Shown here in pieces: positions 1 to 64,000 of a DNA stretch of 64,000 nucleotides. The translations under genes and the position numbers were made by a program. The DNA comes from Mycetocola zhujimingii (GTDB lineage Bacteria; Actinomycetota; Actinomycetes; Actinomycetales; Microbacteriaceae), in NCBI RefSeq assembly GCF_003065425.1, contig NZ_CP026949.1:372001-436000 (forward strand), read 5' to 3'. The notes under the pieces were generated by a model. That model did not search any database and was not told where the DNA came from. It was given only the letters and a program-made list of their open reading frames with translations. Each line of letters begins with the position of its first letter. Position 1 is the stretch's first letter.

Positions 1-254
1 AGCAGGCCGTCGAGATGGCCAACGACGTGGACTTCGGGCTCGCGTCGAGCGTCTGGACGACAGACCACGGCACCGCAATGCGGATGGCGCGCGACCTCGA
101 CTTCGGCGCTGTGTGGATCAACACCCACATCCTGCTCGCTGCCGAGATGCCGCACGGCGGGTTCAAGATGTCGGGCTACGGCAAGGATCTCTCGTCGTAC
201 GGACTCGAGGACTACACGCGGATCAAGCACGTCATGAGCGCGATCGGCGAATGA
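1..254 (+). CDS. Aldehyde dehydrogenase, C-terminal part (partial at window start)
   Basis: Only the last 83 codons or so are present; the gene enters from the left edge. The visible part has the C-terminal signature of NAD-dependent aldehyde dehydrogenases: a VWINTH block, then [13 protein letters not shown], then an [12 protein letters not shown] tail. That tail resembles gamma-aminobutyraldehyde dehydrogenases (PatD type), which oxidise the aldehyde made from putrescine. The catalytic Cys and Glu lie outside the window. A flavin amine oxidase starts 33 bases downstream, which would generate such an aldehyde, so I infer a polyamine or amine breakdown operon. Family assignment is firm; the substrate is inferred from context. 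Confidence 0.85.
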
Positions 255-286
255 CGGATGACGATGCCGGACACAGGGAGAACCGC

Positions 287-1642
287 ATGACCGAACTGCA
301 GCGAGACGTCGTTATCATCGGCGCAGGAGCGTCCGGATTGACGGCTGCTCACAAGCTGCGCGAGGCGGGACTCAGCGTCGCCGTGCTCGAGGCACGCGAC
401 CGGGTCGGTGGTCGGCTCTGGACGAACGACATCGAGGGGGCGACCCTTGAGATCGGCGGCCAGTGGGTTTCTCCCGACCAGGATGCGCTCATCGAGACGC
501 TCGCCGAGCTCGGGCTCGAGACCTACTCGCGGTATCGCGAGGGCGACAGCGTCTACATCAACGCCGAAGGAACGCTCACGCGGTTCACCGGGGAGATCTT
601 TCCGGTCGAGGCATCGACCCAGCGCGAGATGGAGCGGCTCATCGGTGTGCTCGACGAACTCGTCGCCGAGATCGGGCCGCGCGAACCGTGGGCGCACCCC
701 CGCGCCGAAGAACTCGATTCGGTGACCTGGATCGAGTGGCTCGAGGGCCAGACCGATGACATCGAGGCCCGAGACAACATTGCGCTCTTCATCGCAGACG
801 CGATGCTCACCAAACCGGCCCACAGCTTCAGCGCGTTGCAGGCGATCCTGATGGCGGCATCCGCCGGGAGTTTTTCGAACCTCGTCGACGCCGATTTCAT
901 CCTCGACAAGCGGGTGGTAGGTGGACTGCAGCAGGTGCCGCTGCTTCTCGCTGAGAAGCTCGGCGACGACGTGTTCCTGTCGCAGCCGGTTCGTCGGCTG
1001 GAGTACGGAACTGAGGGTGTGCGCGCCGTCGCCGATGGGATGACCGTGTCCGCCCGCCACGCCATCGTCGCTGTGCCGCCGAACCTCTACACGCGGATCG
1101 ACTTCCAGCCGCCGCTGCCACGGCGCCAGCAGCAGATGCACCAGCACCTGTCGCTCGGGCTCGTGATCAAGGTTCACGCAGTCTACGAGTCGCCGTTCTG
1201 GCGGGATGCCGGGTTGTCTGGAACCTCGTTCAGCCCGTACGAGATCGTGCACGAGGCCTACGACAACACCAACCACGATGACCCGCGCGGCACACTGGTC
1301 GGTTTCGTCTCCGATGAAAAGGCCGACCGGTTGCTTGCCCTGCCGGCCGAGGAGCGCAAGCGGATCATCCTCACGTCGCTGTCGCACTACTTCGGTGCAG
1401 AGGCGCTGTCGCCGGTTGTGTACTACGAGAGCGACTGGGGCAGCGAGGAATGGACCCGCGGCGCCTACGCCGCGAGCTTCGACATGGGCGGCCTGCACCG
1501 GTACGGCGCCGACCTGCGCTCGCCGGTCGGACCGATCCACTGGTCGTGCAGCGACATCGCGGCCGAGGGCTACCAGCACGTCGACGGTGCCATTCGGCGC
1601 GGGTGGGAAACCGCCCAGGAGATACTCGACGACCGACAGTAA
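287..1642 (+). CDS. Flavin-dependent amine oxidase (putrescine oxidase-like)
   Basis: A 451-residue FAD amine oxidase. The N-terminus carries the dinucleotide-binding GAGASGLTAAHKLREAG motif (about residues 12-28) followed by LEARDRVGGRLWT, the classic monoamine/polyamine oxidase fingerprint. The C-terminus has the second FAD region (GPIHWSCSDIAAEGYQHVDGA). Length fits bacterial putrescine or monoamine oxidases (about 450-480). It would oxidise a primary amine to an aldehyde with release of ammonia and peroxide. I chose ATG 287 because CAGGGAG precedes it at normal spacing; the frame is open further upstream but overlaps the aldehyde dehydrogenase. It sits between that dehydrogenase and a Usp/APC permease pair. 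Polyamine rather than tyramine as substrate is inferred. Confidence 0.88.
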   Translation: MTELQRDVVIIGAGASGLTAAHKLREAGLSVAVLEARDRVGGRLWTNDIEGATLEIGGQWVSPDQDALIETLAELGLETYSRYREGDSVYINAEGTLTRFTGEIFPVEASTQREMERLIGVLDELVAEIGPREPWAHPRAEELDSVTWIEWLEGQTDDIEARDNIALFIADAMLTKPAHSFSALQAILMAASAGSFSNLVDADFILDKRVVGGLQQVPLLLAEKLGDDVFLSQPVRRLEYGTEGVRAVADGMTVSARHAIVAVPPNLYTRIDFQPPLPRRQQQMHQHLSLGLVIKVHAVYESPFWRDAGLSGTSFSPYEIVHEAYDNTNHDDPRGTLVGFVSDEKADRLLALPAEERKRIILTSLSHYFGAEALSPVVYYESDWGSEEWTRGAYAASFDMGGLHRYGADLRSPVGPIHWSCSDIAAEGYQHVDGAIRRGWETAQEILDDRQ

Positions 1643-1699
1643 TCACACCGCAGTACCCCGCACCTCCCGCAGGACCCGACCGCAAAGGAGCGACTCGAC

Positions 1700-2578
1700 A
1701 TGCGATACATCGTGGGCTACACCGATACACCCTCCGGTGAGGATGCACTCAACCTCGCCGTGAGGCTCGCGCGTTCCATGGACCGCGGCCTCGACATCGT
1801 CATCGTGCTGCGAAGCGCGGCGCGGGCGGCGCTCGTGCCCGTCGATGTCGGCTACGAGAAATTCCTGCACCGGGCCGCCGAGGACTGGTTGCACCACGCG
1901 CTCGCCTTCGTGCCGAGGGACATGGATGTGCGGGGTCACATCGTGTACGCGGACTCGTTCGCGCAGGGACTGCTCGACGCCAGCCGTGACCTCGAGGCTC
2001 GGATGATCGTCGTCGGTGCCGCACGCGGCGGACTGCTCGGCCGGTTCACCGTCGGCAGCGTCGCCAATGCGCTCCTGCACTCGGCTGTCGTGCCGGTCGC
2101 GCTGGCACCGGAGGGATCCGTCTCCGAGATTGGACTCGATGGGATCACCCGGGTCACCTGCGCGGTCGGCACACGCACCGGCGCGAAGGAACTGCTCGAT
2201 GCCGGGATTCTCGCGGCGAGGGCCGCGAAGGTGCCGCTTCGCCTGGTGTCACTGGTTGCCCTCGATTCCGACGGAGTGGACACGCCCCCTGACGTTCGGG
2301 CCCGGGCCGAAGAACACGCCGCGGAGACCGTGGCATACGCCGCCGAGCACCTGCCCGACGACGTCGACGTGACCGTTCTTACGGCATCCGGAAACCGGAT
2401 CGAGGATGCGGTGGCAACGCTCGACTGGGATCCGGGTGAGGTCGTTTTCGTCGGATCGAGCCGGCTTGGACGGCCGAAGCAACTGTTCCTCGGAACGACC
2501 GCGGCGAAGATGCTCCGCGAGTTGCCGGTTCCGATGATTGTGGTCCCGCGCGACAGCGTTCTGACGGTTGAGGACTAA
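1700..2578 (+). CDS. Universal stress protein, two tandem Usp domains
   Basis: 292 residues forming two Usp domains (about 1-140 and 148-290). Each ends in the nucleotide-binding signature: VGAARGGLLGRFTVGS in the first and VGSSRLGRPKQLFLGTTA in the second, matching the G-2X-G-9X-G(S/T) ATP-binding pattern. Usp proteins are cytoplasmic nucleotide-binding proteins often linked to stress or transporter control. AAAGGAG lies just upstream of ATG 1700. The next gene, an APC permease, starts 4 bases after this stop, so the two are almost certainly co-transcribed; Usp-permease pairing suggests a role in controlling transport. Confidence 0.9.
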   Translation: MRYIVGYTDTPSGEDALNLAVRLARSMDRGLDIVIVLRSAARAALVPVDVGYEKFLHRAAEDWLHHALAFVPRDMDVRGHIVYADSFAQGLLDASRDLEARMIVVGAARGGLLGRFTVGSVANALLHSAVVPVALAPEGSVSEIGLDGITRVTCAVGTRTGAKELLDAGILAARAAKVPLRLVSLVALDSDGVDTPPDVRARAEEHAAETVAYAAEHLPDDVDVTVLTASGNRIEDAVATLDWDPGEVVFVGSSRLGRPKQLFLGTTAAKMLRELPVPMIVVPRDSVLTVED

Positions 2579-2582
2579 GGCC

Positions 2583-4124
2583 ATGACGAGCCAGAAGACC
2601 GAACAGGGTCTCTCGAAGAAGGGCCTCAGCGCCGGTTCCGTCGGCCTGATCGGGGCTGTCGTCATCGGGATCTCCTGCATCGCCCCTGCGTACACGATGA
2701 CGGCCGCGCTCGGGCCGACGGTGTCCGAGGTCGGCCTGCAGGTGCCTGCCATCATCCTCGTCGGCTTCATCCCGATGCTGCTGGTCGCCTTCGGCTACCG
2801 CGAGCTCAACCGGGCGATGCCAGACAGCGGAACCTCGTTCACCTGGGCTACCCGGGCGTTCGGGCCGTGGATCGGCTGGATGACGGGATGGGGCCTCATC
2901 GCGGCTACCATTCTCGTTCTGTCGAACCTCGCCGGCATTGCCGTCGACTTCTTCTACCTCATGCTCGCGCAGATTTTCGGCAATCCCGACCTGGCTGACC
3001 TCGCGCTCAATCCGGTGATCAACGTCGTTACCTGCCTCACCTTCATGCTCGTGGCCACGGCGATCTCCTACCGCGACATGCAGACGACCCAGAAGGTGCA
3101 GTACGTTCTCGTCGGCTTCCAGCTGATCGTGCTCGTGATCTTCGGTATCGCCGCGTTCATCCACGTCGCCAACGGTTCGGCCTTCGATGCGGTGCCGGTG
3201 AGCCTCGAGTGGTTCAACCCGTTTGCCGTCGAGTCGTTCAGCGCGTTCGCGGCGGGACTCTCGCTGTCGATCTTCATCTTCTGGGGGTGGGATGTCACTC
3301 TGACGATGAACGAGGAAACCCGCGGCTCGAGGTCAACACCCGGGCGGGCGGCGACTCTCACCGTGTTCATCATCGTGGTGCTGTACCTGCTCATCGCGAC
3401 GGCGTCGATCAGCTTCGCCGGCATCGGAACGGGAGAGTTCGGACTCGGCAACGAGGAGATTCAGGGCAACGTGTTCTTCGCGCTCGCTGGACCTGTGCTC
3501 GGGCCACTCGCCATTCTCGTGTCGATCGCGGTGCTCTCCAGCTCGGCGGCATCCCTGCAGTCGACGTTCGTGTCGCCGGCCCGGACCCTCCTCGCGATGG
3601 GCCACTACGGGGCTCTGCCCGAGCGATTCTCCCGGGTCAGCCCGCGGTTTCTCACGCCGGGCTTCGCGACGATCGTGTCGAGCATCGTGGCGAGCGCGTT
3701 CTACGCGATCATGCGATTCGTCTCGGAGGATGTGCTGTGGGACACGATCACCGCTCTCGGCATGATGATCTGCTTCTACTACGGGCTCACGGCGTTCGCG
3801 GCGGTCTGGTATTTCCGGAAGCAGGTCTTCGCGTCGACGCGCAACTTCTTCTTCCAGTTGCTTTTTCCGCTCGTCGGCGGGGTCATCCTCGCGGCGCTGT
3901 TCTTCACGACAATCATCGAGAGCATGGACCCGGAGTACGGTTCGGGGTCGAACATCGGCGGGGTGGGCCTCGTGTTCATCCTCGGGATGGCCGTCATCGT
4001 CTCAGGCATCGTGATCATGATCATCCAGGCGATCAGACGGCCGGCGTTCTTCCGGGGCGAGACGCTCGGCAGGGGAGTGTCTGACGGGAAGGAGGACGAG
4101 GAGCTGGACGAGCTGCCGGTGTAG
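2583..4124 (+). CDS. APC-family amino acid/polyamine permease
   Basis: About 513 residues with roughly 12 hydrophobic segments. The first membrane segment has the GLIGAVVIGISCIAPAYT stretch typical of APC transporters, and the C-terminus ends in an acidic cytoplasmic tail (DGKEDEELDELPV). ATG 2583 follows GAGGACTAAGG, which doubles as ribosome binding site across the upstream stop. Its operon partners are a Usp protein, an amine oxidase and an aldehyde dehydrogenase, so the likely substrate is putrescine or a related amine imported for oxidation. The family is clear, the substrate inferred. Confidence 0.85.
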   Translation: MTSQKTEQGLSKKGLSAGSVGLIGAVVIGISCIAPAYTMTAALGPTVSEVGLQVPAIILVGFIPMLLVAFGYRELNRAMPDSGTSFTWATRAFGPWIGWMTGWGLIAATILVLSNLAGIAVDFFYLMLAQIFGNPDLADLALNPVINVVTCLTFMLVATAISYRDMQTTQKVQYVLVGFQLIVLVIFGIAAFIHVANGSAFDAVPVSLEWFNPFAVESFSAFAAGLSLSIFIFWGWDVTLTMNEETRGSRSTPGRAATLTVFIIVVLYLLIATASISFAGIGTGEFGLGNEEIQGNVFFALAGPVLGPLAILVSIAVLSSSAASLQSTFVSPARTLLAMGHYGALPERFSRVSPRFLTPGFATIVSSIVASAFYAIMRFVSEDVLWDTITALGMMICFYYGLTAFAAVWYFRKQVFASTRNFFFQLLFPLVGGVILAALFFTTIIESMDPEYGSGSNIGGVGLVFILGMAVIVSGIVIMIIQAIRRPAFFRGETLGRGVSDGKEDEELDELPV

Positions 4125-4160
4125 CGCCATGGCGAACCGACGCGGCGATAGGCTTCAGCC

Positions 4161-4658
4161 ATGTTTCGCCGCTATCGCCGCATCGCGTGGCAGTCGCCGC
4201 TCGTCGGGTTCGTGGTCAGCGCCGGGTTGTTCCTGCTCATTGTTCTCCCCAGCGCGATCGGCCAGCCGTGGAGATTTTCTCTCGGCGAAACGGTGCGCTC
4301 GATCCTTACCTGGGGACTGATTGGTGTCGCCGTCGCGCTCACCGCCCTGCTCGGTGGCATGGGTGCGATCGCGATCCTTGATCGTGGCCTCACGCACACG
4401 TCATTGTTCCGGGTGTCATGGGCGGGGATCGGTGCCGGTCTGGCTGTCTGTGCCGGGTGGCTCATCGTTGGCCTGATCGAGAGTGCGCCGGGTTGGCTGG
4501 GTGGTTATCTCATGCTCGGTGCCGTCGCGGGAATCATCGCGGCGATCGCGGCCGCCGCTCTGGTGAACCGGGCCGAACGGCGGGCTGCTGACGCACCAGT
4601 TGCTCACCCGCTCGACGCCGATCGGCCGGATCTGCCCGTCGGCGAGCAGTCCGCGTGA
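4161..4658 (+). CDS. Small integral membrane protein, unknown function
   Basis: 165 residues with four predicted membrane helices (about residues 14-34, 48-68, 83-105, 112-136) and a polar C-terminal tail. I recognise no family. Its stop overlaps the GTG start of the following APC permease by 4 bases, so translation is probably coupled and the product may assist or regulate that transporter. The start is ATG 4161; no strong Shine-Dalgarno sequence is visible. Confidence 0.6.
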   Translation: MFRRYRRIAWQSPLVGFVVSAGLFLLIVLPSAIGQPWRFSLGETVRSILTWGLIGVAVALTALLGGMGAIAILDRGLTHTSLFRVSWAGIGAGLAVCAGWLIVGLIESAPGWLGGYLMLGAVAGIIAAIAAAALVNRAERRAADAPVAHPLDADRPDLPVGEQSA

Positions 4659-5935
4659 GTTCGAACTCCCCGCTCGCCCGACGCCTCGGGCTCGGCGACG
4701 CCGTCTTCCTTGGCCTCGGCTCGATGATCGGTGCCGGCGTCTTCGCCGTTTTCGCGCCAGCCGCTGCGGTCGCGGGGTGGGGGCTGCTCGCCGGCCTCGC
4801 CATCGCGGCGGTCATCGCGTACTGCAACGCCACGGCATCCGCTCAGCTCGCTGCCCGGTATCCGGCATCCGGAGGCACCTACGTCTACGGGAGAGAACGA
4901 CTCGGCGACACCTGGGGGTTCGCCGCCGGCTGGAGTTTCGTGATCGGCAAGACGGCCAGTTGCGCGGCGATGGCGCTCACTTTCGCGGCCTACGCCGCCC
5001 CGGCCGGCTGGGACAAGCCGGTCGCGGCGCTCGCGGTTGCCTGCCTCGTTGCCGTCAACTACTTCGGCGTGACACGGACCGCATTTTTGACCCGGATACT
5101 CGTGGTCGCCGCGCTGATCGCCCTCGCGATCGTCGTGGCAGCGGGCCTGTCGGCCCCGGCCGCGTCGGGCGAGGTCGTCTCCGCAGGCGCAATGCCGGGC
5201 GGATGGCTGCCGGGCGCCCCTGATCTCGGACTGTACGGCGTCCTCCAATCTGCGGGACTGATCTTTTTTGCGTTCGCCGGGTACGCCAGGATCGCGACGA
5301 TGGGGGAGGAAGTGACGGACCCGGCGCGCACGATACCGAGGGCGATTCTCCTCGCGCTCGCCGTCACCGTCCTCGTCTACGCCACCGTCGCCGTGGTCGC
5401 GTTGCGCACCCTCGGTCCCGGCGTGCTCGGGACGTCGGCGGCGCCGCTCGTCAATGTGGCGGCAGCCGGCGGGTGGGACTGGACCGCGCCCGTCGTCCGC
5501 GTCGGTGCTGCGCTCGCGTCACTGGGCGCACTGCTCGCCCTCATCGCTGGCATCGGCCGCACGAGTCTCGCGATGGCGCGTGAAGGTGACCTTCCGCGGT
5601 TTCTTGCGGCGGTGCATCCGCGTTACCGGGTTCCACACCGGGCTGAACTCACCCTCGGGCTGATCGTCGTCGCGCTCGTGCTTCTCGTCGATGTGCGTGG
5701 GGCGATCGCATTCTCGTCGTTTGGCGTGCTGCTCTACTATTTCGTGGCCAACCTCGCCGCGTTCACGCAGGAGCGCGCTGATCGGCGGTTTCCCCGCTGG
5801 CTTCAGGTCGTGGGAATGTGCGGATGCCTCGTGCTCGTTGCCACGCTGCCGCCGGTCGGCATCCTGATCGGGGTCGCCGTGCTTGCGGTTGGCATCGGCG
5901 GGCGGTTCCTTGCACACCGGTCTCGTGGGGTTTGA
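4655..5935 (+). CDS. APC-family amino acid permease
   Basis: 426 residues, about 12 membrane segments. The N-terminal GLGDAVFLGLGSMIGAGVFA is the substrate-binding first helix signature of APC amino acid transporters (unwound GSMIGAG), followed by ARYPASGGTYVYGRERLG, also conserved. Cytoplasmic-membrane amino acid uptake or exchange is the expected role; the substrate cannot be read from sequence. GTG 4655 overlaps the previous stop by 4 bases, indicating an operon with the small membrane protein. The gene ends before a strong palindrome at about 5980-6020 that also lies at the end of the opposing gene. Confidence 0.85.
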   Translation: MSSNSPLARRLGLGDAVFLGLGSMIGAGVFAVFAPAAAVAGWGLLAGLAIAAVIAYCNATASAQLAARYPASGGTYVYGRERLGDTWGFAAGWSFVIGKTASCAAMALTFAAYAAPAGWDKPVAALAVACLVAVNYFGVTRTAFLTRILVVAALIALAIVVAAGLSAPAASGEVVSAGAMPGGWLPGAPDLGLYGVLQSAGLIFFAFAGYARIATMGEEVTDPARTIPRAILLALAVTVLVYATVAVVALRTLGPGVLGTSAAPLVNVAAAGGWDWTAPVVRVGAALASLGALLALIAGIGRTSLAMAREGDLPRFLAAVHPRYRVPHRAELTLGLIVVALVLLVDVRGAIAFSSFGVLLYYFVANLAAFTQERADRRFPRWLQVVGMCGCLVLVATLPPVGILIGVAVLAVGIGGRFLAHRSRGV

Positions 5936-5966
5936 CTCTTCGCGAGTTGAGCCCGCCCGCAGCACC

Positions 5967-6033
5967 GAGCGCTACACATCCATCGTTCCGCTGCAGATGC
6001 TTCTGCAGCGGAACGATGGAACTGCAGCGCTCG
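5967..6033. repeat. Palindromic intergenic element, copy 1
   Basis: Between two convergent genes lies a perfect inverted repeat: CCATCGTTCCGCTGCAGA (5980-5997), a 4-base loop TGCT, and its exact complement (6002-6019), extended by one T-A pair. A third direct copy of CTGCAGCG follows at 6022-6029, and GAGCGCT (5967-5973) pairs with AGCGCTC (6026-6032) as an outer arm. No T-run follows the stem, so a simple intrinsic terminator is unlikely. The element shares CACATCCAT, CTGCAGA/TCTGCAG and CTGCAGCGCTCG with the copy near 37.7 kb. Confidence 0.75.
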
Positions 6034-6053
6034 CGTTGGAGCGCCCGTAGCCG

Positions 6054-6968
6054 TCAGGAGCGGTAGAACGCGACGGTGTCGTCGAGCGCGGTCTCCCAGT
6101 CGGTCGACCGCACATCGAGTTCGCGTTCCGTCTCCGAGGCATCCGAAAGGAAAGGGGCTGTGAACTGGTAGCTCGACGCAGCCACCTCCCGCATCACGGG
6201 ATTGACCGCGCCGATGCCCTTGAGCAGTGACGACGGGATCCCGGAAATCGAGCCGCGGACGCCGTACCGCTCGTTGACCTGGCGGCAGATGGCGGTGCGG
6301 CTGAGGTCGGTGGCTGCCGGAACGTGCCAGACGCGCCCCCACTCACCGGTGTAGGCGCGCGCAGCCACGACGGTGCTCGCGAGATCGGGCAGGTACGCCC
6401 AGCTGTGTGGGAGGGCGGGATTGCCGACCGCCCAGGACCGTTTGCTCGCAAGGATCGGGCGGAAGAACCGGGTGCCGAGGTGGGCATCCGCTCCAGCTCC
6501 AGGACCGAAATAGTCGCTGGCCCGCACCTCGACGGCGCGCACATCCCCGCGTTTGGTCGCCGCGCGGAGTGTCTCCCAAAGGTCGCGACGCACCTCGCCT
6601 TTCGACTCGGCGGGTTGTTCCGGTGTGGTTTCCCGCATCGGCATGCTCGCCGTGCCGTAGGAGTAGAGGTTGCCGATCATCACGATGTCCGACCCGGTCT
6701 GCCGAGCGGCACGGATGACCGCGTCGACGATCGGTGGCCAGTCGCTGCGCCACCGATGGTAGGGAGGGTTGGTGCAGACCACGATCGTCGAGCAGCCCTC
6801 CGCTGCCCGGGTGAGCGTGCCGGCGTCTGAGGCGTCGAGCGGCACGGCGGCAGCGCCCGGGAGCTGGGTGGCTGACCGCGTGCCGACGGTGACGGTTTCA
6901 CCGCTGCCGATGAAGGCGCTGGTGACCGTCGATCCGACCGCGCCAGCACCGAGGACGAGAACGCTCAC
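6054..6968 (-). CDS. NAD(P)-dependent epimerase/reductase-like SDR protein
   Basis: About 304 residues of the extended or atypical short-chain dehydrogenase fold. The N-terminus has the Rossmann motif VLVLGAGAVGSTV, then a beta-alpha pattern with GNLYSYG where the SDR Tyr lies. The substrate is unknown; such proteins often act on sugars or flavonoid-like compounds. I prefer GTG 6968 because GGATGGAG sits just upstream; a longer GTG start at 6983 is possible. It is monocistronic, convergent with the APC permease, and its upstream region contains the solitary 30-bp-type repeat. Confidence 0.75.
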   Translation of the reverse strand: MSVLVLGAGAVGSTVTSAFIGSGETVTVGTRSATQLPGAAAVPLDASDAGTLTRAAEGCSTIVVCTNPPYHRWRSDWPPIVDAVIRAARQTGSDIVMIGNLYSYGTASMPMRETTPEQPAESKGEVRRDLWETLRAATKRGDVRAVEVRASDYFGPGAGADAHLGTRFFRPILASKRSWAVGNPALPHSWAYLPDLASTVVAARAYTGEWGRVWHVPAATDLSRTAICRQVNERYGVRGSISGIPSSLLKGIGAVNPVMREVAASSYQFTAPFLSDASETERELDVRSTDWETALDDTVAFYRS

Positions 6969-7020
6969 GATCACTCCATCCACAGGGGTTTGGCCAGAGT
7001 TTAGTCCGCCGCCCGTGACG

Positions 7021-7110
7021 TTGCTCCGTCAGAAATGGCTCAAGCAGACTTTGCTCCGCCACAAACGGCTGCGTTTTGTCACGAAATGCAACCGTTTCCG
7101 ACCACGCAAC
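7021..7110. repeat. Solitary diverged copy of the 30-bp repeat unit
   Basis: Two adjacent 30-base units begin with TTGCTCCG at 7021 and 7051 (each containing AAATGGCT or AAACGGCT), followed by CACGAAATGCAACCGTTTCCG. The order and spacing match the large array at 44861-45720, where CACAAACGGCTGCGTTTG is followed by CACGAAAGGCGACCCTTTC. Read on the minus strand, both encode VAFR..TQPFVAE. This copy sits in the leader region of the SDR gene and downstream of yajQ. It is a remnant or founder of the same repeat family. Confidence 0.65.
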
Positions 7111-7165
7111 GGGCCAGGTCGACAGATGCACAGGCATCCGCACGGTGCGGCCGATGTCTCGCGGT

Positions 7166-7654
7166 CTAGCGGAAGTTGATGAACTGCAGGTCGATGTCGA
7201 GGTCCTTGCCCTTGAGCAGCGCGATCACTGACTGAAGGTCGTCGCGGCTCTTCGACTGCACGCGCAGCTCGTCGCCCTGGATCTGGCTCTTGACGCCCTT
7301 GGGTCCCTCGTCGCGGATGATCTTGTTGATCTTCTTCGCGTTCTCCTGGGTGATGCCGTCCTTGAGCTCCGCTTCGATGCGGTATTCCTTGCCGCTCGCA
7401 TACGGGTCGCCGGAGTCGAGGCTCTTGAGCGAGATGCCACGCTTGATGAGCTTCGTCTGGAAGACATCGAGGATCGCCTTGACGCGCTCTTCGCTGTTCG
7501 CCTTCATGAGGATCTTGTCGCCGGACTGCGCGATCGACGCCCCGGTGCCCTTGAAGTCGTAGCGCTGCTCGATCTCCTTGTGCGCCTGGTGGAGTGCGTT
7601 GTCCGCCTCCATCTTGTCGACCTTGCTAACCACGTCAAACGATGAATCTGCCAT
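7166..7654 (-). CDS. yajQ: YajQ-family cyclic di-GMP/nucleotide-binding protein
   Basis: 162 residues, matching the usual length of the family. The start [20 protein letters not shown], the central [10 protein letters not shown] and the end [12 protein letters not shown] are all hallmark YajQ segments. YajQ proteins are small cytoplasmic two-domain ferredoxin-fold proteins; some bind cyclic di-GMP or nucleotides, but the cellular role in actinobacteria is unclear. The gene is single, and its start is 83 bases from the divergent lytic transglycosylase gene. Confidence 0.95.
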
Positions 7655-7736
7655 GGCCCCATGGTACGGGTTTCCGCGGTCAGGCGGGGTGGCGCCCGTC
7701 GGGCATGCTCTCGGCTACGAATGGGAAGATAAGCGG

Positions 7737-8486
7737 ATGCTGTCAGCCCGCCTCGCAATCATCACCGGTGCCGTGGCATCCGCTCTGCTGCTCAGCTCGT
7801 GTGCTGCACCGAGCCCGGATACACCGACCGAGATGTCGGCCGGGCAGGCTCCGACCTTCGCTGCCCCGGCCGAGTCGCCGGTCGCCGCGGCTGTGCCGAG
7901 CAGGCCGGGGACCCCTGGGCTCGTGGACGACAGCTGGATCGCGGCCACGGCCGAGGCGACGCGGATTCCGGAACGCGCGCTGCGTGCCTACGCCGGTGCC
8001 GCGCTGGCGAAGGCCGCGCAGATGCCGGAGTGCGGCGTCGGATGGAACACGATCGCGGCGATCGGGTCCACCGAGAGCGATCACGGCCGCCATGATGGCT
8101 CGAGCGTTGACGACGCCGGCACCGTGTCTCCACCCATCTATGGCGTTGCGCTCGATGGCGACGGCAACATCTTGATTCGCGATTCGGATGCCGGTGCCAT
8201 CGACGGCGACGCCACGTATGACCGCGCGATCGGGCCCATGCAGTTCATCCCGCAGTCCTGGAACAACTGGAACGTCGACGCCAACGCTGACGGGGTCGCG
8301 GATCCGCACAACCTCGACGACGCGGCGATGGCCACCGCCAACTACCTCTGCCGGGTGTCGGGAGACCTCGTCACCGAGACGGGCTGGCAGCGGGCGATCC
8401 GCGGCTACAACCCCAACGACGAGTACGTCGCGACGGTCGCGCGGACGGGCACCCTGTACGCGGAGCGGGCCGCGGGCGCGAGTTAG
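7737..8486 (+). CDS. Lytic murein transglycosylase, lipoprotein
   Basis: 249 residues. The N-terminus is a lipoprotein signal peptide (hydrophobic SALLLSSC lipobox at about residues 15-22). After a Pro/Ala-rich linker comes an SLT/MltB-like domain: GWNTIAAIGSTESDHGRH contains the likely catalytic Glu, DRAIGPMQFIPQSW the conserved GPMQF motif, and the Asn/Asp-rich VDANADGVADPHNLDDA loop follows. It cleaves peptidoglycan glycan strands on the outer face of the membrane. ATG 7737 is the first start giving the signal peptide. It is convergent with the LacI gene, with a palindrome between them. Confidence 0.88.
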   Translation: MLSARLAIITGAVASALLLSSCAAPSPDTPTEMSAGQAPTFAAPAESPVAAAVPSRPGTPGLVDDSWIAATAEATRIPERALRAYAGAALAKAAQMPECGVGWNTIAAIGSTESDHGRHDGSSVDDAGTVSPPIYGVALDGDGNILIRDSDAGAIDGDATYDRAIGPMQFIPQSWNNWNVDANADGVADPHNLDDAAMATANYLCRVSGDLVTETGWQRAIRGYNPNDEYVATVARTGTLYAERAAGAS

Positions 8487-8630
8487 CGCGCAGCTCGGCG
8501 CCCGCGTCGCGCTGAGACAAGGACATCGGCGCGAGGGAAGGAAGAAAACGGCGGTTGTGTCCTTATCTGGCGCCTTTTTCCTTGTGCCGCGCCGACGGCA
8601 TCCGTTCGCATCGCACGGTGGACAGGCCAT

Positions 8631-8679
8631 CGCGCGATTATCAGGACCAAACTCGCGAAATCGTCCTGATAAGCGTGCG
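8631..8679. repeat. Long inverted repeat between convergent genes
   Basis: CGCGCGATTATCAGGAC (8631-8647) pairs with GTCCTGATAAGCGTGCG (8663-8679): 17 positions with one mismatch and one G-T, and a perfect core of 10 (TTATCAGGAC). The loop is 15 bases and contains TCGCGA. It lies in the 249-base gap between the transglycosylase and lacI-like gene ends. There is no flanking T-run; an upstream GCGCCTTTTT at about 8569-8578 could help termination on the plus strand. Function could be bidirectional termination or mRNA 3' protection. Confidence 0.6.
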
Positions 8680-8735
8680 ATCTCCTGCAATCCTGTGTCG
8701 CGGATGCCGCGGGGGCGGGCCCGGGGAGGAGTCGC

Positions 8736-9752
8736 CTACTCGGGCGGCCGCGCGGTCGACGATCGCACGATGAGTTCGTAGTAGAGGGGCACGCCCGCGC
8801 TCGCCGGGGCATCCTTGTCCGGCTCGAGGTACTCCATGAGCGCTTCGACGGCCTGCTCGCCCTGCCGCAGCGGAAATTGCGCAACGGTCGTCAGTCCGAA
8901 GAACGTCGAGAGCTCGTGGTCGTCGATGCCGACGATGGAGACGTCCTGCGGCACGTGTAACCCGAGATCGCGGGCGGCGAGGATACTGCCAATCGCCATC
9001 TCATCCGACGACGCAACGATCGCGGTCGGCCGGTTGCGCGGGCTCCCGAGCAGCTGTTTCGCTGCCTCGTAACCGCCGGGGAGTGTGAAATCTGCGGGGC
9101 GGAAGAGGGCAGGATCCGGGGTGACACCGGCATCCGTCAGTGCACCCTCGTACCCGATTCGGCGCTTGGATGGCAGGTGGAAGTCGCGGTCGAATTCCTT
9201 GCCGCCACCGATGTGGGCGATGCGGGTGTGGCCGAGGCTGAGCAGGTGCTCCGTCGCGAGGCGGGAGACGGCGACGTCGTCCATGGTGAGGCTGAAGACG
9301 TCGGTGATCGCGCCGCCGATACCGATGAGCGGCTTGTCCATGGCGTGCAGGCTCGACACCTCCGCCTCGGTGAGTTCGAGTCCGATCGCGATGACCGCGT
9401 CGACCCGCTGCCGCAACAGGAAGTGCTCGAACACGCTCTTGCGTTCGTCTCCGCCGCCGGTGAGGTTGTAGAGGGTGAGGTCGTAGCCGTGGCGTAAGAG
9501 AGCGCTCTCAGCGCCCTCGACGACCGACGCGAAGAACCAGTGGTTGAGCGATGGCACCACGACCCCGACGTTGCGGGTGCGACCGGAGGCGAGGCTCGAC
9601 GCGTTCGATGACACGACGTAGTCGAGCTCCTGGGCCGCCTGCGCGACTTTCTCCCGCGTGGCATCGGAGACATACCCGCGACCGCTCAGGGCCCGCGAAA
9701 CGGTCGCGGTTGAGACGCCCGCGTGACGCGCAACGTCATCGATGCCCGCCAT
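8736..9752 (-). CDS. LacI-family transcriptional regulator
   Basis: 338 residues. The N-terminal helix-turn-helix is textbook LacI (GIDDVARHAGVSTATVSRALSG, split here at the expected helix boundary), followed by the hinge and a periplasmic-binding-like effector domain starting at RTRNVGVVVPSLNHWFF. It ends with LFRPADFT, SSDEMAIG and DVSIVGIDDHELS blocks. ATG 9752 has AAGGAG upstream. It is divergent from a PfkB sugar kinase 140 bases away, so it probably controls that gene and itself in response to a sugar; an inverted repeat CCAGCCG-N7-CGGCTGG lies in the gap at 9800-9820. Confidence 0.9.
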   Translation of the reverse strand: MAGIDDVARHAGVSTATVSRALSGRGYVSDATREKVAQAAQELDYVVSSNASSLASGRTRNVGVVVPSLNHWFFASVVEGAESALLRHGYDLTLYNLTGGGDERKSVFEHFLLRQRVDAVIAIGLELTEAEVSSLHAMDKPLIGIGGAITDVFSLTMDDVAVSRLATEHLLSLGHTRIAHIGGGKEFDRDFHLPSKRRIGYEGALTDAGVTPDPALFRPADFTLPGGYEAAKQLLGSPRNRPTAIVASSDEMAIGSILAARDLGLHVPQDVSIVGIDDHELSTFFGLTTVAQFPLRQGEQAVEALMEYLEPDKDAPASAGVPLYYELIVRSSTARPPE

Positions 9753-9892
9753 GGGACTCCTTCGTGCCGGAAATGTACCAGTCGCCAGCATAGCGACGGC
9801 CAGCCGACCGCGGCGGCTGGAAGGGCAGTCATAGCGTTGGATCTGGCGTGCCGCGGCGGAGGTGTGCGACCCTCGAAGGAGAACGGAGTCCC

Positions 9893-10813
9893 ATGGAGAG
9901 AAACGACGCCCGCACGGTCGTCATCGGAGACGCGCTCATCGACGAGATGCGTGACGGTGAGACCAGCCGTGACTTCGTCGGGGGTGCGGCGCTCAACGTC
10001 GCCGTCGGCCTGGCCCGGTTGGGCGTGCCCACCACACTGATCGCCATGGTTGGAAACGACGCTGATGGCGCGAGCATCCGTTCGTTCCTCGACCTCCACG
10101 GCGTCGACCTCATTGCGACGCCCGGCCCGCTCGGCAGCTCGCGCGCCACGAGCGACCGCACCGACGGTGAGCCGCGATACAGCTTCAACGAGGCGGCGCA
10201 GAAGCGGCGAATCGTGTTCGGTGATGAGGCGCGGCTGGCGATAGCGGATGCTCCGCTCGTCGTGGTCAGTTGCTTCCCGTTTGATGACGATGAGCAGAGC
10301 GCTGCGCTTGAAGAGTCGGTGCTGAACCCGGGTCGCAGGCTCGTGATCGACCCCAACCCGCGTGCGGGCATGCTGCACGACCCAGCCGCCTTTGTCCTCA
10401 ACTTCGAGCGGCTCGCGGCGGCAAGCCTGCTGACAAAGGTCGGCGACGAAGACGCAGAACTGCTGTACGGCATCGCGCTGGCTGACCTTGTCGGCCGCCT
10501 GCGCTTTGCCGGCACCGCTCACGTGCTGGCCACGGCTGGCCGCGCCGGCGCCGAAATCGTCTCAGCGTTCGGTCGCGTGGTCGCGCCGATCGCCGACCTG
10601 CCCGGGCCGGTCATCGACACCATGGGTGCTGGTGATGCGACGCTCGCTGCGACGGTCCATGCGCTCGCGACCGGCGGCATCCCGCGCGGACTCGACGCCT
10701 GGAAGCGCGTTCTCGACGAGGCGATGCTCATCGCCGGGTGGACCTGCCGCACCGAGGGGGCGCTGCTTCAGCTGCCTCCGGTCCCGGATACGACGGGTCG
10801 TATTCAGTTGTAG
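9893..10813 (+). CDS. PfkB-family carbohydrate kinase
   Basis: 306 residues of the ribokinase/fructokinase fold. The N-terminal FVGGAALNVAVGLARLG matches the first PfkB signature and DTMGAGDATLAA near the C-terminus is the second, containing the catalytic Asp and the anion hole. It should phosphorylate a sugar or nucleoside with ATP in the cytoplasm; fructose is a common substrate, but this is not determined. ATG 9893 is preceded by GAAGGAGAACGGAG. It is divergent from a LacI regulator that is the likely controller. No transporter lies beside it. Confidence 0.87.
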   Translation: MERNDARTVVIGDALIDEMRDGETSRDFVGGAALNVAVGLARLGVPTTLIAMVGNDADGASIRSFLDLHGVDLIATPGPLGSSRATSDRTDGEPRYSFNEAAQKRRIVFGDEARLAIADAPLVVVSCFPFDDDEQSAALEESVLNPGRRLVIDPNPRAGMLHDPAAFVLNFERLAAASLLTKVGDEDAELLYGIALADLVGRLRFAGTAHVLATAGRAGAEIVSAFGRVVAPIADLPGPVIDTMGAGDATLAATVHALATGGIPRGLDAWKRVLDEAMLIAGWTCRTEGALLQLPPVPDTTGRIQL

Positions 10814-10911
10814 GCGCAGGTGGAAGGCCCGCCGATTTCTCGAAGAGGGCGGGCACAGGTTATTCTTTTCAAGCGCCTCCGGTTGTCTGTACAAGTTGGT
10901 CGGATGCGTTT

Positions 10912-10993
10912 GGCGAGTTACCCAAGCGGCCAAAGGGATCTGACTGTAAATCAGACTGCTCAGCATTCGGGGGTTCGAATCCCTCACTCGCCA
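10912..10993 (+). tRNA. tRNA-Tyr (GTA)
   Basis: A full class II cloverleaf: acceptor GGCGAGT pairs with ACTCGCC (10986-10992), anticodon stem TCTGA/TCAGA flanks the loop CTGTAAA with anticodon GTA, a long variable arm follows, and the T-loop is GGTTCGAATCC. CCA is not encoded. The 3' end from 10969 on is the attachment core of the downstream island, repeated at 16808-16833. Confidence 0.95.
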
Positions 10994-10994
10994 C
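10969..10994 (+). other. attL attachment core (in tRNA-Tyr 3' end)
   Basis: This 26-base segment, from GGGGGTTCGAATCC to the end of the tRNA and one base beyond, is exactly repeated at 16808-16833. Tyrosine integrases commonly use the T-arm and 3' acceptor of tRNA genes. The integration leaves tRNA-Tyr intact at this end. Confidence 0.85.
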
Positions 10995-10998
10995 GTAT

Positions 10999-11033
10999 AA
11001 AACCCCCGGAATCATGCGGATTTCCGGGGGTTT
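10999..11033 (+). terminator. Rho-independent terminator after tRNA-Tyr
   Basis: AAACCCCCGGAA and TTCCGGGGGTTT form a 12-bp stem around a short loop, with A- and T-rich ends that allow use in both directions. It lies just inside the island, so it may have come with the element; another strong hairpin at 16885-16918, after attR, probably was the original terminator of the tRNA gene. Confidence 0.8.
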
Positions 11034-11041
11034 AGTCGTTT

Positions 11042-11140
11042 CTAGAGGGCTTTCCCCCACGAAACCCCCACAATCGTTTCTGCGCGTACGCCATCCATGC
11101 GTTCTGAAACGGCATCAAGGTCGTCCTCGAAGAAGTCCCC
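11042..11140 (-). pseudogene. C-terminal relic of a tyrosine integrase
   Basis: On the minus strand a short open segment reads DFFEDDLDAVSERMDGVRAE and then TIVGVSWGKAL before a stop at 11042. The DDLDAVSERMD block is what follows the catalytic Tyr-x-HL in actinobacterial phage integrases; a shifted frame just upstream still shows SHLG, suggesting a frameshift. Everything upstream of this (catalytic R-H-R and Tyr residues) is missing, replaced by the small gene at 11208. Location 50 bases from attL is where an integrase gene normally ends. Recognition is by pattern only, so moderate confidence. Confidence 0.5.
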
Positions 11141-11207
11141 AGGTGGGAACACTCCGCTAGAGCAGGGCTCGCGGGTGAAGTCACTCTCACTTGGGAGAAC
11201 CATTCAC

Positions 11208-11357
11208 ATGGATCAGATCGATATTGAATTCCAGCAGCTGGTAGAGGACTACGAGGCTGAACACCTGATTTACCCGACCGGCTTTGAGGCTGAACCGGAC
11301 TTCGAGGAAGATCCGATTTACGACGTGGCCTGGGGCCGTCAGGAGGCAGGACTGTGA
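11208..11357 (+). CDS. Small acidic phage-type protein
   Basis: 49 residues, very acidic (IEFQQLVEDYEAEHL, EAEPDFEEDPIYDVAWG). ATG 11208 is preceded by GGGAGAA. Its stop overlaps the GTG of the capsid gene by 4 bases, so the two are translated together. No family recognised; small acidic proteins directly ahead of capsid genes can be scaffold or decoration proteins, but that is only suggestive here. Confidence 0.55.
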   Translation: MDQIDIEFQQLVEDYEAEHLIYPTGFEAEPDFEEDPIYDVAWGRQEAGL

Positions 11358-12274
11358 GTGCGTACACCTACCCGATGCCCATTTCCGTCGGCAAGCTCCC
11401 GACCGAGCAGATTCACCTCCTCCTGGCACGGCCGGATCTCATCGGAAAGCGCCTCGCAACCCTGATGGACAACAAGTTCGTCGCCGACTTCCTACTGCAA
11501 GGGCGGTTCGAAGCCCGCGGCGGTACCATCCTGTACGAGACCGGTGAAGAGATCTTCGCTGCGGACGCACCGGAGTCGATCTCGCCTGGTGGCGAGTACC
11601 CCCGGACGGTTCTCACGCGCGGTGAGGTTTCGGCTGCTCGTACGACCAAGTGGGGCATCCAGACCGAGATCACGGACGAAGCGATCGCACGTCAGGGCAT
11701 GGATCCGGTTGAGCGGGCGCTGGGTCGCCTGGCGAACACTGTGGTGAAGCACGTCGACTCCGTGGCCATGGCGGTAATCGCCTCGAAGGTTTCGTCGGAG
11801 GTTGCGGGTACCGGACCGTGGACCAGCGTTCAGAGGATCGTGACGTCGCTGATCGGTGCGCGGACCCAGAAGGAAGACCTCGATCTGGGCATCAGCCTCG
11901 ACACGGTGGCTCTGTCGCCGCTCGACTACGCAAACGTGATGGGTCTGTTCCTCAATGCCGGCGTGCTGCCGCGCGAGAACAACAACCCGATGCTCAGCGG
12001 GGAACTGCCGCCGAACCTGCTCGGGTGGACGTGGGTGCCGTCGCAGCACGTTCCCGGTGGCGATCCGTGGGTGTTCGACCGTACGCTGCTCGGTGGTATG
12101 GCTGACGAGGATCTCCGCTCGCCTGGGTACACCAAGGCTGGTCGCTTCGGCGTCGAGGTTAAGGTGGAACGCATCTCCAGCCGTGACGCGTACGAGCCCC
12201 GCGCTCGCCGCGTGACGGTGCCTGTTGTCCTCGAGCCGCTGGCTGGTGCGAGGCTCACCGGCACTAGGGCTTGA
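11354..12274 (+). CDS. Phage major capsid protein (HK97-fold type)
   Basis: 306 residues. The pattern resembles major capsid proteins of actinophages: an N-arm, then GRFEARGGTILYETGEEIF, the conserved PGGEYPRTVLTRGE segment, KWGIQTEITDEAIARQGMDP (the long spine-helix region), and a C-terminal domain with VPSQHVPGGDPWVFDRTLLGG. It would form the icosahedral shell. AGGAGGCAGG precedes GTG 11354. No portal, protease or terminase is adjacent, so it cannot by itself support a phage; it is either a fossil or part of a satellite using helper functions. An encapsulin is less likely because no cargo gene or encapsulin signature is present. Confidence 0.75.
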   Translation: MSAYTYPMPISVGKLPTEQIHLLLARPDLIGKRLATLMDNKFVADFLLQGRFEARGGTILYETGEEIFAADAPESISPGGEYPRTVLTRGEVSAARTTKWGIQTEITDEAIARQGMDPVERALGRLANTVVKHVDSVAMAVIASKVSSEVAGTGPWTSVQRIVTSLIGARTQKEDLDLGISLDTVALSPLDYANVMGLFLNAGVLPRENNNPMLSGELPPNLLGWTWVPSQHVPGGDPWVFDRTLLGGMADEDLRSPGYTKAGRFGVEVKVERISSRDAYEPRARRVTVPVVLEPLAGARLTGTRA

Positions 12275-12276
12275 TC

Positions 12277-12528
12277 GTGAGAGTCTCGCTGGATCTTACG
12301 CCTGAGCAGTGCGCTGTTGTCGCGAGCAACCGGACCGCGGAACCTCGTGACTTGTTCGCCAAGCTCAAGTTCACGCGTGCACAGACTGACGCACTAGTCG
12401 AGACTGTTGCTCCGGAACGCCCCGCTGGCAGGTCTGCCCTCTCGGAGCCTGTGGCTGGCAGGGCAAATGTGTCCAGCACAGCTGATGCGCTCGCGGTTGA
12501 GCGGTGGGTAAAGGGCAGCTGGCTCTAA
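12277..12528 (+). CDS. Small protein following the capsid gene
   Basis: About 83 residues from GTG 12277 (TTG 12271 is an alternative that overlaps the capsid stop). It starts RVSLDLTPEQCAVVASN and has a helical centre (LFAKLKFTRAQTDALVETV), then an Ala/Ser-rich tail. No family recognised. Its tight linkage to the capsid gene suggests a virion or head-tail accessory protein. The 160 bases after it hold no gene that I can support. Confidence 0.5.
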   Translation: MRVSLDLTPEQCAVVASNRTAEPRDLFAKLKFTRAQTDALVETVAPERPAGRSALSEPVAGRANVSSTADALAVERWVKGSWL

Positions 12529-12688
12529 CAGCTCAATAAGCCGGGGTGCGCGGAGGACCGGTTACTCACCGAGAGGCGAGACTCAGCGCACCTCACCCCC
12601 GCACAGCACGTCGCGCCGCTGTGCATCACGGCGTACGGGGAGCTTCGTTAGGAGGGGTTCAGGCGAGGCTCCCCGCAATTCACCGCTG

Positions 12689-13096
12689 TCAGCGACCCGT
12701 CTGAGTTGCGTCGACCGCAAGAAGGATTACACCAAGGATCGCAGACACGATGAGGACCCATTGAATGCGCTGCTGATGCCGGGACATCTCAGGCCCAGAC
12801 ATGGAAATGTTGATGTCGTATTCGTCGAGTGCGGGGCCGGCGCTCGAGATGCCGTAGTGGCTGAGCATCCGTTTCTCGAAAGCCTGATTCTCTTCCAGGG
12901 CAACGATGGACGCAGGCGTTCCATCGGCCCTCGGACGCGCTCTGGCCTCGACCTCGTCGGACTGCGCACGGACGAGTTTCGCCACCTTCACTCGTATCCG
13001 ACGCTCCTCAGCGAGCCGCCACTGCTCGACCAGCGTGGACGCTGCCGCATAGACGGAAGCAGCGATAGGGATCAACGCAGCAAGCAACGTACGCAC
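12689..13096 (-). CDS. Membrane protein with two terminal helices, unknown
   Basis: 135 residues. Hydrophobic helices lie at the N-terminus (LLAALIPIAASVYAAAST) and C-terminus (VLIVSAILGVILLAV), with a charged, probably coiled middle rich in Arg and Glu. I recognise no family. It is oriented against the capsid genes and its start faces the ADP-ribosyltransferase-like gene across a 166-base gap containing a palindrome. It resembles small membrane proteins often carried as prophage cargo. Confidence 0.5.
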   Translation of the reverse strand: MRTLLAALIPIAASVYAAASTLVEQWRLAEERRIRVKVAKLVRAQSDEVEARARPRADGTPASIVALEENQAFEKRMLSHYGISSAGPALDEYDINISMSGPEMSRHQQRIQWVLIVSAILGVILLAVDATQTGR

Positions 13097-13172
13097 ATAT
13101 GCAGGCTAGCGACTTCCAAGCAGCAGAGGACGCACCCGAATCGCCATAAAATTCCGCCTCGCCCCGACCCCC

Positions 13173-13197
13173 GGACCACTCCCCGCCTGAGTGGTCC
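13173..13197. promoter_or_regulatory. Palindrome in the divergent gap
   Basis: GGACCACT (13173-13180) and AGTGGTCC (13190-13197) form a perfect 8-bp inverted repeat with a 9-base spacer, lying between the divergent starts at 13096 and 13263. It could be an operator or a hairpin in the plus-strand leader. Confidence 0.4.
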
Positions 13198-13262
13198 TCT
13201 CTCCCCGGTTGGGACCCCCCATCACGCGCGTGCGAGAACTCTCATCGAGAAAGGTGTCTGCC

Positions 13263-14069
13263 TTGAACATCACCCCGTCGGTGAACCTCACCCCGTCGGT
13301 GAACCTCACCCCGTCGGTGAACCTCACCCCGTCGGCGCTGTGGGACGCGTACGAGCGGGGTTTCCGTGGGATGGACTTTAATTGCGCGGTTCTCGAGACG
13401 TGGCCGCGGCATTGGATTCCGCCGCTCGACTTAGAACCCTGGCAGTGGGTCGAGATGTTCCGCCGCTGTCACGACGTCGCGCACGACACACGCTTCCAGC
13501 AGCTCGCGGATGTTCCGCCGCTGGTGTTCCGGGGATCGTCTCTCGCTGGCTGCGGTGGCATCTCGTGGACTCAGGATCTGCGCACAGCACGTCGGTCTGC
13601 GCATCGATCGGTGTTCCGGGAGGACCGGCCGGCGGCTGTGTGGGTGGTGGAGGTCTCACCGAGCATGGTTCTCGCGCTGCCGTCTGACCAGGAGGTGGTG
13701 CTGGACCTCGGGGATGCCGTGCCGGTGCAGTTTGAGGCTCCTGTGGAGTCCTGGGCGGGTTTCGCGATGAGCTGGGGATTCGTCAGGCGGGGAGAAGCAG
13801 TGTCCAGATGCTGGCGGCTGCCCCGAGGAACACTCCGAGCCCGATATAGACGAAGTCCGCCACGGCTGCTTGAGGGCGACCCTCGGTTGCGCGATGGGCG
13901 ATCTGTAGCAGAACAGCAGACTGATCAATGGTCGGCATGTCTGGCTCGTCGTTCGGCTGGCCGGGACCGCCGTAGGTTGCTGCGGAGTACTCTCTCGCGT
14001 CCCTCGTGGCAGTGCGATACAGCCCCCATAGGCCCAAGAGCGGCAACAGTGCCGATAAGACGTACATGA
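13263..14069 (+). CDS. Putative ADP-ribosyltransferase-fold protein with N-terminal hexapeptide repeats
   Basis: 268 residues from TTG 13263 (AGAAAGGTG upstream). Residues 2-25 are four NLTPSV-type repeats. The middle shows the order expected of R-S-E ADP-ribosyltransferases: PPLVFRGSS (Arg), GGISWTQDLRTA (Ser-Trp-Thr), then a strand and DQEVVLDLGDA (candidate catalytic Glu). Phage and toxin proteins of this fold modify host proteins or nucleic acids. The last 90 codons lie antisense to the membrane-protein gene at 13783-14097 and look unlike a real domain (Arg-rich, low complexity), so the authentic stop may have been lost. The fold call rests on motif spacing only. Confidence 0.45.
   Translation: MNITPSVNLTPSVNLTPSVNLTPSALWDAYERGFRGMDFNCAVLETWPRHWIPPLDLEPWQWVEMFRRCHDVAHDTRFQQLADVPPLVFRGSSLAGCGGISWTQDLRTARRSAHRSVFREDRPAAVWVVEVSPSMVLALPSDQEVVLDLGDAVPVQFEAPVESWAGFAMSWGFVRRGEAVSRCWRLPRGTLRARYRRSPPRLLEGDPRLRDGRSVAEQQTDQWSACLARRSAGRDRRRLLRSTLSRPSWQCDTAPIGPRAATVPIRRT
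13266..13337 (+). repeat. Four tandem 18-bp repeats inside a coding region
   Basis: Four copies of AACCTCACCCCGTCGGTG (the first with ATC instead of CTC, the last ending GCG) run head to tail. Each encodes Asn-Leu-Thr-Pro-Ser-Val. The near identity of the copies points to recent slippage and possible length variation among strains. Confidence 0.85.
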
Positions 14070-14097
14070 GGATGATGAGCACGAGGGCGGAGTCCAT
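13783..14097 (-). CDS. Small membrane protein, unknown
   Basis: 104 residues with an N-terminal helix pair (ALVLIILMYVLSALLPLLGLWGLY) and a C-terminal helix (FVYIGLGVFLGAAASIWTLLL), separated by a polar stretch. No family recognised. It overlaps the 3' part of the ADP-ribosyltransferase-like ORF for about 290 bases on the other strand. The membrane-helix organisation suggests that this strand is the real coding one in the overlap. Confidence 0.5.
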   Translation of the reverse strand: MDSALVLIILMYVLSALLPLLGLWGLYRTATRDAREYSAATYGGPGQPNDEPDMPTIDQSAVLLQIAHRATEGRPQAAVADFVYIGLGVFLGAAASIWTLLLPA

Positions 14098-14178
14098 GGT
14101 CAGGACTCTACTGGTCCACGGTTGCCCCCTTTAGGGCTGCCCGCTCATCAGAGTTCGGCGTCAGGCTAGTGTGACGTC

Positions 14179-14835
14179 GTGGCTAAGCGTGAGATACCTC
14201 CTGTCCCCGACCTTGTTCGAGCGATGCTGCGGCTCAGGGATAAGCGGGGTCGGGATCTGGCTATCCTTGGCGCATCCTGGCTGGATGTCGTTCTCGAGCA
14301 AAACCTCATTGCCAACATGGGCGCTCTCAGCGCCAAGGATCGCGAGGAATTGTTCGGCGGCCGGGGTGTCCTTTCGACCACTTCCGCGAAGATCAGAGTC
14401 GCTCATTCGTTCAAGCTGATCAGTGAGGAGACGAAGTCACAGAGCCTGTTACTCAATAGGGTGCGCAACGAATTTGCGCACACGCTCGAAGACCTGAACG
14501 CTACCTCTCCTCGAATACTGCATTTGCTTGACCAAATGTCTTTGACGCCCGAGCACGGCTTGGAATTCATCACCATCAATCCTGACGCACCCACGGAGCT
14601 CGAACACGATGCGTTCCTCTTCGACGGCGAGAGATTCGAGATCGATGATGTGAACGCCATCCTCGATTTAGACCCGGAACGAGTGCTCTTTTTCCTACCG
14701 AGTGGGGATGGAACCTCGCCGGATGCTGTGCTTCTCCGGCATGTCTATGCATGCATTTTCGGTGTCGCAGGGTTGGGTCTGAGATCGTGGGTCGAGCGCA
14801 CTTCGCTTGGCGGGCTCGGGGAGATGACCCACTAA
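14179..14835 (+). CDS. MtlR/MltR-like helical protein
   Basis: 218 residues from GTG 14179. The pattern resembles the MltR (mannitol operon repressor-like) family: an N-terminal GRDLAILGASWLDVVLEQNL helix, LFGGRGVLSTTSAKIRVAHS, and the diagnostic LNRVRNEFAHTLEDL (R-N-x-F-A-H). Such proteins also appear as cargo in phages and islands, with unclear roles; the R-x-N-x-x-x-H-like motif is reminiscent of HEPN-type nucleases, though I do not claim activity. The C-terminal third has no recognisable domain. A sugar-operon role is unlikely, given the island context. Confidence 0.55.
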   Translation: MAKREIPPVPDLVRAMLRLRDKRGRDLAILGASWLDVVLEQNLIANMGALSAKDREELFGGRGVLSTTSAKIRVAHSFKLISEETKSQSLLLNRVRNEFAHTLEDLNATSPRILHLLDQMSLTPEHGLEFITINPDAPTELEHDAFLFDGERFEIDDVNAILDLDPERVLFFLPSGDGTSPDAVLLRHVYACIFGVAGLGLRSWVERTSLGGLGEMTH

Positions 14836-14856
14836 CTCTGTCGCCCCCTCGATGGC

Positions 14857-15018
14857 CTACGACGCCGTACCGCGCTGGGCGACCGTGACGTTGCTGAGAT
14901 GCGCTGTGAGGCAGTTGGGACACATCCAGTAGGGGTGACGCTCAGTCCCAGCGATCTGCAGTCGTACGAGGCAGCGGGGACAGTTCGGAGTATCGAACGA
15001 GGTTGCGTCGTCGTCCAT
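14857..15018 (-). CDS. Small zinc-ribbon protein
   Basis: 53 residues from ATG 15018. Two CxxC knuckles, NCPRC and MCPNC, are spaced by about 18 residues with RHPYW before the second, a typical zinc-ribbon. No other domain is present. It is the last and least certain member of a run of minus-strand genes starting at 16527. It could bind nucleic acid or act as a structural partner. Confidence 0.5.
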   Translation of the reverse strand: MDDDATSFDTPNCPRCLVRLQIAGTERHPYWMCPNCLTAHLSNVTVAQRGTAS

Positions 15019-15058
15019 TTTGAAAGTATGCACCTGAGCGACACGACACGCTAGGACG

Positions 15059-15595
15059 TTAGCTATGGCTAGATGCCAACCTTGTCCAGTAACCGATCTC
15101 ATCGTGGTCGAAGTGTCCCACGGCGGCAGTTTCTTCGCCCCACTCCCTCAATGCCTCAGCATTCTCCACCGGCACGACGCCGAGTTTTGCCGCATGCTCC
15201 AGTGCACCGGCCCAGTGGTCACCTAGGACGTCCTTGTACGTCGGCTTCTTCAGGTCGACGCTCGTCAGAGTTCCGCCCCTACGAGCCACAAAGACTGAAT
15301 ATGAGGTCCGCGCCCGCCCGGTACCCAAAACGATCTCACCCGCAGTGCCTGGGCGAGGTTGGCTGGTCCGGCCTCGGTCAATGTCCCGGGGTGAGGCGGA
15401 CTCCGCGACGCGCGCCAGGTCCTTCGCTGCTTCGAGCATCTCTTCATGGGCAGCTTGAAACTCGAGGAAATGAATGTCTTTCTCGCGCTCGTTGCGCCTG
15501 ACTCGCAGGAAGCTGCGGGTCGAGAAAACCAAGGCCACCGTCGCAGCGGAAATCACGGCGATCGCCACCAGAGTTACGACGTCCATATGGGTCAC
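15059..15595 (-). CDS. Membrane-anchored protein, unknown
   Basis: 178 residues. One N-terminal membrane helix (VVTLVAIAVISAATVALVFS) is followed by a charged helical linker (RVRRNEREKDIHFLEFQAAH) and a soluble domain starting near TAGEIVLGTGRARTSYSVFV that I do not recognise. The topology, a single anchor with a cytoplasmic domain, is common in phage-defence and signalling modules, but nothing catalytic is visible. Third gene of the 16527-14857 minus-strand run. Confidence 0.5.
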   Translation of the reverse strand: MTHMDVVTLVAIAVISAATVALVFSTRSFLRVRRNEREKDIHFLEFQAAHEEMLEAAKDLARVAESASPRDIDRGRTSQPRPGTAGEIVLGTGRARTSYSVFVARRGGTLTSVDLKKPTYKDVLGDHWAGALEHAAKLGVVPVENAEALREWGEETAAVGHFDHDEIGYWTRLASSHS

Positions 15596-15652
15596 TATAC
15601 CTTCGTCTCATTACCGCAGATTGAAATTTACCTGAAGGGTCTTAGCGAGGAC

Positions 15653-15916
15653 TCACACTTTATCCAAGATCCGGTCGAGCTTGCCATCAATAGTCACCGC
15701 TGTTGTCTCGAGTACTCCAAGGCGAGTCACCAACGCCTTTGTTGTATCGCGAAGACTAAGCGACGTGGCTTTTGCTGTGTCCGATGCGAGCTTGAGAGCA
15801 TTGGTTGTGTTGCCGTTGAGCGAGTTCGTGGTGCGTTCGGAAGACCGTTGCGTGCACAAGTTGAGGATAGCCACACCACATGAGACCACTGCTGTAGCAA
15901 GCGAGACCCATTCCAT
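15653..15916 (-). CDS. Small membrane-anchored helical protein
   Basis: 87 residues. An N-terminal membrane helix (MEWVSLATAVVSCGVAILNL) is followed by a Thr/Asn/Leu-rich amphipathic segment likely to be coiled coil (RLGVLETTAVTIDGKLDRIL). It starts 3 bases after the upstream gene's stop, so the two are co-transcribed. No family recognised. Confidence 0.5.
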   Translation of the reverse strand: MEWVSLATAVVSCGVAILNLCTQRSSERTTNSLNGNTTNALKLASDTAKATSLSLRDTTKALVTRLGVLETTAVTIDGKLDRILDKV

Positions 15917-15918
15917 GG

Positions 15919-16527
15919 CTAGTTGATCTCCCTCGACCAGTCGGGTATGGATATGTCTCGTATGCGATTGTCTAGCTCCGGTATGGTTTCAGCCAGCTCG
16001 GTGAGTTCCTTCGCGAGCCCGGGAATAGCCGATACGGGAATCTGGAACACAGTCGCATCCGATCCGCCGACGTGTTCATCGAATTGAAGGCGCGCCGTGA
16101 CTACCGGTACGAGCTTCTTTCCGCCCGCTACGTCGATGAAACGGAGATCCAGCGAGAAACGAGCCACGCTCAGAATGGGCAGGAAGCTGTCTCTCTGGCG
16201 GCTTCCCTCAATCCGTTCGGTGACCAGTTCGTCTGGGGCGATCAGTTGTACTAGACGCTCAGCCTCGTCATCGTCGATGGTAGGCATCGCTTTTCGGACG
16301 TCAGCAATGACATCGGCTACCCCCTCCCGCGACGCCGTTTCATAGATCAGCGAAAGTGCCCGAGTGGCTGACTCCCACTCGGGGTCTCCGGGATTCTGAT
16401 CGATGGTAACTGCGTCGACGCCGAGCGTGGTCCGCAACTCAACGTCGCGGTCGGGGTCTACCTCAATGAGCGACTGCACCGCACCCCGGAAGGACGCGAG
16501 CTGCAGGACGGAACGGAGAGTGGTCAA
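15919..16527 (-). CDS. Soluble protein of unknown function
   Basis: 202 residues, no membrane helix. The first half is helical and acidic (ATRALSLIYETASREGVADV); the second half contains a beta-rich part (FSLDLRFIDVAGGKKLVPVV) and an amphipathic helix (IPGLAKELTELAETIPELDN). It is the first gene of a four-gene minus-strand operon (16527 to 14857) at the attR end of the island, a position often used for cargo genes. I do not recognise the family. Confidence 0.5.
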   Translation of the reverse strand: MTTLRSVLQLASFRGAVQSLIEVDPDRDVELRTTLGVDAVTIDQNPGDPEWESATRALSLIYETASREGVADVIADVRKAMPTIDDDEAERLVQLIAPDELVTERIEGSRQRDSFLPILSVARFSLDLRFIDVAGGKKLVPVVTARLQFDEHVGGSDATVFQIPVSAIPGLAKELTELAETIPELDNRIRDISIPDWSREIN

Positions 16528-16807
16528 GTGGCGCCCCCATGCTAAGACTGAACGCTCGAGCCTACCAACGCCCTGAGTTTCGGGAACCCCCCAGTGCGCG
16601 TGACGCGCTCAGCCTGTGCCGGGTCTGGTGACGGTCGTTGAACGGTCGCGCTGCATCCGGATGAACTACTCGGGCAGGTGCGTCTAGCCCCCACGAGAAC
16701 CCCACAACTTCCCGCCATCTCAGCTGATCGAAGCGGTTCGTTGTGATCCAAAGAGCCCGACTTTTCCGGTATATTTTGAGTAATCGGCGTGGACCCTCGG
16801 CCGTTGA
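16528..16807. other. Right end of island, no gene supported
   Basis: This 280-base stretch between the start of the unknown operon and attR holds no reading frame that I would defend. It should contain the promoter for the minus-strand operon. It has the usual less-GC island character near attR. Confidence 0.4.
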
Positions 16808-16833
16808 GGGGGTTCGAATCCCTCACTCGCCAC
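16808..16833 (+). other. attR attachment core
   Basis: Exact 26-base copy of the tRNA-Tyr 3' end (identical to 10969-10994). There is no tRNA 5' half here, so this is the duplicated side of the insertion. Confidence 0.85.
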
Positions 16834-16884
16834 CATGGGTTGTGCGTAGATCTCGGAGATTTTGCCCGTAGATCTCGAATAACA

Positions 16885-16918
16885 CGAAAAAGCCCCCGGT
16901 TTCCCGGGGGCTTTTTCG
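16885..16918 (+). terminator. Rho-independent terminator beyond attR
   Basis: AGCCCCCGG pairs with CCGGGGGCT around a 4-base loop, flanked by A- and T-runs that extend the stem (CGAAAA/TTTTCG). It is 51 bases after attR, where the ancestral tRNA-Tyr terminator would be, and also serves the minus-strand transposase fragment. Confidence 0.8.
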
Positions 16919-16946
16919 TTGCTAGAGGGGTTCGTTTCTCTGCGGC

Positions 16947-18080
16947 CTATGTGTTGGTCGGGGCAGCGTCTTGGGGAGTGGGTTTTCTGTTTACGGGCAG
17001 GCTTGCGCCTTCGATATTTGTTCGCTTGGTCGCTTTGGGTTTGTTGCGCTCGCGACCGGTGATGCGGCTGGGTGCACTGATTCGCCGGTTTCGGCGGCTT
17101 CTCGCAATCGGCGCCACGATGCCGTCAGCGGTGTCCTGCTCAATCTCCTTGAGGTTCAGCAGGAAATCACGAACCTTCTGAAGGTTCGCGGCGGCCACGG
17201 TGATTACGACGAGGAACATCTTCGCGGTGTACCCGCGCATGCGACGCCGTCCGGGCTGTGCGAGGCCGAAGGTGTTTTCGTTCTTGACGTATCCGTTGAA
17301 GGATTCGACGTTGTTGCGCGCGTGGTGGTACTGGGCTTCCCATTCCTTGCTGCCGAACTCGTAGTACTGGCCGTGGCTCTTGCTATCACTTGGGCCGAAC
17401 GTCGTGGAGGACTTGTTCGTGCAGACTTTCAGCTTGCTTTTCGGAACCTTGATGATGGGAATGAGCGCCTTTGTTGAGTCGCCTGACGGGCACATCTCTT
17501 TGAGTGGACATGTGACGGTGGGGTTTGGGCCCGCGGCTGGGCACATCAGGCGGGCGCTGCCGTTTGTGGGTGTTTCTTTCGCTCGAAAGAGGTAGAGGCT
17601 CCGCGTCTGGAGGAGTGCCTTCCACGTCTTTTCGCGCACAGCGCGGCGGTCGGCGCGTTCACGATTAGTGAGGTCCAAGTTGCGGTCGTCCCGTTTGTTC
17701 GCGTTGCGGTAGTTGACTGTCGCGTTGATGAGGGGAGCGGGCATGCTGGGGCAGTACCAGGATCCCTCGACGAGGATCGCGCCATTGACGGTTTCTTGGA
17801 CGCCGAGCTGATTGATGGGGTAGTCCATGACCAATTTGGCCCCGGCTTCGCGGAGCGGAGTCTGGAGAACGTCCGGGTCTCCCGCGGGGAGGTAGGCACG
17901 GTCGCCAGCGAAGTGGTCGATGAGGTGTCCACGCTCGTGCAGGCTGTCGATGATCGTGCGCGCTGCCTGGACGGGGGCGACGCCTGGTTTATGCTGGGCC
18001 TGAAAGGCATGATGACCGCGGATTCGTTGGAGCGCTGGATCGCTAAGGGCTACCAGCCGTACACGAATAGTGCCGGTGTG
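16947..18080 (-). pseudogene. Transposase, N-terminally truncated
   Basis: The minus-strand frame is open for 377 codons from a stop at 18081-18083 but has no convincing start. It contains HKPGVAPVQAARTIIDSLH, FAGDRAYLPAGDPD, KLVMDYPINQLGVQ, ILVEGSWYCPSMPAPLI and NNVESFNGYVKNE, hallmarks of a common actinobacterial DDE-type transposase of 500-600 residues. The N-terminal third is absent and the fragment abuts a truncated plus-strand gene at about 18.0 kb. No terminal inverted repeats are evident. I read it as a dead insertion element just outside the prophage right end. Confidence 0.75.
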
Positions 18081-18500
18081 CTAGACGCGCGGAAGCCTTC
18101 CCCCGCCGCCAAAGCGCCACCGAAGCAAACAATCGCAAAATGGCGAGGGATTGCTCGTGACGTTGCCGACGTACTGAAGCCGATATCGTTTGGTCTTACA
18201 GCGATTTCGGCTGGACTTGCAGTCGTGTCGATGCGGGTGGGGGTCACCAACCCGCAGACCGGGGCTACGCTGTGGCAGGCAGCGGAAGTCGTTGGGACGG
18301 TCTCCGTCATAACTAGCGGCGTTACAGTGGCTCTCGAATGTGCGGCGTATCTCATGGATTCCCAATGCCTAGCCTCGCTCATCGTTAGTGCTATGTCCGG
18401 AATGATCGCAGGCGCTGGAGGCGGTGCACCCGCAAGTTTCATTTTCGACGCACATCTCTTCGCCGTCGAGTTCCTTTACCCCCCACGGAGGTTCGAGTAG
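18009..18500 (+). pseudogene. C-terminal remnant of a large secreted or membrane protein
   Basis: About 163 residues from an internal ATG at 18009. The frame is open further left, but there it is simply antisense to the transposase. The readable part has MMTADSLERWIAKGYQPYTN, a Lys/Pro/Ala linker and two hydrophobic helices (FGLTAISAGLAVVSM, LIVSAMSGMIAGAGGG). It looks like the tail of a larger protein, possibly a type VII-secreted or polymorphic toxin-like protein, whose front was lost when the transposase landed. The family is uncertain. Confidence 0.4.
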
Positions 18501-18501
18501 C

Positions 18502-19131
18502 GTGTCAAGATCGGCGTGGAAGATTGCTGTCTTTCCGGAATCACGATGGAATGGGTGGCTGCTCGCGGCTTTCGTCCTCATTATGGAACCGCTTTTCGTG
18601 GTGGCTTTTCTTTCGAGAGAGACTCTCGGTGAGCGCATTTTTTGGGCGGCGTTCGCCTTAGCGTTTCCGCCCGCCATGGTGCTCATTAGGATGAACCGTT
18701 ATGCCGGTGTCGTGGCCCGGGCGCGGGAGCTGGCGTCGGCCGAGGGTAGTGAGGCGGTCAGCGTCGGATTCGCGCGCGCGGCTTCGTATGTCAACGGTTC
18801 GCCCGCACCTGCCAAGCCGTGGGTCGACGTGTACAGCCGCGGTGCGCTAGTGGCGACCGAGACAGAGATCCAAATGTGGGCAGGACCGGAAGCTAAAAAG
18901 CCATCGGTAGTTCGTCCGCTATCCGACCTCGTCACAGCCGAGGTGGAGAAGAAATTCCCTGGCCTTGGGTTCGCGCCTATCCTCAGCCTGACGTTCGCGG
19001 ACGGCCTGGTCATTGAACTCGTCGTGTTGCAGGGGATGTGGACTGACATGTTCGGTCCAACCACTCCTCATTTGGGTCGTGTGGTCGAGGCGCTTCGCGC
19101 AAAGAGCTCTCCCCCGGGACCCGTCTCGTAA
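18502..19131 (+). CDS. Membrane protein with PH-like C-terminal domain
   Basis: About 209 residues from GTG 18502, one base after the previous stop. Two helices lie near the N-terminus (WLLAAFVLIMEPLFVVAFLS and IFWAAFALAFPPAMVLIRM), followed by a soluble beta-rich domain. Direct juxtaposition to the truncated gene upstream resembles toxin/immunity or partner pairs, where the partner is a two-helix membrane protein. I do not recognise a named family; the pairing is inference. Confidence 0.5.
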   Translation: MSRSAWKIAVFPESRWNGWLLAAFVLIMEPLFVVAFLSRETLGERIFWAAFALAFPPAMVLIRMNRYAGVVARARELASAEGSEAVSVGFARAASYVNGSPAPAKPWVDVYSRGALVATETEIQMWAGPEAKKPSVVRPLSDLVTAEVEKKFPGLGFAPILSLTFADGLVIELVVLQGMWTDMFGPTTPHLGRVVEALRAKSSPPGPVS

Positions 19132-19564
19132 ACAGCAGACGCCTTGTCAGTGCGCCGGAAGCAATTTTCGCAGTGACAATCGGGCGTCACCCATCAGCGG
19201 CACCTTCGCACCTATATCCGTTACGCAACTCCACACCCGATTGTGGACTCCTCACACAAAAAACGGTCAGGCGACCTCGGCGACGGGAGCTCAGCTCCGT
19301 CGGCCGCCGCGACGTCAGGTACCAGCATTCCGGAGCAGACCTCACGAGAGAAGGAAGCCGCGGCGCAGGAGTGCGTCGACGTGGAGGCAAGTACGCGGCG
19401 CCAACCGACTCATCTGGTGTGTCTTAACGGCTTCAGGGGATTAACTCCTGAACAAAAGGGGCCATCGCCGAAGAGCCGATGAACTCTTGTGGGGGCGATG
19501 CCCATGGCGTACCTCTGGGACGAGTCGCGCGGTCGTCAGGCGTCGCTCGGGAGGGGAACGGCCG
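19132..19564. other. 433-base gap upstream of the CPBP gene
   Basis: No reading frame with codon character is visible on either strand. There is a partial inverted repeat, GGGGCCATCGCC at about 19457 against GGCGATGCCC at about 19495, close to the start of the downstream gene, which might be a leader hairpin. I see no tRNA or known riboswitch. Confidence 0.4.
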
Positions 19565-20323
19565 ATGTCGAAACTGCAGGACACGAAACCCATTCTTCAC
19601 GCGCTCATCTGGATCGCGATCTACATTGTCGCGGTCAATATCGGCGACATCGTCGGTGACGTAATCGGGTTTCCCGAGCTGACGGGCCTTGTGCTGATCG
19701 GTTTGTCGATCGTGCTCGTCATCTACCTGCGTGCCGCAGGCCGACTCGCTTTCTACGGCCTTCGGCGGGTGCAGCCGGGCACTCTGTCGCTCACCCTGTT
19801 CTACATTCCACTTTTCGCGACCGTGCTCGTGCCGTTCGCACAGGGATTTGCACCCGGGCTGACCGTGCGAACCGTCATCTTCGCCGTTGTGCTCATGGCC
19901 GGGGTCGGATTCGTTGAGGAGGTGCTGTTCCGCGGTTTCCTGCTTCAGGCGTTGCGGGTCAGCGAGCCTCTGACCCGCGCGATCATCATTTCGGGCGTCA
20001 CCTTTGGCCTCGGGCACATTCTCAATCTCTTTCGGGGATACTCGATCGTTGACCAGATTCTCCAGATTGTTGCCGCCGTCATCGTCGGGATCGCCCTCTC
20101 CTACTGCGCCGTGCTGACCGGAAGCATTGTTCCCGGCATTGTCTTCCACGCGCTCTTCAATATCAGCAGCACGCTCACCAACAGTTCGGCGATGGCGGAT
20201 GCCGTTGGTGTCGGCGTGACGTCGCTCGTGCTGGTCGTGTACATTTTTGTCCTCCAAAAACGACTGGCGGACGTCGGCCCAGCGGGCATCGATTCACTGG
20301 ATCCGCGGGGTCGCCGCCCGTGA
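19565..20323 (+). CDS. CPBP-family intramembrane metalloprotease
   Basis: 252 residues, about seven membrane segments. All three family motifs are present: EEVLFRG (E-E-x-x-x-R) at about residues 119-125, FGLGHIL (F-x-x-x-H) and HALFN. CPBP (Abi) proteins are glutamic/metallo intramembrane proteases related to Rce1 and are linked in bacteria to bacteriocin self-immunity or membrane-protein processing. ATG 19565 has GGGAGGGGAAC upstream. The gene is convergent with the nuclease gene and has no bacteriocin gene next to it. Confidence 0.88.
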   Translation: MSKLQDTKPILHALIWIAIYIVAVNIGDIVGDVIGFPELTGLVLIGLSIVLVIYLRAAGRLAFYGLRRVQPGTLSLTLFYIPLFATVLVPFAQGFAPGLTVRTVIFAVVLMAGVGFVEEVLFRGFLLQALRVSEPLTRAIIISGVTFGLGHILNLFRGYSIVDQILQIVAAVIVGIALSYCAVLTGSIVPGIVFHALFNISSTLTNSSAMADAVGVGVTSLVLVVYIFVLQKRLADVGPAGIDSLDPRGRRP

Positions 20324-20365
20324 GAATGGCGAGGGATCGCGATGCGAGTCCAGAGCTCGTGCCGG

Positions 20366-21229
20366 CTAGAGGGCCATCTCGCTGAACTCTTCGAGTTTCA
20401 CCCATCTCGGCTTCTCGGGTGACAGCCCAGCCGCTATGTATCGATCCGCGCCGGTGACTTCACCGAAGCTCAGAGAGGTCGCTTCTTCTATGTCGACGAT
20501 CGGGACCTGGAATGTGCGGAACGGCCCAAGGGGCGGAACAGCTTGATCCGGCGATCCAGGGCGCAATCTCTCGGTGAGGTCCACGTCGTCGAGTTGGGGG
20601 CGTTGGTCGACGACGTACCCGGTCGAGGCAAGTTCAGCGTTCCCCTTCGTCCAGGCCGCGACTTTCCAGAAGGCCAACGGGATGCGGATCCCGCGATATT
20701 CGGGATCCGCATCGCTGAAAACACAACCGGTGAACACGCTAAGGCGAACGTGGTACGCGCTGGCGTGCTCCAGCAAGTAGTCTTCCAGGCCCAACCACAG
20801 CAATTTGCTTTGGTTGAATTCGCTGGCTTGTGGAGCGGCATTCGCGTATGAAAAGGTGTCGCGGTTTGCCTGTGCGGCAACGTCCGGTGCCCCCCAGACC
20901 GGGTCCCTCCTGCGGACGAGATGGCCCCTGTCGAGATCATTACTTCGGTAAAGCTCCGGGCCAGCCTGTTGATCAGCGGGAATCCGCGGATCAAGGTGCC
21001 AGTCATCCCCACGTTCGATATCAACGAGGTTTGCACCGTCGATGTTCACCGCGGTTGCAGCTGCGAGACGGCGGTCCGTGTCGAGCAAAACACTGAAGTG
21101 CCTGTAGTCGAGTGCGGTGACGTTTCGGCCCGCACCGGGCAACGGCAGTGGAACGCTGGCTGCCAGAAAATCAGGGTCATACCCGAAAGCCCGGCCCCCG
21201 TGTTCGGTGGAACTGACTACTGTGCTCAT
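20366..21229 (-). CDS. DNA/RNA non-specific endonuclease (NUC1 type)
   Basis: 287 residues. The beta-beta-alpha-metal active site appears as SNDLDRGHLVRRRDPVWG (DRGH motif with the catalytic His), with the metal-binding Asn in FSYANAAPQASEFNQ. No signal peptide is evident, unlike secreted members, so it may act inside the cell or be exported without a classical signal. Such enzymes cut DNA and RNA with little sequence preference. It stands alone between the CPBP protease and the TrkH transporter. Confidence 0.88.
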   Translation of the reverse strand: MSTVVSSTEHGGRAFGYDPDFLAASVPLPLPGAGRNVTALDYRHFSVLLDTDRRLAAATAVNIDGANLVDIERGDDWHLDPRIPADQQAGPELYRSNDLDRGHLVRRRDPVWGAPDVAAQANRDTFSYANAAPQASEFNQSKLLWLGLEDYLLEHASAYHVRLSVFTGCVFSDADPEYRGIRIPLAFWKVAAWTKGNAELASTGYVVDQRPQLDDVDLTERLRPGSPDQAVPPLGPFRTFQVPIVDIEEATSLSFGEVTGADRYIAAGLSPEKPRWVKLEEFSEMAL

Positions 21230-21329
21230 GGAACCACGGTAGATCCTCGGTGTGACACAACCGCCTGCGAGTGCCCATTGCTGGAGGTAGCTGGCGAGAG
21301 AAACACCCGCTTGAACGCCGAGCTCAAGG

Positions 21330-22748
21330 TCAACCCAGGATGGGGCTCTCGTTGGGGTAACGGTAGAGCTGGCGACGTTGCCGGACCGCGAGTGCCGACG
21401 CGAGACTGATGGGGCCGACCCGTCCGGCGAACATCAACAGCGCCAGAATGTACTTTCCGCTCGGCGGCAACTCTTCGCTCAACCCGACACTGAGGCCACA
21501 GGTCGCGAATGCAGAAATGACCTCGAAGAGAATGCGGTCCAGTGGCTCCCTGGTCACCGCCATGATGAGGCCAGTCGCAACCAGGATCAGGGTTGCGGCG
21601 AGGAACAGCACGCTGATCGCGACGCGGAGGGCGCCTTGCGGGATGGTTCGGCCAAACACACGAACGTCGGTATCGCCTCGCGCTTCAGCGATGATCGCGA
21701 GGAAAAGCACGGCAACAGTGGTGACCTTGATGCCACCGGCGGTCGAAGCGGACCCGCCACCGGCGAACATCAGGGCGTCGGTTGCGAGCAGGGTGATCGG
21801 TTCCGATGAACTGGGATCCACAAGGCTGAAACCGCCGGACCGCATCATCGTCGAGGCGAACAGGGCGTTGAACAGCTTCTCGCCGAGGGGCATGTCCCCG
21901 ATTGTTGAGCTGTTCGACCATTCCAATGCCGCCCAGAGAATGCCGCCAATGACCAGAAGCACTGTCGTCACCAGAAGAGTGAGTTTCGCGTGGACGCTCC
22001 ACTTGCGAACCTCGAACTTCGCAGACATCAGCACCATGAAGACCGGGAATCCGAGGCTCCCAATGAACACTCCAACCATGATCGGCACGAGGATCCAGCC
22101 GTTTCCGACGAAACCGGCGAGACCGTCTGGGTGAGACACGAACCCAGCATTGTTGAACGCAGACACGGCATAGAAGACGCCGTGCCACAGCCCCTGCAGC
22201 CACGACCGGTCAGCGATGATGAAGCTGGGAACGAGAAATGCAGCCAGCGCGAGTTCGATGGAGAGAGTGGTGAGAACCACGATCCGGAGCAGACTCCCCA
22301 CTTCGCCGAGCCTGCCGGTACTGATGCCCTGCTGCGCGAGGAGTTTGTTTCGCACGCCAAGCTGGCGGGTCACCGCGCGGGCGAGGAGAGAGGCGATAGT
22401 GACGATGCCGAGGCCACCGATTTGAATCCCGAGAAGAATCACGACTTGCCCGAAGAACGACCAGTGCTCTGCGGTGTTCACGGTGACGAGCCCCGTCACT
22501 GTTACCGCCGAAACCGCGGTGAAGAAAGAATCGTCCAGTGGTGTCGCTCGGCCGTCTCTCGCCGCAATCGGAAGGCTGAGCAAGAGTGTGAAGACGAGCG
22601 TCACCAGCGCGAAGACGATCAGAGCTACGCGCGCGGGTGAACTCCTCGCAACCTGGTCGATGAGTACCCGAGGGCGTCGCCACATGCCGCGAGGGAACGA
22701 GCGAGAGGGGGCGCGAGCGAGATCTGTCACGCGAGCAAGATCTGTCAT
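21330..22748 (-). CDS. TrkH/KtrB-type potassium transporter
   Basis: About 472 residues with four M1-P-M2 repeats. The selectivity loops are readable: SAVTVTGLVTVNT, SAFNNAGF, MMRSGGF, and SAFATCGLSVG. It imports K+ (often Na+-coupled) through the cell membrane. I chose ATG 22748, after GGAGGGCGACCCT; an upstream in-frame ATG at 22802 would add 18 polar residues. KtrB proteins need a cytoplasmic KtrA/TrkA gating ring, but no such gene is adjacent. Confidence 0.9.
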   Translation of the reverse strand: MTDLARVTDLARAPSRSFPRGMWRRPRVLIDQVARSSPARVALIVFALVTLVFTLLLSLPIAARDGRATPLDDSFFTAVSAVTVTGLVTVNTAEHWSFFGQVVILLGIQIGGLGIVTIASLLARAVTRQLGVRNKLLAQQGISTGRLGEVGSLLRIVVLTTLSIELALAAFLVPSFIIADRSWLQGLWHGVFYAVSAFNNAGFVSHPDGLAGFVGNGWILVPIMVGVFIGSLGFPVFMVLMSAKFEVRKWSVHAKLTLLVTTVLLVIGGILWAALEWSNSSTIGDMPLGEKLFNALFASTMMRSGGFSLVDPSSSEPITLLATDALMFAGGGSASTAGGIKVTTVAVLFLAIIAEARGDTDVRVFGRTIPQGALRVAISVLFLAATLILVATGLIMAVTREPLDRILFEVISAFATCGLSVGLSEELPPSGKYILALLMFAGRVGPISLASALAVRQRRQLYRYPNESPILG

Positions 22749-22966
22749 AGGGTCGCCCTCCGTGGTCCACGGATTACCGCTGTCAGAACGATCGGCCATC
22801 ACAGGCCGACCGGACTGCTGCCAGGCAGCGCATCAGTCTATACACGAAGGCCCGGGGAACCGAAGGGCCTCCGACAGTCCCACCTGTCCTGTGGTGCCGG
22901 GGGTCTCGCGGAGCGGGCCTCCGGATGGGACAATCGACCGCACAAGCAGAACCCCAAGGGAGCGAT

Positions 22967-23350
22967 ATGGAGCGCGTCACGGGTATCGGCGGGTTGTTTT
23001 TTCGCGCGGCCCAGCCGGAAAGTCTCAGTCGTTGGTACGCGACGCATCTGGGCGTAGACCCGGCACCCGAGTCGTACGACGAGCCGTCGTGGTGGCAGCA
23101 GGCCGGACCGACAGTGTTCACGGCGATGTCCTCCAACTCGCCCCATTTCGGCAGCGCGGCGCACACGTGGGCGGTCAATTTCAGGGTCTCGAATCTCGAG
23201 GCGATGGTGAACCAACTCAGGAGTTCGGGAATCGACGTCGACGTGGACCCGGAGGACTACCCGAACGGCCGGTTCGCCAGTCTTCTCGACCCGGAAGGCA
23301 ATTCCATTCAGTTGTGGCAACCGACCGGTGACCTCAGCGGACCAGGCTGA
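22967..23350 (+). CDS. VOC-family (glyoxalase/bleomycin-resistance) protein
   Basis: 127 residues, one beta-alpha-beta-beta-beta pair: GIGGLFFRAAQPESLSRWYATHLG at the start and FASLLDPEGNSIQLWQP at the end, the latter holding the metal-ligand Glu of the VOC fold. Substrates range from methylglyoxal adducts to antibiotics; nothing here tells which. AGGGAGCGAT precedes ATG 22967. A single gene divergent from trkH. Confidence 0.85.
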   Translation: MERVTGIGGLFFRAAQPESLSRWYATHLGVDPAPESYDEPSWWQQAGPTVFTAMSSNSPHFGSAAHTWAVNFRVSNLEAMVNQLRSSGIDVDVDPEDYPNGRFASLLDPEGNSIQLWQPTGDLSGPG

Positions 23351-23470
23351 CAACGGGGACCTCCTCGTCCGTCGCATGTGACAGCGGATGCCATGTGGCC
23401 CAGATCACGCGGACAGGTGCTGGACCCACCATGACCCGCGTGCGCCGAATCCGGCCGATAGGATGCCCAC

Positions 23471-23839
23471 GTGGAAGCACGAGTGGTTGATCCGGCGAGG
23501 CTGTTTCGCAACTGCCTCGCCCGTTTCCGCGCGAGGCGCGCATTGGGTCGCATCAGCGATTCGCTGCTCGACGAAATCGGACCCCTCGCTCTCGAGGAGT
23601 CGGAGTCCGACGGTGATCCCGACTTGTGCTCTGTCGCGATGGACCTCAGCTGGCTCGAGTCGCAGATGGCCGGGGGCGTTTTTTGGTCACTGAGCGCTCG
23701 GGGGCGCGGCTTCCGAGTGCACGCCCTTGAGCAGATCCACGACCTGCTCCCACGGGTGCGCGCCCTGCCTTTGCCACGGACCGCAGCCGTCCTCGAGCAG
23801 ATAGCGTGCACCCTGCCCGCGATTGACCGGCGTCGTTAA
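23471..23839 (+). CDS. Hypothetical protein
   Basis: 122 residues, start GTG 23471, soluble, rich in Leu, Arg and Glu (SDSLLDEIGPLALEESESDG; MDLSWLESQMAGGVFWSLSA). No family recognised. It is followed 7 bases later by a strong bidirectional terminator shared with the FMN-reductase gene. The coding call rests on length and position, not homology. Confidence 0.45.
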   Translation: MEARVVDPARLFRNCLARFRARRALGRISDSLLDEIGPLALEESESDGDPDLCSVAMDLSWLESQMAGGVFWSLSARGRGFRVHALEQIHDLLPRVRALPLPRTAAVLEQIACTLPAIDRRR

Positions 23840-23845
23840 CGAGAA

Positions 23846-23876
23846 CAGGGTGCCTCGCCCGTGGCGAGACACCCTG
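23846..23876. terminator. Bidirectional terminator hairpin
   Basis: CAGGGTG-C-CTCGCC and GGCGAG-A-CACCCTG form a 13-bp stem with one internal mismatch and a 3-base loop, placed between convergent gene ends (23839 and 23895). Confidence 0.7.
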
Positions 23877-23894
23877 AACGCAGGTGGAGAAGAC

Positions 23895-24470
23895 TTACGC
23901 GGCGACGAGCGCTGCGTCGCGAACGGTCTCCATGGCCTTGGTCCACACGACGAGCTGGTCGAGCATCGGCGCAACGGATGCGGCCGAGAGTTCGGTCGGA
24001 GCGAAGGTGCTGAAGTTCTCGAAGTCGGTGAAGAGGCTGAACATACCGGTCTTCTGAACGTGGGCGAGCTGGAGCTCCGAGAGGATTCCGCGGAGGTGCT
24101 CGACCGCACGAACGCCCGACGCTGATCCGTATCCGACCATGCCGGCTGCCTTGTTGTTGAACTCGGCGTTCAGGTAGGAAAGCGCGTTGGCGAGGGCCGG
24201 GGTAACCGAGTGGTTGTACTCGCCGGTGATGAAGATGAATCCATCGAACTCGGCGATCTTCTGCGACCACGCCTTGGTGTGGTCGTTGGAGTAGTTCTGG
24301 TACGCGGCCGGGTAACCCTCATCGAGGACCGGCAGGTTGTAAGCCGCAATGTCAACGAGCTCGAACTCAGCGTCTGTGCGCTGCTGCGCCTGCGCGAGAA
24401 CCCATTCGGCAACGCCGAGGTTGATGCGTCCCGGGCGGGTGCTTCCGGTGACAATAGCGATCTTAGTCAT
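23895..24470 (-). CDS. NAD(P)H-dependent FMN reductase / quinone reductase-like
   Basis: 191 residues of the flavodoxin-like FMN reductase family. The phosphate-binding loop is GSTRPGRINLGVAEWV and the second signature is GEYNHSVTPALANAL; MVGYGSASGVRAVEHLR is also typical. Such enzymes reduce FMN, quinones or azo compounds and protect against electrophiles. ATG 24470 has GGAAGG upstream. It is divergent from a MarR regulator with two palindromic sites in the 97-base gap, so MarR control in response to quinones or oxidants is the natural inference. Confidence 0.88.
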   Translation of the reverse strand: MTKIAIVTGSTRPGRINLGVAEWVLAQAQQRTDAEFELVDIAAYNLPVLDEGYPAAYQNYSNDHTKAWSQKIAEFDGFIFITGEYNHSVTPALANALSYLNAEFNNKAAGMVGYGSASGVRAVEHLRGILSELQLAHVQKTGMFSLFTDFENFSTFAPTELSAASVAPMLDQLVVWTKAMETVRDAALVAA

Positions 24471-24488
24471 TGGCGACCTTCCAAATAG

Positions 24489-24545
24489 TTGATGTGTCAA
24501 TTACTCTGACGGTAACAGTCTGGATGCGATTGATTGTCATGTCAA
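24489..24545. promoter_or_regulatory. Two candidate MarR operators in a divergent promoter
   Basis: TTGATGTGTCAA (24489-24500) and TTGTCATGTCAA (24534-24545) are both TTG...CAA inverted repeats of 12 bases, one near each gene start. Size and sequence fit MarR-family operators. The spacing, 45 bases between equivalent positions, would let one dimer control each promoter. Confidence 0.6.
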
Positions 24546-24567
24546 CTAAATGGAGGTGAATCTTTCG

Positions 24568-25107
24568 ATGAGTGCAGAAGAGTCCCAGCCCCGTTGGCTG
24601 GATGAGAGGGAAAAGGCCATCTGGCTGACCCTCCGCGAGTTCATCTGGGAGTTCCCCACCGCGATTGATCGCCAGCTCCAGCGCGACTCGGCCTTGTCCG
24701 TTGTCGAGTACTCAGTGCTTGCGGCTCTCTCCGAGTGCCCCGGCGCGCGAAAACGGTCAGGCGACCTCGCCGCCGACCTGGGCTGGGACCGAAGTCGGCT
24801 GTCCCACCTGGTCAAGCGCATGGAGGTCAAGGGGACCGTCGCGCGTGCCCATTCGGATGCCGACGGTCGAGGTCAGGACATCGCGCTCACCGATGCAGGA
24901 TGGGACGAGATCCGGGCGGCGGCACCGGGGCACGTGACGTTTGTGCGCGAGGCGGTTTTCGATCCGTTGAGCCCCGAAGAGCAGGACCAGCTCGAATCCA
25001 TGCTGACCCGCATCCGGGCGCAGATCACTGCGGAAGGGTTATGGGGGCGAAAGAAGGTCGATACCGCAGATGCGAATGCCGCGCCTGAGGCGCTTCCCGC
25101 GCCCTGA
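24568..25107 (+). CDS. MarR-family transcriptional regulator
   Basis: 179 residues. Winged-helix core: VVEYSVLAALSECPGARKRS, GDLAADLGWDRSRLSHLVKR (recognition helix), then the wing ARAHSDADGRGQDIALTDAG. ATG 24568 follows GGAGGTGAA; an ATG at 24550 overlaps that site and is unlikely. It is divergent from the FMN reductase and probably represses it and itself. The C-terminal tail (about residues 155-179) is Ala/Pro-rich. No conserved Cys pattern typical of OhrR is obvious, so the inducer is unknown. Confidence 0.9.
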   Translation: MSAEESQPRWLDEREKAIWLTLREFIWEFPTAIDRQLQRDSALSVVEYSVLAALSECPGARKRSGDLAADLGWDRSRLSHLVKRMEVKGTVARAHSDADGRGQDIALTDAGWDEIRAAAPGHVTFVREAVFDPLSPEEQDQLESMLTRIRAQITAEGLWGRKKVDTADANAAPEALPAP

Positions 25108-25137
25108 TCGTCGCGCCGCGGTCCCCGGTCGTCGGTG

Positions 25138-25449
25138 TCAGCCCGCAGGCGGAGCTTTCGGCCTGGTCAGCGGAAGTGGTTCACGCCAGGTGCTTCCGCT
25201 CGACGCGAGGAGCTGGGATGGCAGCTTGCGTTCGTACAGCCCATAGACGTTCTGTGTGGCCTCGGCGAGCGATCCCCAGTACCCGATCAGCTCGCGTCGA
25301 CCCGGGTCGGCGTGCCATGTCACCGCCCGGAAGTACAGTACGTGTCCAGGGCCGAGTTTCAGCTTGCGGATCACTGCGATCGGAGTCTGCGATGCACCGT
25401 GGGTCACCTCCCACTCGATGGGTTTCGTGAAATTCGACAGATCCGGCAT
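25138..25449 (-). CDS. Hypothetical protein
   Basis: 103 residues from ATG 25449 (a longer frame to 25602 lacks coding character). The protein is compact with WEVTHGASQTPIAVIRKLKL, YFRAVTWHADPGRRELIGYW and GLYERKLPSQLL. No named family recognised. It is convergent with marR and ends 30 bases after it. Confidence 0.5.
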   Translation of the reverse strand: MPDLSNFTKPIEWEVTHGASQTPIAVIRKLKLGPGHVLYFRAVTWHADPGRRELIGYWGSLAEATQNVYGLYERKLPSQLLASSGSTWREPLPLTRPKAPPAG

Positions 25450-25562
25450 GAGTCGAATATACGTTCGAAAGTCTCGACAATCAAATTCAGGACGCAGATT
25501 CTGCGACATTGCCCGGGCTGGCTTCTGGGCTAGCGTTGACGGTGAACCGAGAGGACGTCCCG

Positions 25563-26378
25563 ATGAGCGTTGAGCTGCAGAATCTTGCCACCGAAATCGC
25601 ACTCCAGGCCGGTGAACTCATCCACCGTCGCCGTCGCGAGGGCGTCACGGTCGCTGCCTCCAAGTCGTCGGCCGAAGACGTCGTCACTCTCGCCGACCGC
25701 GAGTCGGAGGACCTCATCCGTTCGCTGATCGCCGACGCACGCCCCGGTGATGGTTTCTACGGTGAAGAGTCGGCGGCAACGGGCAGCTCGACCGGAGTCA
25801 CCTGGGTCGTCGACCCGATTGACGGTACCGTCAACTACCTCTACGACATCCCGAACTATGCCGTCAGTATCGCCGTCGTCGAGGGCGACCCCGACCCGCA
25901 CTCCTGGACCGCGCTCGCCGGCACGGTGGTGAACCCGGCCGCGGGGGAGACGTTCAGTGCATCGCGCGGCGCTGGCGCAACCCTCAACGGGCAAACGATC
26001 CGGTCGAACACGGATGTCGCCCCGTCGCTCGCGATGGTCGGAACGGGTTTCAGCTATACCGCTGAGCGTCGGATCTGGCAGGCCGGAATCGTGCAGCAGC
26101 TGATCGGCCAGGTCCGCGACATCCGGCGCATGGGTTCTGCGGCGCTTGACCTGTGCTCGGTCGCCTGCGGTCGGCTCGACGCATACTACGAGCGCGGACT
26201 CAACCCGTGGGACCACGCTGCAGGTGCGTTGATCGCCCAGGAGGCTGGCGCTCGCGTCGGCGGACTTCATGGCGCGGAGGCGAGCCGTGACTTCACCCTC
26301 GCTGCCGATCCTGTTCTCTTCGACGCACTGCACGAGATGCTGATCGATGCGGGCGCGGAGGCATCCGTTCTCGGCTGA
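25563..26378 (+). CDS. Inositol monophosphatase-family phosphatase
   Basis: 271 residues. The metal-binding sites are clear: GEES (Glu-Glu), VDPIDGTVNYLYDIP (D-P-I-D-G-T), and NPWDHAAGALIAQEAGARV at the C-terminus. The family removes phosphate from inositol-1-phosphate, histidinol phosphate, FBP or PAP; here the substrate is undetermined (SuhB- or HisN-like). ATG 25563 is preceded by GAGGACG. It stands alone and ends at a strong terminator. Confidence 0.88.
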   Translation: MSVELQNLATEIALQAGELIHRRRREGVTVAASKSSAEDVVTLADRESEDLIRSLIADARPGDGFYGEESAATGSSTGVTWVVDPIDGTVNYLYDIPNYAVSIAVVEGDPDPHSWTALAGTVVNPAAGETFSASRGAGATLNGQTIRSNTDVAPSLAMVGTGFSYTAERRIWQAGIVQQLIGQVRDIRRMGSAALDLCSVACGRLDAYYERGLNPWDHAAGALIAQEAGARVGGLHGAEASRDFTLAADPVLFDALHEMLIDAGAEASVLG

Positions 26379-26393
26379 CCTGTTTGCTTAACG

Positions 26394-26425
26394 CAGGAAG
26401 CCGGACCCGAGGGCCCGGCTTCCTG
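26394..26425. terminator. Bidirectional terminator
   Basis: CAGGAAGCCGG and CCGGCTTCCTG form a perfect 11-bp stem with a 10-base loop between convergent ends (26378 and 26440). Confidence 0.8.
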
Positions 26426-26439
26426 TGTGCGTTGGTGGG

Positions 26440-27447
<1,008 letters not shown>

Positions 27448-27626
27448 TTACCCAGACGGATGCTGTGAGCCGTTTTTGACTGACTCACAGATTCCGGTGG
27501 CACGATATTTATCAGCGCGCAAGCCCCACCGAAAATTTCGGCAGACGGCATCCGCTCTCTTACCCTTGCAGACGCAAGCGACCCACGAGCCGACAGTGGG
27601 CATCGCATTCATCGAGAAAGACGCTC

Positions 27627-28982
27627 ATGACCTCTACTACCCCGGCGGGTCAGGCGGACACCGCCCCCGCGTCAAAGCTCAAGCGGAGTATCACAGGTCC
27701 TCTTCTCTTCCTGTTCATTCTCGGTGACGTGCTCGGCGCGGGGATCTACGCCCTCATGGGTGTGCTGTCGGCCGAGGTCGGCGGAGCGCTGTGGGCACCG
27801 CTTATTCTCGCTCTGCTGCTTGCCCTGCTCACCGCAGGCTCGTACGCGGAACTGGTCACCAAGTACCCGAAGGCCGGCGGCGCCGCTGTGTTCGCCGAGC
27901 GGGCGTTCAAACGCCCGATCATCTCGTTCCTCGTCGGTTTCAGCATGCTGGCAGCCGGCGTGGTCAGCGCAGCGGGACTGTCGCTCGCGTTCGCCGGAGA
28001 GTACCTGGGCACCTTCCTCGACGTGCCGGCGATTCCCGCAGCCATCGTCTTCCTCGCGCTCGTCGGATGCCTCAACGCCCGCGGCATCCGTGAGTCCATG
28101 GGGAGCAACTTCGTCATGACGATCATCGAGTTGAGTGGTCTCGTCATCGTCGTCGTTGTGGTCGCCATCATGCTCGCGAACGGCGGCGGAGACGTGTCGC
28201 GCATCGGTGAGTTCCCGGCCGACACGGTGCCAGCGGTCGCGACTCTGAGCGCAGCCATCATCGCCTACTACTCGTTCGTCGGCTTCGAAACGAGCGCCAA
28301 CGTTGCCGAGGAGATCAAGAACCCGAGCAAGGTCTACCCGCTCGCGCTGTTCGGGTCGCTCGCCACAGCCGGCGTCGTGTACATCCTCGTCGGACTCGCC
28401 AGCTCGATCGCGCTGCCCCCGAGCGAACTCGCGGAGTCGACCGGCCCGCTCCTCGCGGTCGTCGCCGCGAGCGGTGTTGGAATCCCCGAGTGGATCTTCA
28501 GCATCATCGCCCTCGTCGCTGTCGCCAACGGTGCGCTGCTCACGATGATCATGTCGAGCCGCCTCACCTACGGCATGGCGGAGCATGGACTTCTGCCGAG
28601 CGTCCTCGGCAAGGTGCTGCCGAAACGAAAGACCCCGTGGGTGGCGATCGTGGCGACGACCCTCGTGGCGATGGCGCTCACCCTCGTCGGTGACGTGTCG
28701 ACGCTCGCCGAGACCGTCGTGCTTCTGCTGCTCTTCGTGTTCATCTCGACGAACGTCGCGGTTCTCGTGCTTCGCCGTGACAAGGTCGAGCACAAGCACT
28801 TCAAGGTGTGGACCTTCGTTCCTGTCCTCGGCGTCCTCTCCTGCATCCTTCTGCTTACCCAGCAGAGCGGCCAGGTCTGGCTCTTCGGGCTCCTGCTTCT
28901 GGCGGGCGGCGTCGTTCTGCACTTCGTCGCCGGGGCTGTGCGAAAGAAGCGCGCGAACGAGAACTCATCGCGTCAGGCCTAG
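27627..28982 (+). CDS. APC-family amino acid permease
   Basis: 451 residues with about 12 membrane segments; FILGDVLGAGIYALMGVLS is the first-helix signature, and the SFVGFETSANVAEEIKNPSK block is classic for cationic-amino-acid-type APC members. The substrate is not determined. The 188-base upstream gap, shared divergently with rfbB, holds two palindromes: CTGTGAG-N14-CTCACAG (27463-27490) and CCGAAAATTTCGG (27529-27541), possible operators. Its stop overlaps the convergent qorB stop by 4 bases. Confidence 0.88.
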   Translation: MTSTTPAGQADTAPASKLKRSITGPLLFLFILGDVLGAGIYALMGVLSAEVGGALWAPLILALLLALLTAGSYAELVTKYPKAGGAAVFAERAFKRPIISFLVGFSMLAAGVVSAAGLSLAFAGEYLGTFLDVPAIPAAIVFLALVGCLNARGIRESMGSNFVMTIIELSGLVIVVVVVAIMLANGGGDVSRIGEFPADTVPAVATLSAAIIAYYSFVGFETSANVAEEIKNPSKVYPLALFGSLATAGVVYILVGLASSIALPPSELAESTGPLLAVVAASGVGIPEWIFSIIALVAVANGALLTMIMSSRLTYGMAEHGLLPSVLGKVLPKRKTPWVAIVATTLVAMALTLVGDVSTLAETVVLLLLFVFISTNVAVLVLRRDKVEHKHFKVWTFVPVLGVLSCILLLTQQSGQVWLFGLLLLAGGVVLHFVAGAVRKKRANENSSRQA

Positions 28983-29839
28983 CCGAGCGCGAGACGCAGC
29001 CCTTCGACCAGCGGCGTCGTCGGCCGTCCGATCAGGCGGGAGAGGTCACCTGACGTGTCCGCGAGGTCGCCGTTTCGGATGTCTCCGTCGAGGCGGACGA
29101 GAAAACCGATGGTTCCCTCGTCGAGGCCCGCAGCCCGGAGGGCGGCGGCGTGTTCCTCGGGCGTGACCGAGGTGAAGGTGATTGTTCGACCGGCCAGTTC
29201 GCTGAAGGCTGCGGCGAGCTGGTTGCCGTCCCAGGCGACATCACCCGAGAGTTCGTATACGGCACCGTCATGCCCATCCTGGGTGAGCACGGCCGCTGCA
29301 GCCTCCGCGAAATCGGTTCGCGACGCGCTCGCCACGCGGCCATCGCCCGTGCTCGCGAGGTAGGTGCCTGACGCCGTCGCCTGCGTGAAGGCGCCGACAT
29401 AGTTCTCGGTGTACCAGTTGTTGCGGAGGAACGTGAAGGGGATGCCGCTGGCACGGATCATCTCCTCGGTTGCCTTGTGCTCAGGGGCGAGGGCGAGGGT
29501 GGAGGTGTCGGCGTGCGGCGCACTCGTGTAGACGATGCGCGATATGCCGGCGCGAATCGCGGCGTCGACGACGTTCCTGTGCTGTTCGATCCGCTGCCCG
29601 GCTTCGCTGCCGGAAACGAACATCAGAGTGTCGGCTCCGGCGAAAGCGGTATCGAGCGTCTCGGGTTTCGAGTAGTCGATGACGGCGGTTCTGACACCGA
29701 GAGCTGACTCCAGCTCGGTGAGCTTCTCCTCTGAGCGACCAGCGCCGATGATTTCGCCTGACTGCGCGCCTCGCTCAAGCAGGTGTTCGATGATGAGCCG
29801 GCCGAGCGGACCCGTTGCTCCTGTGACGACGATCGACAT
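28979..29839 (-). CDS. qorB: NAD(P)H:quinone oxidoreductase, NmrA-like (QorB/YtfG type)
   Basis: 286 residues. Close pattern match to E. coli YtfG (QOR2): VVTGATGPLGRLIIEHLLER, SGSEAGQRIEQHRNVVDAAI, YTSAPHADTSTLALAPEHKA, LRNNWYTENY, GDGRVASASRTDFAEAAAAV and LSRLIGRPTTPLVEGL all correspond in order. It reduces quinones with NADPH. I chose ATG 29839 (AAAGGG upstream); the open frame upstream is non-coding. The HxlR regulator that often accompanies qorB is not adjacent. Confidence 0.9.
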   Translation of the reverse strand: MSIVVTGATGPLGRLIIEHLLERGAQSGEIIGAGRSEEKLTELESALGVRTAVIDYSKPETLDTAFAGADTLMFVSGSEAGQRIEQHRNVVDAAIRAGISRIVYTSAPHADTSTLALAPEHKATEEMIRASGIPFTFLRNNWYTENYVGAFTQATASGTYLASTGDGRVASASRTDFAEAAAAVLTQDGHDGAVYELSGDVAWDGNQLAAAFSELAGRTITFTSVTPEEHAAALRAAGLDEGTIGFLVRLDGDIRNGDLADTSGDLSRLIGRPTTPLVEGLRLALG

Positions 29840-29939
29840 GTATCCCTTTCGCGGCACGGCGGATTCGTGCTCTCTCCTCAGGAGAACCGTCGGTGAGGCG
29901 ATCTGCTTCCCGATTGGCGGCATCCGTTCGCAGGAATGC

Positions 29940-29975
29940 AGAAGGGGCGGATCGCGATCGCGATCCGCCCCTTCT
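29940..29975 (-). terminator. Terminator of the alpha-glucosidase gene
   Basis: A perfect 36-base palindrome with arms AGAAGGGGCGGATCGCGA and its complement, 10 bases past the end of the minus-strand GH13 gene. No long T-run, but stem stability is very high. Confidence 0.7.
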
Positions 29976-29984
29976 GGAGAGCAA

Positions 29985-31688
29985 CTACGGTGTGCGGAGC
30001 CAGACCGTCGTGTCACCCGCGAGAGTGGCACCGTCGAACGCGCCGCTGGAGAGGATGAGCTCAGCTCCGGCGAGCGACGCCGGCAGCGCGACATCGGTTG
30101 TGCTGGTGTTCGCCACAACGGTGACCGTGCCGTTGGTGAACGCGATCACGTTGTCGCCGAGGCCGTCGATCCACTCGAGGGTGCCGAGTCCGAGTGACTG
30201 CTCCCGACGGACGCGCAGCGCCTCGCGGTACAGCTCGAGCGTCGAGCCTTCAACACCGACCTGGGCGTCACGGGCGTATGGCGCCCAGTCGGCCGGCTGA
30301 GGCAGCCAGGCGTCGCCGGTGGAGTTGAAGCCGTACGCCGGAGCGCCCGCTTCCCACGGAATCGGCACGCGGCATCCGTCACGGCCGTATCGTTCGCGGT
30401 TCGTGCGGAACCATGTCGGGTCCTGACGGGCGTCATCCGGCAGGTCGATGACCTCGGGCAGCCCGAGTTCCTCACCCTGGTAGATGTACGCGCCACCGGG
30501 CAATGCGAGCATGAGTGCGGTTGCGGCACGCGCCCGCTGGAGGCCGATCTCACGGACGGGCTGGCCGGGGCTCTTCGGGCCGATGCCGTGACCCTGCGGG
30601 TTTTCGGCGGTCAGCGCGAGGCGTGACGCGTGGCGAACCACGTCGTGGTTGGAGAGCACCCAGGTGCTCGGGGCGCCGACGCTGCTGAATGCCTCGAGCG
30701 ATTCCTCGATGACGGCGCGCAGTGCGGATGCCTCCCACGGCGTCTCGAGGTATGGGAAGTTGAATGCCTGCTGCATTTCGTCGGGGCGGACCCACTTGGC
30801 CATATTGGCCAGTGGCTCGACCCACGCCTCGGCGCACAGCACCCGGTCACCCTCGTACTCCTCGAGGACCTGGTGCCAGTCGCGGTAGATGTCGTGGACA
30901 CCTTCCTGGCCCCAGTACGGAGCGCCACCGTCGATGTCCTCGAAGTCGTCGATACCCGGCTCGAGTCCGAGCGGGGTGGTGCCGCCCATGCTGCCGCCTT
31001 CGGCTGGCGGGGTGTAGTCGGGCAGGCCGTCGGCCTTGATCATGCCGTGGGCAACGTCGACGCGGAATCCATCGACGCCGCGGTCGAGCCAGAAGCGCAG
31101 GACATCGCGGAACATGGTTCGGACGTCTTCGTTGGTCCAGTCGAAGTCAGGCTGGCTCGAGTCGAAGAGGTGCAGGTACCACTGCCCGGCGGTGCCGTCG
31201 GGGTTCGTGGTGCGGGTCCAGGCAGGCCCGCCGAACACGCTCTGCCAGTTGTTCGGTGGGAGCTCGCCGTTCTCGCCCTTGCCGTCGCGGAACATGTAGT
31301 GCGCGCGTTCCGGCGATCCGGGGCCCGCAGCAAGGGCCGCCTGGAACCACTCGTGTGCGTCGGAGGAGTGGTTGGGGACCAGGTCGACAATGACGCGGAT
31401 GCCGTTCTCGTGCGCCTTCGCGGTCATCCGGTCGAAGTCGTCGAGGGTTCCAAAGAGCGGGTCGACGTCGCAGTAGTTCGCGACGTCGTAGCCGGCGTCC
31501 TTCTGGGGGCTCGTCATGAAGGGGGAGAGCCAGATGGCGTCGATGCCGAGGTCAGAGAGTGAACCGAGTCGAGAGGTGATTCCGGGCAGGTCGCCAATGC
31601 CGTCGCCGTTGGCGTCCGCGAAGGAACGTGGGTAGATCTGGTAGATGACGGCGGAGCGCCACCACTCCGGGCTGGTGGGGGTATTCAT
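29985..31688 (-). CDS. GH13 alpha-glucosidase
   Basis: 567 residues. All GH13 regions are visible: VDLVPNHSSDAHEWF (region I), DGFRVDVAHGMIK (nucleophile Asp), LCAEAWVEP (acid/base Glu) and VLSNHDVVRHASR (stabilising Asp). The N-terminal YQIYPRSFADANGDGIGDLPG is typical of exo-acting alpha-glucosidases. It releases glucose from maltose and malto-oligosaccharides in the cytoplasm. It is divergent from malEFG across a region with LacI-type operators, so it belongs to the same regulon. Confidence 0.93.
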   Translation of the reverse strand: MNTPTSPEWWRSAVIYQIYPRSFADANGDGIGDLPGITSRLGSLSDLGIDAIWLSPFMTSPQKDAGYDVANYCDVDPLFGTLDDFDRMTAKAHENGIRVIVDLVPNHSSDAHEWFQAALAAGPGSPERAHYMFRDGKGENGELPPNNWQSVFGGPAWTRTTNPDGTAGQWYLHLFDSSQPDFDWTNEDVRTMFRDVLRFWLDRGVDGFRVDVAHGMIKADGLPDYTPPAEGGSMGGTTPLGLEPGIDDFEDIDGGAPYWGQEGVHDIYRDWHQVLEEYEGDRVLCAEAWVEPLANMAKWVRPDEMQQAFNFPYLETPWEASALRAVIEESLEAFSSVGAPSTWVLSNHDVVRHASRLALTAENPQGHGIGPKSPGQPVREIGLQRARAATALMLALPGGAYIYQGEELGLPEVIDLPDDARQDPTWFRTNRERYGRDGCRVPIPWEAGAPAYGFNSTGDAWLPQPADWAPYARDAQVGVEGSTLELYREALRVRREQSLGLGTLEWIDGLGDNVIAFTNGTVTVVANTSTTDVALPASLAGAELILSSGAFDGATLAGDTTVWLRTP

Positions 31689-31720
31689 GCGGCTACTCTA
31701 TGGCATCCCTCCAGCGCTCT

Positions 31721-31829
31721 GTAAGCGCTTACGGGGAGCCTCAGGTGACGAATCAGTAACTGTCCCCGAAAGGGGCGCGCATGCGCTTGTGTTTTGTACA
31801 TCGACCCGGTATATCTGGAAACGCTTACA
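31721..31829. promoter_or_regulatory. Two LacI/MalR-type operators in the malto-oligosaccharide divergon
   Basis: GTAAGCGCTTAC (31721-31732) is a perfect palindrome with the CG centre typical of LacI-family sites, close to the alpha-glucosidase start. A second, half-matching site, GGAAACGCTTACA (31817-31829), lies on the malE side. A local repressor gene is absent, so a LacI-family MalR encoded elsewhere probably binds here. Confidence 0.75.
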
Positions 31830-31961
31830 GCACTTGTCGGCACCGAGAGAATGGCCTTTCGCGCTCATGACGTCCCGAACCGGAACACTGGATCGGCTCA
31901 GTCGGCGGCCATGACGGGCAAAGAGGCCTCGTTCACACACGTAATCATGAAAGGCACACCA

Positions 31962-33185
31962 ATGAGGGTGAAAAACTCTTCGTTCCTGAAGGCGGGCGCG
32001 TTGGCGGCAGTCGCCGCCCTGTCACTCGCGGGCTGCTCCGCCGGCGGAAGCGACAAGGCAGAGAGCGACTCAGAATCGACACTGACCGTTTGGGTCGACG
32101 CTGACCGCGCGCCCGTGCTCAAGGAGGCTGCCGCAGACTTCACCGAGGAATCCGGAGTCAAGGTCAAGCTGGTCCAGAAGGACTTCACCAAGATCCAGGA
32201 CGAGTTCATCGCCCAGGTCCCGTCTGGCAAGGGTCCTGACATCACCATCGGCGCCCACGACTGGCTCGGCAACTTCGTCACCAACGGTGTCGTTCAGCCG
32301 ATCGAGCTCGGCGACAAGGCCGCCGAATTCGAAGATGTCGCGATCCAGGCGACGAGCTACGAGGGCAAGACCTACGGCCTGCCGTACGCGATCGAGAACC
32401 TCGCCCTCCTGCGCAACACGGCACTCGCACCCAACGCGCCGACCTCATACGACGACATGGTCGCAACGGGCAAGGCAGCCGGAACCGAGTTCCCCTTCAT
32501 CGTCCAGGTCGGAGCAGAGAGCGACCCGTACCACCTGTACCCGTTCCAGACCTCGTTCGGTGCTCCTGTCTTCGGCACCAACCCGGACGGCAGCTACAAC
32601 CCCGACGACCTGACCATCGGCACAGGCACCGCGTTCGCGACCTGGCTCGCTGAGCAGGGCGCTGCGGGCAACTTGAGCACCTCGCTCACGAGCGACATCG
32701 CGCAGGAGAAGTTCAACGCCGGTGCGAGCCCGTACTTCCTGACCGGTCCGTGGAACGTCGGCGGCGCTCAGGAAGCCGGCATCGACGTTGCCGTTGACCC
32801 GATCCCGTCCGCTGGCGGACAGCCGGCGCAGCCCTTCGTCGGCGTTCAGGCCTTCTTCGTCTCGGCGAAGAGCAAGAACACCCTCGCGGCCAACGAGTTC
32901 CTCACGAACTTCATCGCCACCGAAGACGTTCAGACCGCTCTCTTCGAGAAGGGCCAGCGTCCGCCGGCCCTCACCGCCTCGTTCGAGGCCGCAGCAAGCG
33001 ACCCCATCGTCGCCGCATTCGGTGAGGTGGGCGTCAACGGCGTCCCGCAGCCGACCATCCCGCAGATGGGCAAGGTCTGGCAGTTCTGGGGCGTCACCCA
33101 GGCAGCCATCATCGATGGTGAGGGCGACCCCACCGAGCTGTGGACCAAGATGACCGCAGACATCCAGGCTGCGATCGCAGGATAA
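31962..33185 (+). CDS. malE: Maltose/maltodextrin ABC transporter substrate-binding lipoprotein
   Basis: 407 residues. A lipoprotein signal peptide (FLKAGALAAVAALSLAGC) with LAGC lipobox starts the protein; the mature part has LTVWVDADRAPVLKEAAADF (MalE-like), GPDITIGAHDWLGNF, YGLPYAIENLALLRN and QPFVGVQAFFVSA. It captures malto-oligosaccharides outside the membrane and passes them to MalFG. ATG 31962 has AAAGG upstream; ATG 31947 would add five residues. First gene of a four-gene operon. Confidence 0.93.
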   Translation: MRVKNSSFLKAGALAAVAALSLAGCSAGGSDKAESDSESTLTVWVDADRAPVLKEAAADFTEESGVKVKLVQKDFTKIQDEFIAQVPSGKGPDITIGAHDWLGNFVTNGVVQPIELGDKAAEFEDVAIQATSYEGKTYGLPYAIENLALLRNTALAPNAPTSYDDMVATGKAAGTEFPFIVQVGAESDPYHLYPFQTSFGAPVFGTNPDGSYNPDDLTIGTGTAFATWLAEQGAAGNLSTSLTSDIAQEKFNAGASPYFLTGPWNVGGAQEAGIDVAVDPIPSAGGQPAQPFVGVQAFFVSAKSKNTLAANEFLTNFIATEDVQTALFEKGQRPPALTASFEAAASDPIVAAFGEVGVNGVPQPTIPQMGKVWQFWGVTQAAIIDGEGDPTELWTKMTADIQAAIAG

Positions 33186-33267
33186 CGACGACAGGATGCC
33201 GGGAGGCGGGCGACAGCTCGCCGCCCGGCATCCTTTCTCCGTCACGCACACATCAACTGAGGCGACC

Positions 33268-34890
33268 ATGCAGACGAGTACCGAGAAATCCCCCGAGACC
33301 ACCCCGCAGGTCGCCGAGTCGAAGCGGCAGAAACGTGCCGCCCGGATCGCTGACCACGCGTCCGGGTCGATAACGGCTCTCCTCATCAAGATCGGCATGC
33401 TGGCCGTCGTTGACGCGATCGCCGTCTACGGCCTCTTCGTGCTCTTCCTCCGCCAGGACTGGGTGATCTTTGCGGTCGTCCTGCTGGTCACCATTGCAAT
33501 CAACGTCATCTACTTCAAGCGTGGTCTGCTCCCGCTGAAGTACCTGGCCCCGGGCCTCGTCTTCCTCCTGATCTTCCAGATCTTCGTCGTCGGCTACACC
33601 GCGTACATCTCCTTCACCAACTACGGCACCGGGCACAACAGCACCAAAGAGGATGCCGTCAGCTCGCTGATCCAGTCGGCCCAGTACCGCGTACCGGACT
33701 CTCCGACCTACGGCCTCACCGTCGTCGAGCAGCTGGGTGCGTTCAGCTTCCTCGTGACGGACCCCGACGGTGACGTGCTGATCGGAAACACGGAGACCCC
33801 GCTGACCGAGGTGTCCGACGCCGAAATGTCCGGCGACAAGGCCGTGAGCCTGCCGGGCTACACCAGCCTCAACTTCACGGACATCGTCACCAACCAGGAC
33901 GCGATCGCGGCCATGACCGTGCAGATCTCGGACGACCCCAACGATGGTGCTCTCCGAACCCCGGACGGATCGAGCGCGTACCTCTACCTCTCCACACTTG
34001 CCTACGACGAGGCCGCTGACACCATGACGAACACCGAGACCGGTGTCGTCTACTCGGACACCGGCAACGGCGCGTTCACCTCGGAGGACGGCGAAGAACT
34101 GCTGCCGGGCTGGAGTGTCGTGATCGGGGCGGAGAACTACCTCACGGCCTTCACCGACCAGAGCATCCGCGGACCGCTCATCGCCGTCACGACGTGGACC
34201 TTCCTCTTTGCAATACTCAGCGTCGCGACGACGTTCATGCTCGGACTGTTCCTCGCTGTCGTCTTCAACGACATGCGGATGCGCGGCAGGAAGTTCTACC
34301 GCGTGCTCATGATCCTGCCGTACGCGTTCCCCGGGTTCCTCGGGGCGCTCGTCTGGGCCGGCATGCTCAACAAGGACTTCGGGTTCGTCAACCTCGCGCT
34401 CCTTGGCGGGGCAGAGATCCCCTGGCTGACCAATGAGTGGCTGGCGAAGTTCAGCATCCTGTTCGTCAACCTCTGGCTCGGCTTCCCGTATATGTTCCTC
34501 GTCTGCACCGGGGCGCTCCAGTCGATCCCCGACGAACTGCAGGAAGCGGCGAAGATGGACGGCGCGAGCCCGTGGCAGGTGTTCCGCCGCATCAAGTTCC
34601 CGCTGCTCCTCGTCTCGGTTGCCCCGTTGCTGATCTCGTCGTTCGCGTTCAACTTCAACAACTTCAACCTCATCTACATGCTCACCAACGGCGGTCCGCG
34701 TGACGCGTCGGCGAGCATCAACGTCGGCGGGTCCGACATCCTCATCTCGATGGTTTACAAGGTCGCGTTCGTCGGGGCCAACCGTGACTACGGGCTCGCG
34801 AGCGCATTCTCGATCATCATCTTCGTGATCGTGGCGATCATCGCCATCGTGAGCTTCCGGCAGACAAAGGCACTGGAGGACTTGAACTAA
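33268..34890 (+). CDS. malF: Maltose ABC transporter permease MalF
   Basis: About 540 residues. The N-terminal part has three helices and the large periplasmic P2-like domain (about residues 110-280) unique to MalF; the core permease follows, with the EAA motif ELQEAAKMDGASPWQVFRRI that contacts the ATPase. The C-terminal FNNFNLIYMLTNGGP is conserved. ATG 33268 is chosen; the ORF is open upstream but that overlaps the inter-gene gap. The stop overlaps the malG start (TAATG). Confidence 0.93.
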   Translation: MQTSTEKSPETTPQVAESKRQKRAARIADHASGSITALLIKIGMLAVVDAIAVYGLFVLFLRQDWVIFAVVLLVTIAINVIYFKRGLLPLKYLAPGLVFLLIFQIFVVGYTAYISFTNYGTGHNSTKEDAVSSLIQSAQYRVPDSPTYGLTVVEQLGAFSFLVTDPDGDVLIGNTETPLTEVSDAEMSGDKAVSLPGYTSLNFTDIVTNQDAIAAMTVQISDDPNDGALRTPDGSSAYLYLSTLAYDEAADTMTNTETGVVYSDTGNGAFTSEDGEELLPGWSVVIGAENYLTAFTDQSIRGPLIAVTTWTFLFAILSVATTFMLGLFLAVVFNDMRMRGRKFYRVLMILPYAFPGFLGALVWAGMLNKDFGFVNLALLGGAEIPWLTNEWLAKFSILFVNLWLGFPYMFLVCTGALQSIPDELQEAAKMDGASPWQVFRRIKFPLLLVSVAPLLISSFAFNFNNFNLIYMLTNGGPRDASASINVGGSDILISMVYKVAFVGANRDYGLASAFSIIIFVIVAIIAIVSFRQTKALEDLN

Positions 34891-35819
34891 TGTCTCTCAC
34901 CACTCCAACGGTCGCCGCGACAGGCACCCCGACCGAGCCGCGCTCGATCCCAACCAAGCGGCCATTCAAGTTCAGCCGCTGGTTCGCGGCAACCGGCTGG
35001 CGGCACCTCGTCGGCATCGTGATGGTCGTCTTCTCGGTCTTCCCGCTGCTGTACGTCCTGAGTGCATCGTTCAACCCGAACGGCACGCTGCTGCAGTCAA
35101 ACGGCCTCTTCTCCGCCTTCGGCCTCGACAACTACGTCGACCTGTTCAACACCCCCGAGCAGCCGTACGCCGCGTGGTTCGTGAACACCCTCGTCATCGG
35201 CCTGACCACAGCGATCGGAACCGTCTTCCTGGGCGCGCTCGCCGCATACTGCTTCAGCCGGATGCGATTCGTCGGCCGCCGGTTCGGACTGATGTCGCTG
35301 CTGATCGTGCAGATCTTCCCGCAGCTGCTCGCGGTGGTCGCGATCTTCCTCCTGCTCACGACGCTCGGCGACATCTTCCCGATCCTCGGCCTGGACAATC
35401 AGATCGCACTGATCCTCGTGTACCTCGGCGGAGCGCTCGGCGTGAACACGTACCTGATGTACGGGTTCTTCAACACGGTGCCGTCGTCGCTCGACGAAGC
35501 GGCGAAGCTTGACGGCGCCGGTCACGCGCGGATCTTCTTCACCATCATCCTGCGCCTTGTCGCGCCGATCCTCGCCGTTGTCGGGTTGCTGAGCTTCATC
35601 GCAACCACGAGCGACTTCGTGATCGCGAGCGTTGTGCTGGTGAGCCCCGAGCGGCAGACGCTCGCCGTCGGTCTCTACCAGTTCGTGTCGCAGGAGTTCT
35701 CGAGCAACTGGGGCGTCTTCGCCGCCGGTGCCGTGCTCGCGGCGATCCCGGTGATGGCACTGTTCCTGTACCTGCAGAAGTACATCGTCTCCGGCCTCAC
35801 CGCCGGCGCCGTCAAGTAA
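34890..35819 (+). CDS. malG: Maltose ABC transporter permease MalG
   Basis: 309 residues, about six helices. EAA loop SLDEAAKLDGAGHARIFFTI and YLMYGFFNTVP precede the final helices; VIASVVLVSPERQTLAVGLY is typical of MalG. TAATG overlaps join it to malF before and the GH13 gene after. No MalK/MsiK ATPase is encoded here; actinobacteria usually use a shared MsiK from another locus. Confidence 0.93.
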   Translation: MSLTTPTVAATGTPTEPRSIPTKRPFKFSRWFAATGWRHLVGIVMVVFSVFPLLYVLSASFNPNGTLLQSNGLFSAFGLDNYVDLFNTPEQPYAAWFVNTLVIGLTTAIGTVFLGALAAYCFSRMRFVGRRFGLMSLLIVQIFPQLLAVVAIFLLLTTLGDIFPILGLDNQIALILVYLGGALGVNTYLMYGFFNTVPSSLDEAAKLDGAGHARIFFTIILRLVAPILAVVGLLSFIATTSDFVIASVVLVSPERQTLAVGLYQFVSQEFSSNWGVFAAGAVLAAIPVMALFLYLQKYIVSGLTAGAVK

Positions 35820-37648
35820 TGGAACCGCACCACGACGGGTCCCCGCTCTACGTCTCCAACCAGTCGCCGGCGCTCGGCGAGTGGGTGCAGGTGCGGCTGC
35901 GCGTGCCGCACACGCTCGGCGAGCCCCGCGCGGTCCGGGTGCGGTCGAACCCGGATCGCGAGCCGCGCTTCTCTGAAGCCACCCTGCTGAGCACAGCGGC
36001 GGGCTGGGACTGGTGGCAGGCGGAGATCCTCATCGAGAATCCGGTGCACGGGTACCGGTGGGTCGTGCGGACGGGCGACGGGCATGATCTCTGGATCAAC
36101 GCCCGCGGTGTCTTCGACACCGAGACGCTCGACAGCGAGGATTTCAAACTCACGAGCCACCCTGCCCCGCCCCGGTGGGCATCGGGCACCGTGCTGTACC
36201 AGATCCTTCCAGACCGGTTCGCGCGGAGTGCGGCAGCCAGCCAGCGCGAAGCTCCGGACTGGGCGATCCCCGCGGAGTGGGACGACGAGGTTGAGCTCGA
36301 GCAGCCCGCTCGGTCTCAGCAGTTCTTCGGGGGAGACCTCGACGGCATCACCCTGCACCTCGACCACCTCGAGAAGCTCGGCGTCAGCGCCCTGTACCTC
36401 ACCCCGATCTTCGCCGGCCGGTCGAATCACCGGTATGACGCGTCCAACTTCGACGCCGTCGATCCGCTGCTCGGCGGCGATGAAGCGCTCGTACGACTCG
36501 TCGAGGCCGCGCACGCCCGCGGGCTCCGTGTCCTCGGCGACCTCACCAGCAACCATTCCGGTGACGCCCACGACTGGTTCGTCGCTGCCCACCGGCATCC
36601 GGAAGCCATCGAAAGTGACTTCTATCACTGGCTCGACGACGAGCAGGAGACGTACGCGTCGTGGCTGGGAGTCCCGAGCCTGCCGAAGCTCAACTGGAAC
36701 TCGCCCGAACTGCGCCGCCGGTTCATCGAGGGCGATGACTCGATCGTCGCGAAGTGGCTGAAGCCCCCGTTCGCGCTCGACGGCTGGCGCATCGACGTCG
36801 CCAACATGACCGGCCGCCTGGCGGACCAGGACCTCAACGCCGATGTGCGCCGCACGATTCGGCGCACCATGATCGACGTGAACCCGGACACCCTCCTCGT
36901 CGCCGAGTCGACCAACGACGCCTCGATCGATTTCCAGGGCGACGGCTGGCACGGCGCGATGACCTACGCCAACTTCACCCGGCCTCTCTGGGGCTGGCTC
37001 AGTGAACCGGGAACACCGGCGGGTGGTGGCCTCGGGATGAACATGTCGACCATGCCGACGTACACCGGGCAGCAGTTCTACCGCGCGCACCGGCAGTTCT
37101 CCGCCGGCTTCCCGTGGCAGACGCGTCTCGCCACCATGAACGCGCTCGACACCCACGACACACCGCGGTTCGCGACGCACGCACTGCCGGGAGTGATCCC
37201 GGTCGCGCTCGGCATGTCGATGACGTTGCCGGGTATCCCGGTCGTCTTCGCCGGTGACGAGTTCGGGCTCACCGGTATCGACGGCGAGCACTCGCGCACA
37301 CCGATGCCGTGGGAGCGTGCCGACGAAGCCGGTGAGCGGATCGACCTGTACGCGACGCTCATCGGCCTGCGCCGCACGCACTCGTCGCTCAACGGCGGCG
37401 GTATGCGGTGGTTACACGTCGGTGACGACGTGCTCGTCTACGCCCGCGAAGACGAGTTCGAGACCATCCTCATGGTTGCGGCGCGCGCGGACTTCGATGT
37501 GCGCCTGCACGCGGATGCCGTCGGCGGCGTGCAATCAGCTACCCGCCTGTTCGGCTCTGCGGCGTTGTCCACCGATGAGGATGGCATCCGCCTGTCCGGC
37601 GACGGCCCGGCTTTCGCAGTGTGGCAGCTGGCGGGCGTCGCGCTGTAG
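35819..37648 (+). CDS. GH13 cyclomaltodextrinase/neopullulanase-like alpha-glycosidase
   Basis: 609 residues. An N-terminal beta domain (about 1-115, CBM34-like) precedes the GH13 barrel with QILPDRFARS, LTSNHSGDAHDWFV (region I), DGWRIDVANMTGR (nucleophile Asp), LLVAESTNDA (Glu) and ALDTHDTPRF (Asp). The N-terminal domain and active-site wording fit enzymes that open cyclodextrins or cut maltodextrins inside the cell. TAATG coupling to malG makes it part of the import operon. Ends 32 bases before the second palindromic element. Confidence 0.88.
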   Translation: MEPHHDGSPLYVSNQSPALGEWVQVRLRVPHTLGEPRAVRVRSNPDREPRFSEATLLSTAAGWDWWQAEILIENPVHGYRWVVRTGDGHDLWINARGVFDTETLDSEDFKLTSHPAPPRWASGTVLYQILPDRFARSAAASQREAPDWAIPAEWDDEVELEQPARSQQFFGGDLDGITLHLDHLEKLGVSALYLTPIFAGRSNHRYDASNFDAVDPLLGGDEALVRLVEAAHARGLRVLGDLTSNHSGDAHDWFVAAHRHPEAIESDFYHWLDDEQETYASWLGVPSLPKLNWNSPELRRRFIEGDDSIVAKWLKPPFALDGWRIDVANMTGRLADQDLNADVRRTIRRTMIDVNPDTLLVAESTNDASIDFQGDGWHGAMTYANFTRPLWGWLSEPGTPAGGGLGMNMSTMPTYTGQQFYRAHRQFSAGFPWQTRLATMNALDTHDTPRFATHALPGVIPVALGMSMTLPGIPVVFAGDEFGLTGIDGEHSRTPMPWERADEAGERIDLYATLIGLRRTHSSLNGGGMRWLHVGDDVLVYAREDEFETILMVAARADFDVRLHADAVGGVQSATRLFGSAALSTDEDGIRLSGDGPAFAVWQLAGVAL

Positions 37649-37677
37649 AGAGCCCGACCCGCTCGCGCCCACCGCTG

Positions 37678-37737
37678 CACATCCATGCCCGCGCTGCAGA
37701 AGAATCTGCAGCGCGGGCATGGATACTGCAGCGCTCG
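37678..37737. repeat. Palindromic intergenic element, copy 2
   Basis: CCATGCCCGCGCTGCAGA (37683-37700), loop AGAA, and its exact complement (37705-37722) form an 18-bp perfect stem, 20 with flanking pairs. CTGCAGCGCTCG follows at 37726-37737. Compared with copy 1 at 5967-6033, the left flank (CACATCCAT), the stem tip (CTGCAGA/TCTGCAG) and the right flank are the same, while the middle seven base pairs differ at five positions, all compensated. It also lies between convergent genes. Confidence 0.75.
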
Positions 37738-37804
37738 ATGAGGGAGCTACTCGCGGTGTGGCCCGGCGAGGGGACCTACTCGCTGTGCAACTCGGCGAGG
37801 GGAC

Positions 37805-38368
37805 CTACTCGCCCGGCTTGGCTTTCGGGGCTTTCGGCTCCTTGGGTTCTTTGGGCGCCTTGGGTTCCTTCTCGTTGTTCCCGTTCCCGTTGCCGTTGCC
37901 GGGCCCGTCGGGTTCCGACTCGTCCGGCTCGGACTCATCCGGCTCGTCTTCGTTTTCCTCGTCGGGGACCGGAGTCGTTGGGCTCACGGGCGTGACGGTC
38001 GTTGTCGGTTGCGGCTCCGGTTCGACGGGCGCCGGGGCCTGTGCAGCCAGTGCGGCGTCGACATCGGCGAGCACCGCGGCCAGTGCCGCGTCGATGCGCT
38101 TGTGCCGAGCGAACGAGACGGAGCCGTCTGCGGCTGCCTCCTCGAGTTCAGTGTCGAACGTCGTGAGCGTGTCACGCGCGAGCTGCAGTTCGCCGTCGGC
38201 CACGGCCTGCGTGACGGTGAGCACTGTCGCCTGGAACCGCGTCGCGGCGTCAGCGTCGAGGTCGGGTGCGCTCGACTGGCACCCCGTCAGAGCGACGACA
38301 CCCAGCGCTGACGCGAGCATGAGCGGCGCCACACGGGAGCGGGGGCGGGCAGTGAAACGGGTGCTCAT
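37805..38368 (-). CDS. Lipoprotein with Lys/Pro-rich C-terminal tail
   Basis: 187 residues. Signal peptide with LTGC lipobox at about residues 27-30; a helical domain (DADAATRFQATVLTVTQAV to about residue 110); then Thr/Pro and acidic low complexity (DEPDESEPDESEPDG), GNGNGNGN, and a KEPKAPKEPKEPKAPKAKPG tail. It sits on the outer membrane face, and the cationic tail may bind teichoic acids or peptidoglycan. It overlaps the kinase gene stop by 4 bases, so it is translationally coupled to a Ser/Thr kinase and probably signals with it. Confidence 0.75.
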   Translation of the reverse strand: MSTRFTARPRSRVAPLMLASALGVVALTGCQSSAPDLDADAATRFQATVLTVTQAVADGELQLARDTLTTFDTELEEAAADGSVSFARHKRIDAALAAVLADVDAALAAQAPAPVEPEPQPTTTVTPVSPTTPVPDEENEDEPDESEPDESEPDGPGNGNGNGNNEKEPKAPKEPKEPKAPKAKPGE

Positions 38369-39684
38369 GGTGTCACGCTCTTCTGGAGTTCATCAAGGTG
38401 CTCGCCGATCTCGCCGGGCACCGCGGGGTAGTCGACGGACGCTGGCTCAGTAGTACCGCCCAGGGCGACCCCAAGCGCGACGGCGACCGCTATCACCACG
38501 GCAGCTGCCGCTGCCACGAGCGTCGGCGTCAACCCCATGCGGTGGCGCGGCCGTGTGGACTCCGTCGTCGCGGACCCCGACGTCGCGGGCGCAGACGCTG
38601 CGTGCGCAGACACTGTGCGCGCAGACGTTGCGGGTGCCGACGCCGACGCCGCAGTCGCGGACGCAACGGTCACGGCATCCGTCGCGAACTCACGAGACGT
38701 GCCGGGCGTGAGAAGCGCCGTCGATGCCGTTCCGGGTCCCGATGCTTCGGGAAGCAGCACGGTGGGGGAGCCGGTGTCGCCGACGGTCATCGCCGCGGTC
38801 GCCTCGTCGGGGTCTGCCGCCGACCGATAAGCGCCGAGTCGCTGGATGCCGCGAAGTGCGAGTGCGACCTCGTGGGCGCTCGGTCGGTTGGCGGGCAGCC
38901 GCGCGGTCATGGCGGCGAGAGTCTCGGCGAGCAGCGGGTCGAGATCATCCGGCAGCACGGGGTCTCGCGTCAGCGGAGCGAGCGCCGCGTGCTGCCCTGA
39001 CCCGGAGAATGCGCGACGGCCGGTCGCGCACTCGAGAAGCACCAGGCCGAGGGAGTACACGTCGCTCGCCGGTCCGACGTCTTCTCCGCGGGCCTGTTCC
39101 GGGCTGAGATACCCCGCGGAGCCGACGGTGAAGTGCGTCGCCGTGATGCGAGTGCCATCCACCAGCCGGGCGATGCCGAAGTCGCTGAGTTTCGGGTGCG
39201 GACGGGTGTCGTTGCCCGCCGTGTGGGCGAGCAGGATGTTCGCCGGTTTCACGTCGCGGTGCACAACGCCGCGGTCGTGAATGTAGTTCAGGGCGTCGGC
39301 GAGGTCGGCACCGATGTGCCGGGTGTCGTCGGCGCTGAGCGCCCCAGCAGCGAGCCCCTCACGGAGGTCGGACCCTCGGATGAGTTCCATCACGAGGTAG
39401 GAGCGCGGATGCAGGGGGTCGCTCTCATCGGTTCCGGCGTCGAGCAGCGTGACGAGGCCGGGGTGGGCCAGGCTCGCGAGCAGTGAGATCTCGCCCTGCT
39501 GCCGACGGAAGTCACCGGGCGACGCGGATGCCGGCGAGAAAAGTTTGACGGCGACGTCACGCTGCAGCGACTCGTCGCGGGCACGGTACACCGAGGCCAT
39601 GCCGCCGGCGCCGATGAGTGCGAGCAGGCGGTATCGCCCCGACAGCGTCAGGTCGAGCGGGCGTGCGTGTGAGATCTCGGTCAT
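38365..39684 (-). CDS. Transmembrane serine/threonine protein kinase
   Basis: 439 residues. Kinase domain about 15-280: GAGGMASVYRARD (P-loop), VAVKLF (Lys), HRDVKPANILL (catalytic loop), LSDFGIARLV (DFG) and SAGYLSPEQARGEDV (activation/APE region). A long Ala/Thr/Ser linker follows, then one membrane helix (LVAAAAAVVIAVAVALGVAL) and a short outer tail; no PASTA repeats. ATG 39684 has GGAAGG upstream. It is followed directly by a lipoprotein that could be its external sensor or partner. PknB-type family; targets unknown. Confidence 0.9.
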   Translation of the reverse strand: MTEISHARPLDLTLSGRYRLLALIGAGGMASVYRARDESLQRDVAVKLFSPASASPGDFRRQQGEISLLASLAHPGLVTLLDAGTDESDPLHPRSYLVMELIRGSDLREGLAAGALSADDTRHIGADLADALNYIHDRGVVHRDVKPANILLAHTAGNDTRPHPKLSDFGIARLVDGTRITATHFTVGSAGYLSPEQARGEDVGPASDVYSLGLVLLECATGRRAFSGSGQHAALAPLTRDPVLPDDLDPLLAETLAAMTARLPANRPSAHEVALALRGIQRLGAYRSAADPDEATAAMTVGDTGSPTVLLPEASGPGTASTALLTPGTSREFATDAVTVASATAASASAPATSARTVSAHAASAPATSGSATTESTRPRHRMGLTPTLVAAAAAVVIAVAVALGVALGGTTEPASVDYPAVPGEIGEHLDELQKSVTP

Positions 39685-39792
39685 GGGTCCTTCCCTCCTG
39701 CCCATGCTACGTTGGCAGCACAAGCACCGGATATGGTTCGAAGCACCCCGCGATGGATGCTAGTCTCTACTGGTGCCATTTCGTATGGCCAC

Positions 39793-39864
<72 letters not shown>

Positions 39865-39899
39865 CGTTACTTTCTCGGTAAGCCCGGGCGAAGTTTCGC

Positions 39900-39973
39900 G
39901 GCAGGGTAGCTCAGTTGGTGAGAGCGCACGACTCATAATCGTGAGGTCGCGGGTTCGAATCCCGCTCCTGCTA
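39900..39973 (+). tRNA. tRNA-Met (CAT), elongator type
   Basis: Acceptor GGCAGGG pairs with TCCTGCT (39966-39972), D-arm AGCTCAGTTGGTGAGAGC, anticodon stem CACGA/TCGTG around CTCATAA with anticodon CAT, T-arm GCGGGTTCGAATCCCGC. It lies 35 bases after tRNA-Thr, as a pair. The first acceptor pair is G-T, and the initiator's unpaired C1-A72 is not seen, so elongator Met is likely (a CAT-Ile2 tRNA is not excluded). Confidence 0.9.
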
Positions 39974-40006
39974 CGGGGAAAGGCCCCTCAAGGCCTCTTC
40001 CCACTG

Positions 40007-40035
40007 AACCCCAAGGTCTCGCCACCTTGGGGTTT
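40007..40035 (+). terminator. Terminator after the tRNA pair
   Basis: AACCCCAAGGT and ACCTTGGGGTT form an 11-bp stem with a 6-base loop, ending in TTTCT. Confidence 0.8.
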
Positions 40036-40182
40036 CTCCGTATCCGGGGGCCTGTTTCCGTCATCCCGGCCGTCGCACCATGCATGCAAAGGCGACGGAG
40101 TGCAACCCCGGTAAACGTTCAGCCCGCGGCAACGTAAAATCGATGGGTACTCGGCGTCGCCGAGGTCGAGAGGGAGTCTTTT

Positions 40183-41205
40183 TTGGCCGGCAATGCAACG
40201 ACCACACATCGCAACGTCTCGTTGCTGTCTGTTTCGTCCACACTCGCCTCTCGCGTCACGACGTCGGAGGAGATCGACGCCCGCCTGAAACCCGTGCTCA
40301 AGCGCCTGCGACTGCCGCAGCGCCTGCTGCAGCGCGTCGCCGGTGTTCACGAACGCCGCAACTGGGAAGAAGGTGTCACCTTCGACACCGCAGCGGTCGA
40401 TGCGGGCAACCCCGCCATGGCATCCGCCGGTATCACCCCCGACAAGGTCGGCCTTCTTATCAACACCTCCGTGACCCGCAAGCACCTCGAACCGTCCGTC
40501 GCGGTCAAGATGCACCACGGCCTCGGCCTGCCGTCGTCGGCGATCAACTTCGACATTGCCAACGCGTGCCTCGGTTTCGTGAACGGTATGACCCTGGCGT
40601 CGCAGCTCATCGACGCCGGTCAGATCGAATACGCGGTGATCATCGACGGCGAAGATGCCGACGAGATCCAGCACAACACCATCGAGCGGCTTCACCGCCC
40701 CGACATCAGCCGCACAGACTTCATGAGCGAGTTCGCGAGCCTCACCCTCGGGTCGGGTGCCGCCGCCGCTGTTCTCGGTCGTGCCGACGACAACCCGAAC
40801 GGCCACCGCATTCTCGGTGGCGTCACTCGTGCGGCCACCCAGTTCAACGAACTCTGCGTCGGCAGCGTCGACGGCATGTTCACCGACGCCAAGGCACTGC
40901 TCAAGGGCGGCATGCAGCTCGTCACCTCTGCCTGGAAAGAAGCCCGCACCGACTGGAGCTGGGCCTCGATGGACCGCTACATCATGCACCAGGTGTCCGA
41001 CGTGCACACCAACGCCATCGTCAAGGCGATCGGTATCGATCGCACTCGGGTGCCGCTGACGTACCCGACCCTCGGCAACGTCGGTCCCGCGTCGATCCCC
41101 ATCACCCTCGCTTCGCAGGCCGACAGCCTCAAGAGCGGCGACCGCGTTCTGCTCATGGGCGTTGGTTCCGGCCTCAACACGGCGATGATGGAACTCGCCT
41201 GGTGA
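40183..41205 (+). CDS. oleA: OleA, head-to-head fatty acyl-CoA condensing thiolase
   Basis: 340 residues of the KAS III/OleA family, TTG start at 40183 after GAGAGGGAG. The nucleophile Cys is in NACLGF (C129), and an ARKHLEPS-like Glu lies at residue 103; the 26-residue spacing equals that between the OleA-specific catalytic Glu and Cys (E117/C143) of Xanthomonas OleA. HQVSD and GNVGPASIP hold the His and Asn. It joins two fatty acyl-CoAs into a 2-alkyl-3-ketoacid. First of three overlapping genes oleA, oleBC and oleD. Confidence 0.92.
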   Translation: MAGNATTTHRNVSLLSVSSTLASRVTTSEEIDARLKPVLKRLRLPQRLLQRVAGVHERRNWEEGVTFDTAAVDAGNPAMASAGITPDKVGLLINTSVTRKHLEPSVAVKMHHGLGLPSSAINFDIANACLGFVNGMTLASQLIDAGQIEYAVIIDGEDADEIQHNTIERLHRPDISRTDFMSEFASLTLGSGAAAAVLGRADDNPNGHRILGGVTRAATQFNELCVGSVDGMFTDAKALLKGGMQLVTSAWKEARTDWSWASMDRYIMHQVSDVHTNAIVKAIGIDRTRVPLTYPTLGNVGPASIPITLASQADSLKSGDRVLLMGVGSGLNTAMMELAW

Positions 41206-43874
41206 GTCCCCGGCTGCCGCGCGCGGCTGAGCTGCGCTCACCCGCGACCCTTCCTCCGCTTGGCCTCGACGGGCTTGACCCCGCCTTCTCCCGGATTGTG
41301 ACGGCGACGGATGCTGCGGCATCCGTTTCGCGCGACTGGCACGTTCTCGACAACGCCGACCGCCTCGCCGAACTCGGTGTAACACCCGTGGGCACCATTC
41401 TCTGCGTGCACGGCAACCCGACCTGGTCGTACCTCTGGCGCCGTCTGGTGTCGAAGGCGACGGATGCTGCCGCGAACGGTGGCGAGGCGTGGCGTGTTAT
41501 CGCTGTGGACCAGCTGGACATGGGGTTCTCTGAGCGCACCGGTGAGCGTCGACCGCTCGCGCAGCGCGTTCGCGACCTCGGTGCGCTCACCGACGCGCTC
41601 GAACTCGACGGACCTGTGTTCACCCTCGGACACGACTGGGGCGGTGTCGTGTCGCTCGGCTGGGCCGTCGACCACCCCGACCTGCTCGCCGGTGTGATGC
41701 TGCTCAACACGGCGGTGCACCAGCCGGAGGCCGACCCGATTCCTGCGCCGCTGCGGCTCGCGCTCCAGCCCGCGCTGCTCGGCAAAGCCACTGTCGCGAC
41801 TCCCGCGTTCCTCGAGACGACGCTCGCCCTTGCGCACCCGGCGCTGCCGAAGGCCGTCAAGGACGGCTACCGCGCGCCATACAGCGACGCGACCCGACGC
41901 GTCGGCATCGGCGGTTTCGTCGCCGACATCCCCGTCGACGCCGATCACGAGAGCTTTGCTGAACTCACCCGCATCTCCTCGGGGGTCGCTCAGCTCACTG
42001 TCCCCGCGCTCATGCTGTGGGGCCCGCGCGACCCGATCTTCAGCGACAAGTACCTCGACGACCTCATCGACCGGTTGCCGCACGCCGATGTGCACCGGTT
42101 CGAGGGTGCAGGACACCTGGTTGCCGAAGATGTGGACTATGCCGGTGCCGTCCTGACCTGGCTGGCCGACGGCATCCGTTCTGCGAGTACCGATTCTGCC
42201 GCCGCAACGGCTGCCGCCGCCGACGTTGACCGTCAGCCGCTGTGGCACTACCTCGACGAAATGCGCGACAGTGACGACACTGTCGTGGTGGACATGGTGC
42301 CGCCCACGGGCGATGAGCCGCGCGTGGTCAGCTGGAAGCTGCTGTCGCGACGGGTCCGCCAGATCGCCGCTGGACTTTCCGCGATCGGTGTGAAGAAGGG
42401 CGACCGGGTGTCGCTGCTGATTCCGCCGAGCGCCGACCTCGTTGCCGTGCTGTACGCGTGCCTGCGGATCGGCGCGATTGTCGTCGTCGCCGACGCTGGG
42501 CTCGGTCTCAAGGGACTCACCCGTGCTGTGCGCGGCGCGTGCCCCGACCACATCATTGGTGCGGCTACCGGCCTTGCTGCGGCGCGTGCGCTCGGCTGGC
42601 CTGGCCAGAAGATCTCAACGGCGACGTTCCCTGCGCCGGTGCGCCGGGCTCTCGACATTTCGTACTCCCTGTCTGACCTGATCTCGCTCGGTTCCGACGA
42701 GATCATGCCTGAGCCTCCCGCGCCGACCGACACCGCTGCCGTGCTGTTCACCTCCGGCTCCACCGGACCGGCGAAGGGCGTCGTCTACACCCACGCCCAG
42801 CTGTCCGCTGTGCGTGACGCGCTCGCCGCCCAGTACGGAGTCGGGGTCGGAACCGGACTCGTCGCCGGCTTTGCACCGTTCGCGCTGCTCGGCCCGGCGC
42901 TCGGCGCCCGGTCGGTCACGCCCGACATGGACGTGACCTCTCCCAAGACCCTCACCGCGACCGCCGTCGCCGCAGCGGTCGCCGCGGTCAATGCCACAGT
43001 CGTGTTCCTCTCACCGGCCGCCGTCGCGAATGTTGTCGCGACCGCCGGCGAGCTGACGGATGCCGACGGCGAGGCCCTCGCTGGCGTTGAGCGGTTCCTC
43101 TCAGCCGGTGCTCCGGTCTCAGAGCCGCTGCTCGCCGCGATCTCGGCGCTCATGCCCAACGCGACGGCGCATACCCCCTACGGCATGACCGAGGGTCTGC
43201 TGATGACGGACATCACGCTCGACGGCATCCGTGAGGCTGCGGCTGAAGCCGGTGCTGGCGGCGTCTGCGTCGGTACGCCGACGGGGGTCACGCGTGTGCG
43301 CATCGCGCCGCTCGACGAGACCGGCCGCTCCACCGAAGAACTCACCGACGAGCCCAACGTCACCGGCGAGATCATCGTCTCCGCGCCGCACGTCGAAGAC
43401 CACTACGACCGGCTCTGGCTGACCCACCGGGCCAGCCGCCGCGGGGGAGTGCCGGGAGAACGCTGGCACCGCACCGGCGACGTCGGCCACCTTGACTCGG
43501 CCGGACGGCTCTGGGTCGAGGGGCGGATGCCGCACGTGATCGCGACAGCGAACGGTGTGCTCACGCCGGTCGGACCCGAACAGGCCATCGAGCGGCTGCA
43601 CGAGATCGCTCGCGCCGGTGTCGTCGGGGTCGGCCCTGACGGAAACCGCCAGGTCGTCGCTGTCGTCGAAACCGTGCCACCGGCTCGGAGTGTGTCGCTC
43701 GCGACGCCCGAGCTTGCCACTGCGATCCGCGGCATGGTCGACGTTCCGATCGCGGCTGCCCTCGTGGTTCCGCGGTTGCCAACCGACATCCGTCACAATT
43801 CCAAGATCAACCGTTCGGCGCTGTCCGACTGGGCTGGCGACATCCTCGCCGGCGGGCGGATGACCCACCCGTGA
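41202..43874 (+). CDS. OleB-OleC fusion: beta-lactone decarboxylase and beta-lactone synthetase
   Basis: 890 residues. Residues 1-325 are a haloalkane-dehalogenase-like alpha/beta hydrolase (HGNPTWSYLWRRL, nucleophile LGHDWGG at D145, GAGHLV His): OleB, which decarboxylates the beta-lactone to the alkene. Residues from about 350 on are an AMP-forming synthetase (LFTSGSTGPAKGVVYTH, PYGMTEGLL, RTGDVGHLD): OleC, which makes the beta-lactone with ATP. Such OleBC fusions are known in actinobacteria such as Micrococcus. GTG 41202 overlaps oleA's stop by 4 bases; the frame is open upstream of that but antisense-like. Next gene overlaps by 4. Confidence 0.92.
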   Translation: MSPRLPRAAELRSPATLPPLGLDGLDPAFSRIVTATDAAASVSRDWHVLDNADRLAELGVTPVGTILCVHGNPTWSYLWRRLVSKATDAAANGGEAWRVIAVDQLDMGFSERTGERRPLAQRVRDLGALTDALELDGPVFTLGHDWGGVVSLGWAVDHPDLLAGVMLLNTAVHQPEADPIPAPLRLALQPALLGKATVATPAFLETTLALAHPALPKAVKDGYRAPYSDATRRVGIGGFVADIPVDADHESFAELTRISSGVAQLTVPALMLWGPRDPIFSDKYLDDLIDRLPHADVHRFEGAGHLVAEDVDYAGAVLTWLADGIRSASTDSAAATAAAADVDRQPLWHYLDEMRDSDDTVVVDMVPPTGDEPRVVSWKLLSRRVRQIAAGLSAIGVKKGDRVSLLIPPSADLVAVLYACLRIGAIVVVADAGLGLKGLTRAVRGACPDHIIGAATGLAAARALGWPGQKISTATFPAPVRRALDISYSLSDLISLGSDEIMPEPPAPTDTAAVLFTSGSTGPAKGVVYTHAQLSAVRDALAAQYGVGVGTGLVAGFAPFALLGPALGARSVTPDMDVTSPKTLTATAVAAAVAAVNATVVFLSPAAVANVVATAGELTDADGEALAGVERFLSAGAPVSEPLLAAISALMPNATAHTPYGMTEGLLMTDITLDGIREAAAEAGAGGVCVGTPTGVTRVRIAPLDETGRSTEELTDEPNVTGEIIVSAPHVEDHYDRLWLTHRASRRGGVPGERWHRTGDVGHLDSAGRLWVEGRMPHVIATANGVLTPVGPEQAIERLHEIARAGVVGVGPDGNRQVVAVVETVPPARSVSLATPELATAIRGMVDVPIAAALVVPRLPTDIRHNSKINRSALSDWAGDILAGGRMTHP

Positions 43875-44842
43875 GAGTCCTCGTCACCGGTGCGAGCGGG
43901 TTGCTCGGGCGTGCTGTCGCCGCCGAGATCCGCTCGGCCGGTCACGAAGTGACGACCTTCCAGAGGCGTCCATCCGGCGTCGATGGCGTCACCGACGTGC
44001 TCGGTTCGGTCACCGAAACGGATGCTGTCGCTCGCGCGGTCGCGGACCAGGACGCGATCGTGCACCTCGCCGCGAAGGTGTCACTCGCCGGTGACCCGGC
44101 CGATTTCGACCGCATCAACGTCGGCGGGACTCGCAACCTGCTGGCCGCGGCATCCGCGTCGGGGATCGGGAAGTTCGTGTTCGTGTCGTCGCCGTCCGTG
44201 GCGCACGCCGGGACGTCGATCGTGGGCGATGACGCGTTGCCCGCCGACCCGGAGCATGTTCGCGGCGACTACGCGCGGACCAAGGCCGAGGCCGAGCTGA
44301 TCGCGCTTGCCGCTGACTCGCCCGAGCTTCGGGTCGTTGCCGTTCGGCCGCACCTCGTCTGGGGTCCCGGTGACACGCAGCTCGTCGCGCGGGTCGTCGA
44401 GCGCGCTCGAGCCGGGCGGCTGCCGCTGCTCGATTCGGGTGCGGCGCTCATCGACACGATCTACATCGACAACGCGGCGTCGGGCATCGCAGCCGCGCTC
44501 GAGCGGGTCGATGCCGTCCACGGCAACTCGTACGTGCTGACCAATGGCGAACCGCGGCCGGTGGCCGAGCTGCTCGCCGGTATTTGTGGTGCTGCCGGGG
44601 TCGCGGCACCACGCTGGAGTGTGCCAGCGGGGCTGGCCCGCGGTGCCGGTTCGCTCATCGAGCGGGCGTGGCGCATCAAGCCCGGCGTTGACGAGCCGCC
44701 GATGACGCGGTTCCTGGCCGAGCAGCTGTCGACGGCGCACTGGTTCGACCAGCGCCGGACGCGCGCCGACCTCGAGTGGACCCCCGCCGTGTCGCTCGAC
44801 GAGGGCTTCCGTCGCCTGGCGGACTCGTACCGCACCTCCTGA
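43871..44842 (+). CDS. oleD: OleD, 2-alkyl-3-ketoalkanoate reductase
   Basis: 323 residues, extended SDR from GTG 43871. VLVTGASGLLGRAVAAEIRS is the NADPH-binding motif, VHLAAKVSLAGDPADF and FVSSPSVAH the SDR core, and DYARTKAEAE the Tyr-x-x-x-Lys active site. It reduces the OleA product to the beta-hydroxy acid before OleC. Its GTG overlaps oleBC's stop. It ends just before the 30-bp repeat array. Confidence 0.9.
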   Translation: MRVLVTGASGLLGRAVAAEIRSAGHEVTTFQRRPSGVDGVTDVLGSVTETDAVARAVADQDAIVHLAAKVSLAGDPADFDRINVGGTRNLLAAASASGIGKFVFVSSPSVAHAGTSIVGDDALPADPEHVRGDYARTKAEAELIALAADSPELRVVAVRPHLVWGPGDTQLVARVVERARAGRLPLLDSGAALIDTIYIDNAASGIAAALERVDAVHGNSYVLTNGEPRPVAELLAGICGAAGVAAPRWSVPAGLARGAGSLIERAWRIKPGVDEPPMTRFLAEQLSTAHWFDQRRTRADLEWTPAVSLDEGFRRLADSYRTS

Positions 44843-44860
44843 CGCACCCCGCGCTCCCTC

Positions 44861-45720
44861 GCGCGGCCGCAAAAGGCTGCGCGGCATCCCGTGCTCGGTC
44901 ACAAACGGCTGCACCAATCCGCGCTCGGTCACAAACTGCTGAACGAACCCGCGCGCGGTCACAAATGGCTCAACGAACCCGCGCTCGGTCACAAAATGGC
45001 TCAATGAGCCCGCGCGCGGCCACAAACGGCTGCGTTTGCGCACGAAAGGCGACCCTTTCTGTCCGAGCAGGGGATGCCTGCGGGGTGAACGCCCGTTTAT
45101 GGCTGAGCAAAGGTGGCGGGGCGCGTGGGCGGGCGCAAATGGTTGCGCGGCATCCTGCGCGGCCACAAACGGCTGAACGAACCCGCGCGCGGCCACAAAT
45201 GGCTGAACGAGCCCGCGCTCGGCCACAAACGGCTGCGTTTGCGCACGAAAGGCGACCCTTTCTGTCCGAGCAGGGGATACCTGCGGGGCGAACGACCATT
45301 TCTGGCCGAGCAAAGGTGGCGGGGCGCGTGCGCGGTCGCAAATGGTTGCGCGGCATCCTGCGCGGCCACAAACGGCTGAACGAGCCCGCGCGCGGCCACA
45401 AACCGCTGTGTTTGCGCGCGAGGGGCGACCGTTTTTGTCCGAGCGGGGGATGCCTGCGGGGCGAACGACCGTTTATGGCCGAGCAAAGGTGGCGGGGGTT
45501 GCTCGGCCACAAACGGCTGCACCAATCCGCGCTCGGTCACAAACGGCTGAACGAACCCGCGCGCGGCCACAAACGGCTGAACACACCCGCGCTCGGTCAC
45601 AAACGGCTGCACCAATCCGCGCTCGGTCACAAATGGCTGGGTTCGGGCGCGAAACGCGACCTTTTCTGTCCGAGCAGGGGATGCCTGCGGGGTGAACGAC
45701 CGTTTATGGCCGAGCAAAGG
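44861..45720. repeat. Tandem array of 30-bp units in four superunits
   Basis: About 18 units of the type CGGTCACAAACGGCTGAACG plus AACCCGCGCG run head to tail, arranged in four superunits (about 44861-45122, 45123-45329, 45330-45499, 45500-45720). Each superunit starts with a degenerate unit (GCAAATGGTTGCGCGGCATCC in three), then 2-5 units, then GAAAGG-CGA-CCCTTTC (hairpin), GCAGG-GGATG-CCTGC (hairpin), and ends with an inverted unit (CGACCGTTTATGGCCGAGCA). A related solitary copy is at 7021-7110. Units are contiguous without spacers, unlike CRISPR. Function unknown. The 900-base interval contains no other gene. Confidence 0.85.
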
Positions 45721-45763
45721 GGTGCACCAGCACGGCGCACGCACCGCCCGCCCGCCCGGGGTC

Positions 45764-46966
45764 TCAGCTCCCGACGACGTCCGCCCAGGCGGTGCGGTCG
45801 ACGATGAGCTGCCGCCACTGGCGCAGCGCCTTCGCGGCGCCGACACCGAGTGCACCGACCACCCGGTCACCCCGGCGGAACACGGCGATCATCCGGCGTT
45901 CAACGAGCGAACCCTCCAGGATCCGCACCTCGTCATACCCCTTGATCCACCCGTGCACCTGCAGTTTGAGGTCGTACTGGTCGGTCCAGAAGTAGGGCAC
46001 CGAGGCGAAGGCATCCGGCGCTCCGTCGAGCAATCGCCCGGCGACGTGCACAGCCTGCTCGGTCGCGTTCGTGCGGTGCTCGACCCGCATCGACTGGTCG
46101 AATGCCGGGTTGTCCCAGCGCGCCACATCACCGGCGGCATAAACGCCGGGTGCCGCGGACAGGTCAGGCGCGCACTCGACCCCGTCGCCCAGCCGCAGCC
46201 CGCTGCCGGCCAGCCAGCCGATCGCCGGCGTCGCACCGATCGCTACGAAAACGACATCCGCCCCGAGCCGCGAACCGTCGGCAAACTCGACGCCGGTCAC
46301 CCGACCGTCCGCTGCCACCAGCGAGCGGACCGCAGACGCAGCTCCGGTCCGCAGCTCGACACCGTGAAGCCTGTGCAGTGCGGCCACCTCGGCGCCGATC
46401 GCCGGGCCGAGCCCGCGTTCGAGCGGCGTGGGCAGAGCATTCACTAGGGTGACGGTGAGCCCGAGTCCGACGGCAGCGGCCGCAACCTCGGTACCGAGAA
46501 AACCGCCGCCGACGATCACGAGGTGCCGCCCGGCGACGAGTTCTTCCTTCAGCCCGAGCGCATCGTCGAGGGTGCGAAGGGTGTGAACTCCTGCGAGGTG
46601 CGTCGAGTCGGGCAGTACCCGCGGTGTCACGCCCGTCGCGACGACGAGGCGATCGAACGCGAGGTCCGTGGCATCCGACAGCGACACAACGGAACGACCG
46701 ATGTCGAGCCCCGTCGCCGTCACGCCCGAACGGATGCTCACCCCCAGCGCAGCGAGGTCGGCGTCGGTCTTCAACCCAATGCGTTCCGGTCCCCACTCGC
46801 CGGTGAGCAGCTGCTTGGCGAGGGGCGGCCTATCGTACGGCGTGTGGCGTTCACTGTCCACGAGCGTCAGCGCGCGGTCGTACCCGTTGCGGCGGAGCGC
46901 AGCGGCGGTGGTCAGCCCGGCGGCCGACGCCCCGACGATGACGATATGGGAGGGAGCGTCGCTCAC
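45764..46966 (-). CDS. Ferredoxin reductase (FAD/NAD-dependent)
   Basis: 400 residues. Two dinucleotide-binding motifs: IVIVGASAAGLTTAAALRRNG (FAD, N-terminal) and VIVGGGFLGTEVAAAAVGLG (NAD, about residues 145-165); GVYAAGDVARW is the second FAD site. The RPPLAKQLL segment and C-terminal reductase domain fit rubredoxin/ferredoxin reductases of the class I monooxygenase type. It moves electrons from NADH to ferredoxin. Its ATG overlaps the stop of the ferredoxin gene, so both are co-translated. No P450 is in the window. Confidence 0.9.
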   Translation of the reverse strand: MSDAPSHIVIVGASAAGLTTAAALRRNGYDRALTLVDSERHTPYDRPPLAKQLLTGEWGPERIGLKTDADLAALGVSIRSGVTATGLDIGRSVVSLSDATDLAFDRLVVATGVTPRVLPDSTHLAGVHTLRTLDDALGLKEELVAGRHLVIVGGGFLGTEVAAAAVGLGLTVTLVNALPTPLERGLGPAIGAEVAALHRLHGVELRTGAASAVRSLVAADGRVTGVEFADGSRLGADVVFVAIGATPAIGWLAGSGLRLGDGVECAPDLSAAPGVYAAGDVARWDNPAFDQSMRVEHRTNATEQAVHVAGRLLDGAPDAFASVPYFWTDQYDLKLQVHGWIKGYDEVRILEGSLVERRMIAVFRRGDRVVGALGVGAAKALRQWRQLIVDRTAWADVVGS

Positions 46967-47163
46967 GACTCGTCGACGAGCCTCAGCGCCGCTGACGGGC
47001 AGCTGAGGACGGCGTCACGAACAGCATCGTGCTCATCGGAGCCCGGGGTGGCGTTGAGCAGAATGACCTTGCCCACCTCGTCGTCCTGGTCGAAAACATC
47101 TGGCGCGATGGCCACGCACACTCCGGCGGCAACACACACTTCGATATCGGCAATGACCTTCAT
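46963..47163 (-). CDS. Single-cluster ferredoxin
   Basis: 66 residues, MKVIADIEVCVAAGVCVAIA start with two cluster Cys and DAVLSCPSAALRLVDE end with the third. Only three Cys in this pattern indicate a [3Fe-4S] (or labile [4Fe-4S]) ferredoxin, the kind that feeds bacterial P450s. It is co-transcribed with the reductase downstream. A rare feature is that no monooxygenase lies next to the pair. Confidence 0.88.
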   Translation of the reverse strand: MKVIADIEVCVAAGVCVAIAPDVFDQDDEVGKVILLNATPGSDEHDAVRDAVLSCPSAALRLVDES

Positions 47164-47344
47164 CGGTTCCTCATCCCTCGCCGCTCACACCGAGCGCGCC
47201 TCCTCCAATTCTGGCACTAGCCGGAACCCCGCTCGTGCGCTGCTCCCGACCTCGCAGCGCTTTCACACGGCCGGACCTCATCACGAGCGCCGCGTGGCGA
47301 CTGGTAGGTTCTTTCTCGGCCGTTCGGGCCGCGAGGGGAGACGG

Positions 47345-48121
47345 ATGCCACAGCCACGAACACGAGGACACTGGGTCTGGCTCGTCGTCATCGGTCTCGC
47401 CGCCGGGTTCCTGTCCGGTCTCTTCGGCGTCGGCGGCGGCATCCTCATCGTTCCTGCGCTCCTGCTCCTGCTCGCCCTCGACCAGCGCATCGCCGCTGGG
47501 ACCTCGCTCGCAGCCATCGTGCCGATGGCCGCCGTCGGCGTGCTCAGTTACGCACTCAGCGGGTCGGTCGACTGGATTGCCGGTCTTCTCCTCGTGGCTG
47601 GCAGCGTCGTTGGCGCGCAGATCGGCATCCGGCTGCTCAACCGTATTCCGCGGCGCGTGGTGAGCTGGCTCTTCATCGGCTTCCTGCTCGTCGTGATCGC
47701 GACGCTCTTCCTCGTCACGCCATCGCGGGACGCCTTCGTGGAGATCACGCTGCTCAGCGGGGCTGGACTCGTTCTGCTCGGTCTCGGTACGGGTGTGCTC
47801 TCCGGGCTCCTCGGCATCGGGGGAGGCGTCGTCATCGTCCCCCTGCTCATCCTTCTCTTCGGTGCGAGCGACCTCGTCGCGAAGGGCACCTCGCTCGCGG
47901 TCATCATCCCGACGGCGCTCTTCGGTACGATCGGCAACTTCCGCAGGGGCAACGTCGACCTTCCCGCCGCGGCGGTCATCGGCGTGGCTGCCTGCACGAC
48001 GACAGCGGCGGGTGCCGCCGTGGCCGCGGTAATTTCCCCCGCGCTGTCTTCGGTGCTCTTCGCGGTGTTCCTCGTGGCGGTCGCCGTGCAGATGACTGTG
48101 AAGCTCCTCCGTTCCAACTGA
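47345..48121 (+). CDS. TauE/SafE-family sulfite/organic anion exporter
   Basis: 258 residues, about eight helices in two repeats. GLAAGFLSGLFGVGGGILIVP (repeat 1) and LGTGVLSGLLGIGGGVVIVP (repeat 2) are the paired family signatures. These export sulfite, sulfoacetate or similar anions or act in sulfur uptake; the substrate is not set by context here. ATG 47345 is chosen for the clean N-terminus; the open frame upstream runs through intergenic sequence. Confidence 0.88.
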   Translation: MPQPRTRGHWVWLVVIGLAAGFLSGLFGVGGGILIVPALLLLLALDQRIAAGTSLAAIVPMAAVGVLSYALSGSVDWIAGLLLVAGSVVGAQIGIRLLNRIPRRVVSWLFIGFLLVVIATLFLVTPSRDAFVEITLLSGAGLVLLGLGTGVLSGLLGIGGGVVIVPLLILLFGASDLVAKGTSLAVIIPTALFGTIGNFRRGNVDLPAAAVIGVAACTTTAAGAAVAAVISPALSSVLFAVFLVAVAVQMTVKLLRSN

Positions 48122-48202
48122 GGTCCCTATCGTCGCCGATGAGGCGTCTGTACCCTTTCTGCCGTCGGCCAATGGGGGACGACGTGTACCAGGGGGAACA
48201 CC

Positions 48203-48841
48203 ATGCCATCACTCGACGATTTGCTCGGCAGAATTCCGATCGGCGATATCGCCACGAGACTGGGCGTCGACGATGCCACCGCAACGGCTGCCGTAGAGGA
48301 CGCTCTGCCCGCCATCGTCAGCGCCCTCGAGATGAATACGGAAGACCCGGCGGGTGCCGCGGCTCTCGAAAAGGCGGTGTCGGATCATTCCCCGGCGCTC
48401 GCCGATGCGCCGGTCAACCTCGACGAGGTCAACCCGGCCGACGGCGAGAAGATCGTCGGCCACGTCTTTGGCGGACACAAGGACCAGGTCGTCGCCACCC
48501 TCTCGGGGAGCACAGGGCAGGCACCGGCACCGGCCGGTCCCGTCGTCGGCGAGTTGCTTCCGATCCTTGCGCCGATCGTGCTGAGCTATCTCGCCGAACA
48601 ACTTCCGGAGCGCGCGGGGAGCAGCGGAACCGTGCACCCCGTCGGCGCCACGGACAGCAGTACGATCCCCGGCGCCACCACTTCCGCCAGCGGTACGACC
48701 GTCAGCGGCTCGACTGCCAGCGGCACTGCCGACGCCAGCGGGATCCGCGAGGTGCTCGGCACGATGCTCGGCGGCAGCGGCAAAACATCGGGCGGGATCG
48801 GCGACGTCCTCGGATGCTTTCTCGGCGGTGGCCGCACCTAG
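48203..48841 (+). CDS. DUF937-like protein
   Basis: 212 residues. It starts SLDDLLGRIPIGDIATRLGV and contains HVFGGHKDQVVATLS, features of the DUF937 family, with a PILAPIVLSYLAEQ helix; the C-terminal third is Ser/Thr/Gly low complexity (TTSASGTTVSGSTASGTADA) ending in LGCFLGGGRT. Function unknown. AGGGGGAACACC precedes ATG 48203. A single gene between tauE and the hadA-like gene. Confidence 0.7.
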   Translation: MPSLDDLLGRIPIGDIATRLGVDDATATAAVEDALPAIVSALEMNTEDPAGAAALEKAVSDHSPALADAPVNLDEVNPADGEKIVGHVFGGHKDQVVATLSGSTGQAPAPAGPVVGELLPILAPIVLSYLAEQLPERAGSSGTVHPVGATDSSTIPGATTSASGTTVSGSTASGTADASGIREVLGTMLGGSGKTSGGIGDVLGCFLGGGRT

Positions 48842-48917
48842 GGTGGCCGAGCGTGACGTGACTGCACCGGCACAGCGCCTGGCCTGTCGTGTCGGCCCGC
48901 CCGGGTAGGCTGGCAGA

Positions 48918-49364
48918 GTGCCAGTAAACCCCGAACTTCAGGGTCGCGTGTTCCCGCCGGCCCCGCCATATCTCGTCGGGCTCGAGAAGATTCGCGAATT
49001 CTCGAGAGCCGTGTTCGCCACGAACCCCATCCACTTCGCCACGGATGCCGCGCGCGCAGCCGGTCACGCAGACGTCGTTGCGCCGCCGACCTTCCCCGTC
49101 GTCGTGCAGGAGCAGACGCTCGCTCAGCTGCTCAGCGAACCGGATGCCGGCATCGACTTCTCGCGGGTCGTCCACGGCGACCAGCGGTTCAGCTTCTCCC
49201 GGCCCGTTGTCGCCGGCGATGAACTCACGGCGACCCTCGCGGTGACGAGCGTCAAAACCCTGGGCCCGCACGCCATGGTGACCGCTGAGTCCACCATGGT
49301 CGACGCCTCAGGCGCCCACGTCGTCACGGCGACATCCACCCTTGTTGTGCGAGGTGACGAATGA
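48918..49364 (+). CDS. MaoC-type dehydratase subunit, HadA-like
   Basis: 148 residues from GTG 48918. N-terminal hotdog domain of the FAS1-dehydratase type: VGLEKIREFSRAVFATNPIH, then VAPPTFPVVV, HGDQRFSFSRPVVAGDELTA. It lacks its own catalytic His/Asp motif and pairs with the next gene, which overlaps by 4 bases. In mycobacteria HadA/HadB form a (3R)-hydroxyacyl-ACP dehydratase. With murB following, this matches a conserved actinobacterial gene order. Confidence 0.85.
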   Translation: MPVNPELQGRVFPPAPPYLVGLEKIREFSRAVFATNPIHFATDAARAAGHADVVAPPTFPVVVQEQTLAQLLSEPDAGIDFSRVVHGDQRFSFSRPVVAGDELTATLAVTSVKTLGPHAMVTAESTMVDASGAHVVTATSTLVVRGDE

Positions 49365-49780
49365 GTACACCCACCCTTGACCAGCTCACCGTCGGTGACG
49401 TGATCGCCGAACGTGAGTTCCCGCTGACGCGCGATTCGCTCGTTCGGTACGCGGGAGCATCCGGAGACTTCAACCCCATTCACTACCGTGACGATGTCGC
49501 GGCATCCGTCGGCCTGCCCGGTGTTCTCGCACACGGCATGCTCACCATGGGATTCGCCGTTCAGCCGGTTGTCGACTGGATCGGGGACCCCGCTCGGGTC
49601 GTCGATTACGCGGTGAAGTTCACCCGGCCGGTCGTCGTCGACCCGCAGGATGGTGCGCTCGTCACCGTTGTGGCGAAGATCGGTGCGATCGAGGCGGGTA
49701 TCGCCCGTGTCGACCTCACGGTGAGCTTCGACGGCAAGACCGTGCTCGGCAAGGCCCAGGCCCGCGTTGCGCTCGGATAA
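49361..49780 (+). CDS. MaoC-type dehydratase subunit, HadB-like
   Basis: 139 residues. The catalytic Asp-x(4)-His is in GASGDFNPIHYRDDVAASVG and the hotdog helix in GLPGVLAHGMLTMGF. It partners the HadA-like protein encoded just upstream (4-base overlap), making an (R)-specific enoyl hydratase/dehydratase for fatty-acid metabolism. murB starts 6 bases after this stop, so all three are in one operon. Confidence 0.88.
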   Translation: MSTPTLDQLTVGDVIAEREFPLTRDSLVRYAGASGDFNPIHYRDDVAASVGLPGVLAHGMLTMGFAVQPVVDWIGDPARVVDYAVKFTRPVVVDPQDGALVTVVAKIGAIEAGIARVDLTVSFDGKTVLGKAQARVALG

Positions 49781-49786
49781 CCGCCG

Positions 49787-50911
49787 ATGACGACACTCGC
49801 TGAACTGACGACACTCGGGGTCGGTGGACCCGCCGCGCACACGGTCACCGCCACCACTCGCGACGAACTCATCCACGCGGTCACCACGGTGTGGCACGAG
49901 GGCGACGATCCGTTCGTGCTCGGCGGCGGCTCCAACGTGCTCGTCGGCGACGACGGCTATGACGGCACCCTCGTTCGCGTCGCGACGCGGGGTATCGAGC
50001 AGGTCGGTGCCGCGAACGGGCGCGTGCTGCTCCGGGTCGAGGCCGGCGAGAGCTGGGACGACCTCGTCGCGTACGCCGTCGACCGCGGCCTCGCCGGAAT
50101 CGAAGCGCTGAGCGGAATCCCGGGATCATGCGGTGCCGGGCCGATCCAGAACATCGGAGCGTACGGGCAGGAACTGTCGGCGAGTCTCGTCGCCGTCGAA
50201 CTGCTCGACCGCGAGCACGGCGATCTCGTTCGCGTGCCGGCATCCGAACTGGGCCTCGGCTATCGAACGTCGGTGCTCAAGCGCCACGGCGGCGAGGCAC
50301 CGGTCCGCGACGGCGTCGTCGTGTCGATCGACGTTGAACTGACGGATGCCGGCGGGCTGAGCGCTCCTGTCGCGTACCCGCAGCTGGCCTCATCGCTCGG
50401 CGTCGAGCTTGGCACCCGGCTCCCGATCGCCGACGTGCGGCGCACCGTGCTCGAGCTTCGCCGGTCGAAGGGCATGGTTCTCGACCCGGCAGACCCTGAC
50501 ACCTCGAGCGCCGGATCCTTCTTTACCAATCCCATCGTTTCCGAGTCGTTCGCCCGGTCGTTGCCGGCGGATGCACCGCGCTGGCCGATTGCGGATGATG
50601 ACGCAGACGACGCGGTCGTCATTCCCCTCGGTGAGTGGACGGGCGAGGTCCCGCGCCCGTCGCTCGAGCATGACGCGAGGGTCAAGCTCTCCGCCGCCTG
50701 GCTGATTGAACGCTCGGGCATCCGCCGCGGGTTCCGGCTGCCGGGATCGCGCGCCGCGATTTCGAGCAAGCACACGCTCGCCCTGACCAACACGGGTGGG
50801 GCGACGGCCGACGAGATCGCCGCGCTCGCGCGCTACGTGCAGATGCGCGTCGGTGCCGAGTTCGGTGTCGTACTGCAGCCCGAGCCGGTGTTCGTGAACG
50901 TCGAGTTCTAG
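49787..50911 (+). CDS. murB: UDP-N-acetylenolpyruvoylglucosamine reductase
   Basis: 374 residues. FAD-binding region LGGGSNVLVGDDGYDG, EALSGIPGSCGAGPIQNIGA and GYRTSVLK, and the substrate-side motifs SAGSFFTNPIVS (catalytic Ser) and GFRLPGSRAAISSKHTLAL are all present. It makes UDP-MurNAc for peptidoglycan in the cytoplasm. ATG 49787 is 6 bases downstream of the hadB-like stop. The gene ends before a palindrome (50987-51039) and the convergent aminotransferase. Confidence 0.95.
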   Translation: MTTLAELTTLGVGGPAAHTVTATTRDELIHAVTTVWHEGDDPFVLGGGSNVLVGDDGYDGTLVRVATRGIEQVGAANGRVLLRVEAGESWDDLVAYAVDRGLAGIEALSGIPGSCGAGPIQNIGAYGQELSASLVAVELLDREHGDLVRVPASELGLGYRTSVLKRHGGEAPVRDGVVVSIDVELTDAGGLSAPVAYPQLASSLGVELGTRLPIADVRRTVLELRRSKGMVLDPADPDTSSAGSFFTNPIVSESFARSLPADAPRWPIADDDADDAVVIPLGEWTGEVPRPSLEHDARVKLSAAWLIERSGIRRGFRLPGSRAAISSKHTLALTNTGGATADEIAALARYVQMRVGAEFGVVLQPEPVFVNVEF

Positions 50912-50986
50912 GCGGTCGCGCGCTGGCGCGCCCGGTCGGCCGCGTCCGGTTCGCGCGGGCAGTCGCTGCGCCGAACGCATCAATTG

Positions 50987-51039
50987 CGGTCGAGAACATC
51001 GGTTGCGCGGGATGTTCTCGACCGGAAGTGATGTTCTCG
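50987..51039. repeat. Palindromic intergenic element, same architecture
   Basis: CGGTCGAGAACATC (50987-51000) and GATGTTCTCGACCG (51011-51024) form a 14-bp perfect stem around a 10-base loop, and GATGTTCTCG is repeated once more at 51030-51039. The pattern, an inverted pair plus a third direct copy of the stem word, is the same as in the elements at 5967 and 37678 although the sequence differs. It lies between convergent murB and the aminotransferase. Confidence 0.65.
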
Positions 51040-51059
51040 GCGGGTGCAGCGGTTGGGTT

Positions 51060-52259
51060 CTACCCGAAGAGCTTCTGCAGCCGCTGCACGCCCTCGAGCA
51101 GTGCGTCGTCGCCGAGCGCGTAGCTGAAGCGCAGGTAGCCCGACGGGCCGAAGGCCTCACCGGGAACGGCAGCGACCTCGGCCTGATCGAGCATGAGGTC
51201 GGCGAGTTCGAGCGACGTCGTCGGGGTGACGCCGTTCCATTCCCGACCGAGCAGCCCCGTGACATCCGCGTACACGTAGAACGCGCCCTGCGGGGTCGGC
51301 ACCGAGAACCCGTCGATCTTGTTGAGCTCTTTCACGATCACCTGACGCCGTCGGTCGAATGCCAGGCGCATGGTCTCCACGTCGTCCTGGGGGCCGGTGA
51401 GCGCGGCGATCGCGGCACGCTGGGCGATGTTGTTCACGTTGCCGGAGAGGTGCGACTGCAGGTTCGAGAGCGCCTTGATGGCGTCGGCCGGGCCGACGGT
51501 CCAGCCCACCCGCCAGCCGGTCATCGCGTACGTTTTTGCGACGCCGTTGACGAGCAGGGTCTGCTCGGCGAGCGCCGGGACCGCCTCGACGATCGAGAGG
51601 GCCTTCACGCCGTCGTAGGTGAGGTTCTGGTAGATCTCGTCGGAGATCACCCAGATTCCGTGCTCGAGCGCCCACTCGCCGATGGCCCTGGTCTGCTCGG
51701 GCGAGTACACGGCACCGGTCGGGTTCGACGGAGACACGAACAGCAGCACCTTCGTGCGCTCGGTGCGTGCGGCTTCGAGCTGCTCGACGGTGACCTGGTA
51801 GCCCTGCGATGCGTCCGCGAATACCTCGACGGCAACACCGTCGGCGAGCGCGATGACCTCGGGGTACGTGGTCCAGAACGGCGTCGGCACGATGACCTCG
51901 TCGCCCGGGTTGAGCAGCACCTGGAACGCCTCGTAGACGGACTGCTTGCCGCCGTTGGTGACGAGCACCTGGCTCGCGCTTGCGGCGAGACCCGAGTCGC
52001 GCAGGGTCTTCGCGGCGATGGCCTCACGCAGGTCAGGGAGCCCGGCTGCCGGCGTGTACCTGTGGTTTTTCTTGTCGCTCGCGGCGGCGATCGCGGCGTC
52101 GACGATGTGCTGCGGCGTCGCGAAATCAGGCTCACCAGCGGCGTAGCTGATCACGGGCCGGCCATCGGCCTGCAGCGCCTTGGCCTTCGAATCGACCTTC
52201 AGCGTTGCTGACTCGGCGATGGCGGAAATCTTGGTGGAGAGTCTCGGTGTTGTGCTCAC
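51060..52259 (-). CDS. Aspartate/aromatic aminotransferase, PLP-dependent class I
   Basis: 399 residues, GTG start at 52259. [24 protein letters not shown]-like [31 protein letters not shown] and [18 protein letters not shown] (Lys for PLP) are the fold type I aspartate aminotransferase signatures (Ib group). It transaminates aspartate/glutamate with 2-oxoacids. The start is 1-2 bases from the HxlR gene's stop, so it is in one run with VOC and HxlR genes, though aspC itself is a housekeeping enzyme. Confidence 0.9.
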
Positions 52260-52260
52260 C

Positions 52261-52926
52261 CTAGAAGGGTACCGTCTGCCGTGCGGCCGTAAAGGTTGCA
52301 GCGAAGCGGTTCATCAACGCCGCATTACCGGAGAGGATCCGCACGATTCCCCGCTCGATCGCCGCGTCCGCCGTCACCTCACCCGTGATCACCGATCGGA
52401 TGCCGTGGCCGGCCGCGAAATCGAGATCGGCGTCGGTCGCACCGGAGGCTCCTGGCGAAATGTCGAGCGCCGAACCGTCCACCCTGGCAGTGAGGTGCAC
52501 GTCACCCACGCGCACACCGTAGGCCGTCGGTTCGTAACCGGTGGCGGCATCCGTTTGGAATACGGATCGAAGATCGAGGGTGAGCGATTCCGCCGTGATG
52601 ACGTCGTCGTCCGCCGGTTCGCCCGCTGCGCTGAGCCCCCACCGGCTGAGTGCGAGGACGACCTGCTCGAGTTCACGCCCGGCATCGGTGAGGTCGTACA
52701 CGACCGAGTGGTGGAGCGGGGCGCGACGGATGACGCCGCCCTCCTGCAGCTCTTTCAACCGGGTGCTGAGGATGTTGGTGGGAATGCGCGGCAGCCCGGC
52801 CTTGAGATCGGTGTAACGGCGCGGCCCGACGAGCAGGTCGCGAACGATGAGCAGTGCCCACCGTTCGCCGACCAGCTCGAGGGCACTCACCAGGCCGCTG
52901 TTCTGACCGTAATTGCGAGCTGTCAT
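52261..52926 (-). CDS. HxlR-family regulator with SCP2-like C-terminal domain
   Basis: 221 residues. Residues 1-100 are an HxlR winged helix ([56 protein letters not shown]). The C-terminal half ([20 protein letters not shown] to the end) fits an SCP2 sterol-carrier-like fold, a combination known for some longer HxlR proteins, which may bind a hydrophobic ligand. It lies between a VOC gene (13 bases before) and the aminotransferase, and an HxlR-type operator precedes the VOC gene. Confidence 0.85.
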
Positions 52927-52939
52927 GACCGGGCGCGTT

Positions 52940-53380
52940 TCAAGCCTGAGCGCCCTGTTCTGCCATATAGGTTTCTGGCCCCTTTTCCGCGGCGACGGGA
53001 TCCATGTAGAGGAAGCCGAGGATGTTGCCGTCCGGGTCCTCGAGGTCGCGTGAATACATGAACCCGTAGTCCTGGGCGGCGCGCGGTTCGGTTCCCCCAG
53101 CCGCGAGACCCTTCTCCATCATGGCGTCCACAGCTTCACGGCTGTCCCGGCTGAATCCGGTCGAGGCCTGCGCAGACGTGGTGGTGTCGATGATCTGCTT
53201 GTCGGTGAATGTGGCAAAGAATTCATGCGTGAGGAACATGAAGTAGATGTTCGTGTCGACGACGACGCACGCGGCGTTCTCGTCGGTGAACTGCGGATTG
53301 ATTGTCCAGCCGAGGGCCGTATAGAACGCTTTGCAGCGCTCAAGGTCCGTTGTGGGGAGGTTGACGAAGATGTCGGTCAT
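52940..53380 (-). CDS. VOC-family protein
   Basis: 146 residues from ATG 53380 (AAAGGAGACACC upstream). MTDIFVNLPTTDLERCKAFY and FMYSRDLEDPDGNILGFLYM give the two halves of the VOC fold; it resembles PhnB/extradiol-type members. The role may be detoxification or antibiotic binding. It is the first gene of a run with HxlR, a regulator class that often controls small detoxification enzymes. Confidence 0.85.
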   Translation of the reverse strand: MTDIFVNLPTTDLERCKAFYTALGWTINPQFTDENAACVVVDTNIYFMFLTHEFFATFTDKQIIDTTTSAQASTGFSRDSREAVDAMMEKGLAAGGTEPRAAQDYGFMYSRDLEDPDGNILGFLYMDPVAAEKGPETYMAEQGAQA

Positions 53381-53405
53381 GGTGTCTCCTTTGACGTTCC
53401 GGCGG

Positions 53406-53445
53406 TGACGGTCACCGTCAGGAGCCATGCTTGCAAAAAGCAAGT
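53406..53445 (-). promoter_or_regulatory. Candidate HxlR operator and second palindrome upstream of the VOC gene
   Basis: GCTTGCAAAAAGCAAGT (53429-53445) is an inverted repeat CTTGC-N5-GCAAG, matching the shape of HxlR-family sites, and TGACGGTCACCGTCA (53406-53420) is a second one nearer the start. Both lie within 65 bases upstream of the VOC start at 53380. Confidence 0.6.
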
Positions 53446-53488
53446 AACTCGTCAATACCCCTGTTTTATCGAGGGCCGCCGCCAGGCC

Positions 53489-54427
53489 TTACGGCACCTC
53501 GTCGACCACCGTCGTCGTCACGGCGGTGTAATCCTCAACGGTTCCGGCCGGTATGGCGCCCTGTGCGGCGGGAGTGAGTGAGCGTTGACCGATGAACTGG
53601 CCGGTGTCCGGGTCGACGATGATCTCCGGGACTGTGGTGTCGGAGTCGATGCTGAATGCGATCCCGGTGCGTCCGTCCAGTGCGGCATTGCCGTCGGTGA
53701 TGCGGATACCGGGCAGTAGCGCCAGTGCCTGGTACAGCGTGGAGCGCTGCTCTGCCGCCATCGTGCCGTCGCGGAGCAGCTGTGCGGCGTACGAGAGAGC
53801 ACCCTCGTCGGTCCCGTTCCCGTAGGGCATGTCGTAAAGGAAGGCCAGGGCTTCCTCCGGGTCGCTCGGCAGAACGGGCGCCGCGACCTCGCCGCCGAGT
53901 TCCCGCGCGTGGACGAAGTCTCCGTCCGAATCGCGGCTGATCTGGACGACGCCGTTATCGACGGTGTTTGCCCAGTCGCGCTCGGCTGCGGCGTGTGATG
54001 CCTCACCGTAGAACTCCGTGGCCGGCTGTGCGGTCACTCGCTGCACCCAGTCATCGCCGGGGCTGGCAGGAACGAAGACCTCGGTCACCGTGGTCGACCG
54101 GTATGCCGAGTAGTCGCCGTCAGCGGTGACCTCGTACGCGAGGAAAGCCTGCTCGGTGGTGATTTTCAGGTACTCGCCCTCGCCAACGAAAGGGTCTGAC
54201 ACGCTGATTGTCCGGTCGGCAGCGTCCCTCAGCGCCTCCGATGCCTGGGCGGCGTCCGGGCTGGGGCCGAACACGACGGTGCCGATCACGAGCGCGGCCG
54301 CAAGCGGCACCGCGATGAGGCCAGCGATCAGGGGCCGCCTGGGCGGCTGAGGGGAAACGGGGTGCTCGACGGTGTCGACGAGGATGCGTCGGAGGGCGCT
54401 GGCTTGTTCGGTGCCGAGGGAGGTCAT
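53489..54427 (-). CDS. Membrane-anchored partner of the ECF sigma factor (CU044_5270-like)
   Basis: 312 residues. Short cytoplasmic start, one membrane helix (LIAGLIAVPLAAALVIGTVV, about residues 33-52), then an outer domain of about 250 residues. The architecture and position match the CU044_5270 family found after ECF sigma genes in actinobacteria; its role as anti-sigma or sensor is inferred. ATG overlaps the sigma gene's stop (ATGA), so expression is coupled. Confidence 0.75.
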   Translation of the reverse strand: MTSLGTEQASALRRILVDTVEHPVSPQPPRRPLIAGLIAVPLAAALVIGTVVFGPSPDAAQASEALRDAADRTISVSDPFVGEGEYLKITTEQAFLAYEVTADGDYSAYRSTTVTEVFVPASPGDDWVQRVTAQPATEFYGEASHAAAERDWANTVDNGVVQISRDSDGDFVHARELGGEVAAPVLPSDPEEALAFLYDMPYGNGTDEGALSYAAQLLRDGTMAAEQRSTLYQALALLPGIRITDGNAALDGRTGIAFSIDSDTTVPEIIVDPDTGQFIGQRSLTPAAQGAIPAGTVEDYTAVTTTVVDEVP

Positions 54428-55050
54428 CGGGAAGCACTCATTTCGATCGAATCGGTGGTGGTCGTGTCGGTGGGGGATGAGACGGCGCGGGAAGTGGCCG
54501 GCGCCAGCAGGTCGGGGGTGATGTCTTGACGCAGGTGACTGGCCAGTGTCTGTTTTGCCCGGTGCAGCCGGGACTTCACGGTTCCCACTGGAACACCGAG
54601 CGCCTCTGCGGCCTCGGCTTCACTGAAGCCCTCGATGACGCAGAGGGCGACAACGTCGCGCTGGTGGGTCCCGAGGTCACGGAGCGCCGTCATCGCGGCG
54701 CCGTCGTCGGGCATCAGCTCCGGTCCAGCCTGCGACTCGGGTCGGGGAACGTGTTCGAGCAGGTTCCGGTACCGCCGGGCTGCCCGCGAGATGTTCTTCG
54801 ACGAATGGGATGCGGTCACGAGAAGCCAGGGAAGGAGTGACCCGTTCACAAAGCGGACGTCACCGCGCTTTCGCCACGCTTCAAGAAAGGTGACACCGAC
54901 GACATCCTGCGCGTCATCGGCGGCCGGTACCATCGCGAGGCTGTGGCGGTAGACGCGCTGGCTGTGCCTGTCGAAGATGCGGGCGAAAGCCTCGCCGTCT
55001 CCGGCCAGAACAGCGTGCCACTCGTCGGCGTCGCTCAGGGGAATGCTCAT
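54424..55050 (-). CDS. ECF (extracytoplasmic function) RNA polymerase sigma factor
   Basis: About 208 residues from ATG 55050. Region 2 spans GEAFARIFDRHSQRVYRHSL to DAQDVVGVTFLEAWRKRGDV; region 4 has LGTHQRDVVALCVIEGFSEA and EALGVPVGTVKSRLHRAKQT, a clear helix-turn-helix. The C-terminal tail (about 35 residues) is Thr/Ser-rich and poorly conserved. Its likely regulator is the membrane protein encoded downstream. Target promoters are not evident in this window. Confidence 0.9.
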   Translation of the reverse strand: MSIPLSDADEWHAVLAGDGEAFARIFDRHSQRVYRHSLAMVPAADDAQDVVGVTFLEAWRKRGDVRFVNGSLLPWLLVTASHSSKNISRAARRYRNLLEHVPRPESQAGPELMPDDGAAMTALRDLGTHQRDVVALCVIEGFSEAEAAEALGVPVGTVKSRLHRAKQTLASHLRQDITPDLLAPATSRAVSSPTDTTTTDSIEMSASR

Positions 55051-55115
55051 ACCTGTAGTGTCCGGCATGCCGCGAAAGGTTCCATCGACCCCAAAGTTTT
55101 CTTCGGCGATCGCAC

Positions 55116-55147
55116 AACGGTCCCCGCACGAGCGTGCGGGGACCGTT
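55116..55147 (-). terminator. Terminator of the glyoxylate-shunt operon
   Basis: ACGGTCCCCGCAC and GTGCGGGGACCGT form a perfect 13-bp stem (14 with the flanking A-T), loop GAGC, 24 bases after the malate synthase stop. Confidence 0.8.
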
Positions 55148-55170
55148 TGTCAGGGGCGACGCGGATGCCG

Positions 55171-56838
55171 TCAGGCGAGGTCGACGAGGAACCGCGAGTA
55201 CGCACCAACGGTGAGGAACGTCGGGAACTCGTCCCTTAGCGCGACGTCACGGAAAACGTCGGCGGCGTCGTCGAACCGGTCGCCGTCGAACCTGTCGACC
55301 GACCCGAGCAGCTCGGTGAGGATCTCCTCGACCCGGTCACGGGTGATCGGGGCGCCGTCATCGGTGCGCACGTCCTGGTGAATCCACTGCCAGATCTGCG
55401 AGCGGCTGATCTCCGCGGTCGCGGCATCCTCCATCAGGTTGTCGATCGCGGCAGCGCCGATGCCTCGGAGCCACGATTCGAGGTACCGAACGCCGATCGA
55501 GACGTTGTCGCGAAGCCCGGCATCCGTCACCGCACGACCGATGTGCACATCGAGCAGCTGCGCCGCGGTCACCTCGACGTCGTCGCGCTGGCGGTCGAGC
55601 TGGTTCGGGCGCTCGCCGAGGACAGCATCGAACTCACCGCGGGCCGTCTCGATCAGGTCGGGGTGGGCAACCCAGGTGCCGTCGAAACCGTCGCCGGCCT
55701 CGCGTCTCTTGTCTGCCGAGACCTTCTCGATCGCGCGGGCGGTCACCTCGGGGTCGCGACGGTTCGGAATGAAGGCACTCATCCCGCCGATGGCGTGTGC
55801 GCCCCGCTTGTGGCAGGTCTTCACGAGCAGTTCGGTGTACGCCCGCATGAACGGAACGGTCATCGTCACCTCGCTGCGGTCGGGCAGAACGAACCGGGCA
55901 CCGCGGCCGCGGTAGTTCTTGATGATCGAGAAGATGTAATCCCAGCGGCCGGCGTTGAGTCCGGCGCAGTGGTCGCGCAACTCGTAGAGAATCTCGTCCA
56001 TCTCGAACGCGGCGGGCAGGGTCTCGATGAGCACCGTCGCTCGGATGGTTCCGTGCGGGATGCCTGCGCGCTGTTCGGAGAACGTGAACACGTCGTTCCA
56101 GAGGCGGGCTTCCTCGCTCGATTCGAGCTTGGCGAGGTAGAAGTAGGGTCCGCGGCCCGAGTCGATGAGCGCCTGCGCGTTGTGAAGGAAATACAGGCCG
56201 AAGTCGACGAGGCTTCCGGATGCCGCCATCGCGTGACCGGCGGAGTCAACGAACCGAAGGTGCTTCTCGACGAGGTGCCAGCCCCGGGGCCGCATCACGA
56301 TGGTCGGCGTCTCGCCCGTGGTGAGGCGGTATTCCTTTCCCTCTGCGCTGGTGAAGTCGATCTGCCGACGGATCGCGTCGAACAGGGAGATCTGGCCACC
56401 GATTACGTTCGCCCAGGTAGGGCTCGTGGCGTCCTCCTGGTCGGCGAGCCACACGTTCGCACCGGAGTTGAGCGCGTTGATGGTCATCTTGCGGTCGGTG
56501 GGTCCGGTGATCTCGACGCGGCGGTCGTCGAGACCCGGGCCGGCCCCGGCGACGCGCCAGGTGGCATCCGCCCGGATCGACGCGGTGTCATCGCGGAACT
56601 TCGGGTCGCGGCCGTTGCCGATCTCGAACCTGCGGCGCATGCGGTCGGCGAGCCGGTCGTGCCTCGGGCCGGCGAAGCGCTGGTGCAGCTCGGCGAGGAA
56701 CTGCAGTGCCTCTGGGGTAAGGATCTCGTCGAATCGTTCGTGTATGCGGCCGACGACCTCGATGCGGGGTCCGGTGGGGGTGGAGGAAGCGAATGAGGTG
56801 GTGGGTGTCGTGCCGGGTTCGGTGAGCAGAGTGTTCAT
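55171..56838 (-). CDS. aceB: Malate synthase A
   Basis: 555 residues, the usual size of malate synthase A. GANVWLADQEDATSPTWANV, RPRGWHLVEKHLRF, ATVLIETLPAAFEMDEILYE and GGMSAFIPNRRDP are conserved; the catalytic Asp/Glu network lies in WDYIFSIIKNYRGRG. It condenses glyoxylate with acetyl-CoA to malate. It follows aceA by 68 bases in the same direction and both are divergent from ramB. Confidence 0.95.
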   Translation of the reverse strand: MNTLLTEPGTTPTTSFASSTPTGPRIEVVGRIHERFDEILTPEALQFLAELHQRFAGPRHDRLADRMRRRFEIGNGRDPKFRDDTASIRADATWRVAGAGPGLDDRRVEITGPTDRKMTINALNSGANVWLADQEDATSPTWANVIGGQISLFDAIRRQIDFTSAEGKEYRLTTGETPTIVMRPRGWHLVEKHLRFVDSAGHAMAASGSLVDFGLYFLHNAQALIDSGRGPYFYLAKLESSEEARLWNDVFTFSEQRAGIPHGTIRATVLIETLPAAFEMDEILYELRDHCAGLNAGRWDYIFSIIKNYRGRGARFVLPDRSEVTMTVPFMRAYTELLVKTCHKRGAHAIGGMSAFIPNRRDPEVTARAIEKVSADKRREAGDGFDGTWVAHPDLIETARGEFDAVLGERPNQLDRQRDDVEVTAAQLLDVHIGRAVTDAGLRDNVSIGVRYLESWLRGIGAAAIDNLMEDAATAEISRSQIWQWIHQDVRTDDGAPITRDRVEEILTELLGSVDRFDGDRFDDAADVFRDVALRDEFPTFLTVGAYSRFLVDLA

Positions 56839-56906
56839 GATGACAATCCCTTCGGGGGTCGCCCGGCCGCGAACGAACTGTCGCGAACGGCCGGGCGGAA
56901 AAGTGG

Positions 56907-58208
56907 TTAGTGGAACTGGTCTTCTTCGGTCGAGCCGACGAGCGCGAGGGTGGCGCTCGTGGGGTTCAGGGCCGTTGCGATCCGGTCGAAGTAGCCTGTG
57001 CCCACTTCGCGCTGGTGCTTGGTCGCGGTGTAGCCGTCTGCCTCCGAGGCGAATTCGGCTTCCTGCAGTTCGACGTATGCGCTCATGGCGCGGTTCTTGT
57101 AGTCCTGAGCGAGCGTGAACATTGAGTGGTTCAGCGCGTGGAAGCCGGCCAGCGTGATGAACTGGAAGGCGTAGCCCATTGCCGCGAGTTCCTTCTGGAA
57201 GGTCGCGATCTGCGCGTCGTCGAGGTGGGATTTCCAGTTGAACGACGGCGAGCAGTTGTAGGCGAGTTTCTTGCCGGGGAAGTCCTGGTGGATGCGCTCG
57301 GCGAACCGGCGGGCGAGCTCGAGGTCAGGCTCGGCCGACTCGACCCAGAGCAGGTCGGCGTATTCGGCGTAGGCGAGGCCACGGGAGATCACGGTGTCGA
57401 TGCCGTTCGTCACCTCGTAGAACCCTTCGGCGGTGCGGGTTCCGGTGAGGAAGGGGCGGTCGCGTTCGTCGACGTCGCTCGTCAGCAGCGTCGCCGCGAG
57501 GGCGTCGGTGCGGGCGATGATGACGCTCGGCACGCCGGCAACGTCGGCGGCGAGCCGAGCGGCATTGAGGGTGCGGATGTGCTGGCTGGTCGGGATGAGG
57601 ACCTTGCCGCCCATGTGGCCGCACTTCTTCTCGCTCGCGAGCTGGTCTTCCCAGTGCACGCCAGCGGCTCCCGCCGAGATCATGGATGCCATCAGCTCGT
57701 AGGCGTTGAGCGGCCCCCCGAATCCGGCCTCAGCGTCGGCGACAATTGGAGCGAGCCAGTCCACAGTGGTGGTTCCGGTCTCGGCGAACTCAATCTGGTC
57801 GGCGCGGAGCAGCGCGTTGTTGATGCGGCGGACGACACTCGGAACCGAGTTCGCCGGGTAGAGCGACTGGTCCGGGTAGGTCTGGCCGGAGAGGTTCGCG
57901 TCTGCGGCGACCTGCCAGCCGGAGAGGTAGATGGCCTTGAGGCCGGCGCGAACCTGCTGCACGGCCTGGTTGCCGGTGAGGGCACCGAGTGCCGGGACCC
58001 ACTCCTCGGAGTGGATGAGGTTCCACAGGTTCTCGGCACCGCGGCGGGCGAGGGTTGCGTCCTCACGGACACTGCCCCGAAGCGCGACGACCTCGGCGGC
58101 CGTGTAGTCACGCCGGACACCTTCCCAGCGGGGGTTGGCGTCCCACTCGAGCTGCAGTTCGGCCGCGGTCTGGACCTGGTCGCCTGGGCGGGTGTTGTCG
58201 GTGCTCAT
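56907..58208 (-). CDS. aceA: Isocitrate lyase
   Basis: 433 residues from ATG 58208 (AAGGAGCACAACG upstream). The active-site signature is [14 protein letters not shown] (K-K-C-G-H), with [20 protein letters not shown] and [19 protein letters not shown] also conserved. It splits isocitrate to succinate and glyoxylate. Growth on acetate or fatty acids needs it with aceB. A dense regulatory region shared with ramB lies upstream. Confidence 0.96.
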
Positions 58209-58372
58209 CGTTGTGCTCCTTCGTCGTGGGCCGAACCGGCTTCGAGGAGCCGTGGTTCGGAGGTCGTACAGAGAGTCTGTGGGCCGGATGCCGCGCCGCA
58301 TCCGGAAAACTCGGTAGAAAAACCGCGATTCTTCTGGTTGTCGAAAGGAGTGCTGAATGCGACGATGGCACC
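58209..58372. promoter_or_regulatory. Divergent ramB-aceA control region with inverted repeats
   Basis: Two inverted repeats lie here: CCGAACCGGCT and AGCCGTGGTTCGG, imperfect, at about 58231-58260, and CCGGATGC-CGCGCC-GCATCCGG at 58284-58305. Either may bind RamB or another regulator. A ribosome binding site for the ramB gene (AAAGGAG) is at about 58343. I do not see an exact match to the Corynebacterium RamB box. Confidence 0.5.
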
Positions 58373-59857
58373 ATGACCAGCACCGCAGCTGACCCACGAA
58401 CTCTCGCGACTGCCGAGCCCGACGAGGGAACCGTCGACGCCCTCCTGCTTGGCCGTCGCATCCGTTCGCTGCGCGTCGCCCGCGGAATGACGCTCGAGCA
58501 GCTGGGCGCGGCGATCGACCGCGCTCCATCTCAGGTGTCGACGATCGAGAACGGCAAGCGGGAGCCGAGGCTCTCGATGCTGCGCCAGATCGCTGTGGCG
58601 CTCGGTACAACTACCGACGATCTTCTGCACGATGAGGCCCCGAGCGAACGGGCAGCCCTCGAGATCGCCGTCGAGCGTGCCCAGCGCGGCCCGGTGTTCT
58701 CCGCACTCGGCATCGACCCGATCCGGGTGTCGAAGGGCCACAGCGATGACACGCTGCGCACGATCCTGGCGCTCGCCACCGAGGTTGAGCGGCTGCACCG
58801 CGAACGGGCGGCGACCCCGGAGGAGGCCCGGCGCGCAAATGCGTCACTGCGGGCGACGATGCGAGCGAAAGACAACTACTTCCCCGAGCTCGAGGCGCAG
58901 GCGAAGAAACTCCTCGCGGCTGTCGGGCACACCGGCGGCCCCGTGTCACAGCAGCTCGTCGGTGACATGGCCAACCACCTCGGGTTCACGCTGCACTACG
59001 TCGGCGACCTGCCGCACTCGACCCGGTCGGTTACCGATTCGCGCAACGGCCGGATCTACCTGCCGACGTCGCAGTCGGCATCCCGCGACTCACGCTCACC
59101 GGTCGTGCAGGCCTTCGCGAGTCACGTGCTCGGGCACTCCGAGCCGACGAGTTACGCCGACTTCCTCCGGCAGCGCGTCGAGACCAACTACCTCACGGCG
59201 GCGATCCTGCTGCCGGAGTCTGACGCCGTCCGGTTCCTCACCGAGGCGAAGAACTTCCGCCGAATTTCAATGGAGGATCTCCGCGACGCGTTCGCGGTCT
59301 CGTACGAGACCGCAGCCCACCGCTTCACCAATCTCGCCACCGCGCGCCTCGGCATCCCTGTGCACTTCACCAAGGTCCACGAATCGGGCACGATCGTGAA
59401 GGCGTACTCCAACGACGGAGTGAAGCACCCGACGGATGCCCTCGGCGCGGTCGAGGGGACGACGGTCTGCCGCAAGTGGACGGCGTTCACCGTCTTCGCC
59501 GCTGAAGACCGGTTCAGCCCCTGGTACCAGTACACCGACAACCCGAACGGCACGTACTGGTGCACCTCGCGGATCGAGAAGGCCAAGGAGGGTGACTACT
59601 CGGTGACCGTCGGGGTGCCGTTCGAGCACGTGAAGTGGTTCCGTGGGCGAGAGACGGCAAACCGGTCGCAGTCGAGCTGCCCGGATGACGGATGCTGCAA
59701 GAGCGCACCGAGCGAGCTCGCCGAGAAGTGGGAACACCAGTCGTGGCCGGCGGCGCGGACGCCGACGAGCCTGCTCGCGGCGCTGCCGACCGGCACGTTT
59801 CCGGGCGTGGACCAGGTCGAGGTGTACCGGTTCCTCGAGGCGCACGCCCCGGCATAA
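58373..59857 (+). CDS. ramB: RamB-like regulator of acetate metabolism
   Basis: 494 residues. N-terminal XRE helix-turn-helix ([40 protein letters not shown]), then an ImmA/IrrE-type domain ([37 protein letters not shown]) and the C-terminal short-chain-fatty-acyl regulator domain with CPDDGCC. This three-part organisation is that of RamB of Corynebacterium, which represses aceA and aceB. It is divergent from aceA, the classic arrangement. Confidence 0.9.
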
Positions 59858-59877
59858 CCGCCCGGCCGGCTCGTGAG

Positions 59878-61350
59878 TCAGGCGCGAGCGTCGCCCCGGA
59901 GGATCTTGACGGCCTCGGCCAGGGTGTCGTCCGCGCCGACATTGCCGGCGAAAACGACGTACGGAAGCCCGCTCAGGGCCGGGTTGTCCTCCCCGACGTG
60001 CAGCCAGACCGAGACGATGCCGGGGAACAGCTGGCCCGCAACCATTGCCCGTCGGATCTTCAGACCGCCCGTGGCAACATCGCTCGACGTGATGCCGCCC
60101 TTGGCGATCACCCACGCTGGCGTCGCATCGCTGACCGCGATCTCGGTGAGCGCGACGAGCACCGCGGAGACCGTCTGCGCGATCACAAGGCTGGAATGAC
60201 CGGAGTCGCCTGTGATCTGTTCGCGACTCGAGGCGAGGACGACGTCTGTGCGGCCGAGCGCCGAGATCAGCGCCTCGCCGACCCGCGCGAGTTCGGGGCC
60301 GGAGCCTGCCGGGTCGAGCAGTCGCGGCACGTCGACGACAACGGTCTCGATGTCGGTGACCTCAGCGTGCAGGTGCGCGATCTGGCGGGTGGTGAGTTCG
60401 ACGTGCGATCCGACAACGACGAGTCCGTGGCCAGGGCGCTCGCCCCCTGCGAAGATCTCGTCGTGGGTGAGTGGCTCCCGGGCGGCGATGCCGAGCCTCG
60501 CTCCCGGGAACGACGGCCCGCAGCGAGTCAGGACCCTTGCTCCCTGTTCTTCGGCCAGCAACAGCCCGAGCACGACGACGTCGAGGTCGGCCTCCTCGAG
60601 CAGGTTGACCGCGACCGGCTGGGCGTCGGTGCAGCCCAGCAGAATGTCACGTACGCGCTCGGGGCCACCCTGGCGGATGTCCTCGAGACCGATGCTGATC
60701 ACATCCGTTGCCGGGATCGCGCCACCCGTCTTTTCCTCGATGTAATCGGGGAGCGTCGACGCCGAGAATCCGAACGTTGCATCCTTCGCGTAGTTCGAGA
60801 GTCCAACGGGAACGAACGTGTCACCCGTGCCGACGTAGTGCACGTCTCCCACCGTCACCCGGCCGGCGGGGAAGTAGGCCGGTGCGAGGAGCAGGGCACT
60901 GAACGGCATCCCCGCGGTCGCCGCCTGAGTGATGAGCACGTCCGTCTCAAGCGGGTAGTGCCCACGGAGGGTTGAATCGCCTCGTGCGATCAGCGCGACC
61001 TCGGCGCCTCGCTTCCTGGCTTCCCGCTCGACCGCTCTGGCGACCTCTGATACCCGCTCGCGGGCTTCGTCGTCGTTGAATCCCCGCGAATTGGTGAGGA
61101 TGAAGAACCCGTGGCCGGGCTGGTCGAACGCCCACTCGAGATCATCGGCATCCCAGCTCGTCAGAACCGGGGTGTCGTGAACGGTCTGGCTGCCGGTGGG
61201 GTCGTCGTCAAGCACGATCACCCAGCGGTTGCCTGACTCGTAGGCCTCGCGGATCCGCCGGCGTGCGTCGGGAATGGTCAGTGGGTCAGGGAGGCCGGTT
61301 GAGAGTTCCTGCATCGTGCGGCTGGCCGACGCGTTGGGTGTGTCGCTCAT
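59878..61350 (-). CDS. Four-carbon acid sugar kinase, DUF1537 family (OtnK/DtnK type)
   Basis: 490 residues. The substrate-binding N-terminal half has VLDDDPTGSQTVHDTPVLT and LTNSRGFNDDEAR, and the nucleotide half contains AKGGITSSDVATGGLKIRRA; both are the diagnostic DUF1537 motifs. Such kinases phosphorylate 2-oxotetronate, threonate or erythronate to the 4-phosphate. It is divergent from the dehydrogenase and the DhaK-type kinase, so the three form a tetronate or tetritol pathway. ATG 61350 has GGGGAGCAGCAG upstream. Confidence 0.88.
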   Translation of the reverse strand: MSDTPNASASRTMQELSTGLPDPLTIPDARRRIREAYESGNRWVIVLDDDPTGSQTVHDTPVLTSWDADDLEWAFDQPGHGFFILTNSRGFNDDEARERVSEVARAVEREARKRGAEVALIARGDSTLRGHYPLETDVLITQAATAGMPFSALLLAPAYFPAGRVTVGDVHYVGTGDTFVPVGLSNYAKDATFGFSASTLPDYIEEKTGGAIPATDVISIGLEDIRQGGPERVRDILLGCTDAQPVAVNLLEEADLDVVVLGLLLAEEQGARVLTRCGPSFPGARLGIAAREPLTHDEIFAGGERPGHGLVVVGSHVELTTRQIAHLHAEVTDIETVVVDVPRLLDPAGSGPELARVGEALISALGRTDVVLASSREQITGDSGHSSLVIAQTVSAVLVALTEIAVSDATPAWVIAKGGITSSDVATGGLKIRRAMVAGQLFPGIVSVWLHVGEDNPALSGLPYVVFAGNVGADDTLAEAVKILRGDARA

Positions 61351-61512
61351 CTGCTGCTCCCCGTTGATACTGCCGGGCGCCCCGGCGCTGTGGCTCCATC
61401 GCCGCTCCGGAACCGCCACGAGCCGTTCCGGGTGACAGCGCCAAATATATAAGATGACGAACACATCCACTGAGGTGTGAGAACCCGCAACGGCGCTGGA
61501 CAGGAGACCCCC

Positions 61513-62427
61513 ATGACCACGACACCCCCGGCATTCGCCCCTGACACCGTGGCAGTTCTCGGTCTGGGAGCGATGGGACTGCCGATGGCGACGCGACTCG
61601 CCAGTGGCCTTTCTGTGCGAGCCTTCGACTTCGATGCAGCACGGATGGCGCTCGCCGTAGAGCGAGGAGTGGACTGTTTCGAGTCGGCTCCCGATGCTGC
61701 CCGTGGCGCGGATATCGTGCTGATCGCTGTGAGAAACGGCGATCAACTCGACAGTGCCCTCTTCGGCCCTGACGGCGTCGCCGAGGTGCTGAGGCCTGGA
61801 AGCATCGTGATCCTCACCAGCACGATCGGGGCGGATGCCATTCCGGCGACCGTCGAGCGGCTCGCCGCGCGTGGTGTCGAGCTCGTCGATGCCCCGCTGT
61901 CCGGCGGTCCGGTTCGGGCGGGGCAGGGCGATCTGCTCATCGTCGTCGGTGCATCGCCGCAGGCGCTTGAGCGGGCGCGACCGGTCCTCGATCTGCTCGC
62001 ATCGACGCTGACGGTGGTCGGCGACAAGCCGGGGGACGGGCAGGCGATGAAGACCGTCAACCAGCTGCTGTGCGGAGTGCACATTGCTGCAGCGGCTGAG
62101 GCCCTTGCCCTCGCTGACGCACTGGGTCTCGATCAGGGCAAGGCACTGGCGGCCCTCGAAGCGGGCGCCGCTGGGTCATTCATGCTCTCGAACCGTGGGC
62201 CGCGGATGCTGGAAGCGTACGACGATGACGGCGCGGAGGTGTTGAGCAGGCTCGACATTTTCGTCAAGGACCTGGGCATCGTCGGCGCGGCGACTCGTGC
62301 CGCTGGACTGCCGGCGCCGGTCGCCGCCGCGGCCGAACAGTTGTTCCTGCTTGGCCAGGCACAGGGCCTCGGAGCCGCTGACGATTCCGCGGTCATCCGG
62401 GTGGTCGCGCCCGGTCGAACCTTCTGA
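61513..62427 (+). CDS. NAD(P)-dependent beta-hydroxyacid dehydrogenase (LtnD-like)
   Basis: 304 residues of the 3-hydroxyisobutyrate dehydrogenase family: VAVLGLGAMGLPMATRLASG (NAD site), VDAPLSGGPVRAGQGDLLIV (substrate site), DGQAMKTVNQLLCGVHIAAA with the catalytic Lys, and LDIFVKDLGIVGAATR. Next to a DUF1537 kinase it matches L-threonate/D-erythronate dehydrogenase (LtnD/OtnD), which makes the 2-oxo acid. ATG 61513 has CAGGAGACC upstream. Confidence 0.88.
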   Translation: MTTTPPAFAPDTVAVLGLGAMGLPMATRLASGLSVRAFDFDAARMALAVERGVDCFESAPDAARGADIVLIAVRNGDQLDSALFGPDGVAEVLRPGSIVILTSTIGADAIPATVERLAARGVELVDAPLSGGPVRAGQGDLLIVVGASPQALERARPVLDLLASTLTVVGDKPGDGQAMKTVNQLLCGVHIAAAAEALALADALGLDQGKALAALEAGAAGSFMLSNRGPRMLEAYDDDGAEVLSRLDIFVKDLGIVGAATRAAGLPAPVAAAAEQLFLLGQAQGLGAADDSAVIRVVAPGRTF

Positions 62428-62489
62428 CGCCGGCCGGCGACGTCCGGCTGCTTATTCCGTAGTTGTGAGCCATCGACAGGGCTAGAAAT

Positions 62490-62501
62490 ATCCTATAGGA
62501 T
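62490..62501. promoter_or_regulatory. Perfect palindrome upstream of the DhaK-type gene
   Basis: ATCCTATAGGAT is a 12-base perfect palindrome 35 bases upstream of ATG 62537, in an AT-rich pocket unusual for this GC-rich DNA. Its size and symmetry fit a GntR- or similar operator for the tetronate genes. Confidence 0.55.
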
Positions 62502-62536
62502 TGCTCGCACCACGCACTCAACGTCGAGGAAGACAC

Positions 62537-64000
62537 ATGACCAGGCTCTGGAACGAACCCGAGAACTTTGCTGACGAAATGACCGACGGATTCGCGCGCG
62601 CCAACGCGCGGTGGGTTCGCCGGGTATCCGGAGGGGTGACTCGATCCACCCGCGCGGAAGAACCGACGGTGTCAGTCGTGATCGGGGGTGGGTCAGGCCA
62701 TTACCCCGCAGTCGGCGGCCTGGTCGGGCACGGCCTCGCCCACGGGGCTGCCATGGGAAACCTGTTCGCCTCGCCGTCGGCACGACAGGTCGAATCGGTC
62801 GCTCGCGCGAGCGAACAGGGCAAGGGCGTCCTGCTGAGCTACGGCAACTACGCCGGCGACGTCCTCCACTTCACCGAGGCACAGGACAAACTCCGTGCTG
62901 ACGGAATCGACTGCAGGACCGTGACGGTGACCGACGATATCTTCAGCGCGCCAGCGGGCGAGCAGGAGAAGCGCCGGGGGATCGCGGGGGACCTCACGGT
63001 GTTCAAGGCCGCCGGCGCCGCCGCCGCGGCCGGGTACGACATGGACGGCGTCGAGCGAGCCGCCATCCTCGCGAACGATCGCACACGCACGATGGGTGTC
63101 GCCTTCACCGGGTGCACGCTTCCGGGCGCCGCAGAGCCGCTGTTCACCGTGCCGGAGGGACGGATGGCCATCGGCCTTGGCATCCACGGTGAACCTGGCA
63201 TCGACGAGGTCGACATCCCCAGCGCAGACGGCCTCGCCGAACTCTTCATCGAGCGCCTCCTCGACTCCGCTGAGATTCCCGACGGGGTCAGCGTGGAGGG
63301 TGCGCGGGTGGTTCCCATCCTCAACGGCCTCGGGTCGGTGAAGAACGAGGAACTCTACGTTGTTTTCGACCGCATCGCCACGCTGCTGGAGGATGCCGGT
63401 GCCGTGATCGTCGATCCGCACGTCGGCGAGTTCTGCACCAGTTTCGACATGGCCGGTGTCTCGCTCACCCTGCTCTGGCTCGACGACGAGCTCGAGACCC
63501 TCTGGCGCGCCCCTGCCGACACACCAGCGTTCCGCACCGGGTCTGTCGACACCAGTGCGCAGGTTGAACGGGACGCGATCGACGACTCGGTTGCCGAGGA
63601 GGTCATCCCCGACGCGAGCGACGAGTCCAGGCGTGCTGCTGCGGTGGTTGTCACCGCGCTCGAGGCGATCGTCTCGGTCATCGACGTCAACGCGGAAGAA
63701 CTCGGCCGCATCGACGCGATCGCCGGGGACGGCGACCACGGAATCGGGATGAAGCGAGGCTCACACGCCGCGCTCACCGCCGCTCGCTCCTCGCACTCGA
63801 ACGGTGCAGGTGCCCAGAGCGTGCTCGCTTCGGCGGCGGATGAGTGGTCGAACCGGGCCGGCGGCACCTCCGGTGCGATTTGGGCGGTCATCCTCCGCAC
63901 CGTGGGCGAGCGGCTCGGCAACACGGCACCGGTCACGGCGGCGGCCGTTGCCGATGGGCTCGACGGTGCCAGCACAGCAGTGATGGACTTCGGCAAGGCG
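62537..64000 (+). CDS. Dihydroxyacetone kinase-family protein, fused DhaK and DhaL domains (partial at window end)
   Basis: At least 488 residues; the frame runs off the right edge without a stop. The DhaK domain has VVIGGGSGHYPAVGGLVGHG, LLSYGNYAGDVLHF and GIHGEPGIDEVDIPS (with the substrate-linked His); the DhaL domain begins near residue 365 and has RIDAIAGDGDHGIGMKRG and AGGTSGAIWAVILRTVG, which bind ADP and metal. One polypeptide with both domains means an ATP-dependent, not PTS-dependent, kinase. With the DUF1537 kinase and LtnD-like dehydrogenase next to it, a four-carbon sugar such as erythrulose is as likely a substrate as dihydroxyacetone. Confidence 0.9.
   Translation, partial: MTRLWNEPENFADEMTDGFARANARWVRRVSGGVTRSTRAEEPTVSVVIGGGSGHYPAVGGLVGHGLAHGAAMGNLFASPSARQVESVARASEQGKGVLLSYGNYAGDVLHFTEAQDKLRADGIDCRTVTVTDDIFSAPAGEQEKRRGIAGDLTVFKAAGAAAAAGYDMDGVERAAILANDRTRTMGVAFTGCTLPGAAEPLFTVPEGRMAIGLGIHGEPGIDEVDIPSADGLAELFIERLLDSAEIPDGVSVEGARVVPILNGLGSVKNEELYVVFDRIATLLEDAGAVIVDPHVGEFCTSFDMAGVSLTLLWLDDELETLWRAPADTPAFRTGSVDTSAQVERDAIDDSVAEEVIPDASDESRRAAAVVVTALEAIVSVIDVNAEELGRIDAIAGDGDHGIGMKRGSHAALTAARSSHSNGAGAQSVLASAADEWSNRAGGTSGAIWAVILRTVGERLGNTAPVTAAAVADGLDGASTAVMDFGKA

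Follow-up and report, generated by a model that had tools for sequence, protein, structure and literature searches.

The intergenic repeat array described here, together with others of its kind in the genomes of Mycetocola, is best read as a set of DNA half-sites that belong to a resident gene, i.e. as dispersed recognition arrays of a cognate protein in which an AbiEi-type DNA-binding module is joined to a nuclease-like domain. We put the probability of this reading, which is drawn from sequence comparison, at roughly two in three; the partnership of gene and repeat would resemble that of RAYT transposases and REPINs while being built from unrelated parts. The half-site sequence surrounds the nuclease-like gene in six species, so that the repeat is probably no peptide or RNA but one component of a system of gene plus repeats.

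Layout of the arrays

The window, i.e. the whole stretch of DNA that was analysed, is 64,000 nucleotides long and comes from Mycetocola zhujimingii (genome G000; G001 to G005 are the other species of the genus compared). In its array at 44858-45718 a half-site of about 25 bp, TTGCTCGGNCRNAAANGGYYG, is present in 18 forward and 8 inverted copies (Table 1). Calling with a weight matrix returned 24 of these units, 16 forward and 8 inverted, and two weaker forward copies complete the count, one at about 44980 with a one-base insertion, recognised by eye, and one at 45387 that falls below the cut-off. Forward half-sites are distributed over the superunits as 6, 4, 3 and 5, and every superunit closes with two inverted units. 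The half-site is asymmetric and bipartite, reading GCTCGGNC and then GG about one helical turn beyond. Much of the initial annotation of this DNA agrees with this anatomy, viz. the sequence and coordinates of the array, its approximately 18 units in four superunits, which the 18 forward half-sites match, and a diverged copy near 7021-7110, which consists of two forward units and one inverted unit. The single inverted unit that it placed at each superunit end has to be doubled, and the two short hairpins that it described there dissolve into the units themselves: at GAAAGG/CCTTTC the sequence turns into the first inverted unit, and GCAGG/CCTGC combines the end of this unit with the spacer ahead of the second. 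Both the array and the small copy (7020-7110) are intergenic.

Table 1. Array features of the window and the genes on either side of the large array (window coordinates)
Feature	Position	Strand	Basis
Whole array, between convergent genes: four superunits in tandem, with 18 half-sites forward and 8 inverted	44858..45718		matrix scan
Superunit 1: forward 44858, 44890, 44920, 44950, (~44980, 1-bp insertion), 45011; inverted 45047, 45087	44858..45111		matrix scan; 44980 by eye
Superunit 2: forward 45124, 45154, 45184, 45214; inverted 45250, 45290	45124..45314		matrix scan
Superunit 3: forward 45327, 45357, 45387 (weak); inverted 45423, 45463	45327..45487		matrix scan
Superunit 4: forward 45498, 45528, 45558, 45588, 45618; inverted 45654, 45694	45498..45718		matrix scan
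Example of a 61-bp core, from the innermost forward half-site to the innermost inverted one; starts of the two 25-bp windows 36 bp apart	45011..45071		
Small array of the same half-site family: forward 7020, 7050; inverted 7086 (36-bp core)	7020..7110		matrix scan
Left neighbour: NAD-dependent epimerase-like protein, outside the element; marks the orthologous gap	43871..44842	+	Pfam Epimerase; orthologue in 6/6 genus genomes
Right neighbour, convergent with the left one: pyridine nucleotide-disulphide oxidoreductase with reductase C-terminus	45764..46966	-	Pfam

Two further sets of repeats were seen in the window. An 18-bp unit present four times at 13264-13335 lies inside the plus-strand open frames 12761-13381 and 13191-14069 and is probably coding, and several short tandem repeats at 37742-38642 lie in or beside a minus-strand lipoprotein-like frame (37805-38368) that adjoins a kinase-like frame; by eye they form a low-complexity protein tail.

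The initial proposal, of a DNA family that is dispersed and keeps one layout, was borne out. Across six Mycetocola species 84 clusters of at least two units each were mapped, and the turn from forward to inverted units measures 36 bp in 100 of their 108 junctions. The eight other turns are 37 bp (one), 65-66 bp (six, in which one unit was missed) and 96 bp (one). Within a superunit the forward half-sites come first and the inverted ones after, and in many arrays their numbers are unequal. Spacings on the same strand (n=278) fall at 28-32 bp in 196 cases and at 39-42 bp in 64, with three at 35-38 or 43-49 bp, the spacing classes differing by about 11 bp, i.e. one helical turn.

By reading frame the same spacings divide as 126, 92 and 60, so the units share no peptide repeat. 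A degenerate minus-strand peptide repeat had been one of the two readings first offered, and long open frames do span the array, as expected in GC-rich repeats. Against it stand these frame-breaking spacings, which the initial annotation had itself named as the sign that would count against a peptide, as well as the inverted units and the intergenic place of 83 of the 84 clusters (no gene overlap of 30% or more, judged with our own crude gene caller); we assign it virtually no probability.

The other reading first offered, a structured RNA element, fares little better. Such elements, or bidirectional transcription terminators, would account for a preference for gene 3' ends and for cores that are inverted repeats and fold better than shuffled sequence (mean z between -3.6 and -5.0 for the five species represented by 20 folds or more; -1.4 in G004, with two folds), which inverted repeats do in any case. 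The two arms of a core, however, do not covary within Mycetocola genomes. Complementarity at variable positions is 0.484 between true partners (96 cores) and 0.495 after shuffling within the genome, arm identity is 0.464 with the true partner and 0.457 with the next inverted unit (66 cores), and RNAalifold returned neither pairs nor a consensus structure for the cores. When the cores are not split by species, 71.4% of cells are paired against 69.3% in shuffles (0/500 as high) and the covariation score is reached by 1/500 shuffles, an excess which, being seen only without that split, reflects the species consensus; two inner core positions show a slight within-genome pairing excess (z 2.1 and 2.7). 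Palindromes found in other genera do have arms that pair beyond expectation at some positions (24/31 against 12 at one of them), the outer arms having been fixed by the search pattern. At co-directional loci the transcribed strand carries no wobble bias (112 vs 99, p=0.41), and 21 of 64 facing gaps already possess a separate strong hairpin before the array, compared to 3.5 in shuffles. The lack of arm covariation and of wobble bias, taken with the unequal unit counts, points to half-sites read singly on duplex DNA, and the additional unpaired half-sites at helical spacing also speak against a terminator or RNA element, which we consider very unlikely. At Rfam gathering scores the window gave three tRNAs and no match to the array. 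The arrays are probably neither a peptide repeat nor an RNA element.

Distribution and genomic positions

At least about 30 intergenic arrays of the half-site family are present in G000, where a 20-base pattern (up to two mismatches) has 146 matches, compared to 8 for the reversed pattern; the family is not a product of chance. In loci fetched from the six species and the window, the weight matrix called 517 units against 18 on reversed sequence, a figure distinct from genome-wide density as the loci were chosen for holding the motif. The search of family genomes suggested at the outset found the repeat in all six genus genomes, with 115, 15, 20, 26, 3 and 59 matches (up to one mismatch, forward plus reverse) and 0-2 in reversed controls, numbers which undercount, the gene-side arrays of G001 and G004 having been missed by the pattern. 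Tandem pattern matches occur in the Mycetocola zhadangensis genome. Among 299 family genomes searched, those outside the genus gave 0-2 matches, like their reversed controls (0-4). An origin of the arrays from phages or plasmids was rejected: phage records held no match to the array, the plasmid search gave one 34-base match, to a Rhizobium plasmid (E 4e-4), and the one core-pattern hit among viral contigs lies inside a 435-codon open frame.

Beyond the genus, 33 of 293 genomes of the family match a model of the core sequence at E<=0.01, about three being expected by chance. Twenty-three of these loci were read; many consist of one palindrome built as GGNCGCAAANGG-N23-CCNTTTGCGNCC or nearly so, while at least five do not (L167, L173, L175, L188 and L189). 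Among the matches listed, which include ordinary terminators, the 23-base gap is found in 31/58 from the family outside the genus and 4/21 from outside the family (p=0.0096); counted once per genome the figures are 15/40 and 4/20 (p=0.24). Four genomes (G102, G314, G172 and G157) supply 20 of the 31 matches with this gap, and without them 11/38 remain (p=0.54), so that outside the genus a few multi-copy genomes account for the shared spacing. At contig ends of G157 (L165 and L174) two palindromes of array type were observed, one of which folds back to the contig end; palindromes so placed may break assemblies, and copy numbers in draft genomes may therefore be too low.

Where the arrays lie with respect to genes is not random. 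Convergent gaps are enriched and divergent ones depleted, with 32 convergent, 40 co-directional and 10 divergent among 82 clusters (chi-square p=1e-4; the 82 are those of the 84 with known context). Towards the replication origin, 20 of 31 listed arrays are located within 450 kb of dnaA (p=3e-5), a bias that is weak after neighbours are merged (10/18, p=0.014). Both tendencies would suit chromosome-architecture sites at gene 3' ends and near the origin, where a nucleoid-associated or gyrase-like factor would provide supercoil control or insulation in the manner of REP/BIME elements. This explanation leaves unaccounted for why one motif brackets one gene family and why the paralogues of that gene have other repeats, and we think it quite unlikely. 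The arrays are also not parS sites for ParB, as parS-like sequences (up to three mismatches) occur in one of six loci examined and are absent from the four that hold arrays (L084, L085, L107 and L182).

A dense parS-like cluster, with seven places at 0-1 mismatch, was seen near the origin at L192:2916-4623 (about G000:C1:3155.9-3157.6 kb). The genes beside the arrays are varied: Pfam families are diverse in the 54 proteins flanking G000 arrays (25 commonest families), and in an informal tally no large paralogous gene family stood out, the biggest groups being ABC transporters. Inverted repeats with other offsets were also sought de novo; the output was too noisy to use, yet it exposed at L095:1-600 (G000:C1:1278500-1279100) five copies of another palindrome (CGTCTGTCACAAAGTGCGCTTAT...), about 103 bp apart and with a gap of 22-23, probably a further array subfamily.

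Many arrays are found at the same place in different species. A counterpart between two orthologous neighbouring genes exists for 31 of the 84 clusters, and in 18 orthologous core pairs the motif is 93% identical, an upper figure because the cores were found by motif, against 43-44% in the remainder. Five directional comparisons show empty sites and 48 filled ones, in loci mostly chosen for their arrays. The word ‘mobile’ in the initial annotation is thus only partly apt, in that empty sites exist while many arrays have kept their place.

The AbiEi-nuclease gene and its paralogues

The gene with which the half-sites are associated lies at G000:C1:215843-216694, about 200 kb from the window array, and encodes a protein of about 284 aa that has an AbiEi-type DNA-binding module followed by a nuclease-like domain of Vsr / I-Bth0305I type (EDxHD). 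Judged from the G004 orthologue, translation of the G000 gene may begin ~16 codons further upstream. A structure model suggests an EDxHD/Vsr-type fold with the conserved acid/histidine signature; Foldseek E-values are weak (0.14-0.16 for I-Bth0305I) and the N-terminal ~30 residues are poorly modelled. Pfam matches of different family members are weak as well (DUF559 0.22, AbiEi_1 0.017, REase_MTES_1575 0.012), NCBIfam gave nothing, and a family profile searched against PDB sequences found nothing at E<=10. An orthologue is present in all six species, with the same neighbours in the four compared (G000, G002, G003 and G005). In G000 the five neighbours are a glutamate-type dehydrogenase, a diacylglycerol kinase-like protein, a seryl-tRNA synthetase, a HAD hydrolase and a 134-aa protein without family, and no AbiEii-type toxin gene was recognised among them.

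Half-sites flank this orthologue in 6/6 species, those of G004 being weak (scores 14.9-15.7). In each of the five species tested, gene-side units of the window's type, hereafter S1, agree most closely with the dispersed units of the same species (G004 has too few). The association of half-site and gene is strong. Outside the genus, 3 of 53 loci hit by the model or the pattern hold a member of the AbiEi-nuclease family (L172 in G040, L204 in G172 and L219 in G258), with like palindromes on both of its sides; this co-occurrence was not selected for and is independent of Mycetocola, 3/53 being a small number.

Every genus genome has 5-7 matches to the protein, orthologue included. Of 29 paralogue places 24 were fetched, and 22 were counted after L249 and L250, which tblastn could not place, had been dropped. 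Inverted repeats (at least 17/23, offset 33-48) occur in the flanks of 18/22, compared to 27/152 control genes (p=4.5e-9); the controls, unmatched in gap length, include ordinary terminators, and some paralogue repeats may themselves be terminators. At least five copies of an 11-mer are present at 8/22 paralogue flanks and 1/60 controls. Judged by eye, the flank repeats differ by orthologue group; one group, for example, has CGCGAGTTGCC, and CGTGCATTTGCGACC stands next to a different paralogue.

The epimerase gap, i.e. the gap of the window array, contains an array of some subfamily in five of six species, none having been seen in G004; arrays in 6/6 species at the AbiEi-nuclease gene are hence not unique. 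S1 occupies this gap in G000, G003 and G005, a GATCGGTCCCAAARGG type occupies it in G001 and G002, and further types stand next to S1 in G005 and G003. Paralogue motifs were picked by eye after this gap had been seen and were then counted in the loci examined. There, the motif of the G003 paralogue occurs twice in the G003 gap and is absent from the other five species. The motif of the G005 paralogue has three copies in the gap of its own species and a single one in G000, and that of the G002 paralogue has one copy in the G002 gap, two in that of G001 and another beside the G005 paralogue; the motif in the G001 gap resembles that of the G002 paralogue and not that of G001's own. The remaining motifs are beside their own or orthologous genes, with single exceptions in G000 (L105) and G002 (L134), while the CGCGAGTTGCC motif is found away from its own genes once in the window and twice in G001 (L154). 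As several paralogues have other flank repeats, subfamilies of arrays seem to be matched with paralogues in cognate pairs.

L247, L253 and L263 (G000, G001 and G005), which by eye share similar neighbouring transporter sequence, apparently represent one chromosomal place with a paralogue in each and differing repeat motifs, where specificity seems to change while the locus stays. L259 (G003) and L262 (G005) are apparent orthologues whose flank half-sites differ (AGTACCAGTTG vs AGTGACACTTG) and have a similar GGGT end, and are good material for the study of protein-DNA recognition.

In a mechanism consistent with these observations, facing half-sites would form a dyad core with its fixed 36-bp turn, from which extra half-sites extend outward at helical steps. 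The arrays would be bound by the AbiEi-nuclease protein, the product of the gene that these half-sites also flank, and the gene-flanking arrays would regulate that gene, as AbiEi proteins do. The nuclease-like domain might then nick or cut, and recombination copy the arrays to new intergenic sites and lengthen them. That the arrays are self-spreading in this full sense, each AbiEi-EDxHD paralogue recognising its own half-site, cutting or nicking the dyad and driving intergenic copying as specificities change together, is a tentative proposal which we would sooner doubt than assert. If true, it would describe a nuclease-plus-array system in which short target arrays spread, not the gene, independently of transposases.

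Within the loci examined, S1 is the only widely dispersed family and most paralogue motifs are confined to the surroundings of their own gene; operators and dispersed arrays might therefore be two different things. In that case the flank repeats would be autoregulatory operators, as expected from AbiEi autoregulation through inverted repeats (PMC7319586), and the arrays would have been dispersed by recombination or a transposase, serving at most as titrating decoys. Such an origin sits poorly with arrays that keep their positions and motif across species (the cores having been found by motif) and that share with the gene flanks a species-specific consensus, which passive copies would not need; we regard it as unlikely. 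On the reading as recognition arrays, the pairing of paralogue and private repeat would give AbiEi-Vsr/DUF559-like fusions a concrete, testable target, and would offer naturally varied sets of proteins and DNA sites from which changes in recognition could be read.

Comparison with known systems

Known AbiEi operators are similar in their geometry. According to PMC7319586, S. agalactiae AbiEi occupies two inverted repeats of 23 bp that are separated by 3 bp, and M. tuberculosis Rv2827c occupies inverted repeats of equal length with 13 bp between the members of a pair, in both cases as monomers on inverted site pairs of about 23 bp. The Rv2827c spacing of 23 + 13 bp fits our core if the half-site is taken as positions 1-23 of the 25-bp unit, other choices of 23-bp ends giving 34 or 38 rather than 36 start to start; the agreement is one of geometry, and the 36-bp turn was measured before the Rv2827c geometry was known. 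In contrast to dozens of dispersed arrays, those sites are promoter operators of a toxin-antitoxin operon, and the protein here has a fused nuclease-like domain. Although the linked protein is of AbiEi type, membership of the Type IV AbiE toxin-antitoxin systems was rejected, no adjacent gene for an AbiEii nucleotidyltransferase toxin having been recognised in G000.

The nuclease-like half differs from EDxHD I-Bth0305I and Vsr in being joined to an AbiEi module and in belonging to an orthologue that has the same neighbours in the four species compared and is not inserted at its target. A classic homing endonuclease was rejected, the gene not being mobile. In the open-access literature we found neither a role for proteins that join AbiEi to a Vsr/DUF559-like domain nor a description of the arrays or of their pairing with a gene, subscription papers being mostly outside this search; the initial statement that no described family with this layout is known therefore still holds there. 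Actinobacterial names and similar terms, six in all, have no match in PMC3733652.

REPINs are the nearest known repeats. As described in PMC3116915, REPIN and REP-BIME sequences with their RAYT are short, dispersed, extragenic inverted doublets with a less conserved middle of fixed length, which cluster and have a resident gene near its cognate repeats; the arrays share the extragenic dispersal (83/84 clusters) and the proximity to a putative cognate gene (6/6 species). Array half-sites, however, are not palindromic themselves, their arms lack covariation in Mycetocola, unpaired half-sites are added in helical register, and the linked protein is an AbiEi-EDxHD fusion. The Y1/RAYT transposase (PF01797) was found in 0/12 array-bearing genomes, compared to 5/14 control genomes, and REPIN membership was rejected for want of a RAYT and of arm covariation within the genus. 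By analogy, then, the best reading is of a DNA-acting gene that resides in the genome and has a set of recognition repeats scattered between other genes, working as RAYTs and REPINs do, which would add a second, unrelated protein class to this arrangement of dispersed palindromes and a resident gene.
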